This document shows positions 1 through 64,000 of a DNA stretch of 64,000 nucleotides, piece by piece. Location: positions 62,001 through 126,000 of the forward strand of contig JAGVUB010000112.1 in the NCBI GenBank assembly GCA_019136515.1. Direction: 5' to 3'. The DNA is from Verrucomicrobiota bacterium. Lineage in GTDB: Bacteria; Verrucomicrobiota; Verrucomicrobiia; Opitutales; Opitutaceae. The number at the start of each line of letters is the position of its first letter. The first letter of the stretch is position 1. Position numbers and translations under genes: made by a program. The notes under the pieces are model-generated. The model was given only the letters and a program-made list of their open reading frames with translations. It did no database searches and was not told where the DNA came from.

Positions 1-1788
1 TTCGTCGCCCACAAACCAAGCATGGATCGCTGCCAAGGTAAGGTCGGCCAAAACAGCACCCCGCCGGGCCCGCGCCGTTTCCGCTGCAAGGATCGCGCGT
101 GCGACGTCGCCTTCGTATGCAGCCAGCAGTACCGATCCGTGCAAAGCGATCCCGTTCACCGCTCCGTTGGCCAAAGCCGTGGCGAAGCAACTCCGCACCC
201 ACGTCCGAACCTCCTCGACCTGTTCTGGCAACGGAGCATGCCCCTCGAACGCAGGCATGAGTTGTAACAGCCCGGTCCATCCAGCCTCGGCGGTCCCGCG
301 CCCGTCGGGCGCGGCATCAGCGGCCTCACGAAAACGTCCTAGCGCAGCAAGCAGCGTGCTCTCGAACTCCACCAACCGCGGCTCCCGGGCGCCTATCGCC
401 CGTGCGTCACGGACCAAGCGCAACGCCGTTTCCACGGGGCCTCGTCTCCAGTCGAAACTGAACCCCCATGCAACACCGTGGAAACACCCTTCGGCAATCC
501 GTACGAGTAAATCGGCACGAGTTCCGGCGCCGACCGTGGCACCAAAAACCGCGTGTTCACACCGTTCTGTCCATGTCGGTATGGCCGCTGTGCAGCGAGC
601 AAAACACTCGAGCCACGCCGGATTGAGCGGCCGTCGAAGAAACTCGACCAACTGCACCGGTCCCTCATCGCCGACCAGCGTGCGAAGGGAGTACGGAACA
701 GATCTCCGCGGTTCCGCGAGCATCCAGCGCACCGTGCTCCATCGTTCAGCATCAGCACCCTCTAGCTTGAGCGGAGCACCAAGCCAGCGGAAGATCGCGC
801 CCTCCCGTTCCGCGCCAACCATCGCATCGGGCCCGCACTCACGCAGCCCCATCCAGCTACGGGCCCAGTCGCCCCAAGCAGCTAGCGGAGCCTCGCGCAC
901 CTTTCCGGGCGGCTGGAGTAATGCCGCTTGAAGTTCTTGCATCGGCTCGCGAATCCGTCCGTCGGACCGTGGGAACTCAATGGTCTTCGTTTCAGCGCCG
1001 CAAACTCGCCGCCGCGCTGGAGCCGGACTACGGCCGAATACAACACAGTTGGAACCTGCCAAAGCGGCATGGCGAATCGTCACGCCCTGCAAAACTGGAT
1101 CGCACAAAAATGGCACCAACGTCGTCGCAGCCGGCAGTGCCCCATTGTCCTCGCTTGGTTGAAGCAGCACCACCTTGCCATGATTCGCTTGGGCACAAGA
1201 TTCGCCAAGCACTCGCCCAACTCCCTCGTCTTCATTCGCGTCGATCACGACGGCGAACGGCAACTGGCGTCCAATCGGCTTGATCAATCCACCCCAAGCC
1301 GGAAGCCAGACGAGGTCGCGTTCCTTCAGCCAACTGGAGAGTATCGGGTGCTCAGTCTCCTCACGCAGCAAATCACTGAGAACAACGTCAGGCGACCACG
1401 CCTCTGTCGCGGCCTTGGCTCGTTCGGTCCAGTTCGCCGCACTGCCGGGAAACACCGCCCACGTGCCGCCCACCTGGCTACGCCACACTGGCGGCGGTGG
1501 CGGCTCGTCGGGGCACAACACAAGCCAACCGTCAATCGCCACTTCCGGTGGCGTGGGATTCGGCGTATCGCAGCTCCAAACCACCAAATCCGCCGGAAAC
1601 TCACGAGCGCAAATCCGCGCCGCAAGCGGCAGCTTGGCGCGCCCGCTCGGGCACCAGATCGCAATCCGTGGGTTCGCACGGAGCGTATTATTCGTCGTCT
1701 CCGTCCCTACTGCTGAACCCTCAGAAGTGCACACCGCTCCATTCCAGCCCGAACTGGCTATCATAGGGGTAGTTGGGGTTGCACGCAT
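1..1788 (-). CDS. large protein of unknown function, C-terminus outside the window
   Basis: The minus strand is open for 596 codons from an ATG at 1788 (another in-frame ATG at 1764) to the window edge, so the C-terminus is missing. I do not recognise the family. About 35 low-complexity residues precede a conserved-looking start (RIAIWCPSGRAKLPL); the rest is rich in Trp and Ala with no clear signal peptide or membrane segment. Neither candidate start has a convincing Shine-Dalgarno sequence. The gene lies about 90 bases downstream of a sigma-54-type promoter whose leader resembles that of pseB, which ties it to flagellin glycosylation by inference only. It uses TTG, GTT and GCT codons more than its neighbours, so it may be a later acquisition. 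Confidence 0.6.
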   Translation of the reverse strand, partial: MRATPTTPMIASSGWNGAVCTSEGSAVGTETTNNTLRANPRIAIWCPSGRAKLPLAARICAREFPADLVVWSCDTPNPTPPEVAIDGWLVLCPDEPPPPPVWRSQVGGTWAVFPGSAANWTERAKAATEAWSPDVVLSDLLREETEHPILSSWLKERDLVWLPAWGGLIKPIGRQLPFAVVIDANEDEGVGRVLGESCAQANHGKVVLLQPSEDNGALPAATTLVPFLCDPVLQGVTIRHAALAGSNCVVFGRSPAPARRRVCGAETKTIEFPRSDGRIREPMQELQAALLQPPGKVREAPLAAWGDWARSWMGLRECGPDAMVGAEREGAIFRWLGAPLKLEGADAERWSTVRWMLAEPRRSVPYSLRTLVGDEGPVQLVEFLRRPLNPAWLECFARCTAAIPTWTERCEHAVFGATVGAGTRADLLVRIAEGCFHGVAWGFSFDWRRGPVETALRLVRDARAIGAREPRLVEFESTLLAALGRFREAADAAPDGRGTAEAGWTGLLQLMPAFEGHAPLPEQVEEVRTWVRSCFATALANGAVNGIALHGSVLLAAYEGDVARAILAAETARARRGAVLADLTLAAIHAWFVGDE

Positions 1789-1814
1789 GGGACGGAATAA
1801 CGCTGCCGCTACGC

Positions 1815-1855
1815 TCCGGCAATTTGTTCTGCCGAAGGGGTAAAACCTGCCGGAG
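1815..1855 (-). promoter_or_regulatory. conserved 5' leader element, copy 1
   Basis: Read on the minus strand this is CCGGCAG, two bases, TTTTACCCC, then GGCAGAACAAATTGCCGG. It can fold with CCGGCA pairing to TGCCGG across the element. The same block recurs at 10810-10846, at nearly the same distance below another sigma-54-type promoter. It would lie in the untranslated leader. Function unknown. Confidence 0.45.
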
Positions 1856-1887
1856 TTTGGGAGGGAATCACTGTTTCGTCCAACTTA

Positions 1888-1905
1888 TCGCAAGAAGCAT
1901 GCCGG
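1888..1905 (-). promoter_or_regulatory. sigma-54-type promoter for the left-edge gene
   Basis: The minus strand reads CCGGCATGCTTCTTGCGA. GG at -24 and GC at -12 are separated by exactly ten bases, close to the RpoN consensus TGGCAYG-N4-TTGCW. Transcription would start near 1878, about 90 bases before the ATG at 1788. A near-identical site lies at 10880-10897. Confidence 0.6.
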
Positions 1906-2093
1906 AGACGGTACCCGTTGGCAAACCCCTCATGGCGAACGATAAAGATCGTGCGAGCGACGGCACAGCCGGATCCACCGTTGCACAGCGTCACGCTCCC
2001 ATCCACCACGCCAGCGAGGCGCTGGGGGACGTTGTGGTGCCGGTCTTCCATGAACCTTCGACTGGCGGTGGGCGTCAGTCGCCCCGCCACAAC

Positions 2094-2122
2094 TTGACAC
2101 CACCTGATGGTGCAACATTTAT
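2094..2122 (+). promoter_or_regulatory. candidate promoter of the toxin-antitoxin pair
   Basis: TTGACA at 2094-2099 is followed after 17 bases by ATTTAT. A small palindrome (CACC-TGAT-GGTG, 2101-2112) in the spacer could be an operator. Transcription would begin almost at the ATG at 2131, implying a leaderless mRNA and arguing against the upstream ATG at 2107. Confidence 0.35.
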
Positions 2123-2130
2123 GTTTCACC

Positions 2131-2376
2131 ATGAAGACCGCTTCGGTCCGCGAAATCCGCCTCGCCTTTCCCACTCTCCTCAAGGCGGTGAAGGACGGCG
2201 AGACCATCGCCATCACCTCCCGGCGCAAGATCGTCGCGACCTTGGGCCCGCCGCCTTCCGCCCCGGCAACCAAACGTCCGTGGTCCGACCTGGAGAGCCG
2301 CTTGGCGACACAACCCGAACGCGCGGCTTTGAACTTGGCAGAACTGCTTTCGGCTGATCGCGATGACCTACGCTGA
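2131..2376 (+). CDS. Phd/YefM-family antitoxin
   Basis: A protein of 81 residues whose N-terminus (SVREIRLAFPTLLKAVKDGE, then I-A-I-T and K-I-V-A-T-L) has the typical Phd/YefM DNA-binding fold pattern. The C-terminal half (WSDLESRLATQ) would be the toxin-binding tail. In this family the antitoxin neutralises the partner toxin and represses the operon. It overlaps the PIN toxin gene by 14 bases. I start at 2131 because the family begins there; an ATG eight codons upstream (2107) is possible but falls inside the predicted promoter. No Shine-Dalgarno sequence is visible at either. Confidence 0.75.
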   Translation: MKTASVREIRLAFPTLLKAVKDGETIAITSRRKIVATLGPPPSAPATKRPWSDLESRLATQPERAALNLAELLSADRDDLR

Positions 2377-2809
2377 CGCCTCGTTCCTGGTGTCGCTCTA
2401 TCTCCGTGACACGAACACGGCCGCGGCAGTGACCTACGTCAAAGGCCAGCGGCGACCGCTCGCCCTCACTGCCCTGCAGCGGCACGAACTGCGCAACGCC
2501 CTCCGCCTCGCGGTCTTCCGGACGAAGACCAGTCTCGTCCCTGTCACCGAGGCCGAGACCAGCGCGGCGCTCGCCCAAATCGACACCGACCTCACTTCCG
2601 GAAATCTGGTATCCCTCCCTTTGCCGTGGAGTGAAGCGATGTCCGTCGCAGAACGACTCGGGGCTGCACACACCATGAAACTCGGCGTGCGCGGAATGGA
2701 TTTGCTCAACGTGGCGGCGGCAGTGGCGACGAGATCCCGGATCTTTCTTACCTTCGACTCGCGCCAGCGTGCCGTTGCGCAGGCAGCCGGGCTCAAGGTT
2801 CTGCCATAA
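2363..2809 (+). CDS. PIN-domain toxin (VapC-like)
   Basis: A 148-residue PIN-domain protein. Acidic residues at the expected metal sites are visible: Asp near the N-terminus (TYADASFLVSLYL), Glu in the middle (RHELRNALRLA), and Asp in GMDLLNVAAA and LTFDSRQRAVA. PIN toxins are Mg-dependent ribonucleases that cut tRNA or other RNA when freed from their antitoxin. It starts inside the antitoxin gene (14-base overlap), the usual arrangement for translational coupling. The length is normal and it looks intact. The RNA target cannot be told from sequence. Confidence 0.8.
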   Translation: MTYADASFLVSLYLRDTNTAAAVTYVKGQRRPLALTALQRHELRNALRLAVFRTKTSLVPVTEAETSAALAQIDTDLTSGNLVSLPLPWSEAMSVAERLGAAHTMKLGVRGMDLLNVAAAVATRSRIFLTFDSRQRAVAQAAGLKVLP

Positions 2810-2869
2810 CGCCCACGGTGGTTCGCCTTGTGACGAGTCCGTTTTCGGTGGTGGCCCAAGGGAAGCCGG

Positions 2870-3955
2870 CTAGCAACCGGCTCTCCGAGTAGGAGCCCCG
2901 CCTGTCTGCTGCACCATCCCCCACTCCAACGGTGTACCGGCGGGGATGTCACGGGTGGCGGCCTTGCCGAGAATCTCGGGCTGATGTTTCGGGGGCAGCC
3001 CGGCGGCCGGCCGCACCGAGCGGACATTGTCGGGGGTGAACGTTTCACCGGCCTTCATGTCGCGCGTCACAAAGAGCGAGCGGCGGAAGCGACGGCTCTC
3101 GGCCTCGGCGGGCGTCGGTTCATAGTGGATGCCACCGAGCGCGGACTCGGTCAGGCGGATCGCGTCGACCATCGCCCGGAACTCCGCCGGCTCCATCGAG
3201 AAGGCGCTGTCCGGCCCCGGATCGTTGCGGCTGAGCGTGAAGTGCTTCTCGATGATCGTCCCGCCCAGCGCAACCGCGGCCACGGCGACGGTGTGGCCCA
3301 TCGAGTGGTCCGAAAGCCCCGAGGGCACATTGAAGCGGTTGTGCAGATCCCGCATCGTTCGCAGGTTCATCGTCTCCGGAGGCGACGGATACGCACTCGT
3401 GCACTTGAGCAGCGCGAGCTCCTTGCCTCCCGCCGCCTTGAAGGCGTTCACCGCCTCCGCAATCTCCTCCAGCGTGCCCATGCCGGTGGAGAGGATCAGC
3501 GGTTTGCCGGTCTTCGCCACCTTCTGGATGAGCGGGATGTCGACCAGCTCGAACGACGCGATCTTGTAGGCCGGCACCACGAGTTTCTCGAGGAAGTCCA
3601 CCGCCGAGTGGTCGAACGGCGTGGAGAACAACGTGAGGCCGATCTCATCGGCGAGCGCCTTGAGCTGCGGGTGCCACTCCCACGGAGTATACGCCTCCTG
3701 GTAGAGCGAATAGAGATCGCGGTTCGCCCACAGGCCCTCGCCGCCATGGCGGAAGAGCGGCGAGTCGCTCTTCAGCGTGATCGTGTCGGGCGTGTAGGTC
3801 TGGAGCTTCACGGCGTCGGCGCCGGCCGCCTTGGCCGCCCGCACGATCTCCATCGCGCGTTCCAGCTTGCCGTTGTGGTTGGCCGAGACCTCCGCGATCA
3901 CGTACGCGGGCTGCCCCGGGCCGATCCGACAACCATTGATGACGATCTCGTTCAT
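2870..3955 (-). CDS. pseI: pseudaminic acid synthase PseI
   Basis: A 361-residue NeuB-family enzyme that condenses phosphoenolpyruvate with 6-deoxy-AltdiNAc to make pseudaminic acid in the cytoplasm. The N-terminal TIM barrel has the characteristic YVIAEVSANHNGKLERA, KLQTYTPDT, STPFD, LKCTSAYP and GLSDHSMG motifs. A C-terminal SAF/antifreeze-like domain follows from about residue 290 (RSLFVTRDMKAGE). It is the last gene of the pseG operon: its ATG overlaps the stop of the phosphatase gene. Assignment to PseI rather than NeuB or a legionaminic synthase rests on the pseB, pseC and pseG neighbours. Confidence 0.88.
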   Translation of the reverse strand: MNEIVINGCRIGPGQPAYVIAEVSANHNGKLERAMEIVRAAKAAGADAVKLQTYTPDTITLKSDSPLFRHGGEGLWANRDLYSLYQEAYTPWEWHPQLKALADEIGLTLFSTPFDHSAVDFLEKLVVPAYKIASFELVDIPLIQKVAKTGKPLILSTGMGTLEEIAEAVNAFKAAGGKELALLKCTSAYPSPPETMNLRTMRDLHNRFNVPSGLSDHSMGHTVAVAAVALGGTIIEKHFTLSRNDPGPDSAFSMEPAEFRAMVDAIRLTESALGGIHYEPTPAEAESRRFRRSLFVTRDMKAGETFTPDNVRSVRPAAGLPPKHQPEILGKAATRDIPAGTPLEWGMVQQTGGAPTRRAGC

Positions 3956-4620
3956 TGTGTGAGGAAACTCTTCGCTTCTCGCAGATCGGCAACGACCAGG
4001 TCGGCCTCGGTAGCCACACCAACGCTAACCCAGCCGAAACCGCTCTCGATCTGCCGCACCACGCGCACCGTGCGCATGCCCAGCGCCCGCGGTGCCGCGA
4101 AATCCTTCGCCGGATCGTCCCCGACATAAACCGCATCCGTTGCGGCCACCCCGAGGCGTTCCAGGCAGACCCGAAATCCCGTCGCCGCCGGCTTGGCGGC
4201 CTGCGCACCGATGTCGGCCGTGCAGACAACCGCCGCAAAACGCGACGCCAGCCCGAGCGCCGCAATCTTGTGATGCTGCGCTGTGGGATGTCCGTCGGTC
4301 ACGAGTCCGAGCGGCACCGTCAGCGTGGCCAGCAGCTCCGCGGCATCGGCATGCATCCGAAGCTCGGGCACATGCGTGCGGTAAAGGTGCAACAAGGTCT
4401 CGAGCGCCACGTGTTCCGACCAGCCGTGGCGGGCGAGCAGCACATCGAAGACTCGCCCGCGCCCTTCGCGCCTCAGGATCGAGTCCATCTCCTCGGCGAG
4501 CGCCCCGGCCGTGCCGCCGCACCGCGACGCGAGATGCGCCGCCACCGCGCGGAAACCGCCGCGCACGAAGTCGGCTTCGGGGTACAGCGTCTGGTCGAGG
4601 TCGAAGAGCACGGCGCGCAT
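3952..4620 (-). CDS. HAD-superfamily hydrolase
   Basis: A 222-residue haloacid-dehalogenase-fold protein. Motif I is FDLDQTLYP near residue 6, with the two catalytic Asp residues. Motif II is LVTDGHP, a Lys lies in AKPAATGF, and motif IV is YVGDDPAKDF. It is probably a small-molecule phosphatase. It sits between the methyltransferase (2-base gap) and pseI (ATG overlapping its stop), so it is likely to act on an intermediate or side product of the sugar pathway, but the substrate is unknown. I use the ATG at 4620 because the protein then starts directly with the beta strand of motif I. Confidence 0.75.
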   Translation of the reverse strand: MRAVLFDLDQTLYPEADFVRGGFRAVAAHLASRCGGTAGALAEEMDSILRREGRGRVFDVLLARHGWSEHVALETLLHLYRTHVPELRMHADAAELLATLTVPLGLVTDGHPTAQHHKIAALGLASRFAAVVCTADIGAQAAKPAATGFRVCLERLGVAATDAVYVGDDPAKDFAAPRALGMRTVRVVRQIESGFGWVSVGVATEADLVVADLREAKSFLTQ

Positions 4621-4622
4621 GT

Positions 4623-5624
4623 TCACAGTCCCTCGTTCTCGTGCGGGTGCGGGACACTGTCGTGCTCCGCAGATCGTTTCTGGGCGAAGACCAGGAGATT
4701 TCTTCCGATGTCGGCACCGGCGAGCGCCCGATACATGGTGCGCCGAAGCTCCGCCGGAAGCCGCAACTCCATGCGCCGGCGCCGGGCATGCACTTGGCGA
4801 CCGGTCAGCGGATCGGAGACGTAGTCCTCGCCCATCAATAGGAACAACTCCATCGGGAAGTCCGCGGTACACTCGAGCACCTCGAATCCCGTGGCGCCCA
4901 GGAGTGCTTCGAGACTCGACCGACTGAAATAGCTGAGATGGTCCGGCACGCACACCCACCACGGATTCGGAAGTCCGCAGGCGGCGAGCGCAGCTTTCTG
5001 CAATTCGCTGAAGTCGTTCGGCACCCGCACCACGAGAACTCCACCCGGAGCCAGCAACCGGTGCGCCTGCTCGAGCGTGGCCTTCGGATCGGCCACATGT
5101 TCGAGGACGTTCAGAAACACGATCGCATCATGCCTTCCGCCCGTGTTCGGCGCGCGGGCGTACTCCTCGAAGAAACCCACGTGCGCCTCATGGCCACGGC
5201 GGCGCAGCGCCTCGACCATCTCCGCGGAAGGTTCGATTCCAACCGGCGTGTAGGCCTGCTCACGCAGATAGTCCAACAGATCGCCGCCGGCACAGCCGAC
5301 ATCAAGGACCCGTCGCCCCGGCGCCCAACGGTGCAGGCCGTCGACAATGTCGGCAAACAACGTCTGCCGTCGCCACTCCGCTTCTTCGGCCAGGGACTCC
5401 GGCGTGTGTGGTGGCAGCGTCATCGCCCGACTGCGGCCACCGTCGCCGAGCAGCGCCAGATAGTGTTCACGGTAGAAGTCCCGCAGCGCACCACTGTTCG
5501 GAGCCGGCTCGACCTTCGTGTAACCGAATTCGGGATCCCGGATCAGCGCCGGAACGATTGAGGGAGCGGCCTTGGTGCGGTCATCGGAGGCGCCGCTCGG
5601 AGCAATGGTTTCTCGTGGGTTCAT
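4623..5624 (-). CDS. class I SAM-dependent methyltransferase
   Basis: A 333-residue protein with a Rossmann-type methyltransferase core. SAM-binding motif I is VLDVGCAGGDLLDYL (about residues 108-122), an acidic residue follows in VGIEPS, and FLNVLEHVADP and LLAPGGVLVVRVPN match later motifs. The first 95 residues resemble the N-terminal extension of sugar or lipid methyltransferases. Its start overlaps the end of the ATP-grasp gene by four bases and it lies inside the pse operon, so methylation of the flagellar sugar or a related glycan is plausible, though unproven. Confidence 0.72.
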   Translation of the reverse strand: MNPRETIAPSGASDDRTKAAPSIVPALIRDPEFGYTKVEPAPNSGALRDFYREHYLALLGDGGRSRAMTLPPHTPESLAEEAEWRRQTLFADIVDGLHRWAPGRRVLDVGCAGGDLLDYLREQAYTPVGIEPSAEMVEALRRRGHEAHVGFFEEYARAPNTGGRHDAIVFLNVLEHVADPKATLEQAHRLLAPGGVLVVRVPNDFSELQKAALAACGLPNPWWVCVPDHLSYFSRSSLEALLGATGFEVLECTADFPMELFLLMGEDYVSDPLTGRQVHARRRRMELRLPAELRRTMYRALAGADIGRNLLVFAQKRSAEHDSVPHPHENEGL

Positions 5625-6613
5625 GGTTGGGCGGCTTCCGTATTACCGTCATGGATCCGCGGCAGCATTAGTTCCTCCTCACGGCGGAACAGGTCGGCCG
5701 TGTGCCGGAACATCCACAGCCCCGCCTCGTGGCGCTCCAACTGCGGCTCGATCCGCTCTCCGCGTGCGAGGCGCACCAGCCACTCCGGCGTCGGGCAGCC
5801 CGCCGCGAAACCCAGCGCCGCTCCGCCGCCGAACCGCGGATTCACCTCGATGAAACGGATCCGGTCCGACCCGCGGAACGCCTGCACGGTCACGTGCGCC
5901 CGCAGGCCGAGCCGCTGCGCCAGCCGCCCCGCCGCCGCGGCCATCACTTCGTCACGCACCGTGCAGCCGACCACCGATTCGCCGTCGACGACCCGCACGC
6001 GCCGCCGCGGCACCGCCGAAAGCAGCCGTCCGTCCCAGTCGATGAAGACATCGATTGTGAACTCCGGATCGGACACGAACTCCTGCAGAACCTCGCTCGC
6101 GGGATCGAAACCGCGGCGGGCCAACGCCTCAGCCGAATCGATCCGCGCCGTTCCGCGGCCGGCTTGGCCGACGCGCGGCTTCACGAACGCGGGGAACTGC
6201 GCCGACGCCGGATCGGCATACTCGTGCGGCGTGCCACAACCAAGTGCGGCGCACGCGGCGGCGAAGCGCCGCTTGTCCTGACATTCGGCCACCGCGTCAG
6301 GCGGGCTCACGACCACGCGCACCCCCGCACGGAAGAACCGCTCCGCCGCGGCCGCCAACACCGGAAGCTCCGCATCGCGCGTGGGCACCACGAGAGAGAT
6401 CCGTTCGCGTCGGCACCACAGGAGCAGCCAGTCGACAAACTCCGGCGCATCGCTGCGGGGCGAAAGCTCGGCCGCGTCCGCCGCCTGAAGCGCGGCCGCA
6501 TGCCGGTCGCAATCGAGCGCCCACACGCGGCCGCCGCCGGTCGCGGCGAGCGCACGCTGGAACGCCTGCACGAGCCACACTTTCCTCGAGGCACTGAGAA
6601 TGGCGACGTTCAT
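5621..6613 (-). CDS. ATP-grasp domain protein
   Basis: A 330-residue ATP-grasp enzyme of the carbamoyl-phosphate-synthase large-chain type. It has an N-terminal Rossmann-like domain (MNVAILSASRK), the ATP-binding loop FVKPRVGQAGRGT, and the metal-binding stretch FIEVNPRFGGG near residue 265. Such proteins ligate a carboxylate to an amine or thiol. In sugar-modification clusters they may add an amino acid or acyl group, so it could supply the modification otherwise done by PseH, which is not in the window; this is inference. I use the ATG at 6613, which overlaps the pseG stop, rather than one five codons upstream. Confidence 0.72.
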   Translation of the reverse strand: MNVAILSASRKVWLVQAFQRALAATGGGRVWALDCDRHAAALQAADAAELSPRSDAPEFVDWLLLWCRRERISLVVPTRDAELPVLAAAAERFFRAGVRVVVSPPDAVAECQDKRRFAAACAALGCGTPHEYADPASAQFPAFVKPRVGQAGRGTARIDSAEALARRGFDPASEVLQEFVSDPEFTIDVFIDWDGRLLSAVPRRRVRVVDGESVVGCTVRDEVMAAAAGRLAQRLGLRAHVTVQAFRGSDRIRFIEVNPRFGGGAALGFAAGCPTPEWLVRLARGERIEPQLERHEAGLWMFRHTADLFRREEELMLPRIHDGNTEAAQP

Positions 6614-7638
6614 ACCGCTCCTCCGCACATCACATCGACCACGCGGCCGGCGCCGTGGCCGTCCACCAACCGCGCAGCCGACGCCGCGCAGCCGTCACGG
6701 CTCGGTCCATCGGTCAACATCGACACGAGCACTCGCGCCAACTCGGCCGACGCAACCTCGGCATGCCAGCCCACATACCGGGCGGCACCGGCCGCCGCGA
6801 AGTTCACGCACGTGCGCCGCTGGTTATCGGCGGTGCACAGAAGCAGCATCGGGGTGTGCAGAAGCGCCAGTTCGTAGATGGTCGTGCCACCAGCCGTCAC
6901 CGCCAGCGGCGCCGCGGCAAAACGCCGCGGTAAGTCGGCCGGCGCCACTACGGATTCGAGTCGGGGCGAGTGGACGTCGATCGCAGCCGTCAGCGCCGCC
7001 CGCCGCGGATTGGCGGCCCCGATGACGAAATCCGCGTCCACCGTCTGCGTCTCCGGCCGCAGCAGCGCCTCAAGCACACGCTCGGTGGCGCAGGCCGGAT
7101 CAGATCCGCCCAACGTCACGACAAGTCGCGAGCCGCGAACCGACCCACGATCAGCCACCGCCATGAACTCGGGCCGCAACAACGCATAGCTCGGACCAAG
7201 GAGCATCCGGCACGAGGCGCGCCTCGCCGGATAGTCCGACGTCGCCGCGCCGAGGTTCTGGTTCAGCACCAGATCGGCGCGGAAAGCGCGCGCCAGTCCG
7301 TTGTCGTCGATGCGCAGGAGCGCGCCTTCCGCCGGCCACGCTGCCTCCCAGCCCGCTCCGAACATCGGTCCGTCGAGGACAACCCACCGCACCCCAAGCC
7401 GTTGGGCGAGGGCCGCGGTGGCAGCAGCATCGGCCGTCGATCCAGGAGTAACCGGCAACTTTTCGATCGTCGCTCCGGCCGCGCAAAGGCGGGCCGCGAT
7501 CGCCGCCTCGGGCTCGACCATCGCGAAGACGGCGCGCCCACCGCGCCGCATCCATTCCTCGGCGAGCGCGAGACAGCGCATCACGTGGCCGGAGCCGAGC
7601 ACCGCCGAAGCTTCGCAGCGGATGAGCAGCGGTGTCAT
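6610..7638 (-). CDS. pseG: UDP-2,4-diacetamido-2,4,6-trideoxy-beta-L-altropyranose hydrolase PseG
   Basis: A 342-residue GT-B-fold nucleotide-sugar hydrolase that removes UDP from the pathway intermediate, giving the substrate of PseI. The N-terminus has GSGHVMRCLALAEEW, typical of PseG, then RIDDNG, LLGPSYALLRPEF and LVVTLGGSDP. The C-terminal nucleotide site is AGGTTIYELALLHTP. It is the first gene of the minus-strand operon pseG, ATP-grasp, methyltransferase, HAD, pseI, each joined by 4-base overlaps or a 2-base gap. It is divergent from pseF, with 173 bases between them. Confidence 0.87.
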   Translation of the reverse strand: MTPLLIRCEASAVLGSGHVMRCLALAEEWMRRGGRAVFAMVEPEAAIAARLCAAGATIEKLPVTPGSTADAAATAALAQRLGVRWVVLDGPMFGAGWEAAWPAEGALLRIDDNGLARAFRADLVLNQNLGAATSDYPARRASCRMLLGPSYALLRPEFMAVADRGSVRGSRLVVTLGGSDPACATERVLEALLRPETQTVDADFVIGAANPRRAALTAAIDVHSPRLESVVAPADLPRRFAAAPLAVTAGGTTIYELALLHTPMLLLCTADNQRRTCVNFAAAGAARYVGWHAEVASAELARVLVSMLTDGPSRDGCAASAARLVDGHGAGRVVDVMCGGAV

Positions 7639-7655
7639 GGCCGCCCTCCCCGTGG

Positions 7656-7675
7656 CACGGGTCTCCCGACCCGTG
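7656..7675. repeat. short perfect hairpin between pseG and pseF
   Basis: CACGGGTC and GACCCGTG form a perfect 8-bp stem with a four-base loop in the 173-base divergent region. There is no T run, so it is not a standard terminator; it resembles an extragenic palindromic repeat unit. An operator shared by the two divergent genes is an alternative. Confidence 0.45.
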
Positions 7676-7811
7676 TCCGTGCTCCGACATCACATGGGGT
7701 CGGCGACACCGGTGCGCGGACGACAAACTCCAGCCATGGATCTGGAGACCCACGCCACATCGTCACAACCCGTTGTTGCCGCGGCGATCCGATTCGCTCC
7801 AGACTCCCGGC

Positions 7812-8369
7812 ATGCACGTCGTCGGCTCGATCATCGCGCGCCTGGGCAGCAAGCGGCTGCCGTACAAAAACCTGCTGCCGTTCGCGGGCAAACCGCTCGT
7901 CGGCCTCGGCATCGAGATCCTGCGCCGCGCCAAGCTCGTCGACGAGATCGTCGTCTCCACCGAGAGCGAACTCATCGCCCGCGTCGCCCGCGACTACGGC
8001 GCCACCGTGCTGCGCCGCCCCGATGCGCTCGCCGCCGACAACGTGCCCTCGGTGCCCGTCTTCCAGCACATCGTCGCGCACTTCCCGTGCGACGTGCATG
8101 TGAACTTCAACATCAACCTTCCGAGCTGCGCGCCCGAGGTGATCGACCGTGCCGTCGAGCTCGCCCTCGAGAAGGGCGAAGCGCTCTCCGTGCCCTACGC
8201 CGCCTGGGCGCAGACTGCCGCGCGGCTGGGCAACTACGGCAACCCGTGGAAGGTGCTCGAGTACGCCCACAAGTTCGACGACCCGCGCGCCGGCACGACC
8301 GACGTCCACACCATCGAGGACCTGCTCGGCGTCTACCGCGACGCGCAAGGGCCGCTGGAAGGATGGTAG
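7812..8369 (+). CDS. pseF: short acylneuraminate cytidylyltransferase-family protein, probable PseF
   Basis: A 185-residue protein of the CMP-sugar synthetase family, which activates pseudaminic acid with CTP. The nucleotide-binding start is SIIARLGSKRLPYKN, a variant of the usual ARSGSKRIPRKN, followed by PFAGKPLV. FNINLPSC replaces the usual QPTSPLR-type motif. At 185 residues it is shorter than typical PseF (about 230), so activity or role is less certain. It is the only gene of the cluster on the plus strand and converges on pseC. The frame continues upstream to 7632, but the ATG at 7812 begins directly at the first beta strand. Confidence 0.65.
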   Translation: MHVVGSIIARLGSKRLPYKNLLPFAGKPLVGLGIEILRRAKLVDEIVVSTESELIARVARDYGATVLRRPDALAADNVPSVPVFQHIVAHFPCDVHVNFNINLPSCAPEVIDRAVELALEKGEALSVPYAAWAQTAARLGNYGNPWKVLEYAHKFDDPRAGTTDVHTIEDLLGVYRDAQGPLEGW

Positions 8370-8370
8370 C

Positions 8371-8490
8371 GGCGCGCTTTGCGCGCCGTCCGGAAGGCAA
8401 GGCCTTCCGCTACGGGAGAATGCTGAACGGCTTCGCCGTCCAGCTACGCTGCGGGCTTCCGGAGTAGCCGGACGACGCAGTCGTTCGGCC
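8371..8490. repeat. cluster of small palindromes between pseF and pseC
   Basis: Consecutive hairpins fill the gap between convergent pseF and pseC: GGCGCGC-TTT-GCGCGCC (8371-8387), CGGAAGGC with GCCTTCCG (8391-8409), ACGGC-TTC-GCCGT further on, and CCGG motifs around 8460. CTACG-type spacers recur between them. There are no T runs. They look like a REP-type extragenic palindromic cluster and might stop transcription from both sides. Confidence 0.5.
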
Positions 8491-8509
8491 CGCCACGCGA
8501 TTGGCTTCC

Positions 8510-9682
8510 TCATGCCGTGCCCTCCGGGGCCAGCGCCACGTGCAGCGCCGCGACGACCTCGTCCTGCTGCGCATCGGTGAGCCCGTAGTAGAGCGGCAGC
8601 GTGAGCGCCGCCGCATAGCGCGCCTCGGCCACCGGGAAATCGCCGGGCTTGAATCCAAGCTTCCGATAGTACGGCTGGAGATGAACCGGGATGTAGTGGA
8701 CGTTCACGCCGATCCCGGCGGCGCGCAGCGCGGCGAACACATCGGAGCGATTGCGCGCACCGCGGGCCTCGTCGAGCACGACCGGGTAGAGATGCCAGCC
8801 CGATTCGCGGTCGGCGCGCCGGGCCGGCAGGTGGACGGGCAACTCGGCAAGGAGGCAGTCGTAACGCGCGGCTAGTTCCCGGCGGCGCCGGAGAAATTCC
8901 GGGAGCCGATCCAATTGCGACCAGCCGAGCGCGGCCTGGATGTCGGTGAGCCGGTAGTGGTATCCGAGTTCCACCTGCTCGTAGCTCCACGGTCCGGCGG
9001 GCACCGCGGTCAGCTCGGCGGGTTCGCGTGTGATGCCATGGGTGCGCAGACGGCGCAGGTGCGCGGCGAGATCGTCGCGATTGGTGAGGACCATCCCGCC
9101 TTCACCGGTGGTGACGGTCTTCACAGCGTGGAAACTGAGGACGGTGCAATCCGAGAAACGGCCGTCGCCCACCGGCCCGTCGCGGTAGGTCGCCCCGATG
9201 GCGTGGGCGGCATCCTCGATCACGGCCACGCCGTACCGGCGCGCAAGGGCGGCGGTCTCGGCTAGGTCGCACGGCAGGCCGGCAAAATGCACGGGCACGA
9301 GGACGGCGGGCAGCCGGTTCGCGGCGGCGGCCTGTTCGAGTTTCGCCGCAAGCGCGGCGACGGAGAGATTGCCCGAGTCCGGCTCGACATCGACGAAGTC
9401 GACGTCGGCCCCGCAGTAGCGCGCGCAGTTGGCGGACGCGACGAAGGTGTTGGGCGAAGTCCAGAGCGCACGGCCCGGCCCGAGTCCGAGCGCGAGGGCG
9501 GCCAGATGCAGCCCGGCGGTGGCGCTGCTCACCGCCACCGCGTGTTTCGCTCCGCAAATCTCCGCCACCCGAGCTTCGAAGCGCGGAATCGCCGGTCCCT
9601 GCGTCAGGAAGTCGGAACGCAGGACCGCCGCGACGGCGGCAACATCCTCCTCGCTGACGTTCTGTCGGGCGTAGGGAAGCAT
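8510..9682 (-). CDS. pseC: UDP-4-amino-4,6-dideoxy-N-acetyl-beta-L-altrosamine transaminase PseC
   Basis: A 390-residue DegT/DnrJ/EryC1-family PLP aminotransferase, second step of pseudaminic acid synthesis. The PLP lysine is in FHAVKTVTTGEGG, EDAAHAIGA supplies the cofactor-contacting Asp, and SSATAGLHLAALALG the phosphate-binding region. The usual PseC start PYARQNVSEEDVAAV fits the ATG at 9682; an upstream start at 9766 would add 28 low-complexity residues. It lies 115 bases downstream of pseB on the same strand and may be cotranscribed from the sigma-54-type promoter. The length is normal. Confidence 0.87.
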   Translation of the reverse strand: MLPYARQNVSEEDVAAVAAVLRSDFLTQGPAIPRFEARVAEICGAKHAVAVSSATAGLHLAALALGLGPGRALWTSPNTFVASANCARYCGADVDFVDVEPDSGNLSVAALAAKLEQAAAANRLPAVLVPVHFAGLPCDLAETAALARRYGVAVIEDAAHAIGATYRDGPVGDGRFSDCTVLSFHAVKTVTTGEGGMVLTNRDDLAAHLRRLRTHGITREPAELTAVPAGPWSYEQVELGYHYRLTDIQAALGWSQLDRLPEFLRRRRELAARYDCLLAELPVHLPARRADRESGWHLYPVVLDEARGARNRSDVFAALRAAGIGVNVHYIPVHLQPYYRKLGFKPGDFPVAEARYAAALTLPLYYGLTDAQQDEVVAALHVALAPEGTA

Positions 9683-9797
9683 CTCGGAATTGCTGAAGAC
9701 GGAATGCGGATTGCGGACCTTCTGACGTTCGGGGGCGGGGAGGGCAGGCTCCGTGCCCTGCCCCAAGGTGGCGCAGGCGTCGCTGCCTGCGAGGATT

Positions 9798-11263
<1,466 letters not shown>

Positions 11264-11411
11264 ATTGGGCAGCGGATTGTATAAAAAGCTGAGATGCGCC
11301 CTGCGGTGACTCACGGGGAAGTGATGACGGGCCAAGATTCGGCCTAGGGTCCATTACCTACCCTTCCCTGCGCACAAGCCGAGCATCCCGAAAAATTCCG
11401 CCGCCCCTCGC

Positions 11412-11438
11412 TAAACTTTTTTTGCCCCGATCCGATCA
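11412..11438 (+). promoter_or_regulatory. sigma-28 (FliA)-type promoter of flagellin
   Basis: TAAA (11412-11415), 15 bases, then TCCGATCA (11431-11438). This matches the FliA consensus TAAA-N15-GCCGATAA at TAAA and the CCGAT core. It lies 65 bases before the flagellin start codon. Confidence 0.7.
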
Positions 11439-11503
11439 ACCCCACGTCCGGCAAGAAATTCCGGGCGCTCACAACACTCAAACAATCCAGAAAGGATACT
11501 CAC

Positions 11504-12340
11504 ATGGCTGACATCTCACTTAGCGCTGGCATTCGCTCCAACCTCATCTCCTTGCAGAACACTGCAAGCTTGCTGAACCAGACGCAGACGCGTTTGGGCA
11601 CCGGCAAGAAGGTCAACAGCCCGATCGACAATCCGACCAACTATTTCACGGCAGAAGCCCTGAAGAATCGCGCAGGCGATTTGACCGCTCGGTTGGACGG
11701 TATTTCGAAAGGTGTGCAGACCGTGAAGGCGGCGGACGCTGGCATCAAAGGTCTCAAGAGCCTGATCGCTCAGGCGAAAGGTATCGCTAACGACGCCCGC
11801 GCGCTATCCACCGCTACAACGGACACGCAGGCTGTGGCCGACCGCGCGGCTCTCGCCACTCGGTTCGACACCATCCGTACCCAGATCGACCAAATGGCAG
11901 CCGACTCCGGCTACGACGGCGTCAATCTCTTGGGTAATGACAAGCTCACGGTCCAGTTCGGCGAGAAGATCGGTAGTTCGACGATCGACCTCCAAGGCTT
12001 CACCGCTACGGCGACCGGTCTCGGTATCGCTGCCGCTGCAGGCAGCTTCGCGACGAACGCCAACGTCGATGCGGCGATCGCCAACCTCGAGAAGGCAGAA
12101 GGCACGCTTCGCACTGAGTCGAAGAAGCTCTCCGCCAACCTCGGTGTCCTCACGACTCGCCAGGAATTCACCAACAGCATGGTGAACAACCTGACGACCG
12201 GTGCGGACAACCTGACCAACGCCGACCTGAACGCGGAAGCCGCGAACCTCTTGGCCCTCAACACGCAGCAATCCTTGGGCGTCAATTCCCTCTCGCTCGC
12301 GTCGCAGGCCTCCCAGTCGGTTCTCCGGTTGCTCCAGTAA
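11504..12340 (+). CDS. flagellin
   Basis: A 278-residue flagellin. The N-terminal helix (SLSAGIRSNLISLQNTASLL) and C-terminal helix (LNTQQSLGVNSLSLASQASQ, then SVLRLLQ) form the conserved D0/D1 core. The surface-exposed D2/D3 region is nearly absent, making this a minimal filament subunit. In this family it is exported through the flagellar type III apparatus and polymerised outside the cell. A good Shine-Dalgarno sequence (AGAAAGGA) lies nine bases before the ATG, with a sigma-28-type promoter upstream and a strong terminator downstream. Ser and Thr residues of the central part (around 140-190) are the likely sites for pseudaminic acid added by the downstream Maf protein. Confidence 0.92.
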   Translation: MADISLSAGIRSNLISLQNTASLLNQTQTRLGTGKKVNSPIDNPTNYFTAEALKNRAGDLTARLDGISKGVQTVKAADAGIKGLKSLIAQAKGIANDARALSTATTDTQAVADRAALATRFDTIRTQIDQMAADSGYDGVNLLGNDKLTVQFGEKIGSSTIDLQGFTATATGLGIAAAAGSFATNANVDAAIANLEKAEGTLRTESKKLSANLGVLTTRQEFTNSMVNNLTTGADNLTNADLNAEAANLLALNTQQSLGVNSLSLASQASQSVLRLLQ

Positions 12341-12369
12341 TCGCGGTTCAGGCAACCTATTGTTTTCAA

Positions 12370-12400
12370 GGAGCGGGCTTCGGCCCGCTCCTTTTTTTTT
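12370..12400 (+). terminator. rho-independent terminator of flagellin
   Basis: GGAGCGGGC and GCCCGCTCC make a 9-bp stem with a short loop, followed directly by nine or more T residues. It lies 30 bases after the flagellin stop codon. Confidence 0.9.
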
Positions 12401-12613
12401 GTGTCCGGTCTCCCACGTCATTCTGAGAAGCACAGTTGGAACCGACAGAAACGGGGAGACCGCAGTGCGGGAGATGCCCGGCCTGCGAGTTCCCCGCTTC
12501 TGTCGTCTGCGGAATTTCTGGTCATTCCACCGCGCGGGTTGCACCGACGCCGGCGCCGGTCACCGTATCCGTCATTCTCGCCGCCCCCGAACGGACACCT
12601 GGTAGTTTCCCCT

Positions 12614-12640
12614 AAACTTTCGCCCCGGCGGCACGATGAG
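12614..12640 (+). promoter_or_regulatory. sigma-28-like promoter of flbT-flaF
   Basis: TAAA (12614-12617), 15 bases, then CACGATGA (12633-12640). The -35 is exact and the CGAT core of the -10 is present (5 of 8). It starts with the same TAAACTTT stretch as the flagellin promoter and lies 25 bases before the GTG start. Confidence 0.45.
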
Positions 12641-12664
12641 ATCAACGCACACCCCCGAATCGCC

Positions 12665-13096
12665 GTGCCACTCAAAATCACCCTCAAGCCCCGCGAGATC
12701 ATCCTGCTCGGCGGAGCGCTCCTGAAAAACGGTGAACACCTGACCCAGTTCACCATCGAGAACGAGGTACCGATCCTCCGGCAGAAGGACATTCTCTCCG
12801 AACGCCAGGCCGACACGATCTGCAAAAAGATCTACTACGTCGTCCAGTTGATGTACTTCGAGCCGGCCAACCTTTCCTCCCATCACAAGACTTTCTGGGA
12901 GCTCGTGCGCATGCTCTCCGCCGCCGTCCCCAGTGTCACTCCCTTGATCGACGAGATCGGAGAACTGATCCTTGAGGATCGCTACTACCAGGCGCTCAAA
13001 GCGACCCGGAAGCTCATCGCCTACGAGGACGAACTTATTCGCAACACCCATGAACGCTCACAAGACCTACAAAAAGATACAGAAGGAAACCCTTGA
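12665..13096 (+). CDS. flbT: flagellar biosynthesis repressor FlbT
   Basis: A 143-residue FlbT protein. In alphaproteobacteria FlbT binds the flagellin mRNA leader and controls its translation and decay according to assembly state. The family pattern is clear: PLKITLKPREIILLGGALL, then NEVPILRQKDIL and KKIYYVVQLMY. I use the GTG at 12665 because family members begin with MPLK at this point; the open frame extends further upstream without homology. It overlaps flaF by 47 bases. Its position next to flagellin fits post-transcriptional control. Confidence 0.85.
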   Translation: MPLKITLKPREIILLGGALLKNGEHLTQFTIENEVPILRQKDILSERQADTICKKIYYVVQLMYFEPANLSSHHKTFWELVRMLSAAVPSVTPLIDEIGELILEDRYYQALKATRKLIAYEDELIRNTHERSQDLQKDTEGNP

Positions 13097-13448
13097 GGGT
13101 CGCGACGTAGAGGTGCAGGTGCTCCGCAAGGCAGCCATCCAGTACCGCCAAGTCCTCGCCTCCGCCAGCGAAGTCGAGAAGAGCAAACTGCTCGACGCCG
13201 CCGTCCGCTACAACCTGCGCGTGTGGGACGTGTTCCAGGCCGATTGGGAACAGCCCGGCTGCGCCCTCCAACCCACACTGCGCAACGACCTGCTTCGGCT
13301 CAGCATCTTCGTCCACAAAACTTCGATCGAGGTCTTGGCCTACGGTGACCCGGAAAAGATCCGCACCTTGGTCAACATCAACGAGTGCCTCGCCGAGGGC
13401 CTGATCACTGGCAGCCGGGCGCCCGCGCCCGTGCTCGCCTCCGCCTGA
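13050..13448 (+). CDS. flaF: flagellar biosynthesis regulator FlaF
   Basis: A 132-residue FlaF protein, the positive partner of FlbT, needed for flagellin synthesis or secretion in alphaproteobacteria. The N-terminus AHKTYKKIQKETLEGRDVEV and the middle LRVWDVFQADWEQPGC with LRNDLLRLSIFV match the family. The ATG at 13050 lies inside flbT (47-base overlap), which suggests coupled translation. The last residues are Ala- and Pro-rich and not conserved. Confidence 0.82.
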   Translation: MNAHKTYKKIQKETLEGRDVEVQVLRKAAIQYRQVLASASEVEKSKLLDAAVRYNLRVWDVFQADWEQPGCALQPTLRNDLLRLSIFVHKTSIEVLAYGDPEKIRTLVNINECLAEGLITGSRAPAPVLASA

Positions 13449-13465
13449 GCCGGCCGATCCCTGCC

Positions 13466-15199
13466 ATGCCCCTGCTCGCCCCGAACCGGCGGGCACTCGC
13501 GACCCGCTTTCCGGAGGTCCTTGGACTTCTGGAATCCGTCGCGCCCGCCGCGCCCCTCACCTCCACCCCGGAGGAGCCGCCCGCCTTCCTCGCCGAAGCC
13601 GCCGCCAGCACGCGCGTGTTGCTCGTCCTCACCGGTCTTCCCGGCCCCGCTTCTGCCGCCACCCTGCTCGCCCGCGCCCCGCGCGAGACCCTATTCTGGT
13701 GTATCGAGCCCGAACCGGCCCCGCTCGCCGGCCGGCTGGCACACGAGGACCTCTCAGCCTGGCTGTCCGACCCACGTGTCTTCGTCTCTATCGGCGCGCC
13801 ACAAGCCCCGGTATTGCGTCGGCTCAATCGTGAACTCGCGTGGGTCGACGGCGCCCGCGCTCTCCTGTTGCCCACTCGCCATCCCGGCGCGGAAGCACGC
13901 TGGCAGCCGTTGCTCGTCGCCACCCTCGCGCGCATCCAGCAACGCTGGCAGAACGTCCTCACCGACCTGCGCCTGTCGCCCGTGCGCTGGGAGAACACCT
14001 GCGCAAACCTTCCCACCTTCCTCGCCGCGCCCGGGATCGACACCCTTGCCGGGGCCTTCGCCGGCGCCCCCCTCGTGCTGGTCGCCGCCGGCCCCTCGCT
14101 CGACGATGCCCTGCCCTTTCTCCGCCGCGTCGCCCCGCACGCGCTGATCGTCACCGGCAACACCTCCTTCCGCGCCCTCGCCGCCCACGGTCTCGCCCCG
14201 CACCTCACCGTCACCGTCGACCCGTTTCCGTCAACGGACCTCGGTTACGACGGCCAGCCGCTGGGCGCCAGCCATCTCGTCTCGCCCGTCTTCGCCTACC
14301 CCGGCGTACACCGGCGCTTCGCTGGCCGCCTCTTCGGGCTTACCGACGAAAGCCTGCTGCTGGCGCGCCTACGCACCGCCGCCGGCCTGCCGCCGCCCCC
14401 GGCCCTCCTCGGCGAGGGCACCGTCTCGGCCACCATCCTCAACCTAGCCACCTACCTCGGCTGCGACCGTGTCGTCTTCGTCGGCCAGGATTTCGCCATC
14501 GCCGACGACGGCCGCACCCACGCGGCCGACACCTTCTACACCGACCTCGGCTGCAACCGGCAGGACAGCGAGCAGGTCCACCGCCTTCCCGGCACCACCC
14601 GGCGGGAGGTCACCGTACCCTCCCGCCACCTCTGGTACCTGCGCATCGTGGAGGGGTACATCGCCCGCGCCCCGCATGTCCGATATTTGAACACATCGCA
14701 CCGCGGCGCCGCCATCGCCGGCACAACTTTCGCCACCTACGACGAGGCCGCAGCCGCCCTCACCGCCGGACCGACCCGCGATTTCGCCGCCGAAATCGCC
14801 GCCCGCCACGCCACCGCTCCGCGCCCAGGCGCCCGCGCCGCCATGGCCGCCGAGCTGGACCGCGCCCGCGCCGCCATGAGCGAGGCCCTCCGGCTCTCGC
14901 TCACCGCCGCCCTCGCCAACGAGATCGCGCTCGCCGAGCCCAATGCCGCCAATCGCCGCCGTTTCGAGACCGCCGCCCAACACTTTGAGCAGTGGCGCAG
15001 CACCCGCACCACCGAGCAGCGCCTGCTCTTCGAAGGCCGGACCAAGCCCGAGATCTTCGACGCCGAAAAGCGCCGCGTCCGCTTGGCTCTCGACGATCCG
15101 TCCCGCCCCATGCGCGAAGCCGGTGAAGTCGCCTGGGCCTTCGCCGAAGGCGCCGCCGAGCTGCACCGCCGCCTCCAGCCTCTTGCTGTCCCCGTCTGA
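13466..15199 (+). CDS. Maf-like flagellin glycosyltransferase (DUF115 / MptE-like)
   Basis: A 577-residue protein with a DUF115 (motility accessory factor) domain around residues 190-400: LVLVAAGPSLDDALPFLRR, VTGNTSFRALAAHGL, HLTVTVDP, and LGCDRVVFVGQDFAIADDG. In Campylobacter, Aeromonas and Magnetospirillum, Maf proteins transfer pseudaminic acid to Ser/Thr of flagellin in the cytoplasm before export. Its place right after flaF and near the pse genes supports that role. It starts 17 bases after the flaF stop. The C-terminal third is helical and Ala/Arg-rich. Confidence 0.8.
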   Translation: MPLLAPNRRALATRFPEVLGLLESVAPAAPLTSTPEEPPAFLAEAAASTRVLLVLTGLPGPASAATLLARAPRETLFWCIEPEPAPLAGRLAHEDLSAWLSDPRVFVSIGAPQAPVLRRLNRELAWVDGARALLLPTRHPGAEARWQPLLVATLARIQQRWQNVLTDLRLSPVRWENTCANLPTFLAAPGIDTLAGAFAGAPLVLVAAGPSLDDALPFLRRVAPHALIVTGNTSFRALAAHGLAPHLTVTVDPFPSTDLGYDGQPLGASHLVSPVFAYPGVHRRFAGRLFGLTDESLLLARLRTAAGLPPPPALLGEGTVSATILNLATYLGCDRVVFVGQDFAIADDGRTHAADTFYTDLGCNRQDSEQVHRLPGTTRREVTVPSRHLWYLRIVEGYIARAPHVRYLNTSHRGAAIAGTTFATYDEAAAALTAGPTRDFAAEIAARHATAPRPGARAAMAAELDRARAAMSEALRLSLTAALANEIALAEPNAANRRRFETAAQHFEQWRSTRTTEQRLLFEGRTKPEIFDAEKRRVRLALDDPSRPMREAGEVAWAFAEGAAELHRRLQPLAVPV

Positions 15200-15200
15200 C

Positions 15201-15374
15201 ATGAGCACGCCCCTGCACGCCACCGCGCAGGCCGAGGACGAAACGACGTGGAGCAATGACGGATACCAGGCCTTCTCGCCCGGACTCCACGCACTCGGAC
15301 GGCACGGGCACACCGGCCGCGAAGCCGAGCTGGCCACTTTGATTTTCCGCGTGTTCTATCTCGACCGGCGATGA
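15201..15374 (+). CDS. small ORF (57 residues) of unknown function
   Basis: An ATG one base after the Maf-like gene opens a 57-codon frame that ends by overlapping the ATG of the GT41 gene (ATGA). The product is hydrophilic with a Trp and several His residues (DETTWSNDGYQAFSPGLHAL) and no signal peptide or membrane segment. The tight packing on both sides suggests a translated, coupled gene; a translational spacer is the alternative. I do not recognise it. Confidence 0.45.
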   Translation: MSTPLHATAQAEDETTWSNDGYQAFSPGLHALGRHGHTGREAELATLIFRVFYLDRR

Positions 15375-17458
15375 AACCGCATCCGCCCTCCCTACCCGCC
15401 GCCGCACCCCACCTCGCCCGCGCCCGCGAACTCGTCGCGGAGGGGCGCGCGGACGACGCCGCCGCGCTCCTGGAGCGCCATCCCTCGCCCGCGGCCGACT
15501 CGTTGCACCGGACGATCGCCACCCGCGCCGCCACCGCCGCCCTGCAACGGCAGGAGATCGCCGCCGCCACCGCCTGGCTCGACCGCGGCCTGGCCCGCAG
15601 CCCCGCCGACCCGACGCTCAACTTCTTCCGCGGCAACCTGTACCAGGACTCGGGACACCTGGCCGAGGCCGTCGCCTGCTTACGGCGGTGTGTCGCGGCC
15701 GACCCCGGGCGCGAGGAGTTCGTCTGCAACCTTGCGTATTCCCTCCTCGAAGCGGGCGAACTCGCCGAGGTCGTCGCCTTGTGCGCCGCCCTTCCCTCTT
15801 CCGCCAGCGCCCAGCTCAACATCGGAGTTGCCTGCAGCAAACTCGGCGACTCGCACAAGGCAGCCATCTCCTATCGGGAAGCCACCCGGTTGAATCCGGA
15901 GATGTTCGCCGGCTGGCTCAACCTCGGCGGGACGCTCGATCTGCTCGACGAGTTGACGGGGGCGCTCGCCGCCTACAATCGGGCCGTCGCCCTCTGTCCC
16001 ACCTCCGCCCGCGCCCATCTCGAACGCGGCCATGTCTTCAACCGACTCAAGCGCTTTGACGATGCGGTCGCGTCGTTCGGTCGCTGTCTCGCCATCGAGC
16101 CGAGCAATCTCGAGGCCCGGCTGGCGATCGCCAACGCCCGGCTCCGGCTTTGCGATTGGCAGGACATCCCTTCGCTCCGCGCAGAGGTCATCGATCCGGC
16201 GCTCGCCAGTCCCGGCGGCATCGAACTACTCACGCCCTTCTTCCTGCTCGCCCTTCCCGGCACCGCCACCCAAGCCGAACTTCGCCGCGTGGCCGAGACC
16301 CGTTCCGCGCGCTTCGGCCGTGGCGCCGTCCCCCTGCGCGCCGCCGCCACGATCCCCGCCGGCCGCCCCCTGCGCATCGGCTACGTGTCTCCGGACTTTG
16401 GGAACCACGCCGTCGGCAACTGCCTGCGCACCCTCTTCGCCCGCCACGATCGCAGCCGCGTCAGCGTCCACGCCTTCTCGCTTCTCGCCCACCCGGAGGA
16501 CGCATTCCGCGCCGCCATCCGCGCCGGCAGCGACACCTGGGACGACCTCCACGACCTCGCCGACCGCCCCGCCGCCGAAGCGATCGCCGCCCGGGAGATC
16601 GACGTGCTCGTCGACCTCGCCGGCCACACCAAGGCCAACCGGATCGCGCTCTTCGCCTACCGCCCCGCCCCCGTGCAGGTCACCTGGCTCGGCTACCCCG
16701 GCACCACCGGCGCATCCTTCATCGACCACCTCCTCGCCGACGAGTACCTCATCCCGCCCGAGGAAGAGCCCGCGTTTTCCGAGCATCTCATCCGACTCCC
16801 CGGCAGCTACCTGCCGACCGACGATGCCCATGACATCGCCCCGAGCGGCGGTGAGCGCGCCGCCAACGCCCTGCCCGAGTCCGGCTTCGTCTTCTGCGCC
16901 TTCAACAACGCCTACAAGATCGAGCCCCTGGTTTTCGGCGCCTGGATGGAGATCCTCCGGCGCACGCCCGGATCCGTACTCTGGCTACGCGGCGCCGCCC
17001 CGGTGCTGGAGGCCAACCTGCGCCGCGAGGCCGCCGCCCGCGGCATCGAACCGGCGCGTCTCGTCTTCGACCCGCGCAGCCTCCCGCGCGCCGAACACCT
17101 CGCCCGCCACCGCGCCGCCGGGCTCTACCTCGACACCCATTTCTACAACGCCCACAGCACCGCCGCCGACGCCCTCTGGGCGGGCCTGCCCGTGCTCACA
17201 TTCCCGGGCCGCTCATTCCCTTCCCGCGTCGGGCTCAGTCTCGTCTCCACGCTCGGCCTCGCCGACGAACTCGTCGCGACTTCGCTCGAAGACTACGTGG
17301 AGCGTGCCGTGGCGCTCGCCGCGGCGCCCGACCACCTCGCCGCCCTGCGCGCCCGCCTCGCGGAGGCGATCACCCGCCCCGGCGGGCTTTTCGACACCGC
17401 CGCCTTCGCCCGCAAGCTCGAGTCGGCGTTCGCTCAACTCTGTCGCCGAACCCCATAA
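15371..17458 (+). CDS. TPR protein with GT41 (SPINDLY/OGT-like) glycosyltransferase domain
   Basis: A 695-residue protein. Residues about 10-290 are tetratricopeptide repeats (for example FRGNLYQDSGHLAEAVACLR). Residues about 335-690 are a GT41 catalytic region: LRIGYVSPDFGNHAVGNCL with the catalytic-type His, VDLAGHTKANRIALFAYRPA, QVTWLGYPGTTG, and LYLDTHFYNAHSTAADALWA binding the nucleotide sugar. Family members add GlcNAc or other sugars to Ser/Thr of proteins. Following the Maf-like gene, it may glycosylate flagellin or extend its glycan; the sugar donor is unknown. Confidence 0.82.
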   Translation: MKPHPPSLPAAAPHLARARELVAEGRADDAAALLERHPSPAADSLHRTIATRAATAALQRQEIAAATAWLDRGLARSPADPTLNFFRGNLYQDSGHLAEAVACLRRCVAADPGREEFVCNLAYSLLEAGELAEVVALCAALPSSASAQLNIGVACSKLGDSHKAAISYREATRLNPEMFAGWLNLGGTLDLLDELTGALAAYNRAVALCPTSARAHLERGHVFNRLKRFDDAVASFGRCLAIEPSNLEARLAIANARLRLCDWQDIPSLRAEVIDPALASPGGIELLTPFFLLALPGTATQAELRRVAETRSARFGRGAVPLRAAATIPAGRPLRIGYVSPDFGNHAVGNCLRTLFARHDRSRVSVHAFSLLAHPEDAFRAAIRAGSDTWDDLHDLADRPAAEAIAAREIDVLVDLAGHTKANRIALFAYRPAPVQVTWLGYPGTTGASFIDHLLADEYLIPPEEEPAFSEHLIRLPGSYLPTDDAHDIAPSGGERAANALPESGFVFCAFNNAYKIEPLVFGAWMEILRRTPGSVLWLRGAAPVLEANLRREAAARGIEPARLVFDPRSLPRAEHLARHRAAGLYLDTHFYNAHSTAADALWAGLPVLTFPGRSFPSRVGLSLVSTLGLADELVATSLEDYVERAVALAAAPDHLAALRARLAEAITRPGGLFDTAAFARKLESAFAQLCRRTP

Positions 17459-17567
17459 CCGACACCCCGTATCGATCACGCCACTTGGCGATCCGAGTAC
17501 GCCGTCCGCCCGGCATTCAGCGTGGCGAGACGAGCGAGCGACCGCCCCAAGCACACTTGCGACAACG

Positions 17568-18626
17568 ATGGCCCTCCCTCCTAACCAGCAAATTGGCGAC
17601 ATAAACCGGCGCTTGAAGCTGCTGGCGCAGAAACGTCCCTTCCGGGCCGTTTTCCAACCGCTCCCCCCCCTCGAGCTGAACTATTTTCCCGACGCCCTTG
17701 CTGCCGATCTGGCCGCCATGGGTACGGACCGCTGGCAAATCAGCTTCCGCACCGGAATCGAGACAGCGGACCTCATTCTCCTCACCGCCCACGGGCCAAA
17801 CAACACCGAGGCATTCTGGCGACTGCGCGAGGCCAATCCCGACGCACTGCTCGGGCTCTGGCTCTGGGACAACCATTTGGCCTATGTCGCCAACCTCGCC
17901 AACACCCTCGCGGCCGATTTCTATTTTCCCTCCCACCACTACATCTCCCGATATCTCGCCAACCCGAACTCCGCCCGGGGCGGATTCCTGCCCGCGTGTT
18001 GCGCACAATGGGATGCGGCGCTGATTCAGGCCGCCATGGCCAAGCACCCGGCCACCCGCCAACCCCGCGTCCTGGCGGGCTATGTCGATTACGACGGGGC
18101 GCCTCGCACCAGTTTTCTATCACAGATCCAAGCCGCGATCCCCGACATCGATGTGCAGATCCTGCCGCGGTCGGATCGTTCGCGATACTTCGGGAAACCT
18201 CACGCGACCCGCCTTGCGGAGTGGTTGGAATACCCCGCCTCCCTGGTGCTACCCTTGGACCGGGACCTCTCGACACGGCTCTTCGACGGACTTGCTGCCG
18301 GGCATGTGCTCATCGCCGCCGACAACATCGACGACCTGGATCAAGTCGTGCCGCCGACCGATCAGGCGAACCTACCGCTGCTCAAGTTCCGCGCAGGAAA
18401 CATCGCTGACCTGCAGCGCGCAGCGAAAGAGGCATTGGCCATCGCCACCCGCGACGGCAGTGCTGGCATCCGGCGCCGCCAGGAATACGTCCTGTCCAAC
18501 CACATGCTCGCCCATCGGGTACAGAAGATGGTCCGCACGGTGGCCGCCACCGCCGCAGGGCACCTGCACATTCGCTTCTGCTCGGGTCCGGAGCATGGCC
18601 CCGGCCTCGAACTGCGGCCGACCTAG
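17568..18626 (+). CDS. putative glycosyltransferase-like protein
   Basis: A 352-residue soluble protein that I cannot place with confidence. The C-terminal half has features of GT1/CgeB-like transferases: YPASLVLPLDRDLSTRLFDG, GHVLIAADNIDDLDQVVPP, and a stretch resembling the donor-binding region at HMLAHRVQKM. The N-terminal half contains LILLTAHGPNNTEAFWRLRE and FYFPSHHYISRYL. The start at 17568 is chosen because upstream sequence in this frame is the shadow of the GT41 gene. Position after Maf and GT41 suggests a part in flagellin glycan assembly. Confidence 0.55.
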   Translation: MALPPNQQIGDINRRLKLLAQKRPFRAVFQPLPPLELNYFPDALAADLAAMGTDRWQISFRTGIETADLILLTAHGPNNTEAFWRLREANPDALLGLWLWDNHLAYVANLANTLAADFYFPSHHYISRYLANPNSARGGFLPACCAQWDAALIQAAMAKHPATRQPRVLAGYVDYDGAPRTSFLSQIQAAIPDIDVQILPRSDRSRYFGKPHATRLAEWLEYPASLVLPLDRDLSTRLFDGLAAGHVLIAADNIDDLDQVVPPTDQANLPLLKFRAGNIADLQRAAKEALAIATRDGSAGIRRRQEYVLSNHMLAHRVQKMVRTVAATAAGHLHIRFCSGPEHGPGLELRPT

Positions 18627-18850
18627 CCGGCCGGAGCGGGAGCTGGGGCGGGGTTCCGGCGCTATCTTTCGGAAACAGTCTGCGGTGACTCCAAACTCGA
18701 TCCATCCTGTGCCAAGGTAGGAGCCCTCCACGTACAGCCACCCTCTCGCGCATCGGACGCTACTCGCACGCCTCCGCTGGCGACGCTTATCGGCAGCCTC
18801 CCGCCCACGGATCGGTCCTTCGCTTCCGTCGAGGCACCGCCGCACACGTA

Positions 18851-19597
18851 TCAGCCATCCACAGGCGTGAGCCGGATCAAGGCATCGATCGCGCCCTCGT
18901 GGCCCTGTTCGGCGGCCACCCGATACAGCTCGCGCGCCCGCGCGAGATCCCGCTTCTCCGGCGCGCCAAACTCGAGATGGACGGCCAGATTGAAGTGCGC
19001 CGACACGTGGCCCGCCGCGGCCGCCTGGGCGTACCAGTCGGCCGCGAGTTCGGGATCCTGCCCGATGCCAAAACCGCGATCGAGGCAGACACCGAGCGTG
19101 TACTGCGCCTCCGCGAGTCCTTGCGCCGCGGCCTTCATGAGCCACTCCACAGCCACACTAGGATTCGCCGGCACGCCCTCTCCATGCAGCAGCGCCAGGG
19201 CATAATTGTGCTGCGCATCGGCACAGCCCGCCTCGGCCGCCCGTCGGTAGTATTCCACGGCTCGCACCAAGTCGGGCGCGCCGCCAAAACCGTGTTCGCA
19301 GAAAAGCCCGAGGTTCATGAGCGCCCGTCCGTCGCCCTGCTCCGCGGCAAGCTGAAGCCAGCGCAACGCCTGTTCCGCGTCCTGCTTCACTCCCGTCCCG
19401 GTCGCATACAAGGCGCCCAAACTGGAACGGGCCTTGGCATGTCCCTGCTCGGCGGCCGCAGTGAGCCACTGGGCGCCCTTCACCAGATCACGATCGCACG
19501 CCTCCCCATCGAGGAATCGCTGTGCCAGTTCGTACTGGGCGTCGACATTGCCCTTCTGGGCGGCGGCTTGCAGTTCGGGGACGGTCATCTTCGTCAT
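18851..19597 (-). CDS. Sel1-repeat (SLR) protein
   Basis: A 248-residue protein made almost wholly of about six Sel1-like repeats of 36 residues, each with the pattern AxxLGxxY...G(V)xxDxxxAxxWxxxAAxxG (for example LGALYATGTGVKQDAEQALR). These alpha solenoids act as scaffolds in signalling or envelope complexes; the partner is unknown. No signal peptide is visible from the ATG at 19597, so it is probably cytoplasmic. A longer open frame to 19993 carries no homology. It is divergent from the histidine kinase, with 461 bases between. Confidence 0.72.
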   Translation of the reverse strand: MTKMTVPELQAAAQKGNVDAQYELAQRFLDGEACDRDLVKGAQWLTAAAEQGHAKARSSLGALYATGTGVKQDAEQALRWLQLAAEQGDGRALMNLGLFCEHGFGGAPDLVRAVEYYRRAAEAGCADAQHNYALALLHGEGVPANPSVAVEWLMKAAAQGLAEAQYTLGVCLDRGFGIGQDPELAADWYAQAAAAGHVSAHFNLAVHLEFGAPEKRDLARARELYRVAAEQGHEGAIDALIRLTPVDG

Positions 19598-20058
19598 GGC
19601 AGTGTGGTTCACGTGAAGGAAGCGAGAGCCGGTTCGGCAACAACCCGACCCGCCCCGCCGCAACGCGACGCCCCTGGCTGAAAGTACCGGCGGCGTTCTG
19701 CGTTCCGGGGGCCGCGCCGAGGTGGCGAGACCGATGGAGCACTCGCCGTAGCCGGCCGCATGCCATCTACTGCAGACCACTGTCACGCAAATGGTTAGAC
19801 GAAACCATCCGCCTTCGGCGGCAATCTTTGCCAATAACCGGCGGCACCCTTTTCCCGCAGTGCCGATCGGGTTGCCTGCAGAACCGCGGTGAGCAAGGCA
19901 TGGTGTCTCCACCATCACCGGACCCTCCGCGTACCGCGGTCTGGCTCGCGGCGTCGCAGTCTTGCACAAGTGAGAGCTTCCCCGTTTGCTCACGACGCCG
20001 GCAGGCTCCAGTTTCGGTCCAAGACCCCTTCGGCCACTGTCATCCGCCCGTCACCTCA
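19598..20058. other. 461-bp divergent intergenic region
   Basis: Between the Sel1 gene and the histidine kinase. I find no protein or RNA gene and no strong hairpin. Promoters for both divergent genes must lie here, but I cannot point to a convincing site. Confidence 0.4.
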
Positions 20059-21321
20059 ATGAAACGAATCTACCGCGTCGTCGGAGTCGCACTCGCCCTG
20101 CTGCTCCTGTGCCTCGCCGCGGTCGTCTTCACCGCCGCTTGGCTGAAACGACAGAACGACCGGTTGCTCCATCACACCATCTCGACGAGCTCGGTCCAGT
20201 TCGCCGCGATGCTCGAACTCGCGCAGGCCGGCCCGCCGCCCTGGCCCGAGGCGTTCACCCGCAAGCTCGGGCAAGCGATGGGCGCCCAGATCGTCGTCAG
20301 CGAGCAGCCTCCCGCCAGCCCGGCCACCACGACCCCGTGGAGCTTCGATCACGCCTTGCGCGACGAGACCGGTGTGATCGTCGGTCACGCGCGCGTGCGC
20401 CTGTCGCCGCCACCGACCATGCGAGTGCTCGCAATGCTCCAGCGCATGAGCGCCATCCTGCTCTCGATCTCGTTTCTGGTCCTTCTGCTCCTGCTCCTCC
20501 TCGTCTTGGTCGATCGGCGCTGGCTGCGCACCGACGATGATACGGCCCGCAGCGCCCCCCGGGAGACCGGCGATTTCGGCGTGCTCAGCCACCTGGCCGA
20601 ACGTTCCGCCCGCCAGTCCGCCGAGCTCGCCCGGGAGCGCGAGGACCGCCTGCGCGCCGAGGCCGACACCCACCTCAAACAACTCCTCCTCAATCGCGCC
20701 CTGCAGGAGAAGATCGACATGGGCCGCGATCTCCACGACGGCCTCATCCAGTCCCTCTACGCCACCGGGCTCACCATCCAGGCCGGCCGCAAGGCGCTCG
20801 ACCAGGACCCCGCCGCGGCGCGCGCCCAGATCGACACCGCCCTCCAGACCCTCAACGCCGCCATCCGCGAGGTCCGCACCTACATCTCCGGGCTCGGCCC
20901 CGAACAACTCCGCCAACGCAGCTTCGCCGATTCGGTCCGCACCGTGATCGAGCACCTCTCCGCGGTGCGCGAGATCGCGACCGATGTCCGTATCGACGAG
21001 GAGGCCGCCCAGCAGCTTTCGTCATCACAGTTCACCGACGCGCTCCAGATCATCCGCGAGGCCGTCAGCAACAGCCTGCGCCACGGCCACGCCAAGCGGA
21101 TCACCGTCCGGCTCCACCGCAACGGCGCCGAACTCTGCCTGGCCATCCAGGACGACGGCCGCGGCTTCGACCCCCAACAGGTCCTGCGCGGTCATGGGCT
21201 CGACAATATGCAGGCCCGGGCCGATCGTCTCGGGGCCCGACTGGCCTGCGACAGCGGTCCGGAGCGGGGCACCCGCCTCCTCCTCACCTTCTCGATACCG
21301 ATCAGCCCCGCCCGCCCATGA
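20059..21321 (+). CDS. NarL-type membrane sensor histidine kinase
   Basis: A 420-residue sensor kinase. Membrane segments at about residues 7-28 and 131-153 enclose a small periplasmic sensing domain of about 100 residues. A HAMP-like or coiled linker leads to a HisKA_3 dimerisation domain with the phospho-acceptor His in MGRDLHDGLIQSLYATGLTI (about residue 226). A HATPase follows (REAVSNSLRHGHAK, DDGRGFDP, GHGLDNMQARADRLG). The stop overlaps the start of the response regulator by four bases, so the two form a cognate pair. The stimulus is unknown. The start at the ATG at 20059 gives a standard signal-anchor N-terminus. Confidence 0.85.
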   Translation: MKRIYRVVGVALALLLLCLAAVVFTAAWLKRQNDRLLHHTISTSSVQFAAMLELAQAGPPPWPEAFTRKLGQAMGAQIVVSEQPPASPATTTPWSFDHALRDETGVIVGHARVRLSPPPTMRVLAMLQRMSAILLSISFLVLLLLLLLVLVDRRWLRTDDDTARSAPRETGDFGVLSHLAERSARQSAELAREREDRLRAEADTHLKQLLLNRALQEKIDMGRDLHDGLIQSLYATGLTIQAGRKALDQDPAAARAQIDTALQTLNAAIREVRTYISGLGPEQLRQRSFADSVRTVIEHLSAVREIATDVRIDEEAAQQLSSSQFTDALQIIREAVSNSLRHGHAKRITVRLHRNGAELCLAIQDDGRGFDPQQVLRGHGLDNMQARADRLGARLACDSGPERGTRLLLTFSIPISPARP

Positions 21322-21977
21322 CCACCGACTCCCCCCTCCGCCTCGCCATCGTCGACGACAGCCAGGTCGTCCGCATGGGACTCAAGGCGCTGCTCTCCAC
21401 CGAGCGCGGCATCACCATCGTCGGCGAGGCGAGCAAGGTCGCCGAGGCCGTCTCCATGGCCGCCAACGCCCGCCCCCAGGTCGTCCTCCTCGACATCCGG
21501 CTGCCCGACGGCACCGGCTTCGACGCCTGCCGCCGTATCCTGCAACAGGATCCCAAGGTTCGCATCCTTTTTCTCACCTCGGTCATCGACGACCAACTCA
21601 TCAACGACGCGATCCGCAGCGGCGGCCAGGGCTACCTGCTCAAGGAGGTGGGCGCCGACGACCTCGTGCAGGCGATCTACGATGTCGCCGCCGGCAAGTC
21701 CGTCCTCGACCCCCAGGCCACCGCCCGCGTGCTCCAGCTCATGCGCCACCGCACGGCGACGACCGACGACCCCGTCGCCTCCCTCTCGCCCCAGGAACGC
21801 CGCGTCCTCTCCCTCATCGCCGCGGGCAAGACCAACAAGGAGGTCGGCAACGAACTCGGCCTCACCGAGAAGACCGTGAAGAACTACCTCGCGAACATCT
21901 TCGGCAAACTCAACGTCACCCGCCGCTCCCAAGCCGTGGCACTCTTCGTCACCGCCAACGCCGCCGGCGGCAACTGA
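21318..21977 (+). CDS. NarL/LuxR-family response regulator
   Basis: A 219-residue protein with a receiver domain (phospho-acceptor Asp59 in VVLLDIRLPDG, acidic pocket at IVDDS) and a C-terminal LuxR-type helix-turn-helix (LSPQERRVLSLIAAGKTNKE, then VGNELGLTEKTVKNYLANIF). It is the transcriptional output of the kinase immediately upstream (4-base overlap). Targets cannot be inferred. Its length and motifs are complete. Confidence 0.88.
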   Translation: MTTDSPLRLAIVDDSQVVRMGLKALLSTERGITIVGEASKVAEAVSMAANARPQVVLLDIRLPDGTGFDACRRILQQDPKVRILFLTSVIDDQLINDAIRSGGQGYLLKEVGADDLVQAIYDVAAGKSVLDPQATARVLQLMRHRTATTDDPVASLSPQERRVLSLIAAGKTNKEVGNELGLTEKTVKNYLANIFGKLNVTRRSQAVALFVTANAAGGN

Positions 21978-22105
21978 GTGTTCCTCGCGTCGCATTCGTC
22001 GCAGGTGCGAGTGCTCCACAGCCGCCGCAGACACGCACCGGAAAAACTCTGCAACTTCGTGCTTGTCACCTGTCGCGCGGGTTATTCTCTTCACGCCTCC
22101 TTCAC

Positions 22106-22182
22106 GCGCCCGTAGCTCAATTGGATAGAGCATCTGACTACGGATCAGAAGGTTTGGGGTTCGACTCCCTACGGGCGCGCCA
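22106..22182 (+). tRNA. tRNA-Arg (anticodon ACG)
   Basis: A 77-base cloverleaf. The acceptor stem GCGCCCG pairs with CGGGCGC, the D arm is AGCTCAATTGGATAGAGC, the anticodon loop CTACGGA has ACG, the T loop is TTCGACT, and CCA is encoded at 22180-22182. The A at the wobble position is expected to become inosine. Confidence 0.95.
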
Positions 22183-22187
22183 CTTTG

Positions 22188-22228
22188 AAGCCCCCGAGGT
22201 CCAACGACTTCGGGGGCTTCTTTGTTTT
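22188..22228 (+). terminator. terminator after tRNA-Arg
   Basis: AAGCCCCCGAGGT pairs with ACTTCGGGGGCTT (one wobble or mismatch) across a short loop, followed by CTTTGTTTT. It begins five bases after the tRNA. Confidence 0.75.
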
Positions 22229-22424
22229 CCGAGCGGAGTCTGCCACCGCGGAGCCCCGCCCCCCCGGAAACCGAGCAGGATCATTCTCGTGATCCCGTTG
22301 TGCCGAGGGAACGATCGCCGGCGCCCCGTTCGAGGACTCCGCCGAGCGGCTCCGCGTCCGGTGACAACAAAGGCTCGAAGGCGCGCGCCCACTCTGCCGT
22401 ACTCGGCTGTCACTCGCACCGGAT

Positions 22425-22451
22425 TTTAGCGCGGCCACCGCCAGCCGATGA
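22425..22451 (+). promoter_or_regulatory. possible sigma-28-like promoter of the response regulator gene
   Basis: GCCGATGA at 22444-22451 matches the FliA -10 in 7 of 8 bases. The element 15 bases upstream is TTTA instead of TAAA, so this is a weaker candidate. It lies 35 bases before the ATG. Confidence 0.35.
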
Positions 22452-22485
22452 GAATGACCGCATCCCGTTCACCCGCTCTCTTTCG

Positions 22486-23694
22486 ATGAAGATCCTGGTC
22501 GCCGACGACGAACCCACCGTGCTGCGCATCATGCGCACGTTTCTCGAGAAGCACCGCTTCCAGGTCGAAACCGTCGATTGCGGCCGCAAAGCCGTCGCCG
22601 CCCTCACCGCCGAGGACGCACCGTCGATCGCGATCATCGACTGGATGATGCCCGACCTGACTGGCCCAGAGGTGTGCACGCAACTGCGGCAGGCGCGCTT
22701 CCGCATCCGCCCCTACCTGCTCATCCTCACCTCGAAGAACACCGAGGCGGACCTCGCGGCCGGCCTGGATGCAGGCGCCGACGATTTCGTCACCAAGCCC
22801 TTCAAGGCCTCCGAGATGCTCGCTCGCCTGCGCGTGGCGGAGCGCATGATCGAATACGAGCATGAGGTGCGGCAGCGTATCGAGGACCTCGAGCAGCTCG
22901 TGGAACGCCACGAACTCCTCGGCGAGATGATCGCAAAATCCGGCCAAGCTTCCGCCCCGGCCGTCCCGGCCGCCACGAGCACTGCGCCCGTGCTCGCCCC
23001 CAGCCCGCTGCCGCCGGAGGAGGTGGAGGCGCTCGCCCGCCGCGCCCTGCAGGATCTCGGTCTCCGCCCCGACACGGTCGCGCACCTGTCGCCCCCCTGC
23101 GCCGACGGTGCAGTCACCTACGCGGCGTGGACCGCGTTCCTGCGACATCAGGGCCAACGCTGGACCGACCTCGTGCTCGAAGCGGAGCCCGGTGCCGTGA
23201 GCACCATCTTCACCCGCACTCTCGATCGCGTCCCGAGCCCGTCCCAATGCCAATCGTTCCTCGTCGAGGCGCTCACCGTGATCGCCTCGGCGCTGCGCTC
23301 CACGCTGCAATCGCACGGAGTGGAGCTGCTCGCCCCGTTCCTCGCCCGCGGGCACCAGATCGACCGCGGTGTCGTCACCCCGCCGGTCCCGGCCGAGTCC
23401 GTCAGCTACGTCTTCGACTTCGCCGGTTCGGCGATCACCCTGCTGGTCGTCGACCGGCCCTGTCCCATCGTACGGAAACCGAGCCACGACCTCGTGCCGG
23501 GCGAGATCCTCGCGCAAGCCTACCCGCCCGCCGTGCCCCTGCTCGGCCGCGGCACCGTGCTCAACGACCGCTACATCGCGAAGCTCCAGATCTACGGCGA
23601 TACGACCGCCGGCTTCCACCCTGTGCCGGTCTTCGAGCCCACACCGCTGGCGCAGTTCTTCCACTCCAGCCCGCTCAACGCACCGCTGCGCTGA
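22486..23694 (+). CDS. response regulator with a C-terminal CheX-like region
   Basis: A 402-residue protein. Residues 1-120 are a receiver domain (Asp52 in AIIDWMMPDLTGPEV, Thr-Ser pair in LILTSKN, Lys in DFVTKPFKASEML). An amphipathic coiled coil (residues 125-150) and a Pro/Ala-rich linker follow. Residues about 200-390 form an alpha/beta domain (FLVEALTVIASALRSTLQSH, SYVFDFAGSAITLLVVD) that vaguely resembles CheX/CheC-like phosphatases; that call is tentative. There is no DNA-binding domain, so output is probably by protein contact or dephosphorylation, perhaps in chemotaxis. Confidence 0.6.
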   Translation: MKILVADDEPTVLRIMRTFLEKHRFQVETVDCGRKAVAALTAEDAPSIAIIDWMMPDLTGPEVCTQLRQARFRIRPYLLILTSKNTEADLAAGLDAGADDFVTKPFKASEMLARLRVAERMIEYEHEVRQRIEDLEQLVERHELLGEMIAKSGQASAPAVPAATSTAPVLAPSPLPPEEVEALARRALQDLGLRPDTVAHLSPPCADGAVTYAAWTAFLRHQGQRWTDLVLEAEPGAVSTIFTRTLDRVPSPSQCQSFLVEALTVIASALRSTLQSHGVELLAPFLARGHQIDRGVVTPPVPAESVSYVFDFAGSAITLLVVDRPCPIVRKPSHDLVPGEILAQAYPPAVPLLGRGTVLNDRYIAKLQIYGDTTAGFHPVPVFEPTPLAQFFHSSPLNAPLR

Positions 23695-23848
23695 GAACGC
23701 TCCCCCGGATTCCCCTCCGGGCTGTCGGCATGATGGCCGCGCCGTTCCGTTCCGTTCAACACCGGCGCCCCTTCTTCTCTGCGCCAGAGGAGGTGGGGCG
23801 ACGCTTGCCTCCCCGCGGATTCGCCCTTCTTCATCGTTCCCAGCTCCC

Positions 23849-25778
23849 ATGTCCTACTGCGCCTCCCGCTTCGCCACCATCCGCCGCCCCGCCACCGAAG
23901 TGATGATCGGTGCCGTCGGCATCGGAGGTACCCACCCGATTCGCGTGCAATCGATGACGACCTCCGACACGCAGGACGTCGCGGCGACCGTGCGCCAAAG
24001 CGTCGAGCTCGCCGAGGTCGGTTGCGAGATCGTGCGCATCACCGCGCCCAACGTCGCGGCCGCGCGCGCCCTGCGCGACATCCGCGCCCAGTTCTCCGCC
24101 GCCGGCTTCGCCCACGTGCCGCTCGTGGCCGACATCCATTTCCTCCCCGCGGCGGCGATGGAGGCCGTCGAGCACGTCGAGAAGATCCGCGTCAATCCCG
24201 GCAACTACGCCGACAAGAAGAAGTTCGCCGTCGTCGACTACTCCGACGCCGAGTACGAGCGCGAGATCCAGCGCCTGCACGACTCGCGGCGACTCGCCGC
24301 TGGGCATGGTCGAGAGCGCGCTCGAGTTCGTTCGCATCTGCGAAAGCCACGGCTTCCACGACATCGTGCTCTCGATGAAATCGAGCAACCCGAAGGTCGT
24401 CATCCAGGCCTACCGCCTCCTCGTCGACCGGATGGACCAGGCCCACCGCGCGTATCCACTCCACCTCGGCGTCACCGAGGCCGGCGACGGCGAGGACGGT
24501 CGCATCAAAAGCGCCATCGGCATCGGCAGCCTGTTGCTCGACGGCATCGGCGACACCATCCGCGTCTCGCTCACCGAGGACTCCGTGCACGAGGTCCCCG
24601 TCGCCCAGGCGCTCGCGGCGAAGGCCATGCGCCGCTGGTCGCTGCCCGCCGCCGCGGCCGAGCCGGACGGCATCGCCCCGTTCTCTTTCCAACGCCGCGA
24701 AACAACGCCGCTGCGACTCGCCGCCACGACCACCGCCGGTGCCGGCCAACCGCCGCGCGTCGTCGTCCCCCTGCCCGCTTCGGCCCGTACCCCCGAGTCG
24801 CTGGAGCGCCTGCTCGCCAACGCCGCCGCGCAATTCGCGGACACTCCGCCCGAGGTGCTCCTCGTGCCCGTGGCCGATGCCGGCGCGCTCGCCGAGGTCC
24901 CCGCGCTCGCCGCCGTTGCCGCCCGCCACGGCACCGCCCTCGCGATCGAGCTTGCCCCCGCCATCGCCCCCGCCGCCGGCAACCGGCTCGAACTTCCCGC
25001 CGCCACGATCCTCGCGCGCCGTTTCGCCGCCGGCGAGAACGCCGCCCTGCGCGCCTGGGTCGGTCTCGCCCACCACCGGAGCTGGACGTTCGCCGCCGAG
25101 ATCCAGCCCGCCGACTTCGCCGGCTTCGCACCCGATCTGGTCGCACTGGGAGACTCCCGCATCGTCTTCACCACGCGCACCGGTGCCGCGGCCGGCGCGG
25201 TGCATCCGGTCGGCAGCTACCGCCAACTCGTCGAGTGTCTGCGCGCCATCGGCTCCCGCGCTCCGCTCTGGGTGCGCGCCTGCCCGGCCAACGGGCTCGG
25301 TGGCGAGGCCGATGCCCTCGGCACGCTGCTCGACGCCAGCGTGCTCGCCGGCTCGCTCCTGTGCGATGGGCTCGGCGATCTGGTCGGCGTGGAGGCCGGT
25401 CCCGGCTTCGAAGCCGACCTCCGCCTCGCCTACAACGTCCTCCAAGGCGCCGGCGCCCGTATCACGAAGACCGAATTCGTCGCCTGCCCGAGCTGCGGCC
25501 GCACGCTCTTCGACCTCCAGACGACGACCCAGCGCGTCCGCGCCGCCACCGGCCACCTCAAGGGAGTGAAGATCGCAATCATGGGCTGCATCGTGAACGG
25601 CCCGGGCGAGATGGCCGACGCCGACTTCGGCTACGTGGGCGGGGCGCCGGGGAAGATCAACCTCTACGTCGGCAAAGACGCGGTGCGTTTTAACATTCCC
25701 GAAACCGAAGCAGTGGCCCGGTTGGTCGATCTCATCCGCGAACACGGGAAGTGGATCGAGGCGCCGCACAGGCCCTGA
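23849..25778 (+). pseudogene. ispG: 4-hydroxy-3-methylbut-2-enyl diphosphate synthase IspG, broken by an internal deletion and frameshift
   Basis: IspG is the 4Fe-4S enzyme that reduces MEcPP to HMBPP in the MEP isoprenoid pathway. The first frame (23849 to about 24287) encodes TRYGAVGIG-type N-terminal barrel sequence, with QSMTTSDTQDVAATV, LVADIHFLPAAAM and IRVNPGNYADKKKF. The second frame resumes at about 24288 with GDSPLGMVESALEF and continues through HLGVTEAGDGEDGR, the long-form insertion domain, CPSCGRT and GCIVNGPGE at the iron-sulfur site. Compared with plant and chlamydial long-form IspG, about 30-35 residues around the RIGTNHGSLS substrate motif are missing at the junction, and the reading frame changes. 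The remainder looks under normal constraint. Loss of an essential step is unlikely, so this may be an assembly error. Confidence 0.85.
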
Positions 25779-26297
25779 GCGCACGAAAACTTGGCAACGA
25801 AAAAAACGCATTTCGGCGACAGTTCGCCCGCGCCGTCCTGCCTCTCCCTCGTGACCTCCTCGTGACGTTTTTGTGACCTCCCGCGTGCGCTCGGTCACGC
25901 GCCGCCCTGCCGCCGCCGGACATCGAAACCGAGCCTGGCGACGCAACAAAAAAAACGCCCATTTTCGCAGCGCCGGAACGCTGTTAACAACTTGTGGAGA
26001 AGTTGGCCTTGAAAGGGTTATCCACGCTTGCGCTATGCTTCGATTTTCAACTGCCTGAACTCCGGTCGGCGCGCTCTTTGGCAACTCTCCTGTTTACGAC
26101 GAATCACGTCCCCCTCGGACCCCATACCCTAAGCACTGTCAGCCAATCACTTAAATACACCCGGCCGGGCCCGCCCCGCCATTGGCTCACAGTCCCCTGA
26201 ATTTCCTTCCCGCGGCGTCGATTCCGACAGCAACAGAAGAGCGGCCAGCCAGTGCGTCCCCACGCGTTTGTGAATAGCCGTGCCGTCCACTCCCTCA
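25779..26297. other. putative replication origin region upstream of dnaA
   Basis: This 519-bp gene-free region is more AT-rich than its surroundings, with A runs near 25800 and 25950. It contains two DnaA-box-like sites: TTCTCCACA on the minus strand (25993-26001) and TTATCCACG on the plus strand (26018-26026), 16 bases apart next to GTTAAC. The position directly before dnaA fits oriC, though the boxes could instead serve dnaA autoregulation. I see only two good boxes. Confidence 0.5.
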
Positions 26298-27680
<1,383 letters not shown>

Positions 27681-27707
27681 CCGTCTCCTTTTTGCCATCG
27701 CAGCCCC

Positions 27708-27745
27708 AGCGGGGAGCCGGCCAGTCCGGCTCCCCGCTTTCTTTT
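27708..27745 (+). terminator. rho-independent terminator of dnaA
   Basis: AGCGGGGAGCCGG and CCGGCTCCCCGCT form a perfect 13-bp stem with a five-base loop, followed by TTCTTTT. It lies 28 bases after the dnaA stop. Confidence 0.88.
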
Positions 27746-27851
27746 CCCGTTTCCACCTTCGCTTCCGGCGTCACCTCCGCCCCAGCCACTTCCACCGCTT
27801 GCCAACGCCGCCCCCCCGTCCCAAAGTCCGCGTCCCGTTTTCGCCCTCACC

Positions 27852-28436
27852 ATGACTCTCACACCCGAACAACGCGCCGCCGTCTCCCAATGGGTCGCCG
27901 CGGGCGACTCCCTCGCCGCCATCCAGCGCAAGCTCACCGAGGACCTGAAGCTCTCCCTGACCTACATGGAGGTGCGCTTCCTCGTCGACGACCTCGGGCT
28001 TGAGCTGAAATCCCCCGCTCCGGCAAAGCCGGCCACTCCGCCCCCGGCGCCCGCACCCGCCGAGCCGCCCGCCAAGAAAGGCCTCTTCGGCAAGCTCAAG
28101 GACGCCGTCACCGGCGGCTCCGGCGAACCGGCCGAGGCCGACCTTCCCGCCGAGGACGCCATGCTCGACGAAGACCTTCCCGCCGATCTGCCGCCCGAGG
28201 AGCCCGTCCCCGCCGGCCTCGCCAACGTGAAGGTCGAGGTCGACCGTCTCACCCGCCCGGGCACGCTGGTGAGCGGCGCCGTGGTGTTCAGCGACGGTGT
28301 CTCCGCCAAATGGGCGATGGACCAATACGGCCGCCTCATGCTCGAAGCCGCCGACAAGACCTACAAGCCCTCGCAGGCCGACATCCAGGCGTTCCAGGCC
28401 GAGCTCGGCGCCCAGCTCCAGCGCATGGGCTACTGA
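27852..28436 (+). CDS. conserved-looking protein of unknown function
   Basis: A 194-residue acidic protein that I do not recognise. Residues 1-55 form a helical N-terminal domain (LTPEQRAAVSQWVAAGDSLA) resembling a small helix-turn-helix. Residues 56-80 are a Pro/Ala linker, KKGLFGKLKDAVTGG is a short amphipathic segment, and residues 125-194 form a compact C-terminal domain (VEVDRLTRPGTLVSGAVVFS). No signal peptide is visible. Codon use matches the neighbours, so the gene is probably real. Confidence 0.6.
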   Translation: MTLTPEQRAAVSQWVAAGDSLAAIQRKLTEDLKLSLTYMEVRFLVDDLGLELKSPAPAKPATPPPAPAPAEPPAKKGLFGKLKDAVTGGSGEPAEADLPAEDAMLDEDLPADLPPEEPVPAGLANVKVEVDRLTRPGTLVSGAVVFSDGVSAKWAMDQYGRLMLEAADKTYKPSQADIQAFQAELGAQLQRMGY

Positions 28437-28615
28437 GCGCGCAACCCCCGTCTCTCGCTTTCGCGAAAGCGCCGCCCGCGTGCGGCGCTTTTTCGTGTCC
28501 GGGCGCCGCGTACCGCAGTCTATCGGATTGCCGCCACCTTGGATTTAGGTTTCCGATACCCCGTCGCCGGAACACCCCCATCGCCCCCCCGGCGAGCGCT
28601 CCGCAAACCCCTTCC

Positions 28616-31585
28616 ATGAACACGCGTCTCATCGCCTACCCCGCGATCGTTGTCTCCACACTCCTGCTCGTCGGCCTGTCCAGCTGCGACTTCCCTCGCA
28701 GCGCCCGCCTGCACACGATGAGCTTTCCCCGGCCCGGCGGCGATTTGCTGCTCAGCCCCGACGGCCGCCTGCTCGCCTCGGTCGAGGCCCCCGACAAGAC
28801 TACCGTGCTCCGTGTCGACTCAGCCCAGCCAACCACGGCCCTCACCGTCGACTATCCGGTGGCGCTGGCCACCGCCGATCATCCGGACACCCCAGCGCAG
28901 TTCAGCACGCACAGTGCGCACCTGCTTTTCCACAACGCGACCGGCTTCCGAGTCGTCGACCTCGCGACCCGGCAGACGGTCGATTTCCGGCTGCCACCGA
29001 GCCCGAAACTCGTCGAGCCTGCCCCCGACGCCGAACCCGTGTATCACGAGTCCTTCGCGCAGGACGCTCCGCTCCGCCCGATCACTGAGGATGGCGCGAA
29101 GCCCGAGGCCGAGGAGTACTTCCAGAATCCCCCCACCGAAGCCACCCCGATCGCCCGTGCCATGATCAGTTCGACGGCGCGTTATGTCGTGCTGCAGTTT
29201 GCCAACGACGAACGCGTCGCCCTCCTCGAGCGGACCGCCGACGGTTACGCTTTCCGTCGCTGGATCCCAGTCGGGAGCAAATCGCTGTGGCGATTCACCT
29301 TCGCGGGCGACGACTCGATGGCCGCATTCGTCACCGACCGCGGCATCAAGACCTGCCGACTCCCCTCCGGTCGGGTGCGCGAAACCTACGGAGGCGACTA
29401 CCAGATGCGCAAACTCACCAACGCCGTGTTAACGCCGCATCCGACCTCCGAGTACTTCGCCTGCGTCCCCGCCACCTCCGCTGGGAGCCTTGTCGCCATC
29501 AACCGTTTCAATGGGACAACCCAGGAATTCAGCCCCGACCACTACGGGAACTCGACCATCGTCGGCACCGCGCACCTCGCCGCGCCCAACGGGCCGCTCG
29601 TCTATCCCGAGGTCCAGGACGATCTGCTCGTCGCGAAACTCCTCTTTCAGTCGGGTTCCGACAGTCGGGTCGACCGCTTCGAGTTCGAACACGACAGCGC
29701 CCTCCGCAGCGGCGGACCGCGCTACTACCTCGGCTCGGGCCTGAGCCCCGAGGGGAGACTGCTGCGCCTGGCGACCCGCAATGCCACCAAGGACACCGTC
29801 ACCATCGACACCATCGACCTCGACATCGTGGGCGCACAGACGGAGGCCCAACGCGAAAGCTACAGCACTCGGTGGCAACTCGCGTTCACCGGTGGGGTCG
29901 TGCTCCTCTGCCTCGTGTTCGAAGGCACCCTCTTCCTCGGTCGACGCCGCGAAACGCTCCGTCTTCGCGCGATCGACGATCTCTTCGATGCGTGCACTAG
30001 CGGCAAAACCAAGGCCGTGCAGAAGCTCATCAAGGGGCGCGGCGCCAACACCCTCGTCCAAGCCCGTAACAGAAAGGGGGTCACGCCGCTGCTCGTCGCC
30101 GCCGGGCTGGGCCATACTGAGATCATCGAATCGCTTCTCGCCGCCGGCGCTGACCTCGAGGCCAGCGACCCAGCCAAGCAGGGCACGGCGCTCACCTATG
30201 CGTGCTGCGTTCCGAACAGGGATGAATCCGGCGCGCTCGTTCTCCTCGCCCACGGTGCCAGCGTGCGCGCTCGGACAAAGGACGGCGTGACGGCCGCCAA
30301 ACTCGCCGCCGAGCGAGGCATGACCAAGGTACTCGCCGCCATCGCCGCCAAGGACCCGGCCGCGCTCGCGCTCGCCAACGACGAGGGCGTAACCCCGGCC
30401 TACTCCGCCGCCGAGGGCAACCACGCCGACTGCCTCGAGTTCTGCGCCAAACACGCGCCCGCCTCCCTCGAGGTCTGCCGCAAGGAGGACCATGCCTCCC
30501 CGGCCTATGTCGCGGCGTTTCACGGACACGAGGCCGCGCTCGCCGTCATCGCCGCGGCCGCGCCGGCGGCCCTGCGCATCCCCGGCCCGCAGGACTACCT
30601 GCCCGCCACCATCGCGGCCCAGAAGGGCCACACCGCCTGCGTGCGCATCATCGCGCAGCACGCGCCGGAAACCTTCGCGATCACGGTCGATGGCGATAAG
30701 CGCATCACCCCGGCCTTTCTCGCCGCTCAGAACGGCCATCACGAGACGCTGGAGGCCATCGCGACCGTCGCCCCTGCCACCCTGGGCCAGCCGCGGGCGA
30801 ACGACTCGGTCACACCCGCCTATCAGGCCGCGTTCAAGGGCCACGCCCGCTGCCTCGAAAGCATCGCCCGCCATGCGCCCGAATCGCTGCTGGTGCGCAA
30901 CAACGAACAGCACCTGCCTGCGTTCGTCGCCGCGCAGAACGGCCATATCTCGTGCCTCGATGTACTCCAGAAGTTTGCCCCCGCCTCGCTGGCTGATCCG
31001 ACCGAGGGCAGCCCGGCCTTCATCGCGGCGCAACTAAACCAGCTCGCGGCGCTCCGCTACCTGCTCAAGGTCGTTCCGGAGAGCTTCGACGCGCTCTTTT
31101 CCGGCAACAATCCGGCGCACGTCGCCGCCGTTCAGGGACACGAGGAAGTCTATGCACTCCTGGCCGCCGAACGCCCCGCCCTCCTTGCCGTCGCCAACCC
31201 CGCCGGCAAGACCCCGGTGCAACTGCGCGACGAGGCGCTCGCCGAGCGCAAAGCCAAGGAGGAGCAGGAGGCGCAAGCTGCGCGCAGTGCCGCGAACCGG
31301 AGCGCCGGCGTCATCCTCTGGGGCATCGGCTTCAATGCCAACGCCGAGATGCTGCGCTCGGCAGTCATCACAGCCGCCCAAGGCAACATGGTGAAGATGA
31401 TCGTATTGCTCGGCCTGCCTGCGGAGACACTGAAGCTCGACGCCAATCCCTCCGAGGTCGAGGCGGCCCTGTACTACCTCACCGTCGCGCGGCTCAAGGG
31501 CTGGAAGCAGATCACGCCGAAGTTCCAGTTCCTCGGCCTGCCTGATGGCCGCAAGCTGCTGCTGGCCTACCCGCCGATCGGTTGA
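28616..31585 (+). CDS. membrane protein with N-terminal propeller-like domain and C-terminal ankyrin repeats
   Basis: A 989-residue protein. The N-terminus has a signal or lipobox (VGLSSC, Cys24), then about 380 residues with WD/beta-propeller character (LLLSPDGRLLASVEAP, YLGSGLSPEGRLLRLATRN). One membrane segment lies near residues 425-447 (LAFTGGVVLLCLVFEGTLFL), followed by basic RRR and about ten ankyrin repeats (GVTPLLVAAGLGHTEIIESL and later copies). A charged helix (EERKAKEEQ-like) and a C-terminal domain follow. By the positive-inside rule the ankyrin part should be cytoplasmic and the propeller part periplasmic. It is followed after 32 bases by a PEGA gene. Function unknown; a transmembrane scaffold is likely. 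Confidence 0.75.
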   Translation: MNTRLIAYPAIVVSTLLLVGLSSCDFPRSARLHTMSFPRPGGDLLLSPDGRLLASVEAPDKTTVLRVDSAQPTTALTVDYPVALATADHPDTPAQFSTHSAHLLFHNATGFRVVDLATRQTVDFRLPPSPKLVEPAPDAEPVYHESFAQDAPLRPITEDGAKPEAEEYFQNPPTEATPIARAMISSTARYVVLQFANDERVALLERTADGYAFRRWIPVGSKSLWRFTFAGDDSMAAFVTDRGIKTCRLPSGRVRETYGGDYQMRKLTNAVLTPHPTSEYFACVPATSAGSLVAINRFNGTTQEFSPDHYGNSTIVGTAHLAAPNGPLVYPEVQDDLLVAKLLFQSGSDSRVDRFEFEHDSALRSGGPRYYLGSGLSPEGRLLRLATRNATKDTVTIDTIDLDIVGAQTEAQRESYSTRWQLAFTGGVVLLCLVFEGTLFLGRRRETLRLRAIDDLFDACTSGKTKAVQKLIKGRGANTLVQARNRKGVTPLLVAAGLGHTEIIESLLAAGADLEASDPAKQGTALTYACCVPNRDESGALVLLAHGASVRARTKDGVTAAKLAAERGMTKVLAAIAAKDPAALALANDEGVTPAYSAAEGNHADCLEFCAKHAPASLEVCRKEDHASPAYVAAFHGHEAALAVIAAAAPAALRIPGPQDYLPATIAAQKGHTACVRIIAQHAPETFAITVDGDKRITPAFLAAQNGHHETLEAIATVAPATLGQPRANDSVTPAYQAAFKGHARCLESIARHAPESLLVRNNEQHLPAFVAAQNGHISCLDVLQKFAPASLADPTEGSPAFIAAQLNQLAALRYLLKVVPESFDALFSGNNPAHVAAVQGHEEVYALLAAERPALLAVANPAGKTPVQLRDEALAERKAKEEQEAQAARSAANRSAGVILWGIGFNANAEMLRSAVITAAQGNMVKMIVLLGLPAETLKLDANPSEVEAALYYLTVARLKGWKQITPKFQFLGLPDGRKLLLAYPPIG

Positions 31586-31617
31586 GCGCCCGTTGAAACC
31601 ACTATCCGGACACAATC

Positions 31618-32541
31618 ATGAGCGATTTCTCCTCCACCCTTCGATCGATCCTCCGCACTCCGGCCGCTACCGCCGCCGGGGTTACAGCGGCGGCCGCCGT
31701 GCTGCTCCTCGCCCTCTTCGTCGTGGTCGACCGCTCCGACGCCGCCCAGCAGGAACGCGATGCCGCCGCCCGTCTCACCGCCGCTACCGCCACCACCACC
31801 GAGGCGGAAGCACAAGCCCGCCAACTGCGCGAGGCGCAGGCGGCCGCGGCGTTGCAGCACGCCCGCACCCTCGCCGGCCGCGGCAGCCTCACCATCGAAA
31901 CCACCCCGGTCGGCGCCGAAATCTCCATCAATGACCGCCCATTCGGCTCCACTCCGTTCGAGGGGAAAGACCTCCCCCTCGGGAAATACGCCGTGAGGCT
32001 ACTCCGCTACGGTTACGCCCATGTCGACCGCGAGTTCGTGCTGCAGGACGGCGCGAAGATCGTGGAGACGATTCCGCTGGTCCGCGACACGGGGACTTTG
32101 GCCGTGGACACCGCCCCCAGCGGGCTGTCGGTGCGGCTGACCGCCGAATCCGATGAAGACGGCGTGGAGCCCATCGAAACCACGACGCCGTTCGAACGGT
32201 CCCTTCCGACCGGCAACTACCAACTCACAGTCCAACGGGAGGGCTTCGCCCCCGCCATCCGGGCGGTGGGGGTCAGCCGCGGAGACACGACGCGCCAGAC
32301 CGTGTCGTTGATGCCCGGAAAACTGGAGCTCGACAGCGTCCCGACCGGCGCCGCCGTATACCGCGCTGGCGAACACGTCGGCACCACGCCCTATCGCCTC
32401 GATGACCTGCGCGAGGAGGGGGGAATCTATTTCGAGATCAAGCTCGACGGCTATGAGGACTCGAGCAGCTACGTGAACATCCACTACGGCGAGGTGACCC
32501 GGGAAACGGTCACCCTCGCGAAGCGCACCCCGGCCGAGTGA
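31618..32541 (+). CDS. PEGA-domain membrane protein
   Basis: A 307-residue protein. One membrane segment (residues about 16-37) is followed by a coiled coil (residues 43-85, ERDAAARLTAATATTTEAEA). Three PEGA domains come next (GSLTIETTPVGAEISINDRP, GTLAVDTAPSGLSVRL, GKLELDSVPTGAAVYRAGEH). PEGA domains occur on surface or S-layer-associated proteins and bind partners through beta sandwiches. Its closeness to the ankyrin protein (32 bases) implies one operon and perhaps one envelope complex. Confidence 0.75.
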   Translation: MSDFSSTLRSILRTPAATAAGVTAAAAVLLLALFVVVDRSDAAQQERDAAARLTAATATTTEAEAQARQLREAQAAAALQHARTLAGRGSLTIETTPVGAEISINDRPFGSTPFEGKDLPLGKYAVRLLRYGYAHVDREFVLQDGAKIVETIPLVRDTGTLAVDTAPSGLSVRLTAESDEDGVEPIETTTPFERSLPTGNYQLTVQREGFAPAIRAVGVSRGDTTRQTVSLMPGKLELDSVPTGAAVYRAGEHVGTTPYRLDDLREEGGIYFEIKLDGYEDSSSYVNIHYGEVTRETVTLAKRTPAE

Positions 32542-32637
32542 GCAGCGGCAGCGCCGCGGTGTTCCCGTCCATTCGAGGTCGGCGGATCGCGCCGGCCGAT
32601 CGCGGGCGCGCGACAGGCCGAGCCCGGACACGGGCTT

Positions 32638-33582
32638 CTACCACACCCGCGCCGCGACTCTCGCCTCGAAAACGGCCTCGACGGTGTCCGGCAGATCCGG
32701 GAACAGATCCAGTTCCGTAAGTTCCTCGATGCGGTCGATGCTGACGAGATAGCGCGAGAGCGGTGCATCGGCCGGAGCGTCCTGCGGAATCACGAAAGCC
32801 TGGGTACGCACCCGGCCTTCGTGCTCGTCGAGCATCACCATCCAGCACGCCTCGGGCACCGCCACACCGCCACGGAGCCGCTGCGGGCGTTTGCCGAAGA
32901 CCGGGCCAGCCATTACCCACACCTCTCGGAAACGGGCCGCGTAGCTGGTGGCCGCGCGCAGTTCGAGGTCCTTCCAGAGACCGGCATTGAGCGCGTGCCT
33001 CTGCGGCACGATGTTGGACATCAGGAAAGTCTCCTCCTGCCCGCCGGGTCCGAAACGCGTCGCGATGGCGTAGTTCGGTGCGAGATGGCCGCGATCGTAG
33101 CCGCTCCCCGAATAGGCGGAGGGTTCGACCCGGGCAACGGTGCGGAGATCGACGGAGAATCTGTCCGGCCGTGGTGGCGGCTCGGGGATGCGCGGCAAAT
33201 CCCACACCCGGTACGCCGCCCACAGCGGATTGCGCAGTGTATCGCTGTAGCCGACCACATAGCCGCTGTTGGCCAGCACGCGCAACGGCAGGTTCGCCCG
33301 CGCACCACCGGCGTAGAGCGCGGCGTGGCCCCCTGCGCCTCGCGGCGGCACGGCGACGAACTGGTCGCTGTAGTAGAGCGTCCAGATGTCGCGCACGACA
33401 TCGAGGAGCTCGATGCGCTTGTTCCGCGCGAGGTAGTTCTCCACCAGCATCCGCACCTCCGCCTGCCGCGAGGCCGGTTGGGCGACATACCAGCCGCCAA
33501 GGGCCAGAAGCAGGGCGAGGTTGAACCAGAGAACCAGCTTGAGCGGGCGGGAGCGCGGACGCGCAGAGCGGCGGGCGGACAT
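32638..33582 (-). CDS. DNA/RNA non-specific endonuclease (NUC1-type)
   Basis: A 314-residue protein with an N-terminal membrane anchor or uncleaved signal (residues about 14-33, LKLVLWFNLALLLALGGW). The beta-beta-alpha-metal nuclease domain has the active site YDRGHLAPNYA with the catalytic His, and the later Asn in MSNIVPQRHALNAGLW. Family members degrade DNA and RNA outside the cytoplasm, for nutrient recovery or defence. The upstream extension to 33702 lacks homology, so I use the ATG at 33582. It lies 32 bases after the pRiA4b-like gene on the same strand. Confidence 0.78.
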   Translation of the reverse strand: MSARRSARPRSRPLKLVLWFNLALLLALGGWYVAQPASRQAEVRMLVENYLARNKRIELLDVVRDIWTLYYSDQFVAVPPRGAGGHAALYAGGARANLPLRVLANSGYVVGYSDTLRNPLWAAYRVWDLPRIPEPPPRPDRFSVDLRTVARVEPSAYSGSGYDRGHLAPNYAIATRFGPGGQEETFLMSNIVPQRHALNAGLWKDLELRAATSYAARFREVWVMAGPVFGKRPQRLRGGVAVPEACWMVMLDEHEGRVRTQAFVIPQDAPADAPLSRYLVSIDRIEELTELDLFPDLPDTVEAVFEARVAARVW

Positions 33583-33614
33583 CGGGTCGGGGTGCCTCTC
33601 AATTCGACGGCGGC

Positions 33615-34214
33615 CTATTTCGGCAGCTTCGCCAATGCCTTGTTGAGCTTCGGCAAGTCGAGCGCAAGCGGATCGTAACCCTCGCCCAACCACTCGAGCC
33701 ACTCCTTGGAGAGCGGCTCGTCGGGATGCTTGAGCGAATAGAGCACCTCCTTGTAGCCGGCAGGCCCGCCACAGTCCTCCGGCGGGCCGTTGAGGCGACC
33801 GTCGGTGAGATGCGGGTACTTGACGCCGGCCTGCGCCAGCTCAGCGCGCTCGACGCGGACCTCGATCTGCCAGCCGTCGCCGAATGCGTACTCGTAGAGG
33901 AAGGTCTCCTTCGGCGCGATCTCCAGGTCGGCGAGCGAAAAGTCGCGATCATCCTCGACCAAGGTCTCGTTGTCGCGGCGCACGGGGTTGCCGTAGCCGA
34001 TGTCGTTCACTGTGAAACGATGGAGTTGGTAGTCGAACCAGCCGAAGGCCACCTGGATCGCATCATGCAGGCGGGCCAGCCACATCGACTCGCGCACGAC
34101 CATCCGCCGCCAGATTCGCGGCTCCACATCGCGCAGGGCGAGGTGCAGGTGCAGCATACGCTCGGGCTGCTGCTTCTTGCGGCGGGCGGCTTTGGCCTCG
34201 CTGAAGGAAATCAT
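33615..34214 (-). CDS. plasmid pRiA4b ORF-3 family protein
   Basis: A 199-residue protein of the pRiA4b ORF-3-like family. The typical pattern is RMLHLHLALRDVEPRIWRRM, LHDAIQVAFGWFDYQLHRF, FLYEYAFGDGWQIEV, and a C-terminal GPPEDCGGPAGYKEVL. The biochemical role of the family is unknown and members are often on mobile or plasmid DNA. Here a chromosomal setting with matched codon use is seen. I use the ATG at 34214, the usual family start. Confidence 0.78.
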   Translation of the reverse strand: MISFSEAKAARRKKQQPERMLHLHLALRDVEPRIWRRMVVRESMWLARLHDAIQVAFGWFDYQLHRFTVNDIGYGNPVRRDNETLVEDDRDFSLADLEIAPKETFLYEYAFGDGWQIEVRVERAELAQAGVKYPHLTDGRLNGPPEDCGGPAGYKEVLYSLKHPDEPLSKEWLEWLGEGYDPLALDLPKLNKALAKLPK

Positions 34215-34344
34215 GGCCGGATTGAGAGCGCCGCACCGCAGCCACGCAAGCACCGGAAGCCGGCGCCCGTAGCCACACGCTCTGATGATTTCATTCCCGC
34301 AATTCGGTTGCGGCGCGCGATCGCCGATCCCGGAAAACACGGAG

Positions 34345-34371
34345 GCCGCCGCGCCCTAGGGGCGCTGGCGG
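34345..34371 (-). terminator. weak hairpin, possible kamA terminator
   Basis: GCCGCC-GCGCCC and GGGCGC-T-GGCGGC form an imperfect GC-rich stem. On the minus strand it is followed by CTCCGTGTTTTCC, a poor T tract. It lies about 130 bases past the kamA stop. Confidence 0.3.
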
Positions 34372-34498
34372 CCCGTGCAAACCCTAAACACAAACAAACT
34401 GCGAGAACTACAGCCGGTGTTATCGGCGCATCGCCAAATCACTTGAGCGAAAAATCGAAAAAGTTTCCGTCTCGCGCAACCTGCGCCGCGCCGAACGC

Positions 34499-35698
34499 TC
34501 AACTTTCACAACCACAACGCCTTCCGAGCACCGGCGACGCAGCCTTCTCCGGCACCACGACCGGCTTGCTGCGCAGCGGATAGGTGAATCGTTTGCCCTC
34601 GTAGTTTCGAATGACGACCTCGTCGTCGGTCATCTTCTCGATGTAGTCGGGGTTGATCGGCACCTTTCCGCCACCACCGGGCGCATCGATCACGTACTGC
34701 GGCACCGCGTAGCCCGTGGTATGGCCTCGCAGCGCGCGGATGATCTCGAGCCCCTTGCGCACATCGACGCGGAAGTGCGCGCTGCCGGTAATCAAGTCGC
34801 ACTGGTAAAGATAGTACGGCCGCACCCGCATCCGCAGCAACCGGTGCACGAGCGCCTTCATCACCTCGGCATCGTCGTTCACGCCGCGCAGCAGCACCGA
34901 TTGGTTGCCCAGCGGCACCCCGGCGAAGCTCAACCGCTCGCAGGCGTCGCGGAGCTCCGCGGTGCACTCCTTCGGATGGTTGACGTGGATGCTCATCCAG
35001 ATTGGCCCGTGTTTGCGCAGTACGTCGCAGAGCTCCGGGGTGATCCGTTGCGGCAGGAAAACCGGGATACGCGAGCCGATGCGGATGAACTCCACATGCT
35101 TGATCGCGCGCAAACGCCCGAGGATGTGGTCGAGCTTCCGGTCGGAGAGCAGCAGCGGATCGCCGCCGCTCAACAGCACATCGCGCACCTCGGGATGCTC
35201 CTCGATGTAGCGCAGGCCGCGCTCGTACTCCGGGTGGAAGTTGTAGTCCTGCGCGTTGCTGACCAACCGGCTGCGCGTGCAGTAGCGGCAGTAGGAGGCG
35301 CAGCGGTCGGTAATCAGGAAGAGCACCCGGTCGGGATAGCGATGCACGAGGCCCGGGACCGGCATCGTGTGCTCCTCGCCCACCGGATCGAGCAACTCCT
35401 CGGTAGCCACCACTGATTCGCCGGAGCGCGGAATGAGCTGTTTGCGCACCGGACAATCGGGATCGTTGCGGTCGATCAGGTTGAAGAAGTAGGGAGTGAT
35501 CGCCATCGCGAGCTTGTGCGAAGCGTACTCGCAGCCGGCGCGCTCGTCCGGCGTGAGCTCCATCAGTCGCTCCAAGTCGGCCAGCGTGGTCACGCGGTTC
35601 TTGAGCTGCCATGCCCAGTCGTTCCACTGCTCGGCCGGCACATGACTCCAGAGGCCCTGGCCCGAGGTCCATTGGTCGCGGTTTTCGGTGAAGGGCAT
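34499..35698 (-). CDS. kamA: KamA-family radical SAM enzyme (lysine 2,3-aminomutase)
   Basis: A 399-residue radical SAM and PLP enzyme. The 4Fe-4S motif is CASYCRYCTR (CxxxCxxC), with GGDPLLLS for SAM contact and the C-terminal PYYLYQCDLITGSAHFR typical of lysine 2,3-aminomutase. The reaction turns L-lysine into beta-lysine. EpmB, which modifies elongation factor P, is a shorter relative and no efp gene is near; the 399-residue length favours KamA. It stands alone between intergenic regions. I use the ATG at 35698, where the family N-terminus begins. Confidence 0.82.
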   Translation of the reverse strand: MPFTENRDQWTSGQGLWSHVPAEQWNDWAWQLKNRVTTLADLERLMELTPDERAGCEYASHKLAMAITPYFFNLIDRNDPDCPVRKQLIPRSGESVVATEELLDPVGEEHTMPVPGLVHRYPDRVLFLITDRCASYCRYCTRSRLVSNAQDYNFHPEYERGLRYIEEHPEVRDVLLSGGDPLLLSDRKLDHILGRLRAIKHVEFIRIGSRIPVFLPQRITPELCDVLRKHGPIWMSIHVNHPKECTAELRDACERLSFAGVPLGNQSVLLRGVNDDAEVMKALVHRLLRMRVRPYYLYQCDLITGSAHFRVDVRKGLEIIRALRGHTTGYAVPQYVIDAPGGGGKVPINPDYIEKMTDDEVVIRNYEGKRFTYPLRSKPVVVPEKAASPVLGRRCGCES

Positions 35699-35778
35699 GA
35701 GAGTGGCGCGGACGTTAGGACCGCGCTCCGACCTGTCAAACGGCCGCTCGGGGATCGCGCATCCGCAGCCCGCAGTCC

Positions 35779-35805
35779 TCAAGTTTCCCGAGCGTTTGCC
35801 GATTA
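35779..35805 (+). promoter_or_regulatory. sigma-28 (FliA)-type promoter of the porin-chemoreceptor operon
   Basis: TCAA (35779-35782), exactly 15 bases, then GCCGATTA (35798-35805). The -10 matches the FliA consensus GCCGATAA in 7 of 8 bases and the -35 in 3 of 4. The start codon is 98 bases further on. Confidence 0.65.
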
Positions 35806-35903
35806 CGCGGTGACAACGTTTTGCCAAAGACGTTCGAGGCTGGCGGTCCAGTGGGTGAAGCAAGGCCCCGTGTCCCCGAATGCATGGCCATCGATCTCGC
35901 ACC

Positions 35904-37199
35904 ATGAACATCCCATCGTCACGTCGTCTTCTCGCACTGCTGGGCCTCATGCCGGCCCTGTCTTCGACCGAGCTCCACGCCATCAACGCCGGAGGCATCG
36001 ACATCCATGGCTCCGTCTCCGTGACCGCCAGCTACTCCGACACCTACAACTACCTTGGCGACACCCGCGATGCCATCGACCTCAACCTCGTCGATGTCGT
36101 CCTTAACGGCAGCCATCGCTTCGAGAGCGGCCTGCGGGCCGGCGCCCAGCTCTACGGCTACACCATCGGTGACTACAGCGACATCACCCTTGACTGGGCA
36201 AACCTCGACTACTCGTTCAACGAGTACTTCGGCGTGCGTCTCGGCCGCAACAAGATCCCCCTCGGTCTCTACAACGACTCGCAGGATCTCGACGCCATCC
36301 GCACCTTCGCGTCGCTCCCCTACCCGGTTTACCCCAAGCCCTATCGCGCCGTCACCGCCTCGATGGACGGCCTGAGCCTCTACGGCACAGTCGGCATCAG
36401 CAAGGCCGGCTCGCTCGACTACCAGCTCTACGGCGGGTGGAAGGAGTCGATCGATGGAGACAATCCCTTCATCGGTGGCATCAACAACCTCGCGCGCTAC
36501 GACAAGTGCGAGTTCAAACGCGGCGTCTTCGGCACGTCCCTGTTCTGGAACACCCCGCTCGAAGGCCTGCGCCTCGGCTACTCCTACCTTGAGACGCCGA
36601 AGAATGTCCTCAACGGCACGATCAGCGTGATCGACGATATGCGTGGCAGCTACCTCGCACTCGCCCGCCAAGTCGATGGGGCCTTCGGTGCGGGGACGTG
36701 GGACCACTCCGGTCTTTTTGCCGGTACCATCGTCACCAGCCGCACCCGCGCCCGCATCAACGTGCTCTCCGCCGAGTACACTCGCGACAAGTGGCTCTTC
36801 GCCGCCGAGTACAAGCGCCGCGACGAGACCGAGGGTGAAATCTACACCCCAGCCATCGCCGCCCTCGGGCTGCCGAGCACCAATCGTTTCGCGAACCATC
36901 TCGAGCAGTACTACGCCATGGTGACCTACCAGGCCACCGACCAAATCGGCCTCGGCGCCTACTACGCCCACGAGAACACCATGCGCAAAGGCTCCAGCGG
37001 CCCGAGCGACCCCTTGACCAAGACCAAGGACTGGGCGGCCGCCGTCAGCTACGCGATCAACGACAACTGGATCCTCAAGCTCGAAGGACACCTCATCGAC
37101 GGACGCTCGCTCGTCTACTCCGGCGGCGACGACAACCGCACCAGCGGCACCGATGCGACTTGGGCCTACCTCGTCGCCAAGGCCACCTTCAGCTTCTGA
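35904..37199 (+). CDS. outer-membrane porin-like protein
   Basis: A 431-residue protein with a signal peptide (about residues 1-27, ending STELHA) followed by alternating beta-strand sequence: GGIDIHGSVSVTASYSDTYN, LRAGAQLYGYTIGDYSDITL, FAAEYKRRDE, and a C-terminus ending in Phe (VAKATFSF) as needed for Bam-mediated insertion. This fits a 16-18-stranded porin. It is the first gene of an operon with a PstS-like binding protein (16-base gap) and a chemoreceptor (28-base gap), behind a sigma-28-type promoter. The solute is unknown. I use the ATG at 35904 because it gives a normal signal peptide. Confidence 0.8.
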   Translation: MNIPSSRRLLALLGLMPALSSTELHAINAGGIDIHGSVSVTASYSDTYNYLGDTRDAIDLNLVDVVLNGSHRFESGLRAGAQLYGYTIGDYSDITLDWANLDYSFNEYFGVRLGRNKIPLGLYNDSQDLDAIRTFASLPYPVYPKPYRAVTASMDGLSLYGTVGISKAGSLDYQLYGGWKESIDGDNPFIGGINNLARYDKCEFKRGVFGTSLFWNTPLEGLRLGYSYLETPKNVLNGTISVIDDMRGSYLALARQVDGAFGAGTWDHSGLFAGTIVTSRTRARINVLSAEYTRDKWLFAAEYKRRDETEGEIYTPAIAALGLPSTNRFANHLEQYYAMVTYQATDQIGLGAYYAHENTMRKGSSGPSDPLTKTKDWAAAVSYAINDNWILKLEGHLIDGRSLVYSGGDDNRTSGTDATWAYLVAKATFSF

Positions 37200-37215
37200 C
37201 CGCCCGAGGCTCCCC

Positions 37216-37638
37216 ATGAAAACCGCATTCCATCTCCTCCTCGCAGCCATCCTCCTCGTCGGCTCCGTCAGCCTCGCCTCCGCCGCCGGCGGCGTCTTCA
37301 TCACGAATCCAACAGGGCCCGACTCGCTGACCAAGGCGGACATCAAGAACATCCTCCTCGGCAACAAGACCAAGTGGGATTCCGGCGGCCTCGTGAAGCT
37401 CGCCGTGCTCAGCCAAGGGCCCGTGCACGAGTCCATAGTACAAGAATACACCGCACGCTCCGCCGACCAGTTCGACAAGTACTGGAAGAAGCAGGTCTTC
37501 ACCGGCAAGGGCAGCTCCCCCGACTCATTCAAGACCGATGCCGAACTGGTCGCTTTTGTCGCGAAGACACCCGGCGCCTTTGGCTACATCGCCGGCGACG
37601 CCAAGCCCGACGGCGTGAAGGTCATCAGCGTGCAGTAG
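37216..37638 (+). CDS. small PstS-like periplasmic substrate-binding protein
   Basis: A 140-residue secreted protein (signal peptide about residues 1-24, [12 protein letters not shown]). The mature part resembles the PBP-like domain of phosphate-binding Pst[36 protein letters not shown], and DGVKVISVQ at the end. At about 115 mature residues it is far shorter than PstS (about 300), so it is one lobe only and no ABC transporter genes adjoin. Sitting between porin and chemoreceptor, it may present a bound ligand to the receptor. A decayed copy lies at 39371-39592. Confidence 0.75.
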
Positions 37639-37666
37639 CCCGCCCTTCCCACAGCTCGCGCCCATC

Positions 37667-39250
37667 ATGAAGAACCAACTCAGCATCCGCACCAAACTCC
37701 TTCTGGGGATGGCCATCCTTGTCGTCGGCTATGTGGCCTCCGCGGGAATGGGATTCTTCGCCGGTGCGCTGCGGGAGAAGGAGCTTGCCGCCATCGGCAC
37801 CGTCAGCGTCCCGATCTCCCTCAAATGTCAGTCCGCCCTGTTCGAATTCGAAGCCGGCGCCAAGGCCTACAACGATGCGCTCATGACGGGCGACCCCGAC
37901 ACGCTCCAAATCGCGACCGCCGAAACAGCCAAGGCGGTCGCCGCACTTGAGCTGATCGGACAATCCGCCGCCACCGCGGGACTTGGCGAGACTGAGATCG
38001 GCACACTCCGCACCCACCTCGCTGCGCTGGAAGGGCTGCGCCGCGAAGTGTTCGCCGGTATGAGTGGCGATGGCGCGGCCCGCGAGGCCACCCGGACCAA
38101 GGCCGAGGCTCTCACCGGCTCCACCGAGAAGGCGCGCCAAGGTCTCATCACGCTCGCCACGACCGCCGCCAGTGTGCTCGACAAGCGCCTCGCCGCCAAC
38201 ACCGCCGCCACACGCCGCCAACGCATGGCCAATCTCTACACTGCCGCACTGGTCATCCTCGCCGGCAGCAGCGTCGTATTTCTTATCATCCAGCGCTCCA
38301 TCGTGCGCCCGATCCGCCGCGTGGCCGCCGGCGTGCACAGCAGCGCCGATCGCGTCGAGTCGGCCTCGAACACCATCCGCGAATCCGGCCGCCAGCTCGC
38401 CGACGGTGCCAGTGCGCAAGCCGCCTCCCTCGAGGAGACCAGCGCCACCCTCGAGGAGATCTCCAGCGTAGCCCGGCGCAATGCCGACCACTCGGCCACC
38501 GCGAAGGAGAAGGTTTCATCCGCCCGCGGCGTCGCCGAGCGTAGCATAGCCGATGTCGGCTCGATGCGTTCCGCCATGGGCGAAATCAAGGCCGCCAGCG
38601 ACAACATCGCCAAGATCGTGAAGGCCATCGACGAGATCGCCTTCCAGACCAACATTCTCGCCCTCAATGCCGCCGTCGAGGCCGCGCGGGCCGGCGAGGC
38701 CGGCGCCGGGTTCGCCGTCGTCGCCGAGGAGGTGCGCAACCTCGCCCAGCGCAGCGCCAAGGCGGCGCAAGAGACCGCCTCGCTCATTGAGGATTCGATC
38801 TCGAAGAGTGAGCGCGGCGTCCAGATCAGCGCCAAAGTCGCCGGCGGGTTGGAGGAGATCGGCCAGCAGATCCGCGAGATCGATACACTCGTGGCCGAGA
38901 TCGCCCAGGCCTCGAAGGAGCAGAGCAACGGCGTCACCGAGGCGAACAAGACCGTCGTCCAGCTCAACGAGATGACCCAAACCAACGCGGCGGCCGCCGA
39001 GGAATCCGCCGCCACGGTCGAGGAGCTCGCCGCGCAGGTCGGCGCCCTCAACGCCTACACCGACGAATTGATTCTCACCGTCCACGGGACCGCTGCGGCC
39101 GCAGCTCCTGCAACACCTTTGCCGGTGGGGACACCGGCGACCTCGGCAGCGAACACCCCCATCATCCCCCCCAAGCCTGCGGCTCCGGCCAAGCCGGTGC
39201 AGGTCGCAACGAAGGGGGACGCCCACGACTCGTTCTTCAAGAACGTCTAG
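37667..39250 (+). CDS. methyl-accepting chemotaxis protein
   Basis: A 527-residue chemoreceptor. Membrane segments at residues about 11-31 and 190-210 flank a periplasmic four-helix-type sensing domain of about 155 residues. A HAMP segment follows ([19 protein letters not shown]), then a cytoplasmic coiled coil whose tip is [20 protein letters not shown], then [17 protein letters not shown] (about residues 321-357), which binds CheA and CheW. The C-terminus is Pro/Ala-rich and ends DSFFKNV rather than a CheR pentapeptide. Third gene of the porin operon. Confidence 0.92.
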
Positions 39251-39370
39251 CCATACCGCGCTCCGGGCCGTCGTCATGCCATGCCGGGCCATGGCCATGG
39301 CGGCGGCAGGGCCTTGTTGGCCCCGGCGAGTACTCGATGCCGCCCCACCGTGGTGACTTCAGCTGTAGGG

Positions 39371-39592
39371 TGAGCCGCCCACGAGGCCGTGATTCAGGAG
39401 TATACCGCCCGCGCCGCCGGTCAGTTCGACAAGTATTGAAAGAAGCAGGTCTTCACCGGCAAGGGCAGCGCTCCCAACGCGCTCCAGACCGATGCCGCGC
39501 TGCTCGCGTTCGTCGCCAAGACACCAGGCGCCTTCGGCTACATCGCCAGCGGCACTGCGCCAAGCGGCGTGAAGGTTGTCGCTGTCCAGCAA
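39371..39592 (+). pseudogene. decayed copy of the small PstS-like gene
   Basis: The plus strand encodes HEAVIQEYTARAAGQFDKY, a stop (TGA at 39437-39439, where the intact gene has TGG for Trp), then [31 protein letters not shown] and GVKVVAVQ. This matches the second half of the protein at 37216-37638 with many substitutions. The N-terminal half and signal peptide are absent. It lies 120 bases after the chemoreceptor, so an ancestral duplication of the binding-protein and receptor unit is likely. Confidence 0.8.
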
Positions 39593-39640
39593 CCCACCGG
39601 CCGGCCGGCCCTTTCGCTGCGCCAGCCATCACCTCTCACC

Positions 39641-39677
39641 ACCCGCGCCAAGCAGCTCCTTGGCGCGGGTGCTCTTT
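39641..39677 (+). terminator. terminator-like hairpin before carA
   Basis: ACCCGCGCCAAG and CTTGGCGCGGGT form a perfect 12-bp stem with a six-base loop, followed by GCTCTTTG. It probably ends the porin-chemoreceptor transcription unit. Confidence 0.6.
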
Positions 39678-39899
39678 GTGTGGGCTCCCCCGCCCCGCAT
39701 CCATCGGTTGCTTCGTCGCAGCGGCACACAGGCAGAAGTTCGCTGTTCTCAACGCGCTGGGAAAGAGGAGTCCGGCGGCATGAGCGGTGCCAAAGCCATC
39801 ATCAAAGCAACGCTGTGCCGCTCGCAGCCCAGCCCGAACCGCCATGCCGCCCAGAAAACCCTTGGCAGGCCCTCCGAAACACCTTTGCGTGCACCCCCG

Positions 39900-41066
39900 A
39901 TGTCCACTCGGCCCACCGGAATTCTCGCACTTGAAGATGGCAGCGTCTACCGCGGCCTGGCCTTCGGCGCCCGCGCCACCATTGCCGGCGAAGCGGTGTT
40001 CAACACCAGCATGACCGGCTACCAGGAGATCCTCACCGATCCCTCGTACTTCGGCCAGATCGTCACGATGACCGCGCCACAGATCGGCAACTACGGCATC
40101 AACCCCGAGGACGAGGAGTCCGCCCGTCCGCAGGTCGCCGGCTTCGTCGTGCGCGAACTCAGCCCGATCGTGAGCAACTGGCGCAGCCGCCTGTCCGTGC
40201 ACGACTACCTCCTCAAGCACGGCATCCCCGGTCTCCAGGATGTCGACACCCGCGCCATCACCAAGAAGCTCCGCGTCGACGGCGCCATGCGCTGCTGTCT
40301 CTCCACCGAGGACCTCTCCGACGCCGATGCCGTGGCCCGCGCCCGCGCCCGCGCCAGCATCGTCGGGGCCGACTACGTCAAGGACGTCACCTGTGCCAAG
40401 TCCTACGTCTGGGACCCGAAGGACCCGACCAACCTCGCCTATCTCCCCGTTGGCACCACCCTCGGCGCGTTCCCGATCCCCGCGAAACGCTTCACGGTCG
40501 CCGCATTCGATTTCGGCGCCAAGCACACCATCTTCCGCAAGCTCGTGCGCCACGGCTTCGACGTCCATGTCCTCCCGGCCAATGCCACCGCCGCGCAGGT
40601 CAAGGAACTGGCGCCCGACGGCCTCTTCCTCTCCAACGGTCCCGGCGATCCGGCGGCGCTCCAGTATGTGCACGGCACGGTGCGGGAACTGATCCCCGAC
40701 TACCCGACCTTCGGCATCTGCCTCGGCCACCAGATGATCACCCACGCCCTCGGCGCCTCGACCTTCAAGCTCAAGTTCGGCCACCGCGGCGGCAACCAGC
40801 CCGTCAAGAATCTGGAGACGGGCAAGGTCTCGATCACTTCGCAGAACCACGGCTTCGCCGCCGATCCGCAGTCGCTCGAGAAAGCCGGGGCGGTCGTCAC
40901 CGAGGTCAACCTCAACGACGGCACCGTCGAGGGCCTGCGCCACAAGACGCTCCCGGTCTTCTCGGTCCAGTACCACCCCGAGGCCGCGCCCGGCCCCAAC
41001 GACGCCGATCCGCTGTTCGTCGACTTCTATCGCCTGATCGAAGCCCGCAAGGCCGGGAAGATCTGA
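39900..41066 (+). CDS. carA: carbamoyl-phosphate synthase small subunit
   Basis: A 388-residue CarA, the glutamine amidotransferase subunit that feeds ammonia to CarB for arginine and pyrimidine synthesis. N-terminal domain motifs are ALEDGSVYRGLAFGA and VFNTSMTGYQEILTDPSY. The class I amidotransferase domain follows with the nucleophile Cys in TFGICLGHQMI, plus LFLSNGPGDP and VQYHPEAAPGP with the catalytic His-Glu pair. I use the ATG at 39900; the frame continues upstream without homology. carB is not in the window. A terminator follows. Confidence 0.92.
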   Translation: MSTRPTGILALEDGSVYRGLAFGARATIAGEAVFNTSMTGYQEILTDPSYFGQIVTMTAPQIGNYGINPEDEESARPQVAGFVVRELSPIVSNWRSRLSVHDYLLKHGIPGLQDVDTRAITKKLRVDGAMRCCLSTEDLSDADAVARARARASIVGADYVKDVTCAKSYVWDPKDPTNLAYLPVGTTLGAFPIPAKRFTVAAFDFGAKHTIFRKLVRHGFDVHVLPANATAAQVKELAPDGLFLSNGPGDPAALQYVHGTVRELIPDYPTFGICLGHQMITHALGASTFKLKFGHRGGNQPVKNLETGKVSITSQNHGFAADPQSLEKAGAVVTEVNLNDGTVEGLRHKTLPVFSVQYHPEAAPGPNDADPLFVDFYRLIEARKAGKI

Positions 41067-41093
41067 GCGCGGTTCGGCGCAACCGCTCCTTTC

Positions 41094-41131
41094 CGCCCGG
41101 CAGGCATCCGCCCTGCCGGGCGTCCTGTTTT
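41094..41131 (+). terminator. terminator of carA
   Basis: CGCCCGGCAGG and CCTGCCGGGCG make an 11-bp stem followed by TCCTGTTTTCC. It lies 27 bases past the carA stop. Confidence 0.75.
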
Positions 41132-41208
41132 CCACCCGGAAAAACAAAGCCCGCGACCAATGCGGCCGCGGGCTGAGGGACTGGGCGAAACTCGGGCAAC
41201 ACTCGTGG

Positions 41209-43224
41209 TCAGAGGTCGCGGAAGAAGTTGTCCGGGTTGTCGGACTTCCCGCCGGCTTTGGCAGTCTTCGTCGGCGCCGTTGCGCGTGCTGGCGCAGCGG
41301 CTCTCACCGGCGTTTTCGCCGCCGCCGGCACCTTTGCTTTCGCGGCAGGTGCCGCGTGGGACACCGGCACCACCTTGGCCGGGGCGGGTTCGTAGGCGGA
41401 GGGGGCGCTGCTGGCTCCCGCCGGGCCGGCCGCGACTTCTGCATCGGTATGGACCATGCGATTCAACTCGTCGACGGCCGCCCGCAGGCGATCGGCCTGC
41501 GACTGCAGTTCGGCGGACGAGCTGGCCGTCTCCTCGGCGCTGGCCGCGTTGGATTGGGTGATCTGGTCGATGCGGGAAATCTCGGCGTTGATCGTCTCGA
41601 TGCCTTGGCTCTGCTGTTTGGCGGCGTCGGCGATCTCCTGGATCATCGTGTCGAGTTTCCGAGCACGCTGGGTGATCTCGTTGAAGTTGTTACCGACGCG
41701 TTCGCTCAGCCGGATGCCGTGTTCGCTGCGCTGGTTCGAGTTCTCGATCTTCGCCGCGGTCTCCCGGGCGGCCTCGGCACTGCGGTGGGCGAGGTTGCGA
41801 ACCTCCTCGGCCACGACCGCGAACCCGGCCCCGGCCTCGCCCGCACGCGCGGCCTCGACCGCGGCATTGAGTGCGAGGATGTTGGTCTGAAAGGCGATCT
41901 CATCGATGGTCTTGATGATCTTCGTGATCTCGGCGCCGGCCGACTTGATCGAGTCCATCGCCTCCTTCATGGCCTTCATGTCGTCGGAACCGTGGTCGGC
42001 GGCATGGCGAGTCTCGCCCGCCAACTGCCGGGCGTTCTCGGTGTGCTCGGCCGTACGTTTGATCATGCTGCCCATTTCGACGAGCGAGGAACTCGTCTCC
42101 TCGAGCGAGGCGGCCTGCTGGCAGGAGCCGTCGGCCATGGCTTGGCTGGCGGTGCTGACCTGGCGGGAGGCGGCGGCGGTGCTCTCGCTGCCCTCCTTGA
42201 GAACCGCTGCCACATGGGCGATCGGCCGCGTGACGCTGCGCACGATGAAGACGCCGGCGACGATGCCGAAGATGATCCCAACCAGACTCAGCCCGAGCAC
42301 CAGCGACTCGTTGCGCCGCTGGGCCGCCGAGGTCGTCTGTTGGATCTGCTGACGGTTCTTGGCGAAGAGCGCGTTGAGGCTCAGGACCCGGCTGCTGAAA
42401 TCGTCGGCAACCGTCTTCATCTCCACCTGATAGAGCACCTGGCTGCGCGCGACCCCCACGCTGACCTTGGACAAGCCCTGGAGCAGCGCGGCGGCCTCGG
42501 TGTTGGCGGCCTTCAGGGCATTGCGCCGCTCGGGGTCCTTGAAGGTGGCGTCGAACTCCTCCATCTCGGCAATCTCCTTGTCGATCGCCTTGGCGCCCTC
42601 GACGAGCTTGTTGAGCGACTGCGCGGCCGATTCGGCCTGGGTGGAATCGGAGGTGAGCAGAAACTGGTTCACCCGCATGAGTCCCTCGAAGAAATTCTGG
42701 AGCGCCGACGAGGCCTTGAAGGAGGCGCTCATGTCGCCGCTGTCACGTGCCTTCACGAGCACGAGCTGGAGCGATTGCTGGATCGTCTCCGCCGCGGGCC
42801 GCATCGCCGCCTCGAACTGATCGCGCTCGGCGCGCAGCGCCACCATCTCGGAGAATTGCGACTCGAACCGACCGAAAAGCTGCTGCGAGTCGGAGAGCAA
42901 CGCCTTGGCCGCGGGATCGATCTCCCGTTTTTCCATCTCGCTGAACTGCGTGCGCATCTGCCGGCCGAGGGTGGAGAACTGCGCGGCATCCTCCTTCGCA
43001 CCGCTGACCTGGAATGCACTCACCGAACGAAGGAGATCCTTCATCGCCAAGTCCAAGGCATTCGCCTGGGAGGCGATCTCGGCACCTGCGACCGTCTGTT
43101 CGATGGCGCGGCCCGAGCGACCGAGGGCCAGATAGGCGGTCGCCGCGACAATGGCCAGCAAGACGATGACAACGCCCAAGCCGGCGGACATCCGCCGACC
43201 AACGGTGAAGTGAGCACGGTTCAT
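41209..43224 (-). CDS. methyl-accepting chemotaxis protein with a long periplasmic domain
   Basis: A 671-residue chemoreceptor. Membrane segments at residues about 12-32 and 305-326 enclose a periplasmic domain of about 270 residues, predicted all-helical, the size of a helical bimodular (HBM) sensor. HAMP ([20 protein letters not shown]) and the cytoplasmic hairpin with tip [20 protein letters not shown] (about residue 440) follow. The tail is Ala/Pro/Lys-rich and ends DNFFRDL, like the DSFFKNV end of the other receptor here. It starts 28 bases after the stop of a secreted TonB-C protein and is probably cotranscribed with it. Confidence 0.9.
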
Positions 43225-43252
43225 GATGAATAGGAAGCCCCTGCCGGGGTGG

Positions 43253-43606
43253 TTATTTGGCCGAGAATTTCACGGGGACCACAACTTGGACGGCGACCGG
43301 CTTGCCGTCCTTCTTCCCTGGCTCGAACTTCCATCGAGACACCGCATCGATCGCCGGTTGCTCGAACTCGGGCCGGGTACTCTTCTTGACGACGACGTTG
43401 GCAACATTGCCCTTTTCGTCGACGGTGAGCGACACTGTGACCATACCGCTGATGCCCTCGGTCTTGAGTGCGTTCGGGTACGTCGGCGGAACGGTCTTGG
43501 TCGGCATCGGCGGTTCATCGAAAGCACTGTCTTGGGCATGCGCGATTCCAGCGAAAGCCAGAGCAAGGCAGACGAGGAGGGAGCGGGGGTGAGGAAGGAA
43601 TTTCAT
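43253..43606 (-). CDS. secreted single-domain TonB C-terminal protein (copy 1)
   Basis: A 117-residue protein. A signal peptide (about residues 1-24, ending GIAHA) is followed only by a TonB C-terminal-like domain: [37 protein letters not shown], and [17 protein letters not shown]. True TonB has a membrane anchor and a Pro-rich spacer, both absent, so it cannot transduce energy alone. It is more likely a soluble periplasmic adaptor. A sigma-28-like site lies upstream, and the gene is followed by the chemoreceptor gene. Confidence 0.8.
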
Positions 43607-43656
43607 GTGCGCGAGTGGGGGTTGCTACACAGTTGGCTGCTGCTGGTTTGCGGATT

Positions 43657-43684
43657 TCATCGTCTCTTTTCACGAGTTTCTTGA
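43657..43684 (-). promoter_or_regulatory. sigma-28-like promoter of TonB-C copy 1
   Basis: The minus strand has TCAA, 16 bases, then GACGATGA. The -10 matches the FliA consensus in 6 of 8 bases; spacing is one base too long. It starts in the same TTTTCCCT context as the site at 44201-44227. Confidence 0.4.
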
Positions 43685-43806
43685 GGGAAAAATGCCCGGT
43701 ACACCCGGAACATCGCCAAGGTGGCACCCGACCGCCATCGCGCACACCCCGAGAGCCGCCACTCGGCCGCCCTCGGGGTAAGGTCACCGGAGACGGTGCA
43801 CCGCAA

Positions 43807-44160
43807 TCACTGCGCCGAGAAACGTACCGGCAGGACCACGGACACGGCCACCGCCTGACCAGCCTTCTTGGCCGGCTTGAACTTCCATTGGGACACAGCC
43901 TGCAGGGCCGGCTCCTCGAAACCGGCATTCGTGCTCTTGGCCACGGCGGCCTTGGTCACGTTGCCATTCTCATCAACGGTGACAGCAACACTCACCATGC
44001 CGGAGATGCCATCACGGCGAAGCGCTTCGGGATAGGCTGGGGCCAGCGTACGAACTGGAGTTGGTGCCTCGTCGAAGGCGGCCTCAGCGCGAGCGATGGC
44101 CGAAGCAGCGACGAAAATTGCAGTGGCAAGGGCGAGTTTCAGGAGGGACTTCTTGTTCAT
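43807..44160 (-). CDS. secreted single-domain TonB C-terminal protein (copy 2)
   Basis: A 117-residue paralogue of the protein at 43253-43606, with a signal peptide (about residues 1-25, ending AIARA) and one TonB C-terminal-like domain: AYPEALRRDGISGMVSVAVT, DENGNVTKAAVAKS, and AVSQWKFKPAKKAGQAV. The pair is of equal length and clearly a tandem duplication. It has its own sigma-28-type promoter. The start at 44160 is chosen because the signal peptide begins there; the frame continues upstream without homology. Confidence 0.8.
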   Translation of the reverse strand: MNKKSLLKLALATAIFVAASAIARAEAAFDEAPTPVRTLAPAYPEALRRDGISGMVSVAVTVDENGNVTKAAVAKSTNAGFEEPALQAVSQWKFKPAKKAGQAVAVSVVLPVRFSAQ

Positions 44161-44200
44161 ATTGGTCGAGAGCCGCAAGAGTTGCCGTGCGGCCGCGCTC

Positions 44201-44227
44201 CTATCGCTTGGTGCTCTGCCCGCTTTA
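44201..44227 (-). promoter_or_regulatory. sigma-28-type promoter of TonB-C copy 2
   Basis: The minus strand has TAAA (44227-44224), 15 bases, then AGCGATAG. The -35 is exact, the spacing is exact and the CGATA core of the -10 is present. It lies 40 bases before the start codon. Confidence 0.55.
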
Positions 44228-44312
44228 GGGAAAATCCACGCCCCGCCCCAAATCGGGGGGTATCGACCCACTCAAGGCGGGTGAATCCCCCGGTCGAGAA
44301 AACGTCATGTTC

Positions 44313-45062
44313 TCAACCGCCGCCCAGCAAGCGTTCGAATCGCACCGCGTCCTCCGGGGTGTCCACACCCACGCTGGGGTCGTCGGTGAGGCCAACTTCG
44401 ATCGCCGCGCCGTTCTCCAGCGCGCGCAACTGCTCCAGCTTTTCGATCTGCTCCAGCCTCCCTGCGGGCAGCCTGGTGAATCGCTCGAGGAAATCGGCGT
44501 GGTACGCATACAGCCCGAGATGTTTATAGCAGGCGTGCTCCGTAAGCCACTCCGCATCCACAGCCCCCGACCTATCGCGGACGTAGGGAATCGACGCACG
44601 CGAGAAATACAACGCCCGCCCGTGCTGGTTGAGCACGACCTTCACCTGGTTCGGGTTTGCGAAGTCTTCGGCCCGGCGAAACCGTGTCGCCAGCGTGGCC
44701 AACGGTGCGTCGCCACGAATCAACTCCGCCAGCGACTGCAGCTGGGCGCGACTGACCAGCGGCTCATCGGCCTGGACGTTGAGCACGTACTTCGCCCCCA
44801 CCTTCCGGTTGGCCTCGGCGAGCCGGTCGGTCCCGCTCTGGTGGTGTACCGCCGTGGCGATGGTCCTGAACCCGTGCGGCTCCAACGCGTCGGCCAGCAG
44901 CGGATCGTCCACGGCGAAATAGAGCGGCAGCTCCGGCATCTGCGCCGTGATCCGCTCCGCCACCCACCGCAGCAGCGGCCGGCCTCGGATCGGGTGCAGC
45001 AGCTTGCGCGGGAAACGCGTCGATTCGAGACGGCACGGGACAATGATCGCGAGCTCGGGCAT
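44313..45062 (-). CDS. kdsB: 3-deoxy-manno-octulosonate cytidylyltransferase
   Basis: A 249-residue KdsB that activates Kdo with CTP for lipopolysaccharide inner-core synthesis. Motifs are [16 protein letters not shown] at the N-terminus, [20 protein letters not shown] and [15 protein letters not shown]. The length is typical. It is divergent from the HPr gene with 85 bases between. Its presence shows a Gram-negative outer membrane. Confidence 0.92.
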
Positions 45063-45147
45063 GGGATGGTGTTTTTTTTGACGTTGCCAGTACTGGGCGA
45101 GTCATAGGGAATTCGTCGTCTTCGCGCCAATCGCAAAGCCGCCACCC

Positions 45148-45444
45148 ATGGAAAACAACGCCGCCTCCCTCGCCGATCAGCACACCAAAGTGCTTACGGT
45201 GCAGAACAAGATGGGCATCCACGCCCGTCCGGCCGCCATGATCGTGCGGATCACCAACAAGTTCAAAGCCGACGTGCTGGTCGAGCGCGATGAGGAGCGT
45301 GTGAACGGCAAGAGCATCATGGGCCTGATGATGCTGGCCGCCGGCAAGGGCTCGTCGCTCAAGTTCATCGTCACCGGCGCCGACGCTCCCACGATGCTCG
45401 CGGAGCTCGAGGCGCTCTTCGCACGCAAGTTCGACGAGGTCTGA
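45148..45444 (+). CDS. phosphocarrier protein HPr
   Basis: A 98-residue HPr. The phosphorylatable His25 is in MGIHARPAAMIVRI, and Ser56 lies in VNGKSIMGLMMLAAGKGS, the region of HPr-kinase regulation. About ten extra N-terminal residues precede the usual start. HPr passes phosphate from Enzyme I to PTS permeases or, in organisms with few permeases, to regulatory partners. No other PTS gene is in the window, so its role here is open. Confidence 0.9.
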   Translation: MENNAASLADQHTKVLTVQNKMGIHARPAAMIVRITNKFKADVLVERDEERVNGKSIMGLMMLAAGKGSSLKFIVTGADAPTMLAELEALFARKFDEV

Positions 45445-45496
45445 ACCCGTCAAGCGTCCGAGTAAACCGCCGCCGCGAGAACCCGCGACGCCATAC

Positions 45497-45512
45497 ATCC
45501 GAGATCTCGGAT
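45497..45512. repeat. perfect 16-bp palindrome
   Basis: ATCCGAGATCTCGGAT between the convergent HPr and tatD genes. There is no T run. It may be a weak bidirectional stop or simply chance. Confidence 0.35.
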
Positions 45513-45543
45513 ACACTGGACGTCGCCCGCACCGCTCGTCGGC

Positions 45544-46368
45544 TCAAACCGTCGGCAGTCCGAAAAACTCGCGTGAATTCGCCGCTGTCGCCGCGACCAA
45601 CTCGGCCAACGGCACCCCCAGTTCCTTGGCCGCACGCACCGCAGTGAGCGCGACCAACGCCGGCTCGTTTGGCTTCCCGCGGTGAGGCTCCGGAGTGAGG
45701 TACGGCGAGTCCGTTTCCACCATCAACCGCGGCAAAGACTGCACGCGCAGTGCGGCGCGCACGTTCTCCGCGCTTTTGTAGGTGATGATGCCGGTGAACG
45801 ATCCACGTCCGCCGCGGGCGTTGAGCAACCGCATCTCAGCCTCGCCCTCGGAGAAACAGTGGAACACGACTCGAGCCCAGTCGAAGCCGGAGGCGTCGAT
45901 CTCGGCGATTGTCTCCGCAAACGCCCCACGCGAATGCACCACAAGCGGACTGCGGAGATTCTTCGCCAGCTGCAACTGCGCGCGAAACGCCGCCAGTTGC
46001 CACGCGAAGATCCGCTCCGCCGCCGCCGGGTCGTTTTTCGGCAGGTGAAAGCGATCGAGACCGCACTCCCCCAATCCGACCGCCACCGCGCCGCGGACCG
46101 GGTCGAAATACTGCGGCAACGCCGCCACCGCCCGCTCCCAGTTCTCGTCCACCGAACACGGGTGCAGCCCGGCGGTGTAGGCGACGCGGCCACCGAGCGT
46201 CGGAACGAACTCACGGTAGAGCGCCCAGTCCTCCGGTTCGGTCCCGATCGTCACGATCTGTCCCACGCCGGCCGCCTGCGCTCGCTCCAGCACAGCGGGC
46301 AGCTCGCCCTTGCGGTGGAAACGGTCGAGATGCGCATGGGTGTCGATGAGCTCAGGTGTGGCGGACAT
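45544..46368 (-). CDS. tatD: TatD-family metal-dependent hydrolase
   Basis: A 274-residue TatD-type deoxyribonuclease. The metal ligands are in IDTHAHLDRF, GLGECGLDRF, LVVHSRGAFAETI, FHCFSEG and VETDSPYLTPEPHRG. The family acts on DNA ends, with proposed roles in repair and oxidative stress. I use the ATG at 46368 rather than one 12 codons upstream, because family members begin just before the HxH motif. Confidence 0.88.
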   Translation of the reverse strand: MSATPELIDTHAHLDRFHRKGELPAVLERAQAAGVGQIVTIGTEPEDWALYREFVPTLGGRVAYTAGLHPCSVDENWERAVAALPQYFDPVRGAVAVGLGECGLDRFHLPKNDPAAAERIFAWQLAAFRAQLQLAKNLRSPLVVHSRGAFAETIAEIDASGFDWARVVFHCFSEGEAEMRLLNARGGRGSFTGIITYKSAENVRAALRVQSLPRLMVETDSPYLTPEPHRGKPNEPALVALTAVRAAKELGVPLAELVAATAANSREFFGLPTV

Positions 46369-46675
46369 GGCGACGAAACAGCCGCGGCGACGCCGGCTTG
46401 GCAACGGGGATTCACGCCTGCTGCCCGCCCAATCGCCCGCCCCAACTCACCTGCGCCCTCCCCCCCCCTGCTCCCGTCTCCCCTACTTCTCGCTTCCGAC
46501 CAAATACACTGACGTCCGTCAGGCTATTTGGTCGGACCGTGCATTTACTCTTTGGCGGTAAATCTCGCCCAGCATCGCCGATCCGCCCACCTTGCTCCCG
46601 GTCTTTCCGCTTGCCGCGGTTTCGCGCGCTCCGTTGCGTCGGGACTCGTTTCGCGAACCCCGCCACACACTCACC
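46369..46675. other. 307-bp divergent region between tatD and trxB
   Basis: Contains a long palindrome (46496-46535) about 140 bases before the trxB start. No gene recognised. Confidence 0.5.
46496..46535. promoter_or_regulatory. 40-bp palindrome upstream of trxB, candidate operator
   Basis: Outer arms CCGACCAAATA and TATTTGGTCGG are perfect over 11 bases. After a two-base mismatch, inner arms CTGACG and CGTCAG are again perfect, giving 17 of 19 paired positions around a two-base centre. There is no T run. This is the form of a double or nested operator rather than a terminator. Confidence 0.55.
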
Positions 46676-47626
46676 ATGTCCACCTACGCCACCATCGAGA
46701 ACGTCGTCATCATCGGCACCGGCTGCGCCGGGCTCACCGCCGCGGTCTACACCGCCCGCGCCGGCCTCGCCCCGCTCGTCCTCGAGGGTTCGCAGCCCGG
46801 CGGCCAGTTGACCACGACCTCGGAGGTCGAGAACTTCCCCGGCTTCGAGCATGGGATCGATGGATACACTCTCACCGACACCATCCGCAAGCAGGCCGCC
46901 CGCTTCGGCGCGCGCTACGAGAGCGGGCTGATCCAGTCGGTCGACTTCTCCGGCCCGACCAAGATCCTCCGCACCGGCGAACGCGAGATCCGCGCCCGCG
47001 CCGTAATCATCGCCACCGGCGCCGCGCCGCGCATGATCGGCTTGCCCGAGGAGATGTCGTTCTTCGGCGGCAAGGGCGTCACGACCTGCGCGACCTGCGA
47101 CGGCGCGTTCTACCGCAACATGGATGTCGTGGTCGTCGGCGGTGGCGACTCGGCCTGCGAGGAGGCGTTGTTCCTCACTCGTTTCGCCTCGAAGGTCACC
47201 CTCATCCACCGCCGCGACGCCCTGCGCGCCTCGAAGATCATGCAGCAGCGCGTGCTCGAGCACCCGAAAATCAAGATGGCGTGGGACTCGGTCGTCGCCA
47301 CGATCTCGGGCGATGCGCAGGGCTTCGTCACCGGTATCAAGCTCAAGAACGTGAAGACCGGCGCCGTGACCGACCTGGCCTGTAAAGGCATCTTCGTCGC
47401 CATCGGCCACCAGCCCAACACCAAGCCCTTCGCCGGTGCCGTGAAGACCGACGAGAACGGCTATCTCGTGCCCGAGGTCGGCAGCCAGGTGCGCACTTCC
47501 GTCCCCGGAGTCTTCGTCGCTGGCGACTGCGCCGACCACGTGTACCGCCAAGCGATCACCGCCGCCGGCATGGGTTGCCAAGCCGCGATCGAGACCGAGC
47601 GCTGGCTGGCCGAGCACGGCAACTGA
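46676..47626 (+). CDS. trxB: thioredoxin-disulfide reductase
   Basis: A 316-residue TrxB. FAD is bound at [20 protein letters not shown] (GxGxxG with Cys), NADPH at [15 protein letters not shown], and the redox-active disulfide is CATCDG. The C-terminal FAD motif is [10 protein letters not shown]. It reduces thioredoxin with NADPH in the cytoplasm. The ATG at 46676 is the standard family start. A palindrome upstream and a terminator downstream mark a single-gene unit. Confidence 0.93.
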
Positions 47627-47656
47627 ATGCTTTTTCTCCCTAACAGTGATTAACTT

Positions 47657-47682
47657 AAGCGGCCGAACCGGCCGCTTTTTTT
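47657..47682 (+). terminator. terminator of trxB
   Basis: AAGCGGCCG and CGGCCGCTT form a 9-bp perfect stem with a three-base loop followed by seven T residues. Confidence 0.9.
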
Positions 47683-47762
47683 GCGCTTCTGCCGGAGCAC
47701 GCAAGGAAGGATGCCTTCAACTTTCGCGAATCTCACTGCTTGCTGGATTAAGTGCTGCTCAT

Positions 47763-47785
47763 GGATTTGGAATAATTCTAAATCC
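47763..47785. promoter_or_regulatory. Fur-box-like palindrome upstream of the fur-family gene
   Basis: GGATTTGGAAT, a central A, and ATTCTAAATCC: 10 of 11 positions pair. It is AT-rich in a GC-rich context and lies 54 bases before the start of the Fur-family gene. Likely an autoregulatory operator; it also stands ahead of the suf genes. Confidence 0.6.
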
Positions 47786-47838
47786 TTCTTGCAACTAAGT
47801 CCCAATCCAACTCCTTTGCGCCCCGCTCGACCGCGCCA

Positions 47839-48312
47839 ATGTCCACCGCCTCACCCAACTCCGAAGCGCTCAACCAGCGCCTTGCCCACAGCGGCCTCCG
47901 CGCCACGCCGCAGCGGGAGGTTGTTTACGAGGTCCTCTTGGAACGTCGCGATCACCCAACCGCCGACGAGCTCTTCGCCCGCGTGAAGGCCAAGATGCCC
48001 ACGATCTCGCTGGCGACCGTATACAACTGCCTCGAGGCCCTCGTTGAGTGCGACCTCGTCAAGCCGGTCAATTTCGAGCGCGAGCCCACCCGCTACTGCT
48101 CGAACCTCACCGAGCACGCCCACTTCATCGACTCCGCCACCGGCCAGATCATCGACATTGAGATGACCCCCGCCTACGTCGCCCGCCTGCGCGAAGCGCT
48201 TCCGCCGGGCTTCACGATGGAGGATGTCGAACTCAACTTCCGCGGCCGCGCCGCGCCGGAGTCTCTCCAGAAATCCGCGACAACCGCCAAACCCGGCCCC
48301 ATCCCTGCTTAG
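47839..48312 (+). CDS. Fur-family transcriptional regulator
   Basis: A 157-residue Fur-superfamily protein. The N-terminal winged helix is [20 protein letters not shown] with the recognition region [19 protein letters not shown], followed by a dimerisation domain with His-rich metal ligands ([18 protein letters not shown]). The two C-terminal CxxC pairs of many Fur proteins are absent. Whether it senses iron, peroxide or Fe-S status is unclear. It precedes sufCBD by 67 bases on the same strand, which suggests control of Fe-S assembly. Confidence 0.85.
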
Positions 48313-48379
48313 GTCACCGTCACCACCGACCACGGTCACCGGCTACCGTCCACTGCCCACCGCGCCTCCCCTTTCCATA

Positions 48380-49138
48380 ATGAACGCCCTCGAGATCAAA
48401 GACCTCCACGTTAACATCGGCGACAAGCCGATCGTCAAAGGCCTCAGCCTCACCGTCCCCAAAGGTGAAGTGCATGCCATCATGGGGCCCAACGGCACTG
48501 GCAAGAGCACGCTCTCGAAAGCCATCGCCGGCCACCCCGACTATGAGATCACCTCGGGCACCGTGCTGCTCGACGGCCGCAACATCCTCGAGATGGAGCC
48601 CGACGAGCGCGCCCGCGCCGGGCTCTTCCTCGCGTTCCAGTACCCGTGCGAGATCCCTGGCGTCTCCATCGCCAACTTCCTCCGCGCCGCCACCCAAGCA
48701 CGCCTGCCCGAGGGGGAAGAGATCGACGCCACCGCCTACTACAAGCGGCTCTACGCGAAGATGGACGGTCTCAAGATCGACCGGAAGTTCACCTCCCGTT
48801 CGGTCAACGAAGGCTTCTCCGGCGGCGAAAAGAAACGCTGCGAGATTCTCCAGATGGCGATGCTCGAACCGGCCTACTCCATCATGGACGAGACCGACTC
48901 CGGCCTCGACATCGACGCGCTCAAGATCGTCGCCGAAGGCGTCAACGCCCTGCGCGGCCCGAAGCTCGGCATCCTCCTGATCACCCACTACCAGCGCCTC
49001 CTCGACTACATCGTGCCGGACTTCGTCCACGTGATGTACGACGGCCGCATCGTGAAGAGCGGGGACAAGAACCTCGCCCTCGAACTCGAGGCCAAGGGCT
49101 ACGACTGGGTCAAGGAACTCGCCGCGCCCGCCAAGTAG
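48380..49138 (+). CDS. sufC: Fe-S cluster assembly ATPase SufC
   Basis: A 252-residue ABC-type ATPase. Walker A is GPNGTGKST, the signature FSGGEKKR, Walker [13 protein letters not shown], and the switch His lies in [13 protein letters not shown]. In the SufBCD scaffold, SufC binds SufB and SufD and drives cluster assembly with ATP. Followed by sufB after 66 bases. The ATG at 48380 gives the typical start ALEIKDLHV. Confidence 0.95.
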
Positions 49139-49204
49139 GACCGGGCTCCGACCGGTCCCTCTGACTTCAACTTACCACTTCAACCTCCCACTTCCACCAG
49201 GGCC

Positions 49205-50656
49205 ATGAGTTCCATCTCCGAATCCGACGCCGTCGCTGTCCCGCCCGAGGACACCGCCAATCCCGTCACGGGCATCGACCAGACCGTCGGCGACTTCACC
49301 TACGACGTGAAGTACAACTTCGACGCCGGCACCGGTCTCAACGCCGCGACCATCGACTACATCAGCGCTGCCAAGAAGGAGGCGGAGTGGATCCGCGAGT
49401 TCCGCCACAAGGCGCTGAAGATCTTCGAGTCGAAGCCATTGCCCACCCACTGGGCATCCAAGGATCTCGAAAACATCGATTTCCAGAAGATCCGCTATTA
49501 CCTCGCCCAGGGCCAGAAGCCGAAGCGCTCGTGGGACGAGGTGCCCGACGACATCAAGAAGACCTTCGAACGCCTCGGCATCCCCGAGCAGGAGCGTAAG
49601 TTCCTCGCCGGCGTCGAGGCCCAGTTCGACTCCGAGGCCGCGTACTCGAACATCAAGTCCGCCGTCGAGAAGCAGGGCGTGATCTTCATGAACTCGACGC
49701 AGGCCCTGCGCGAGCACCCGGAGATCTTCCGCAAGTGGTTCGGCAAGGTCATCCCGACCGCCGACAATAAGTTCTCCGCGCTCAACAGCGCGGTGTTCTC
49801 CGGCGGCTCCTTCATCTACGTGCCGCCCGGGATCAAAGTCTCGCATCCGCTTCAGGCTTACTTCCGCATCAACGCCGAGAACTTCGGCCAGTTCGAGCGC
49901 ACCCTCATCATCGTCGATGAAGGCAGCGAGGTGACCTATATGGAAGGCTGCACCGCCCCGAAGTTCACCACCTCCACGCTCCACTCCGCGGTCGTCGAGC
50001 TGGTCGCGCTCAAGAACGCGAAGATCCAGTACATCACCGTCCAGAACTGGGCGCCCAACGTCTTCAACCTCGTCACCAAGCGAGGCCTCGCGATGGAAGG
50101 CGCCGAGATCAAATGGATCGACTGCAACATCGGTTCCCGCCTCACCATCAAGTACCCGGGCGTGGTCCTGAAGGGCGAAGGCGCCCGCGGCGAGGTCATC
50201 TCGATCGCGCTCGCCAACGACGGCCAGCACCAGGACACCGGCGCGAAGATGATCCACGCGGCCGACAACACCACCTCCACGATCATCTCCAAGTCCATCT
50301 CCGTCGGCGAAGGCCGTGCCACCTACCGAGGCGTCGTCCATATGCCGAAGGGCCTGAAGGGCTGCAAAAACAACACCGAGTGCGACGCGCTGCTGATCAA
50401 CACCAACAGCCGCACCGACACGTATCCGGCCATCACCGTCAAGGGTGGCGACAACTTCACCCAGCACGAGGCGAGCGTCTCGAAGGTCAGCGAGGAGCAG
50501 ATCTTCTACATGCAGCAGCGCGGCCTGACCGAGGCCGAGGCGATGAGCCTCGCCGTTAACGGCTTCGTCAACGACCTCGTGCGCCAGTTCCCGATGGAGT
50601 ACTCCGTCGAGCTCAAGCGCCTCATCGACCTCGAAATGGAAGGCTCGGTCGGCTGA
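49205..50656 (+). CDS. sufB: Fe-S cluster scaffold protein SufB
   Basis: A 483-residue SufB of normal length. Recognisable stretches are [20 protein letters not shown] at the N-terminus, [52 protein letters not shown] and the C-terminal [20 protein letters not shown]. The core beta-helix carries conserved Cys and Glu residues for cluster building; Cys in [10 protein letters not shown] is seen. Works with SufC and SufD. SufD follows after 38 bases. Confidence 0.95.
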
Positions 50657-50694
50657 CGCCGGCGCCACGGAAATACCAACCCGCACCACACCCG

Positions 50695-52041
50695 ATGTCT
50701 TCTTCCTCTTCCGCTCCCGTCGTCGTCACCGCCGAGCCGCCGCTCGTCGCGCCCGCCGCCTTCGACTCCGTCGCCGCCTCGCTGGGCCGTTTCCCCGCCT
50801 GGTGGGCCGAGCTCAAACGCAAGGCCTGGGCGCACTACCTCGAGCTCCCGCTGCCCAAGCGCACCGACGAACTTTGGCGCTTCTCCAGCATCCAGGGCTT
50901 CCGCCTCGCCGAGCCGTTCACCCGCGCCAACCCGGCCTCCGAAGAAATCGTATCCGCCCTGCGGATCCGCTCCAACCTCGTCACCGAGAAGGCCGCGCAG
51001 GCCGTCTACGTGAACGAGGTCCGCGTCGCGCAGGACGCGTTGCCCGAGAAGCTGACCAAGGCCGGCGTCATCTTCGACTCCATCGAGAACGCCGTGCTCC
51101 ATCACCCCGGCTTGATCCAGGCGCACTTCATGGCGCAGGACTCGCGCCTCGGCTCCGAGAAGCTCACCGCGCTCCACCGCGCGCTCACCACCGGCGGCGC
51201 GTTCATCTATGTGCCGAAGGGGGTCGAGATCGAGCAGCCGCTCGTCGTCTACCACTGGGCCGCCGGCGGTCGCACCGCCGTCTTCCCGCACACCCTGGTC
51301 GTCGCCGAGGACAACGCCAAGGTCACCGTCGTCGAGTTCCGCCAGTCCGCCAGCGAGACCGACACGACCTTCGCCGCCGGCGTCAACGACCTCTACGCCG
51401 GCCCCGGTGCGCAGGTCACCTACATCTCCGCCCAGCGCTGGAGCCGCAGCTCGCTCGGTTTCCAAGGCAACGAAACCGTCGTGCAGCGCGACGGCCGCGT
51501 GCAGTCGCTCGGCCTCCAGCTCGGTGGCCGCCAGGTCCGCACTGAGAGCCACAGCCGTCTCCAAGGTCCGGGTTCGAACAGCCAGATGCTCTCGCTCGCC
51601 GTCGCTCACGGCGACCAGGAGTTCGACCAGCGTACGCTCCAGACCCACCAGTCGCCGCACACCGCCTCCGACCTGCTCTACAAGAACGCCCTCTTCGACC
51701 AGGCGCGCACGATCTTCTCCGGCCTGATCGTCGTCGATCCCGGTGCCCAGAAGACGGATGCATACCAGAGCAACCGCAACCTGCTCTGCTCGCCCGACGC
51801 CGAGGCCAACTCGCTGCCCGGCCTGGAGATCGAGGCCAACGATGTGCGCTGCACGCACGGCGCCACCAACGGCAAGATCGACGACGAGCAGCTCTTCTAC
51901 ATGGCCGCCCGCGGCATCTCCAAGCCCGTGGCCGAGGAACTGCTGGTGTTCGGTTTCTTCGAGGAAGTGCTCAACAAGCTTGAGAACGAGCACCTCCACG
52001 CCGTCCTCCGCGACCTCATTCAGGCCAAGTTCAAAAAGTAG
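50695..52041 (+). CDS. sufD: Fe-S cluster assembly protein SufD
   Basis: A 448-residue SufD, the SufB paralogue in the SufBC2D complex. The N-terminus has LGRFPAWWAELKRKAW and WRFSSIQGF. The beta-helix part includes GGAFIYVPKGVEIEQPLVVY, and the C-terminal part DVRCTHGATNGKIDDEQLFY, then MAARGISKPVAEELLVFGF, which is the conserved SufBD end with His. No SufS desulfurase or SufU follows; sulfur must be supplied from elsewhere in the genome. Confidence 0.93.
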   Translation: MSSSSSAPVVVTAEPPLVAPAAFDSVAASLGRFPAWWAELKRKAWAHYLELPLPKRTDELWRFSSIQGFRLAEPFTRANPASEEIVSALRIRSNLVTEKAAQAVYVNEVRVAQDALPEKLTKAGVIFDSIENAVLHHPGLIQAHFMAQDSRLGSEKLTALHRALTTGGAFIYVPKGVEIEQPLVVYHWAAGGRTAVFPHTLVVAEDNAKVTVVEFRQSASETDTTFAAGVNDLYAGPGAQVTYISAQRWSRSSLGFQGNETVVQRDGRVQSLGLQLGGRQVRTESHSRLQGPGSNSQMLSLAVAHGDQEFDQRTLQTHQSPHTASDLLYKNALFDQARTIFSGLIVVDPGAQKTDAYQSNRNLLCSPDAEANSLPGLEIEANDVRCTHGATNGKIDDEQLFYMAARGISKPVAEELLVFGFFEEVLNKLENEHLHAVLRDLIQAKFKK

Positions 52042-52061
52042 TAGCGAGGAGTGAGGAGCGG

Positions 52062-52148
52062 GTAGCGAGTAGACCCAATCCAACTGGGTACATTCGCATC
52101 GCCTGCCCCCCTCCACTCTCCGCTGGCCTCCTCCTCTCTACTCGCTAC
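52062..52148. repeat. inverted repeat of GTAGCGAGTAG-type units after sufD
   Basis: GTAGCGAGTAG (52062-52072) and CTACTCGCTAC (52138-52148) are perfect 11-bp reverse complements. Further partial copies (GTAGCGAGGAGTGAG, CTACTCACTACTT) flank them in the 124-base sufD-sufT gap. No T run. Possibly a small extragenic repeat family. Confidence 0.45.
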
Positions 52149-52165
52149 TCACTACTTCCTCCGCC

Positions 52166-52717
52166 ATGTCCAACGACCGCAACCGCACCCTCACCCGTGA
52201 AGTCGAAGCCGTGATGGTTCCCTACGGGAACAAGTTCGTCATACCCGCCGGCGGGAAGGTCTCCCTCATGCAGACTCTCGGCGGCAGCTTCACGATCATG
52301 GGCGACTTCGGCATGGCCCGCCTCGACGGCCAATACGCCGACGCCATCGGCGAGCAGTCGCAGGCCAACAGCCTCGCCGGCGCCGCCACCGGCGCCGACG
52401 GCGCGCCCGACCAGGAGCTCCTCTGGAACCAGCTCCGCGGCGTCTACGACCCCGAGATCCCGGTGAACATCGTCGACCTCGGCCTCGTCTACTCGCTCGA
52501 CGTCGCCAAGCGCGAACAGGGCGGCCACAAGGTCGACGTCGCCATGACACTCACAGCTCCCGGTTGCGGCATGGGCCCGGCGATCGCGGAGGATGCGAAG
52601 TCAAAGCTCATGATGGTCCCCGGTGTCGACGAAGCCGATGTGCGCATCGTCTGGGAGCCGGTTTGGAACCAGAACATGATCTCCGAAGAGGGAAAGATGA
52701 AGCTCGGACTTGTCTGA
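52166..52717 (+). CDS. sufT: SufT-like Fe-S assembly protein (MIP18/DUF59 domain)
   Basis: A 183-residue protein with the SufT layout. An N-terminal extension of about 85 residues (VMVPYGNKFVIPAGGKVSLM, GGSFTIMGDFGMARLDG) is followed by a MIP18/DUF59 domain (DPEIPVNIVDLGLVYSLDVA, TLTAPGCGMGPAIAEDAK with the conserved Cys). Family members help mature Fe-S proteins, notably lipoate- and aconitase-dependent ones under high demand. Same strand as sufD, 124 bases downstream. Confidence 0.85.
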   Translation: MSNDRNRTLTREVEAVMVPYGNKFVIPAGGKVSLMQTLGGSFTIMGDFGMARLDGQYADAIGEQSQANSLAGAATGADGAPDQELLWNQLRGVYDPEIPVNIVDLGLVYSLDVAKREQGGHKVDVAMTLTAPGCGMGPAIAEDAKSKLMMVPGVDEADVRIVWEPVWNQNMISEEGKMKLGLV

Positions 52718-52848
52718 TCCTGTGGACCTGAAGCCGACTTTCGGAGCTGATAGGCAAGTTCCGGGCCTGGTCCGGTTTTGGCTCTTGGGTTGCTGACTCC
52801 CTGTATGCAAACAGACCATGTTTCTGCGTGCATGGTCGAGCTCGGGGC

Positions 52849-53367
52849 TCAGCCTTGGTCCACCCGGGTCTTTAGGAACGCCAAAACATCCTGAAACTTC
52901 CCCTGGTTACCTGCATCGGCGCTCACGAGGTTCTCATGAGCCTCCAGCACCATCCGCGCGTTCTCAAGTTCGTCGCGAGGAGCGGTGCAAACGAGCGCCT
53001 GAGCGGCGTTGCGTTCGGCCGCAGGACCGTTGTCGCCGGTATCCACCACCAGCAGGCGGTGTAATCCGAGGTTGCGCAGCAGTTCGAGATTACGGGTGCC
53101 GACCCGCGACACGATGAGCGAGCCCGGCGGTTCGAGTTTGCGCAGCTCAAGCGCCGCGCCCGCCAAGACCCCGAGGAAGGTGCTGTCCATGCTCGCACAT
53201 TGGCGGAAATCGACGACGAATCTCGTCTTTCCCTGCCGGATCATCTCGGCGAAGAAGTCGCGCAAGCATCCACAGTTCATGAACGAGGCTCTCCCGTCGA
53301 TCTTGATGACGACGGGGCTGGCGAAGGTATCCACCAGGAACACGGGATTGGCTGTGGATTCCGGCAT
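52849..53367 (-). CDS. STAS-domain protein (anti-sigma-factor antagonist-like)
   Basis: A 172-residue protein. Residues 10-115 form a STAS domain with the phospho-acceptor Ser in SMDSTFLGVLAGA, preceded by RFVVDFRQC. The C-terminal 50 residues are helical and not conserved. STAS proteins of this type are switched by a serine kinase and bind anti-sigma factors or other partners; no partner gene is adjacent. It converges on sufT from the other strand. Confidence 0.78.
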   Translation of the reverse strand: MPESTANPVFLVDTFASPVVIKIDGRASFMNCGCLRDFFAEMIRQGKTRFVVDFRQCASMDSTFLGVLAGAALELRKLEPPGSLIVSRVGTRNLELLRNLGLHRLLVVDTGDNGPAAERNAAQALVCTAPRDELENARMVLEAHENLVSADAGNQGKFQDVLAFLKTRVDQG

Positions 53368-53429
53368 AGGAGGGCGAGCAGAGGGAGATGCTACGGAGGT
53401 GGAGGCGGGACGGTCGGCTAGATCGGGTG

Positions 53430-56122
<2,693 letters not shown>

Positions 56123-56194
56123 GAAAACGGTGGTGATGGGTGTGTAACGACAGAGGCGGCCGGCGACGGGTAGCGGGAAGGTTGCCAGAAACGC

Positions 56195-56668
56195 CTACTT
56201 CGCCAGCGCTGCCTTCACGGCCTCGAAGTTCGGCAGATCCTTCGGGGTGGGCGTCTGCTCGGCGTACTTGATCACGCCGTCCTTACCGATCACGAACGCC
56301 GCACGGGCCGAGGTGTCGCCCACGCCCGCGAGGTTCGGGAAGAGCACGTCGTAGGCCTGGGTCACCGTCTTGTTCAGGTCGGAGACGAGGGTGAGCTTGA
56401 TGAAATTCTTCTGCGCCCAAGCCTCCTGCGCGAACGGGCTGTCGACGCTGATCGCGATCACGTCGGCGCCGAGCTTCTCGTAGTCGCCCAACCCGCCGCT
56501 CTGGTCGCACATCTCCTGCGTGCAGACGCCGGTGAACGCCAGCGGGAAGAAGAGCAACACGGTCTGCTTCTTGCCGAAATTTTCGCTCAGCTTCACATCC
56601 ATCAGGCCGTCGGCCGTCTTGGATTTGAGGGTGAAATCAGGCGCCTTGCTTCCGACTTTGAGTGCCAT
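56195..56668 (-). CDS. peroxiredoxin (AhpE/BCP-type)
   Basis: A 157-residue peroxiredoxin. The peroxidatic Cys49 and a second Cys54 lie in FPLAFTGVCTQEMCDQSGGL; five-residue spacing matches atypical 2-Cys BCP-type enzymes. It reduces hydroperoxides with thiol donors, plausibly via thioredoxin (trxB is in the window). I use the ATG at 56668, giving the standard start LKVGSKAPDFTLKS. It is divergent from tyrS. Confidence 0.88.
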   Translation of the reverse strand: MALKVGSKAPDFTLKSKTADGLMDVKLSENFGKKQTVLLFFPLAFTGVCTQEMCDQSGGLGDYEKLGADVIAISVDSPFAQEAWAQKNFIKLTLVSDLNKTVTQAYDVLFPNLAGVGDTSARAAFVIGKDGVIKYAEQTPTPKDLPNFEAVKAALAK

Positions 56669-56827
56669 GGTAGTAGGTGTTTCGGATTCGATTTCTGGAG
56701 TGGATTCCACGGGGCTACGCCCCGGGAAATTGGAGCCGGCACCGTAGGCGCCACCGCAAACGCGACACAAACCAAAATTCCCCTTGTCCGCCCCCGGCGC
56801 GAACGCGACCATCCGCCCCCTTTCCCT

Positions 56828-58105
56828 ATGAATATCCTCGAAGACCTACGCGCGCGTGGACTGGTGGCGGACTGCACCGACTGGGACGGCCTCTCGGCCC
56901 GTCTCGCCCAAAAGCCCGTCGCGCTGTATTGCGGCTTCGATCCCACCGGCGACAGCCTCCACGTGGGCCACCTCATGGGGCAGATCACGATGCGCCGCTT
57001 CCAACTCGCCGGCCACCACCCCATCGTGCTCGCCGGCGGCGCCACCGGCATGATCGGCGACCCCTCCGGCAAATCCGCCGAGCGCAACCTCCTCACCCGC
57101 GAGCAACTCGCCCACAACGTCTCCAGCATCAAGCGCCAGCTCTCGCGCCTGCTCGACTTCGACTGCGCCGGCAACCCCGCCCGCCTCGTCGACAACGCCG
57201 ACTGGACCCTCCCGATCTCCTTCTTGGATTTCCTGCGCGACGTCGGAAAGCACTTCTCGGTGAACATGATGGTCGCCAAGGACAGCGTGCGTTCCCGCAT
57301 GGAAGGCGACACCGGCATCTCCTACACCGAGTTCAGCTACATGCTCCTGCAGGCGCACGACTTCTACCACCTGCGCCGCACCTGCGACTGCGAGCTTCAG
57401 ATCGGCGGCTCCGACCAGTGGGGCAACCTCACCGCCGGCACCGACCTCATCCGCAAGAAACTCGGCGTGCCCGCCTGGGGCCTCACCTTCCCGCTCATCA
57501 CCAAGAGTGACGGCACCAAGTTCGGCAAGACCGAGGGCGGCGCCGTCTGGCTCGACCCGCAGAAGACCAGCCCGTATCGCTTCTACCAGTTCTTCGTGAA
57601 CACCGAGGACGCCATGGTCGTCCAGTATCTCCACAAGTTCACCCTGCTCCCGCTCGACCAGATCGCCACGCTCGCCGCCGAGTTCGCCGCCAACCCCGGC
57701 GCCCGCTCCGCCCAGAAGGCCCTCGCCCGCGAGGTCACCGCCCTCGTCCACGGCCAGTCCGCGGCCGACGACGCCATTCGCGCCAGCGAGATCATGTTCG
57801 GCGGCGGGCTCGAGGGCATCTCCGAGGCTCTCTTTGCCGACGTCGTCGCCGAACTCCCGACCAAGCCGGTCGAAAAATCCAAGCTCGAAGGCTCCGGTCT
57901 CGCGCTTACCGAGGCGCTCGTGCTCGCCGGGCTCACCAATTCAAAAGGCCAGGCGCGCAAGGACATCGAGGCTGGCGGCGTGTACCTGAACAACGTTCGC
58001 GTCACCGACATCGCCCGCGGCGTCACCACGAACGACCTGCTCTTCGGCAAGCACATCCTGCTGCGTAAGGGAAAACGCACCTACGCCGTCCTCAGCGCCC
58101 GCTGA
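56828..58105 (+). CDS. tyrS: tyrosine--tRNA ligase
   Basis: A 425-residue class I aminoacyl-tRNA synthetase. The HIGH-type motif is HVGHLMGQ, the tyrosine site is GFDPTGDSLHVGH, and the KMSKS-type loop is KFGKTEGGAVWLD. A C-terminal S4 RNA-binding domain begins about residue 355 (ALTEALVLAGLTNSKGQARK). The length is normal. No T-box or other leader is visible in the 159 bases before it. Confidence 0.94.
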   Translation: MNILEDLRARGLVADCTDWDGLSARLAQKPVALYCGFDPTGDSLHVGHLMGQITMRRFQLAGHHPIVLAGGATGMIGDPSGKSAERNLLTREQLAHNVSSIKRQLSRLLDFDCAGNPARLVDNADWTLPISFLDFLRDVGKHFSVNMMVAKDSVRSRMEGDTGISYTEFSYMLLQAHDFYHLRRTCDCELQIGGSDQWGNLTAGTDLIRKKLGVPAWGLTFPLITKSDGTKFGKTEGGAVWLDPQKTSPYRFYQFFVNTEDAMVVQYLHKFTLLPLDQIATLAAEFAANPGARSAQKALAREVTALVHGQSAADDAIRASEIMFGGGLEGISEALFADVVAELPTKPVEKSKLEGSGLALTEALVLAGLTNSKGQARKDIEAGGVYLNNVRVTDIARGVTTNDLLFGKHILLRKGKRTYAVLSAR

Positions 58106-58254
58106 GCGCCCCGCGCCGTCCCACACCGTCGCCGGCTCCACAAGACGGGGCCGGCCTGCCGAAGCTCCTCGCGAGCCGGAGGCTCTTGCTCCCTCCGGGA
58201 CGGAAGGGTTTCTCCGCGCTTGGTGGCCATCTCCGGCGCGCTCAAGGTGCGGCG

Positions 58255-59400
58255 TCAGCGGCGGTCTACCCGCCAGAACAGCCACAAGCCCAGGCCAGCG
58301 AAGGCCAGGCACGGCGTCCACACCAGCAGCTCCGGATGCAGCTCCGGTCGCTTCTGCGACCAGTCGATGACCATCTGGAAGAAAAGGTATCCGAGTGCCA
58401 ATACCACGGCCAAACCGAGATTGGCGGAGGTCTCCTTGCGCTGCATCTTGATGCCGAGCGGCACGCCGATCAGGGCGAAGGCGAGCACGCCGAACGCCAG
58501 CGATACCTGCTTCTGCATCGTGTACTGGATCTGGGTGATCCGCACGCTTTGCTCGCGCTCCGGCAGGCCGCCCGGGTTGGCTCTCGCCTCCGCCAGTTCC
58601 GCCCACAACTCGCGAAAGGTCCGCAGCGAGAGCTTGCGCCGATAGGTGCCTTTGCCGACCAGCTCCTCAAGTGGCAGCGGGATGCGTTGCCACTCGCTAA
58701 AGACCGAGACGTAGGGATTCTTCGAGAAGTCTCCGGGATCATCCTGGTTGCGCACCTCGGCCACCCCGTTGCGCGGGGTGATCAGCAGCCGACTGTTCTC
58801 CTCGTCGAACTCCACCGTCCCCGTCTCCGAGCGGAGGTAGATCTTCACCCGGTTCTGCCCGTCCAGATACCAGACCGACAAATCCCGCACGCTCGTGCCG
58901 TCCTTCTCCGCCACGTAGATCACGTATCCCGGGAAAGTTCGGACAAACTCCCGCGGCACGATAAAGCTGAGCGGGTTGACCCGCGCCGCATCCGCCCGAA
59001 TGAGGTTGATCGCACTGCGCGCCCGCGGACTCACCTCGCAGTTGAACCACAACGACAACCCCGTGCCCAGCACCGCCAGCACGAAGATCGGCCGTGCGAT
59101 CCGCGCCAAGCCCCACCCGGCCGCCCGCATCGCCGTGATTTCCTGCTGCGCCGACAGCCGCCCGAGCACGAGCAGGATGCCGGTGAGCACGCCCAGCGGC
59201 AACGCGAACGCCACCACATAGGGCAGCAACATCCACGTGAGCCGCAGGAACGTCTCCACGTCGATCTGCTCCGAGGCGAAAGCCTTCAGCAGATCCTTCA
59301 CCACGTTGCCCACCAGCAGCACGAAAGCGCATATCCCCACCGCCGCCAGCGAGGCGAACAGCACGTTGCGGAAGATATAGCGATCAAGGGTCGTGGTCAC
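58255..59400 (-). CDS. LptF/LptG-family LPS export permease
   Basis: A 381-residue YjgP/YjgQ-type permease with three membrane helices at each end (for example LFASLAAVGICAFVLLVGNV and LAFGVLAFALIGVPLGIKMQ) around a periplasmic beta-jellyroll (LVWYLDGQNRVKIYL-like). With LptB and its partner it extracts lipopolysaccharide from the inner membrane. LptG rather than LptF cannot be settled from one gene. The start is the GTG at 59400 (TTTLDRYIFRNVLFA); an upstream extension has no homology. It is divergent from rlmN. Confidence 0.85.
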   Translation of the reverse strand: MTTTLDRYIFRNVLFASLAAVGICAFVLLVGNVVKDLLKAFASEQIDVETFLRLTWMLLPYVVAFALPLGVLTGILLVLGRLSAQQEITAMRAAGWGLARIARPIFVLAVLGTGLSLWFNCEVSPRARSAINLIRADAARVNPLSFIVPREFVRTFPGYVIYVAEKDGTSVRDLSVWYLDGQNRVKIYLRSETGTVEFDEENSRLLITPRNGVAEVRNQDDPGDFSKNPYVSVFSEWQRIPLPLEELVGKGTYRRKLSLRTFRELWAELAEARANPGGLPEREQSVRITQIQYTMQKQVSLAFGVLAFALIGVPLGIKMQRKETSANLGLAVVLALGYLFFQMVIDWSQKRPELHPELLVWTPCLAFAGLGLWLFWRVDRR

Positions 59401-59498
59401 TCGGGGACTTGATTGCGGGCAAGCTTGCGGGCTGGCAAACCATCTGTTCGCTGCTCGCTGGCATCGCACGCGACGCCCCCTCCGACCGCCCCGCCACC

Positions 59499-60611
59499 AT
59501 GAAGTTCACGCCTGCGAAATCGCCGCTCACCGGCGAGACCCTCACCTCCCTCGCCGCCCGCCTCGCCGAGCGCGGCGAACCCGCCTTTCGCGCCAAGCAG
59601 ATCCTCGATTGGCTCTACAAGAAGCGCGCCCGCTCCTGGGACGGGATGTCCAACCTATCCAAGCCGCTCCGCGCATGGCTCGACGAAACATTCGACCTCA
59701 TGCCAGCGACGCTCGTGCTCGACCGCCAGTCGCAGGATATCACTGACAAGCTCCTGCTCGAACTCCGCGATGGTTCGCTCATCGAGACCGTCATCATCCG
59801 CGCACCGCAGGACGGTGTCGGCGTCGACCACTCCCGCAAGACCATCTGCATCTCCACGCAGGTCGGCTGCGCCATGGGCTGTGTGTTCTGCGCTTCCGGC
59901 CTCGCCGGTCTCAAACGCAACCTCTCCGCTGGCGAGATCGTCGCCCAGCTCCTGCAGGTCTGCTACCACGAGGATGCCCGCACTCCCCGCGCCCGCGCCG
60001 AGCTGGCGTCGTTCGACAACCTCGTTGTCATGGGCATGGGCGAACCGCTCCACAACTACGGCGCCCTCCTCGCCGCCCTCGCCATCCTCAACGCTGACTG
60101 GGGTCTGGGCTTCGGCGCCCGCCGCATCACGCTCTCCACGAGCGGCCTTGTCCCGCAGATCCGCAAACTCGCCGAGGAGCCTCTCGGCTTCCGCCTCGCC
60201 ATCAGCCTCCACGGTGCGACCGACGAAGTTCGCGAACGCATCATGCCCGTGAACAAGCGCTGGCCCCTCGCCCAGCTCATCCCCGCCGCGCAGGAGTTCA
60301 CCGAGAAGCACGGCCGCATGCTCACCCTGGAGTTCATCCTCATCGAGGACGTCAATGACTCCCTCGACCAGGCCGAACGTCTTGTCGCCATCGCGCGTGA
60401 CCTCCACGCGCACGTGAACCTCATCCCCTACAACACCGTCGCCGGCCTCGAGTGGAAACGCCCCTCGCTCGCCCGCCAGAAGAAGTTCGCCGCCGTGCTC
60501 GACCGCGCCCGCGTCTCCTTCACCCTGCGTCGTGAGAAAGGCCACGAGATCGACGCCGCCTGCGGCCAGCTCCGCCTGCGCACCGAGCGCGAACGCGCGG
60601 CGCAAACCTAG
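59499..60611 (+). CDS. rlmN: 23S rRNA (adenine-2503-C2)-methyltransferase
   Basis: A 370-residue radical SAM methyltransferase. The 4Fe-4S motif is CAMGCVFCASG (CxxxCxxC), GMGEPLHNY is the family signature, and the C-terminal conserved Cys is in DAACGQLRL; the other methyl-carrier Cys is in the family pattern. It methylates A2503 of 23S rRNA and A37 of some tRNAs. The ATG at 59499 is used because the upstream frame is unrelated. Confidence 0.93.
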   Translation: MKFTPAKSPLTGETLTSLAARLAERGEPAFRAKQILDWLYKKRARSWDGMSNLSKPLRAWLDETFDLMPATLVLDRQSQDITDKLLLELRDGSLIETVIIRAPQDGVGVDHSRKTICISTQVGCAMGCVFCASGLAGLKRNLSAGEIVAQLLQVCYHEDARTPRARAELASFDNLVVMGMGEPLHNYGALLAALAILNADWGLGFGARRITLSTSGLVPQIRKLAEEPLGFRLAISLHGATDEVRERIMPVNKRWPLAQLIPAAQEFTEKHGRMLTLEFILIEDVNDSLDQAERLVAIARDLHAHVNLIPYNTVAGLEWKRPSLARQKKFAAVLDRARVSFTLRREKGHEIDAACGQLRLRTERERAAQT

Positions 60612-60719
60612 CCCCAAATCCCCCAAGAGACTGCCTTGCCCCCAGCCATTCCGCTCCCCCGGCCCCCAAGAAATCGCTTTACCAATCAACAGTTCCAGAT
60701 TCCTTGATGCGTCCCTCCC

Positions 60720-61598
60720 ATGACTCCTGATCGCCCGATCTCCGCCCTCTTCGCAGCCGGACATCCCCTCAAGTCCATCGAGTTCTTCCCGCCCAAGGAC
60801 GACGCCGGCGTCGAACAACTGAGCCTCACCGCGCAGGAGATCCGCAAGCTCTCGCCCGACTACGTCTCGATCACCTACGGCGCGGGCGGCAGCACCCGTG
60901 AGCGCACCGCCCAGATCGCCCGCCAACTCCGCGAGGAGCACGGTTTCGTGACCATGGCGCACCTCACCTGCGTCAACCACTCCCCCGCCGAGGTTGCGCA
61001 GATCGGCGCCGCCCACCACGCCTCCGGTATCCGCAACATCATGGCCCTGCGCGGCGATGTGCCGAAGGGCTTCGACGCCGCCACCGCCTTCCAGCCCGGC
61101 CTCCGCTACGGCTCCGACCTCGTCGCCCTCCTCAAACGCAACCACCCCGACTTCTGCCTCGGCGTGGGCGGCTACCCGGAGAAGCACCCCGAAGCCGTCT
61201 CGCTCGCCCTCGATCTCGACAACCTGAAGCGCAAAGTCGACGCCGGCGCCGACTTCATCGTCACCCAACTCTTCTTCGACAACGCCGTCTACTACCGCTT
61301 TGTCGAGGCCTGCCGCGCCCGTGGTATCCGGGTTCCCATCGTGCCAGGGATCATGCCAGTGCTTTCGCTCAAGCAGATCAGGCGCATCAGCGAACTGTGC
61401 GGAGCCGCCCTGCCCGCTCCGCTCGCTCGCCGGCTCGAGGCCGCCGGCGACAGCGCCGATGCCGTCGAGTTCATCGGCCTCGAATGGGCGATCACGCAGA
61501 TTCGCGGGCTGCTGGCCAACAACGCCCCCGGCTACCATCTCTACACGCTCAACCGCGCCAAGTCCGCCCTCGCCCTCGTTGCCGCGCTGGCAGCGTGA
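60720..61598 (+). CDS. metF: methylenetetrahydrofolate reductase
   Basis: A 292-residue MetF, a FAD-containing TIM-barrel enzyme that makes 5-methyl-THF for methionine synthesis. Family motifs are SIEFFPPKDDAGVEQL (the catalytic Glu), YVSITYGAGGSTRERT, MAHLTCVNHSPAEV, NIMALRGD and DFIVTQLFFDN. The length is normal. It starts 108 bases after rlmN. I see no SAM riboswitch or MetJ-type box before it. A shared bidirectional terminator lies downstream. Confidence 0.93.
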   Translation: MTPDRPISALFAAGHPLKSIEFFPPKDDAGVEQLSLTAQEIRKLSPDYVSITYGAGGSTRERTAQIARQLREEHGFVTMAHLTCVNHSPAEVAQIGAAHHASGIRNIMALRGDVPKGFDAATAFQPGLRYGSDLVALLKRNHPDFCLGVGGYPEKHPEAVSLALDLDNLKRKVDAGADFIVTQLFFDNAVYYRFVEACRARGIRVPIVPGIMPVLSLKQIRRISELCGAALPAPLARRLEAAGDSADAVEFIGLEWAITQIRGLLANNAPGYHLYTLNRAKSALALVAALAA

Positions 61599-61734
61599 GT
61601 CGACCAGTAAGCCGAACATCGCGCGAACGGGCGACGAACGCCCCGAGACTCGAGGGCGCCTCCGCTCCGCACCATGCAAGTTGCGCCTGATCGGCCTGCA
61701 CAGGAGCGGGCGAGATCGACTATCTTGAAAAGAC

Positions 61735-61762
61735 AAAGCCCTCCGATTTCTCGGAGGGCTTT
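61735..61762. terminator. bidirectional terminator between metF and tRNA-Gly
   Basis: AAAGCCCTCCGA and TCGGAGGGCTTT form a perfect 12-bp stem with a four-base loop. On the minus strand it is followed by GTCTTTTC, serving the tRNA; on the plus strand by GAAAATGG, so it may block metF readthrough only weakly. Confidence 0.8.
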
Positions 61763-61767
61763 GAAAA

Positions 61768-61843
<76 letters not shown>

Positions 61844-62143
61844 GGTGATGAGGGTGCGGAGTAAGTAGGCCGCCTCTTCCTCCGTCAACACGCATTTTCG
61901 AAAAATCTTCGCACGCGTTCTCCGTCGTGTTTTCTCTCCGAAATCACCGAGGTGTCCCTCCGGCAAGCCGTGTGGCCTCCCCCCCTGGGGCTCGCACCCG
62001 CCAGGTCGCCCAGTATCCGGTCATCTAGTTCAGCCGGCCGTCTGTGCTCACGCGCAACACCCGTGCGCCAGTTACGTCCGGTCGCACGTGCGTCGAGTGC
62101 TTCCGGCTTTCCCTCCGGCCTCCGGCCCCTAACCTGCCCCGCC

Positions 62144-62668
62144 ATGGAGCACTACGACTTCCACAAGGAATTCCGGGCAATCTACGACAAGGCCGCGAAA
62201 CAGTACGCCGCCGCCAAGCGCAACCCCGACGAGTTTTTCTCCAAGCACGAGCTCGCGTTCCTCGCCACCATCGGTTCCCGCGCCCAAGATCTCTACGATT
62301 ACGCCGAGGACGCGGCCAACTATGGCGAACCCGATTTCGAGACGGCCCTCCTCGTCCAGGCGGTCCGCCGCAGCTACTTCCAACTCGTCCAGAAAAGCGA
62401 ACCAGCCAAGGTGGTACTCGATGAAGCGTCGCTCCCGGCCAAAACCGCCGCGGTCCGCGGCATCGAGTGGCTTCCCCGCCTGATCCCCAAGGCCCGAGCC
62501 AAACTCCGCGGCGAGCTGCCCGCGTCGCTCATGTACGGATGCGGTGGAGACCGCCGTTTCTTCAAGCAACACGACATCCACCCGGCCGAGTTTCTCCAGC
62601 TGGTCTGGCAGGCCGGCGACAGCGACAAGACGATCGTCGACTGGGTCGCACGGCGCGCGAAGCTCTGA
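62144..62668 (+). CDS. DUF5069-domain protein
   Basis: A 174-residue protein. The C-terminal 95 residues match the DUF5069 pattern (WLPRLIPKARAKLRGELPAS, FFKQHDIHPAEFLQLVWQAG, SDKTIVDWVARR). The N-terminal 75 residues are helical and charged. DUF5069 is common in Verrucomicrobia and planctomycetes and has no known function. The ATG at 62144 gives a start close to the family; the upstream frame is not conserved. Confidence 0.72.
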   Translation: MEHYDFHKEFRAIYDKAAKQYAAAKRNPDEFFSKHELAFLATIGSRAQDLYDYAEDAANYGEPDFETALLVQAVRRSYFQLVQKSEPAKVVLDEASLPAKTAAVRGIEWLPRLIPKARAKLRGELPASLMYGCGGDRRFFKQHDIHPAEFLQLVWQAGDSDKTIVDWVARRAKL

Positions 62669-62804
62669 CCTACCCCGCGCGAAGACCGGCACCTCGGTGA
62701 CCTCGGTGCTCGGCGGGATCGCCAACGCCCCCCCGCGGCGTTTGCGCGCGGGCTGCGGTTGTCGTGAGCGCGCTGCGCGGGACAGAGCATCCAGACGGGC
62801 AACT

Positions 62805-63791
62805 TCATCCGCCGGGCGGTTGAGCTCGCCGCATCCGCTCCATTCGCAATGCGGCCAACCGCATCTGGTCGGTTTCCTCCTCCAGCGCACGGCGCACCGC
62901 GTCCACCTGCGCCGGAGCCAGAAAAGCTGCCGTCGTCCGCACGGCCTCGGCGTCGCTGGCGATCTTGGCGGAGATGAGTCCCTGTACTTCATCCGTCGAG
63001 AGATCTCCGCCGAACATCCGTCCCGCCGCGAGTCCGCCCGGTCCATCAAATCCGCCGAACGATCCGGTTCCCGGTGGCGCACTGATCTCCACCGCGCGAG
63101 CCGCGAGCACACCGATCAACTGCTCCTGTTGCGCGACTGACAGCGGCGCACCCGCGTAGCCGAGTTGCGTCGCCAGACTGTTCACCACGGCCCGTTGCGG
63201 GTAAGTGCGGTCAAACTCCTGCAACTGCGAGAAGGCCCCATCGCCGAGCAGCGCGCGGATCGCAGCATCGGCCTCAGCGTCGGCTTCGCGCGTCAGCGCT
63301 TGCGCCTCGTCCCGTCCCAGGCCCTGCCTGCGCGCCAAGGCCATCGCATCGAAATGGGTGATCTGTTTTTCGGCGAGAAGCGCCTGCAGTCTCGCCGCCT
63401 GCTCCGCCGGCAACCCGAGGCGGGCGAACAGCGCCGCATAGCGGCTCGCGACCTGTCGTTGCCGCTGTTTGACCAGAAGCGGGGCGATCTCCGGATCGTT
63501 TGCCGAATCCAGCAGAAAACCTCGCCGCCGGCCCGGCCGGAGATCCCGATCCGGCTCGCTGCGTCGAGCCACCGGACCGGCACCGTCCGCCACCACCTGC
63601 GGCGAGCGTTGCACGTTGCTTGAAGTCGCTGCAGCCGCGAGTTGCCGCTCCAGCTCCGCGATGCGCACTTGGGCAGTGGCCAGCTCCGACCGATAGCGGA
63701 AGTTGGCGGCATGCTCACGCCACCCCACACCGGCTACACCGAGGAGAAGCAAGGTAGCAGCTGCGTACAGAAGGAGTCTGGGGCGGTTCAC
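62805..63791 (-). CDS. membrane-anchored coiled-coil protein of unknown function
   Basis: A protein of 328 residues if started at the GTG at 63791, 344 if at the ATG at 63839. One membrane segment (PRLLLYAAATLLLLGVAGVG) is followed by a coiled coil (SELATAQVRIAELERQL), a disordered stretch, and a helical domain (YAALFARLGLPAEQAARLQA, LREADAEADAAIRALL-like). The C-terminal domain contains GFDGPGGLAAGRMFGGDLST. Repeated helical units of this style occur in Verrucomicrobia-type cell-surface proteins. I do not recognise a family. Confidence 0.6.
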   Translation of the reverse strand: MNRPRLLLYAAATLLLLGVAGVGWREHAANFRYRSELATAQVRIAELERQLAAAATSSNVQRSPQVVADGAGPVARRSEPDRDLRPGRRRGFLLDSANDPEIAPLLVKQRQRQVASRYAALFARLGLPAEQAARLQALLAEKQITHFDAMALARRQGLGRDEAQALTREADAEADAAIRALLGDGAFSQLQEFDRTYPQRAVVNSLATQLGYAGAPLSVAQQEQLIGVLAARAVEISAPPGTGSFGGFDGPGGLAAGRMFGGDLSTDEVQGLISAKIASDAEAVRTTAAFLAPAQVDAVRRALEEETDQMRLAALRMERMRRAQPPGG

Positions 63792-63936
63792 GGCATGCAA
63801 GACGTCCGAACATGGCACCGGTTGCACCAGGCGCGACACCGATTCGAATCAAACCTACCTCGCCCACGTTGCGACCTCACGCCTTCGGGGCTAGAATCCA
63901 CCCGCTGACTCCGACAACCCCGGATCCGCCGCCCCT

Positions 63937-64000
63937 ATGGAAACACATCCCTCCATCGACAAGGCGAAGGCCTATTTCGACCTTCAATTCGGCCAAGCCT
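63937..64000 (+). CDS. start of a gene that continues beyond the window
   Basis: An ATG at 63937 opens a frame for 21 codons to the right edge (THPSIDKAKAYFDLQFGQA). Too short to identify. The weak purine stretch upstream gives no clear Shine-Dalgarno sequence. Confidence 0.4.
   Translation, partial: METHPSIDKAKAYFDLQFGQA

Follow-up and report, generated by a model that had tools for sequence, protein, structure and literature searches.

The three adjacent genes described here, found in a 64,000-nucleotide stretch of a Verrucomicrobiota genome (hereafter, the window), probably encode a sensory cassette in which an outer-membrane porin and a small secreted protein, related to one lobe of the solute-binding proteins (SBPs) and referred to as mini-PBP, would constitute a front end feeding interchangeable inner-membrane receptors, the small protein having a solute-reporting role. 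The gene order is conserved, the output protein is exchanged from locus to locus, the mini-PBP is homologous to a single lobe of PstS and has lost its anion-binding motif, and its history is common with that of the receptor ectodomain. Because the unit turns up again in distant bacteria, where other signalling proteins take the place of the chemoreceptor, it would seem to be a widespread sensing front end and not a part of a transporter. The chances are about even for the broader proposition that a widespread half binding-protein family, detached from ABC transport and wrongly annotated as part of phosphate transporters, represents together with its dedicated porin a portable sensor front end which, in two or more phyla, has come to serve chemotaxis, two-component and c-di-GMP outputs.

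Layout of the unit and its promoter-like box

The operon-like arrangement originally predicted, with gaps of 16 bp between porin and mini-PBP and of 28 bp between mini-PBP and receptor, is indeed present in the form of three same-strand open reading frames (Table 1), an in-frame ATG further upstream, at 35880, offering an alternative start for the porin. That the first product is an outer-membrane porin with an N-terminal signal peptide is upheld by the aromatic β-signal ATFSF at its C-terminus, by its kinship with the porins adjoining the mini-PBPs of relatives and by a match to Porin_O_P (PF07396) which, with 17.5 bits, lies below the curated cut-off of 20.9. The third product is clearly a chemoreceptor, namely a transmembrane methyl-accepting chemotaxis protein (MCP) having a periplasmic domain and the conserved signalling hairpin. 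Its structural model (pLDDT mostly 76–87 over residues 51–170) displays a four-helix ectodomain and was used only to define this helical ectodomain and the receptor class, the long helices also matching unrelated helical proteins in Foldseek; 4HB_MCP_1 is matched by the receptors of three relatives belonging to the units designated type B.

Table 1. Features of the unit and of its immediate surroundings (positions in the window)
Feature	Coordinates	Strand	Remarks
Sigma-28-type promoter-like box	35779..35805	+	TCAAGTTT-N11-GCCGATTA
Porin	35904..37199	+	431 aa; signal peptide, C-terminal aromatic β-signal, sub-threshold Porin_O_P; related porins at 42/44 loci
Mini-PBP (secreted one-lobe SBP-like protein)	37216..37638	+	140 aa including signal peptide; match to the PstS inserted lobe only
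Methyl-accepting chemotaxis receptor	37667..39250	+	527 aa; MCPsignal E 2e-41; Tar/Tsr-type by model and fold search
Receptor periplasmic ligand domain (approximate)	37754..38236	+	predicted four-helix bundle
Pseudogene fragment (3′ half of a second mini-PBP)	39374..39589	+	69–70% aa identity to mini-PBP residues 69–140; in-frame TGA

The sigma-28-type promoter claimed to precede the operon is confirmed as a sequence. When both strands of the window were searched for promoters of TAAA-N15-GCCGATAA-type, the box ahead of the porin gene was the top match, agreeing at 14 of 16 positions (p 0.005 versus windows from the same region), and its −10 element ends ~98 bp before the porin gene begins; further strong sigma-28-like boxes occur at 11412 (+), 12613 (+) and 34446 (−). 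The source genome encodes FliA, which scores above the NCBIfam curated cut-off, and one CheA. Boxes of this kind precede the units of the closest relatives; in eight units, namely those of type A plus that of genome G015, they surpass those of windows of equal size from these loci (Fisher p 7e-7). Type-B and proteobacterial units mostly have no box or a weak one that is not convincing, so that flagellar control, while likely for the clade formed by type A and G015, would not be general. In the near-complete genome G401, which carries an MCP-type unit, the CheA dimerisation domain (PF02895) was not found.

The degraded copy downstream of the receptor shares 81% DNA identity over 197 bp with the mini-PBP gene. 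It had been taken to imply a former duplication of the whole unit, an idea not borne out, the duplicated piece being limited to the 3′ half of that gene; remnants of a second porin or receptor accompanying this fragment were looked for and none was found. At the stop codon of the receptor a match of 20 bp was discounted, being the self-overlap of the two query stretches.

A single lobe of a PstS-type protein

The homology of the mini-PBP family to PstS was established by profile searches and concerns the inserted lobe only. A 21-member mini-PBP profile matches the PstS structures 4exl, 4q8r and 4gd5 with E values from 6e-9 to 2e-8, aligning to approximately residues 77–187 of the 265-residue PstS chain, and PF12849 (PBP_like_2) matches residues 27–126 of the window protein only at profile positions 95–185 of 267, the score of 26 bits being just below the cut-off of 27. 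The length of the proteins, which ranges from 133 to 163 aa including the signal peptide in all 44 members, leaves no place for the two lobes of PstS. Thus, of the PstS-like protein of 115 mature residues that had been predicted, the relationship stands, if confined to the inserted lobe, and the length does not, the mature product amounting to ~117 residues (~12 kDa) with cleavage after ASA; SBPs are two-lobed proteins of 20–65 kDa (review, PMC9602780). An AlphaFold2 model of the mini-PBP made from four sequences was poor (pLDDT 47) and was left out of both fold claims and structure searches, so that the fold is deduced from sequence profiles.

The phosphate loop of PstS, RxDGSGT, comes from the inserted lobe and appears as REDGSGT in the structures 4q8r and 4gd5. 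This anion-binding loop is kept by no member of the family; the window protein has LSQGPVHES at that site and its relatives have varied sequences, the family possessing instead a conserved pattern of its own, S-x-x-Q-F/L-x-x-x-W ... F-T-G-K-G-x-x-P. The suggestion that phosphate is the ligand was therefore not sustained, nor could a specificity for phosphate be assumed. In fact, whereas PstS has a first lobe, the RxDGSGT motif and an ABC permease, the mini-PBP is without all three, which disfavors the name “phosphate ABC transporter substrate-binding” given by NCBI to the proteins of this family.

Conservation and common history of the parts

The family sample consists of 44 mini-PBP members found in Verrucomicrobiota and on plasmids of gamma- and betaproteobacteria, the proteobacterial part being drawn by tblastn from plasmid records only (Pseudoalteromonas, Alteromonas, Saccharobesus, Halomonas, Pseudomonas, Photobacterium, Caballeronia, Massilia and others) and the member counts not being independent, as one genome (G005) alone holds four copies. 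With this proviso, a related porin gene adjoins the mini-PBP gene in 42 members, the exceptions being G013 and Pseudoalteromonas Bsw20308, and a receptor gene does so in 32. The latter encodes an MCP in 23 cases (window included), a hybrid histidine kinase in five (G010, G044, G173, G364 and Photobacterium) and a GGDEF/EAL protein in four (Halomonas, two Caballeronia and Comamonadaceae), while about a quarter of the loci, such as those of Alteromonas, Saccharobesus and G038, have no adjacent receptor. The order may be porin–PBP or PBP–porin, and the gaps from porin to mini-PBP span 7–47 bp in the 23 units measured. The co-occurrence of the three genes, whose absence would have spoken against the original prediction, is thus conserved in two phyla.

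Within the sampled relatives the distribution is patchy. A match to the small protein at E 0.01 was obtained in 16 of 57, a few of these being ordinary PstS (weak matches of ~280–290 aa were counted as such and excluded from the family), and a phylum-wide profile search found more. The two genomes of the same genus are without the small protein. G001, a genome of this genus that lacks the unit, has other, unrelated genes ahead of carA, which makes the unit an accessory element within the genus. Genome G013 (locus L032, 7695–8120) has an orphan mini-PBP gene where G020 (L033) has a complete unit between shared flanking genes, and is apparently a case in which porin and receptor were lost and the mini-PBP retained. 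Three units lie in tandem in G005 (L035), porin–PBP–MCP twice followed by PBP–porin–porin, from which it appears that the cassette amplifies locally. Its occurrence on plasmids is seen from the MCP–porin–mini-PBP unit of large P. aeruginosa plasmids (L091, i.e., p12939-PER, and L085), one of which comes from a resistance-plasmid lineage. On Alteromonas plasmids (L086, L087) the pair formed by mini-PBP and porin directly adjoins the type IV CRISPR genes csf1, csf2, csf3 and csf5.

No Pst permease was seen beside any of the 44 mini-PBP genes, nor PstC, PstA or PstB in the immediate vicinity at any locus examined, and the claim that the unit comprises no ABC transporter is upheld also by the source genome, where a complete pstSCAB-phoU set having its own PstS is separate from the cassette. 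This set lies on another contig (C58) and consists, in order, of a porin-like gene, PstS, two permease-like genes, a PstB-like ATPase and a PhoU-like gene, as named by sequence and order; the pst-linked porin gave no match to the cassette porin profile. Beside these genes (C58 4705–13474, L048) there are a second short PstS-like protein, of 254 aa, and a Pit-like transporter on the other strand.

The histories of the parts were compared through the pairwise tree distances of 18 complete Verrucomicrobiota units. The correlation was highest between PBP and ectodomain (r 0.93), followed by porin and ectodomain (0.90) and by porin and PBP (0.89); between PBP and signalling domain it was 0.34, a low value due in part to a few long branches and rising to 0.73 without four of the units. 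Furthermore, types A and B separate in the porin, PBP and ectodomain trees and are not recovered in the signalling-domain tree. Since G005 and G006 each hold both types, the agreement among porin, PBP and ectodomain is not explained by species history. Porin, PBP and receptor have therefore been co-inherited, most closely as regards the ectodomain. A strong claim that signalling domains were swapped was dropped, because the AU test on the signalling-domain tree does not reject type-A monophyly (p 0.07); this result and the rise of r are the reasons for claiming co-inheritance and not domain swapping.

Proposed sensory role, alternatives and related systems

The pathway that can be envisaged begins with FliA (sigma-28), which would transcribe the cassette along with the motility regulon. 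The porin would admit a small solute across the outer membrane, acting as ligand supplier; the mini-PBP would bind this ligand and contact the receptor, a step suggested by the correlated history of PBP and ectodomain, thereby reporting the solute, or the occupancy of the porin, to the four-helix ectodomain, and the chemoreceptor would signal via CheA. Porin and mini-PBP would represent the constant part of the device, whereas chemoreceptor, hybrid histidine kinase or c-di-GMP enzyme would be its exchangeable output. The original view that the unit serves sensing rather than transport finds support in the neighbourhood conserved in two phyla, in the interchange of three output classes, in the lack of an adjacent Pst permease and in the separate pstSCAB.

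As the usual closure of two lobes upon a ligand is not available to a one-lobe protein, how could the mini-PBP act? A solute might be bound on the protein surface or between the subunits of an oligomer, or else the state of the porin might be relayed, as YfiR does for YfiB. The latter possibility is at the basis of the main rival to the solute-reporting role: the mini-PBP would not bind a solute and would shuttle between porin and receptor as YfiR does between YfiB and YfiN, being sequestered by the outer-membrane protein and switching the inner-membrane protein when free. We consider this rather unlikely, even though a Venus-flytrap mechanism is improbable for a one-lobe protein without the anion motif, the most constant link is that between porin and mini-PBP, and GGDEF proteins are found among the outputs, as in YfiBNR. 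Precedent exists in the published sequestration of YfiR by YfiB in Pseudomonas aeruginosa (PMC4887326). In YfiBNR, outer-membrane, small periplasmic and inner-membrane output protein form one signalling unit, an arrangement that the cassette shares by gene order and predicted locations, GGDEF proteins being the outputs in Halomonas, Caballeronia and Comamonadaceae. However, an OmpA-like lipoprotein is what YfiB represents, YfiR has no relationship to PstS, and a diguanylate cyclase is the sole output; the outer-membrane partner in the cassette is kin to substrate porins, being a barrel and not a peptidoglycan-binding lipoprotein, and neither the OmpA-like domain of YfiB nor the YfiR Pfam domain was found in the proteins of the window or of the relatives scanned.

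The receptor-less loci, the remote Porin_O_P likeness of the porin and the NCBI names, which are those of ABC transporter components, would also suit an uptake accessory made of porin and mini-PBP and serving a transporter encoded elsewhere, the receptors being neighbours because the cell co-regulates taxis toward a nutrient with its uptake. This is quite improbable: normal docking of an SBP would need the missing lobe, a Pst permease stands beside none of the 44 genes, the pstSCAB of the source genome has its own PstS, and the history of the PBP tracks that of the receptor ectodomain. As to a neighbourhood due to chance or gene-cluster drift, with no joint function, the patchy distribution and the two same-genus genomes lacking the small protein could be adduced in its favor, but it is hardly credible in view of the recurrence of the pairing in both Verrucomicrobiota and Pseudomonadota, where receptors of three classes occur and the short gaps are conserved.

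The solute-reporting cassette, preferred here, has close counterparts among the systems of indirect sensing. The pairs Tar–MBP, Trg–GBP/RBP, Tap–DppA and Tsr–LsrB of E. coli resemble it in that a periplasmic binding protein provides an indirect input to a four-helix ectodomain of ~160 residues, and the predicted ectodomain of the cassette receptor is of the class with which those receptors read loaded binding proteins. Unlike the mini-PBP, the E. coli SBPs (MBP, GBP/RBP, DppA, LsrB) consist of two lobes and have a second task in ABC transport, and we know of no porin co-encoded with Tar, Trg, Tap or Tsr. For a PstS-type input to a chemoreceptor the precedent is the phosphate chemotaxis of P. 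aeruginosa, where PstS signals to the ectodomain of CtpL, which does not itself bind the solute (PMC4926252), a role similar to that predicted for the cassette. On the other hand, that PstS is a full two-lobe protein that binds phosphate at 7 nM and the CtpL ectodomain has 286 residues and nine helices (PMC4926252), whereas the mini-PBP has one lobe without the phosphate motif, is encoded together with porin and receptor, and would address a four-helix domain.

The elements of the cassette being of known kinds, their combination is rated as a variant of indirect, binding-protein-assisted sensing. As originally stated, no named system composed of a porin, a one-lobe SBP-like protein and an exchangeable receptor emerged from a literature search that mostly did not cover subscription journals. 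Indirect sensing via SBPs is usually studied with two-lobe proteins common to transporters; a one-lobe, signalling-only protein with its own porin and interchangeable outputs would mean that the periplasmic input is reducible and modular, would link an outer-membrane pore to a definite step of a sensory pathway, and would correct the name of a family present in marine, soil and clinical bacteria.

A minor observation concerns the two chemoreceptors of the window, 41209–43224 (−) and 37667–39250 (+), both of which have a proline/alanine-rich linker followed by a similar aromatic tail (DNFFRDL and DSFFKNV). The receptors of relatives end in DKFFRNT, DDSFWR and similar sequences, and by analogy with the NWETF of E. 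coli these tails may serve as docking sites for adaptation enzymes.

Follow-up and report, generated by a model that had tools for sequence, protein, structure and literature searches.

A secreted TonB C-terminal-domain protein encoded with one chemoreceptor as its candidate periplasmic partner

What might a secreted protein that consists of little more than a TonB C-terminal domain be doing directly in front of a chemoreceptor gene? The question is raised by a stretch of DNA of 64,000 nucleotides (the window), which was located in G000:C108 and whose closest relatives with a name are Opitutaceae genomes from metagenomes. The order of genes on the minus strand is kdsB (cytidylyltransferase, 44313-45062), TonB-C2, TonB-C1 and the chemoreceptor (MCP), on which carA (39900-41066) converges from the opposite side (Table 1). 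A first-pass annotation had placed one of the TonB-C genes 28 bases ahead of the chemoreceptor. This distance applies between the TonB-C1 stop codon and ATG 43224, a receptor start that is supported by the orthologues, which align from the same methionine.

Table 1. Features of the chemoreceptor loci, in window coordinates.
Feature	Position	Strand	Description
Secreted protein with partial PBP_like_2 domain	37216-37638	+	140 aa; E 9e-6, just under the cut-off
Second chemoreceptor of the window	37667-39250	+	Preceded by the PBP_like_2 protein with a gap of 28 bp
Chemoreceptor (MCP)	41209-43224	minus	671 aa; start ATG 43224; PF00015 (MCP signalling domain), E 5e-44
Periplasmic ligand domain (LBD) of the MCP	42295-43131	minus	~Residues 32-310; two stacked four-helix modules of the HBM type, predicted (AF2 model)
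TonB-C1	43253-43606	minus	ORF, 117 aa; signal peptide at ~residues 1-24 and one TonB_C domain at 40-115; PF03544, E 6e-22
Sigma-28-like promoter of TonB-C1	43657-43684	minus	TCAAG ... GACGATGA; 9/12 consensus positions; 78 bp upstream of the gene
TonB-C2	43807-44160	minus	ORF, 117 aa; signal peptide and one TonB_C domain at 41-115; PF03544, E 4e-22
Sigma-28-like promoter of TonB-C2	44201-44227	minus	TAAA-N15-AGCGATAG; 9/12 consensus positions; 67 bp upstream of the gene

Both proteins had been described as carrying a signal peptide and no domain other than TonB_C, and the closer analysis agrees with this description. TonB_C was the sole Pfam match in each, and the leaders end in type-I-like sites of the AxA kind (AHA before Q and ARA before E). 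TonB-C2, a tandem paralogue that is 55% identical to TonB-C1, has a frame that is open upstream to GTG 44271, which would give 154 aa, and it is the start at ATG 44160 that yields the signal peptide. Since the leaders were scored by a simple rule of hydropathy and charge, and not by SignalP, either protein may still be held by an uncleaved signal anchor. The domain starts at about residue 32–40 of 117, and with only ~30 residues ahead of it, there is no room for the Pro-rich spacer, as the annotation had noted. Longer versions exist: the receptor-linked proteins of some genera, and those of a second family (f21), have an extra 60–70 residues between the leader and TonB_C (L071, L072, L085, L088, L089, L091, L099, L100 and L102–L104), and a similar-looking segment is also seen in the gene 3' of the receptor in L071, L072 and L074. 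A long Pro-rich periplasmic spacer is absent from these extended members as well, their 87–102 residues before the domain being, by eye, not Pro-rich.

How widely is the TonB-C gene found with this receptor? Two sets of genomes, 38 relatives and 372 genomes of the order, were searched with the periplasmic part of the receptor and then merged. The LBD was present in 14 of the 38 relatives, at one copy each, and a TonB-C gene lay directly upstream on the same strand in 12 of these. The order-wide set contained the LBD in 33 genomes (30 loci were examined first, followed by the three weak genomes G138, G149 and G257), 27 of which have the TonB-C gene. Merged, 33 of the 39 genomes of the order that have the LBD encode a secreted TonB-C protein directly upstream on the same strand. 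The chemoreceptor link, for which the annotation had named a survey of homologues' neighbours as a check, is thus borne out in the nearest homologues, which sit beside the orthologous receptor. Across the phylum, 19 of 387 genomes have the LBD, and only three of them lie outside the order, with matches that are weak and N-terminal only.

Pooling all loci, with 80 from named genomes among them (17 of these adjacent to the receptor), gave 113 distinct TonB-C frames, 43 of which are directly followed by the receptor. The gap in these 43 distinct pairs is 12–99 bp, the receptor N-part is nearly constant (440–448 aa from the start to the FQTN motif), and by the hydropathy and charge rule, every one of the 43 linked TonB-C proteins has a signal-peptide-like leader. 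The pair was found in 20 genus groups by our own count. Its outer flanks vary by lineage (kdsB/carA, argF/argG-like genes, a hybrid kinase, a dgt-like gene and others, those outside the window being named by eye), and this change of outer neighbours indicates that the pair has been kept as a unit. No natural fusion of TonB-C and MCP was noticed in the loci examined. The tandem arrangement, in this genus, occurs in the window and in G002 (L031) and is absent in G001; a similar tandem is found in L103. Hence, where the annotation had tied both proteins to the chemoreceptor, the tie stands for TonB-C1, which is paired across the order, and falls for TonB-C2, a tandem copy that does not generally accompany the pair.

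Furthermore, the pairing is specific within genomes. Among the 24 TonB_C matches (on 19 open frames, by our count) and the 11 MCP matches of the window's own genome, only TonB-C1 and its receptor lie next to each other. In the single-contig genomes G005, G006 and G021 (16, 16 and 20 MCP matches; 24, 25 and 32 TonB_C matches), exactly one TonB_C gene each lies directly upstream of a same-strand MCP, and it is the gene of this pair; the four genomes together thus have one same-strand pair apiece among 63 MCP matches. G005 has one further MCP with a TonB_C gene nearby, a two-domain gene that lies downstream on the opposite strand. As a control on the MCP frames of the collected loci, an upstream TonB-C gene was found for 1 of 16 other MCPs, and that MCP (L104/G116) itself belongs to this LBD family, as one of its weaker members. 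The same control gave 52 of 57 for the LBD family, a figure in which truncated copies of loci were left uncollapsed and which includes a miss, L096, that is a long-reading-frame artefact; the pair counts were for these reasons drawn from the locus-by-locus surveys instead.

In the tree of the 113 TonB-C domains, a branch with SH-aLRT support of 99% sets apart 62 rows, and all 43 linked ones are among them. The 19 unlinked rows on that side include three tandem second copies (TonB-C2 of the window, its counterpart in G002, and L103). Several secreted TonB-C proteins of this clade lack a receptor beside them, L041 and L042 of G005 and G006 for example. The alignment has 86 columns, too few for the finer branching to be reliable. 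The conserved adjacency suggests that the two gene products work together, and we consider it very probable that the TonB-C and receptor genes function jointly.

A general association of TonB_C proteins with receptors, on the other hand, was rejected: 17 loci around the other TonB_C genes of the window's genome gave one MCP, ~7 kb away (L054). Two further arrangements of TonB_C genes were observed. One is a group of secreted TonB-C-only proteins near tex- and terC-like genes (named by eye), with no receptor, at L041 8597-8962 and L042 8578-8946 in G005 and G006; the other is a single open frame with four consecutive TonB_C domains in the window's own genome (G000:C166:4305-5438, L063).

Is the pair under the control of the motility system? 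The sigma-28 consensus used for the scan was TAAA-N15-GCCGATAA. Sites resembling it had been reported upstream of both TonB-C genes, and both were recovered at the positions given in Table 1. The TonB-C1 site recurs in G002 (L031) and G001 (L032), again with 9/12 positions, at 77 and 80 bp, and the counterpart of the TonB-C2 site in G002 matches at 10/12. Sites with at least 10/12 positions within 120 bp upstream were present in 15 of 43 MCP-linked TonB-C genes compared with 2 of 67 unlinked ones, three unlinked frames without a leader-like start having been left out (p 5e-10, a value that ignores relatedness). Judged from these sites, the TonB-C/receptor pair apparently belongs to the motility regulon.

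Structure prediction was applied to both members of the pair. The AF2 model of the LBD (pLDDT 86.6, pTM 0.71, 14 sequences) is a double-length four-helix bundle, and its best matches among solved structures are the succinate and malate complexes of McpS (2yfa/2yfb; Z 19.0, 232/230 residues, 2.6 A), followed by PilJ and TorS at Z 15–16 (TorS 3o1i, Z 15.2). The LBD is accordingly predicted by its model to have the helical-bimodular (HBM) fold of McpS and TorS. The Pfam HBM profile matched the LBD of the window below its cut-off (E 0.067, 13.1 bits against 29.8) and, over 14 members, gave 5 matches at E up to 1, the best at 0.00041. Among the most conserved LBD positions in the 43 linked receptors are G163, D164 and L175, which in the model would lie at the turn of the membrane-near end, and D225, L228 and D230, which would lie at the far end, both groups being placed from helix lengths. 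The TonB-C1 model (pLDDT 87.9, 33 sequences) is a complete TonB C-domain. Its closest solved fold is the TonB C-terminal domain bound to FoxA (6i97_D; Z 13.3, 88 residues, 1.5 A), and BtuB- and FhuA-bound forms of TonB are also among its matches. Since the predicted fold is that of receptor-bound TonB, binding of a TonB box would be possible for TonB-C1. The model matched this fold and no solute-binding-protein fold, families missing from the match lists not being counted as excluded; the candidate partner of the receptor is no classical binding protein, a point against the sensing model proposed below.

Could a periplasmic protein act on a receptor of this type? Indirect sensing through binding proteins is described as not limited to one type of ligand domain, and CtpL is an example of an HBM receptor (PMC6321045, in the part cited). 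CtpL of Pseudomonas aeruginosa does not itself bind phosphate and is stimulated by phosphate-loaded PstS, according to the portion of PMC4926252 cited here. Similarly, in the cited parts of PMC8534201 and PMC6321045, TorS has two stacked four-helix bundles that are bound by its periplasmic partner TorT. As these precedents show, periplasmic proteins are already known to act on receptors of the HBM type.

We therefore propose, at roughly even chances, that the two genes form a chemosensory module in which soluble TonB-C serves as the periplasmic partner of the receptor by indirect sensing. A soluble, periplasmic TonB-C-only protein would be co-expressed with one specific HBM-fold chemoreceptor and would dock on its periplasmic bundle in the manner of PstS on CtpL and of TorT on TorS. 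Loading of TonB-C with a peptide-like ligand would then alter what is signalled to CheA. As the ligand, a TonB-box strand from an outer-membrane transporter would be most plausible, or else some other peptide of the envelope. Transcription as an operon, the docking, the ligand and the direction of the response are steps that we infer. A more detailed version is that TonB-C samples the TonB boxes of substrate-loaded transporters and informs the HBM receptor, whereby the cell would navigate by the occupancy of its outer-membrane receptors and not by a free periplasmic solute; we offer this version tentatively, as a rather unlikely one.

Alternatively, TonB-C might act on the TonB system itself, as a soluble competitor that would sit on TonB boxes and so lower uptake during swimming, the receptor merely sharing its promoter. 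The receptor-bound TonB C-domains that are the best fold matches (6i97_D, also 2gsk_B) would suit such a competitor, and transporters for it to act on are plentiful, with 16 plug-domain matches in the window's genome and 45–69 in five relatives. However, this explanation leaves open why one specific receptor orthologue should lie next to it in 33 of 39 genomes when the outer neighbours change, and we regard it as unlikely. TonB-C could also be a factor associated with the envelope or the peptidoglycan, one that holds the receptor in position or stabilises it, comparable to SjdR of Anabaena, which is described in the cited parts of PMC8262864 and PMC8597729 as exceptionally short and as shaping septal peptidoglycan. 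The extra ~60–70 residues before TonB_C in some linked proteins would be in keeping with this role, but no further Pfam domain was found in that segment in the four extended proteins scanned, and such a function seems improbable.

Could the genes instead be co-transcribed but functionally unrelated, TonB-C having drifted into the operon as a small secreted protein and stayed there through chance or common sigma-28 control? In the mirror-tree comparison, the ligand domain does not stand out: TonB-C distances go with those of the signalling domain (partial r 0.53) more than with those of the ligand domain (partial r 0.19, Mantel p 0.017). Receptors also persist without TonB-C in G020 and apparently in G349. 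Of the six exceptions to the pairing, one has its TonB-C gene elsewhere (G008, which retains a gene of the G024/G005 type at L038; grouping support 97), one has a decayed gene, and four have none detected. The decayed frame lies in place before the receptor in G349 (L186 2895-3299), with the first half of its TonB_C domain recognisable and the second half not. A TonB-C neighbour was absent in the weak, distant LBD matches of G138, G149 and G257 and at a second receptor in G349, and no TonB-C gene was detected beside the receptor in G020. The G020 receptor has been kept with its conserved LBD residues unchanged, and in the near cases, G020 and G349, there was no signal of residue loss in the LBD accompanying the loss of TonB-C; in the distant LBDs of G138 and G149, positions G163, L175 and F276 are altered, but these LBDs are divergent in any case. 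The mirror-tree result, the receptors and the secreted TonB-C proteins that stand alone, and the unchanged LBD residues count against the partner reading too; the TonB-C gene retained in G008 speaks for it. Drift is nevertheless hard to reconcile with a constant order and strand, a short gap, 20 genus groups with changing outer flanks and a TonB_C domain preserved in 43 distinct pairs, and we hold it to be doubtful. Chance juxtaposition was ruled out by the pair's presence in 33 of 39 genomes together with the same-genome controls.

The second chemoreceptor of the window is laid out in a parallel manner, being preceded by a small secreted protein (Table 1). Homologues of this PBP_like_2 protein occur in 11 of the 38 genomes, including the window's own, and an MCP frame lies within the 1.5 kb flanks in 10 of 16 loci. 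This parallel suggests that a small secreted protein followed by a receptor may be a recurrent layout in these bacteria. A degraded second PBP-like copy, 69% identical and with one internal stop, is found 3' of the second receptor at 39373-39588 on the plus strand (G000:C108:101374-101589).

If the partner reading of TonB-C is correct, stand-alone secreted TonB domains, which are easily annotated as TonB, would acquire a function, and navigation could be tied directly to outer-membrane uptake; the state of the outer envelope may then steer swimming. The pair is small (~93 and 270 residues) and amenable to testing. In a literature search of titles and abstract openings, we found no description of a TonB-C/chemoreceptor pair or of a TonB C-domain as a partner of this kind.

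How does the pair compare with known systems? The TonB-C proteins share with the TonB energy transducer its C-terminal domain, in sequence and in predicted fold, but their leader looks cleavable, the Pro-rich spacer is missing, and their immediate neighbours are kdsB and the MCP rather than exbB/exbD. SjdR is likewise short and TonB-like and does not serve transport; its role, however, is in the septal cell wall, and the parts of the SjdR articles cited above mention no chemoreceptor link. With TorS-TorT, the receptor shares two stacked four-helix bundles (here a fold match at Z 15), whereas TorS is a kinase and TorT a classical periplasmic binding protein, as far as the cited parts describe them. 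As in CtpL-PstS, a helical-bimodular chemoreceptor, here by predicted fold, is found with a candidate periplasmic partner, and this dedicated secreted candidate is encoded with its receptor in 33 of 39 genomes. PstS is the ligand-binding protein of a transporter, while the candidate here is a TonB C-domain of ~93 residues. The helpers described in these sources for indirect-sensing chemoreceptors are ligand-binding proteins, and a TonB C-domain acting as a helper would, if true, be a new class of partner.
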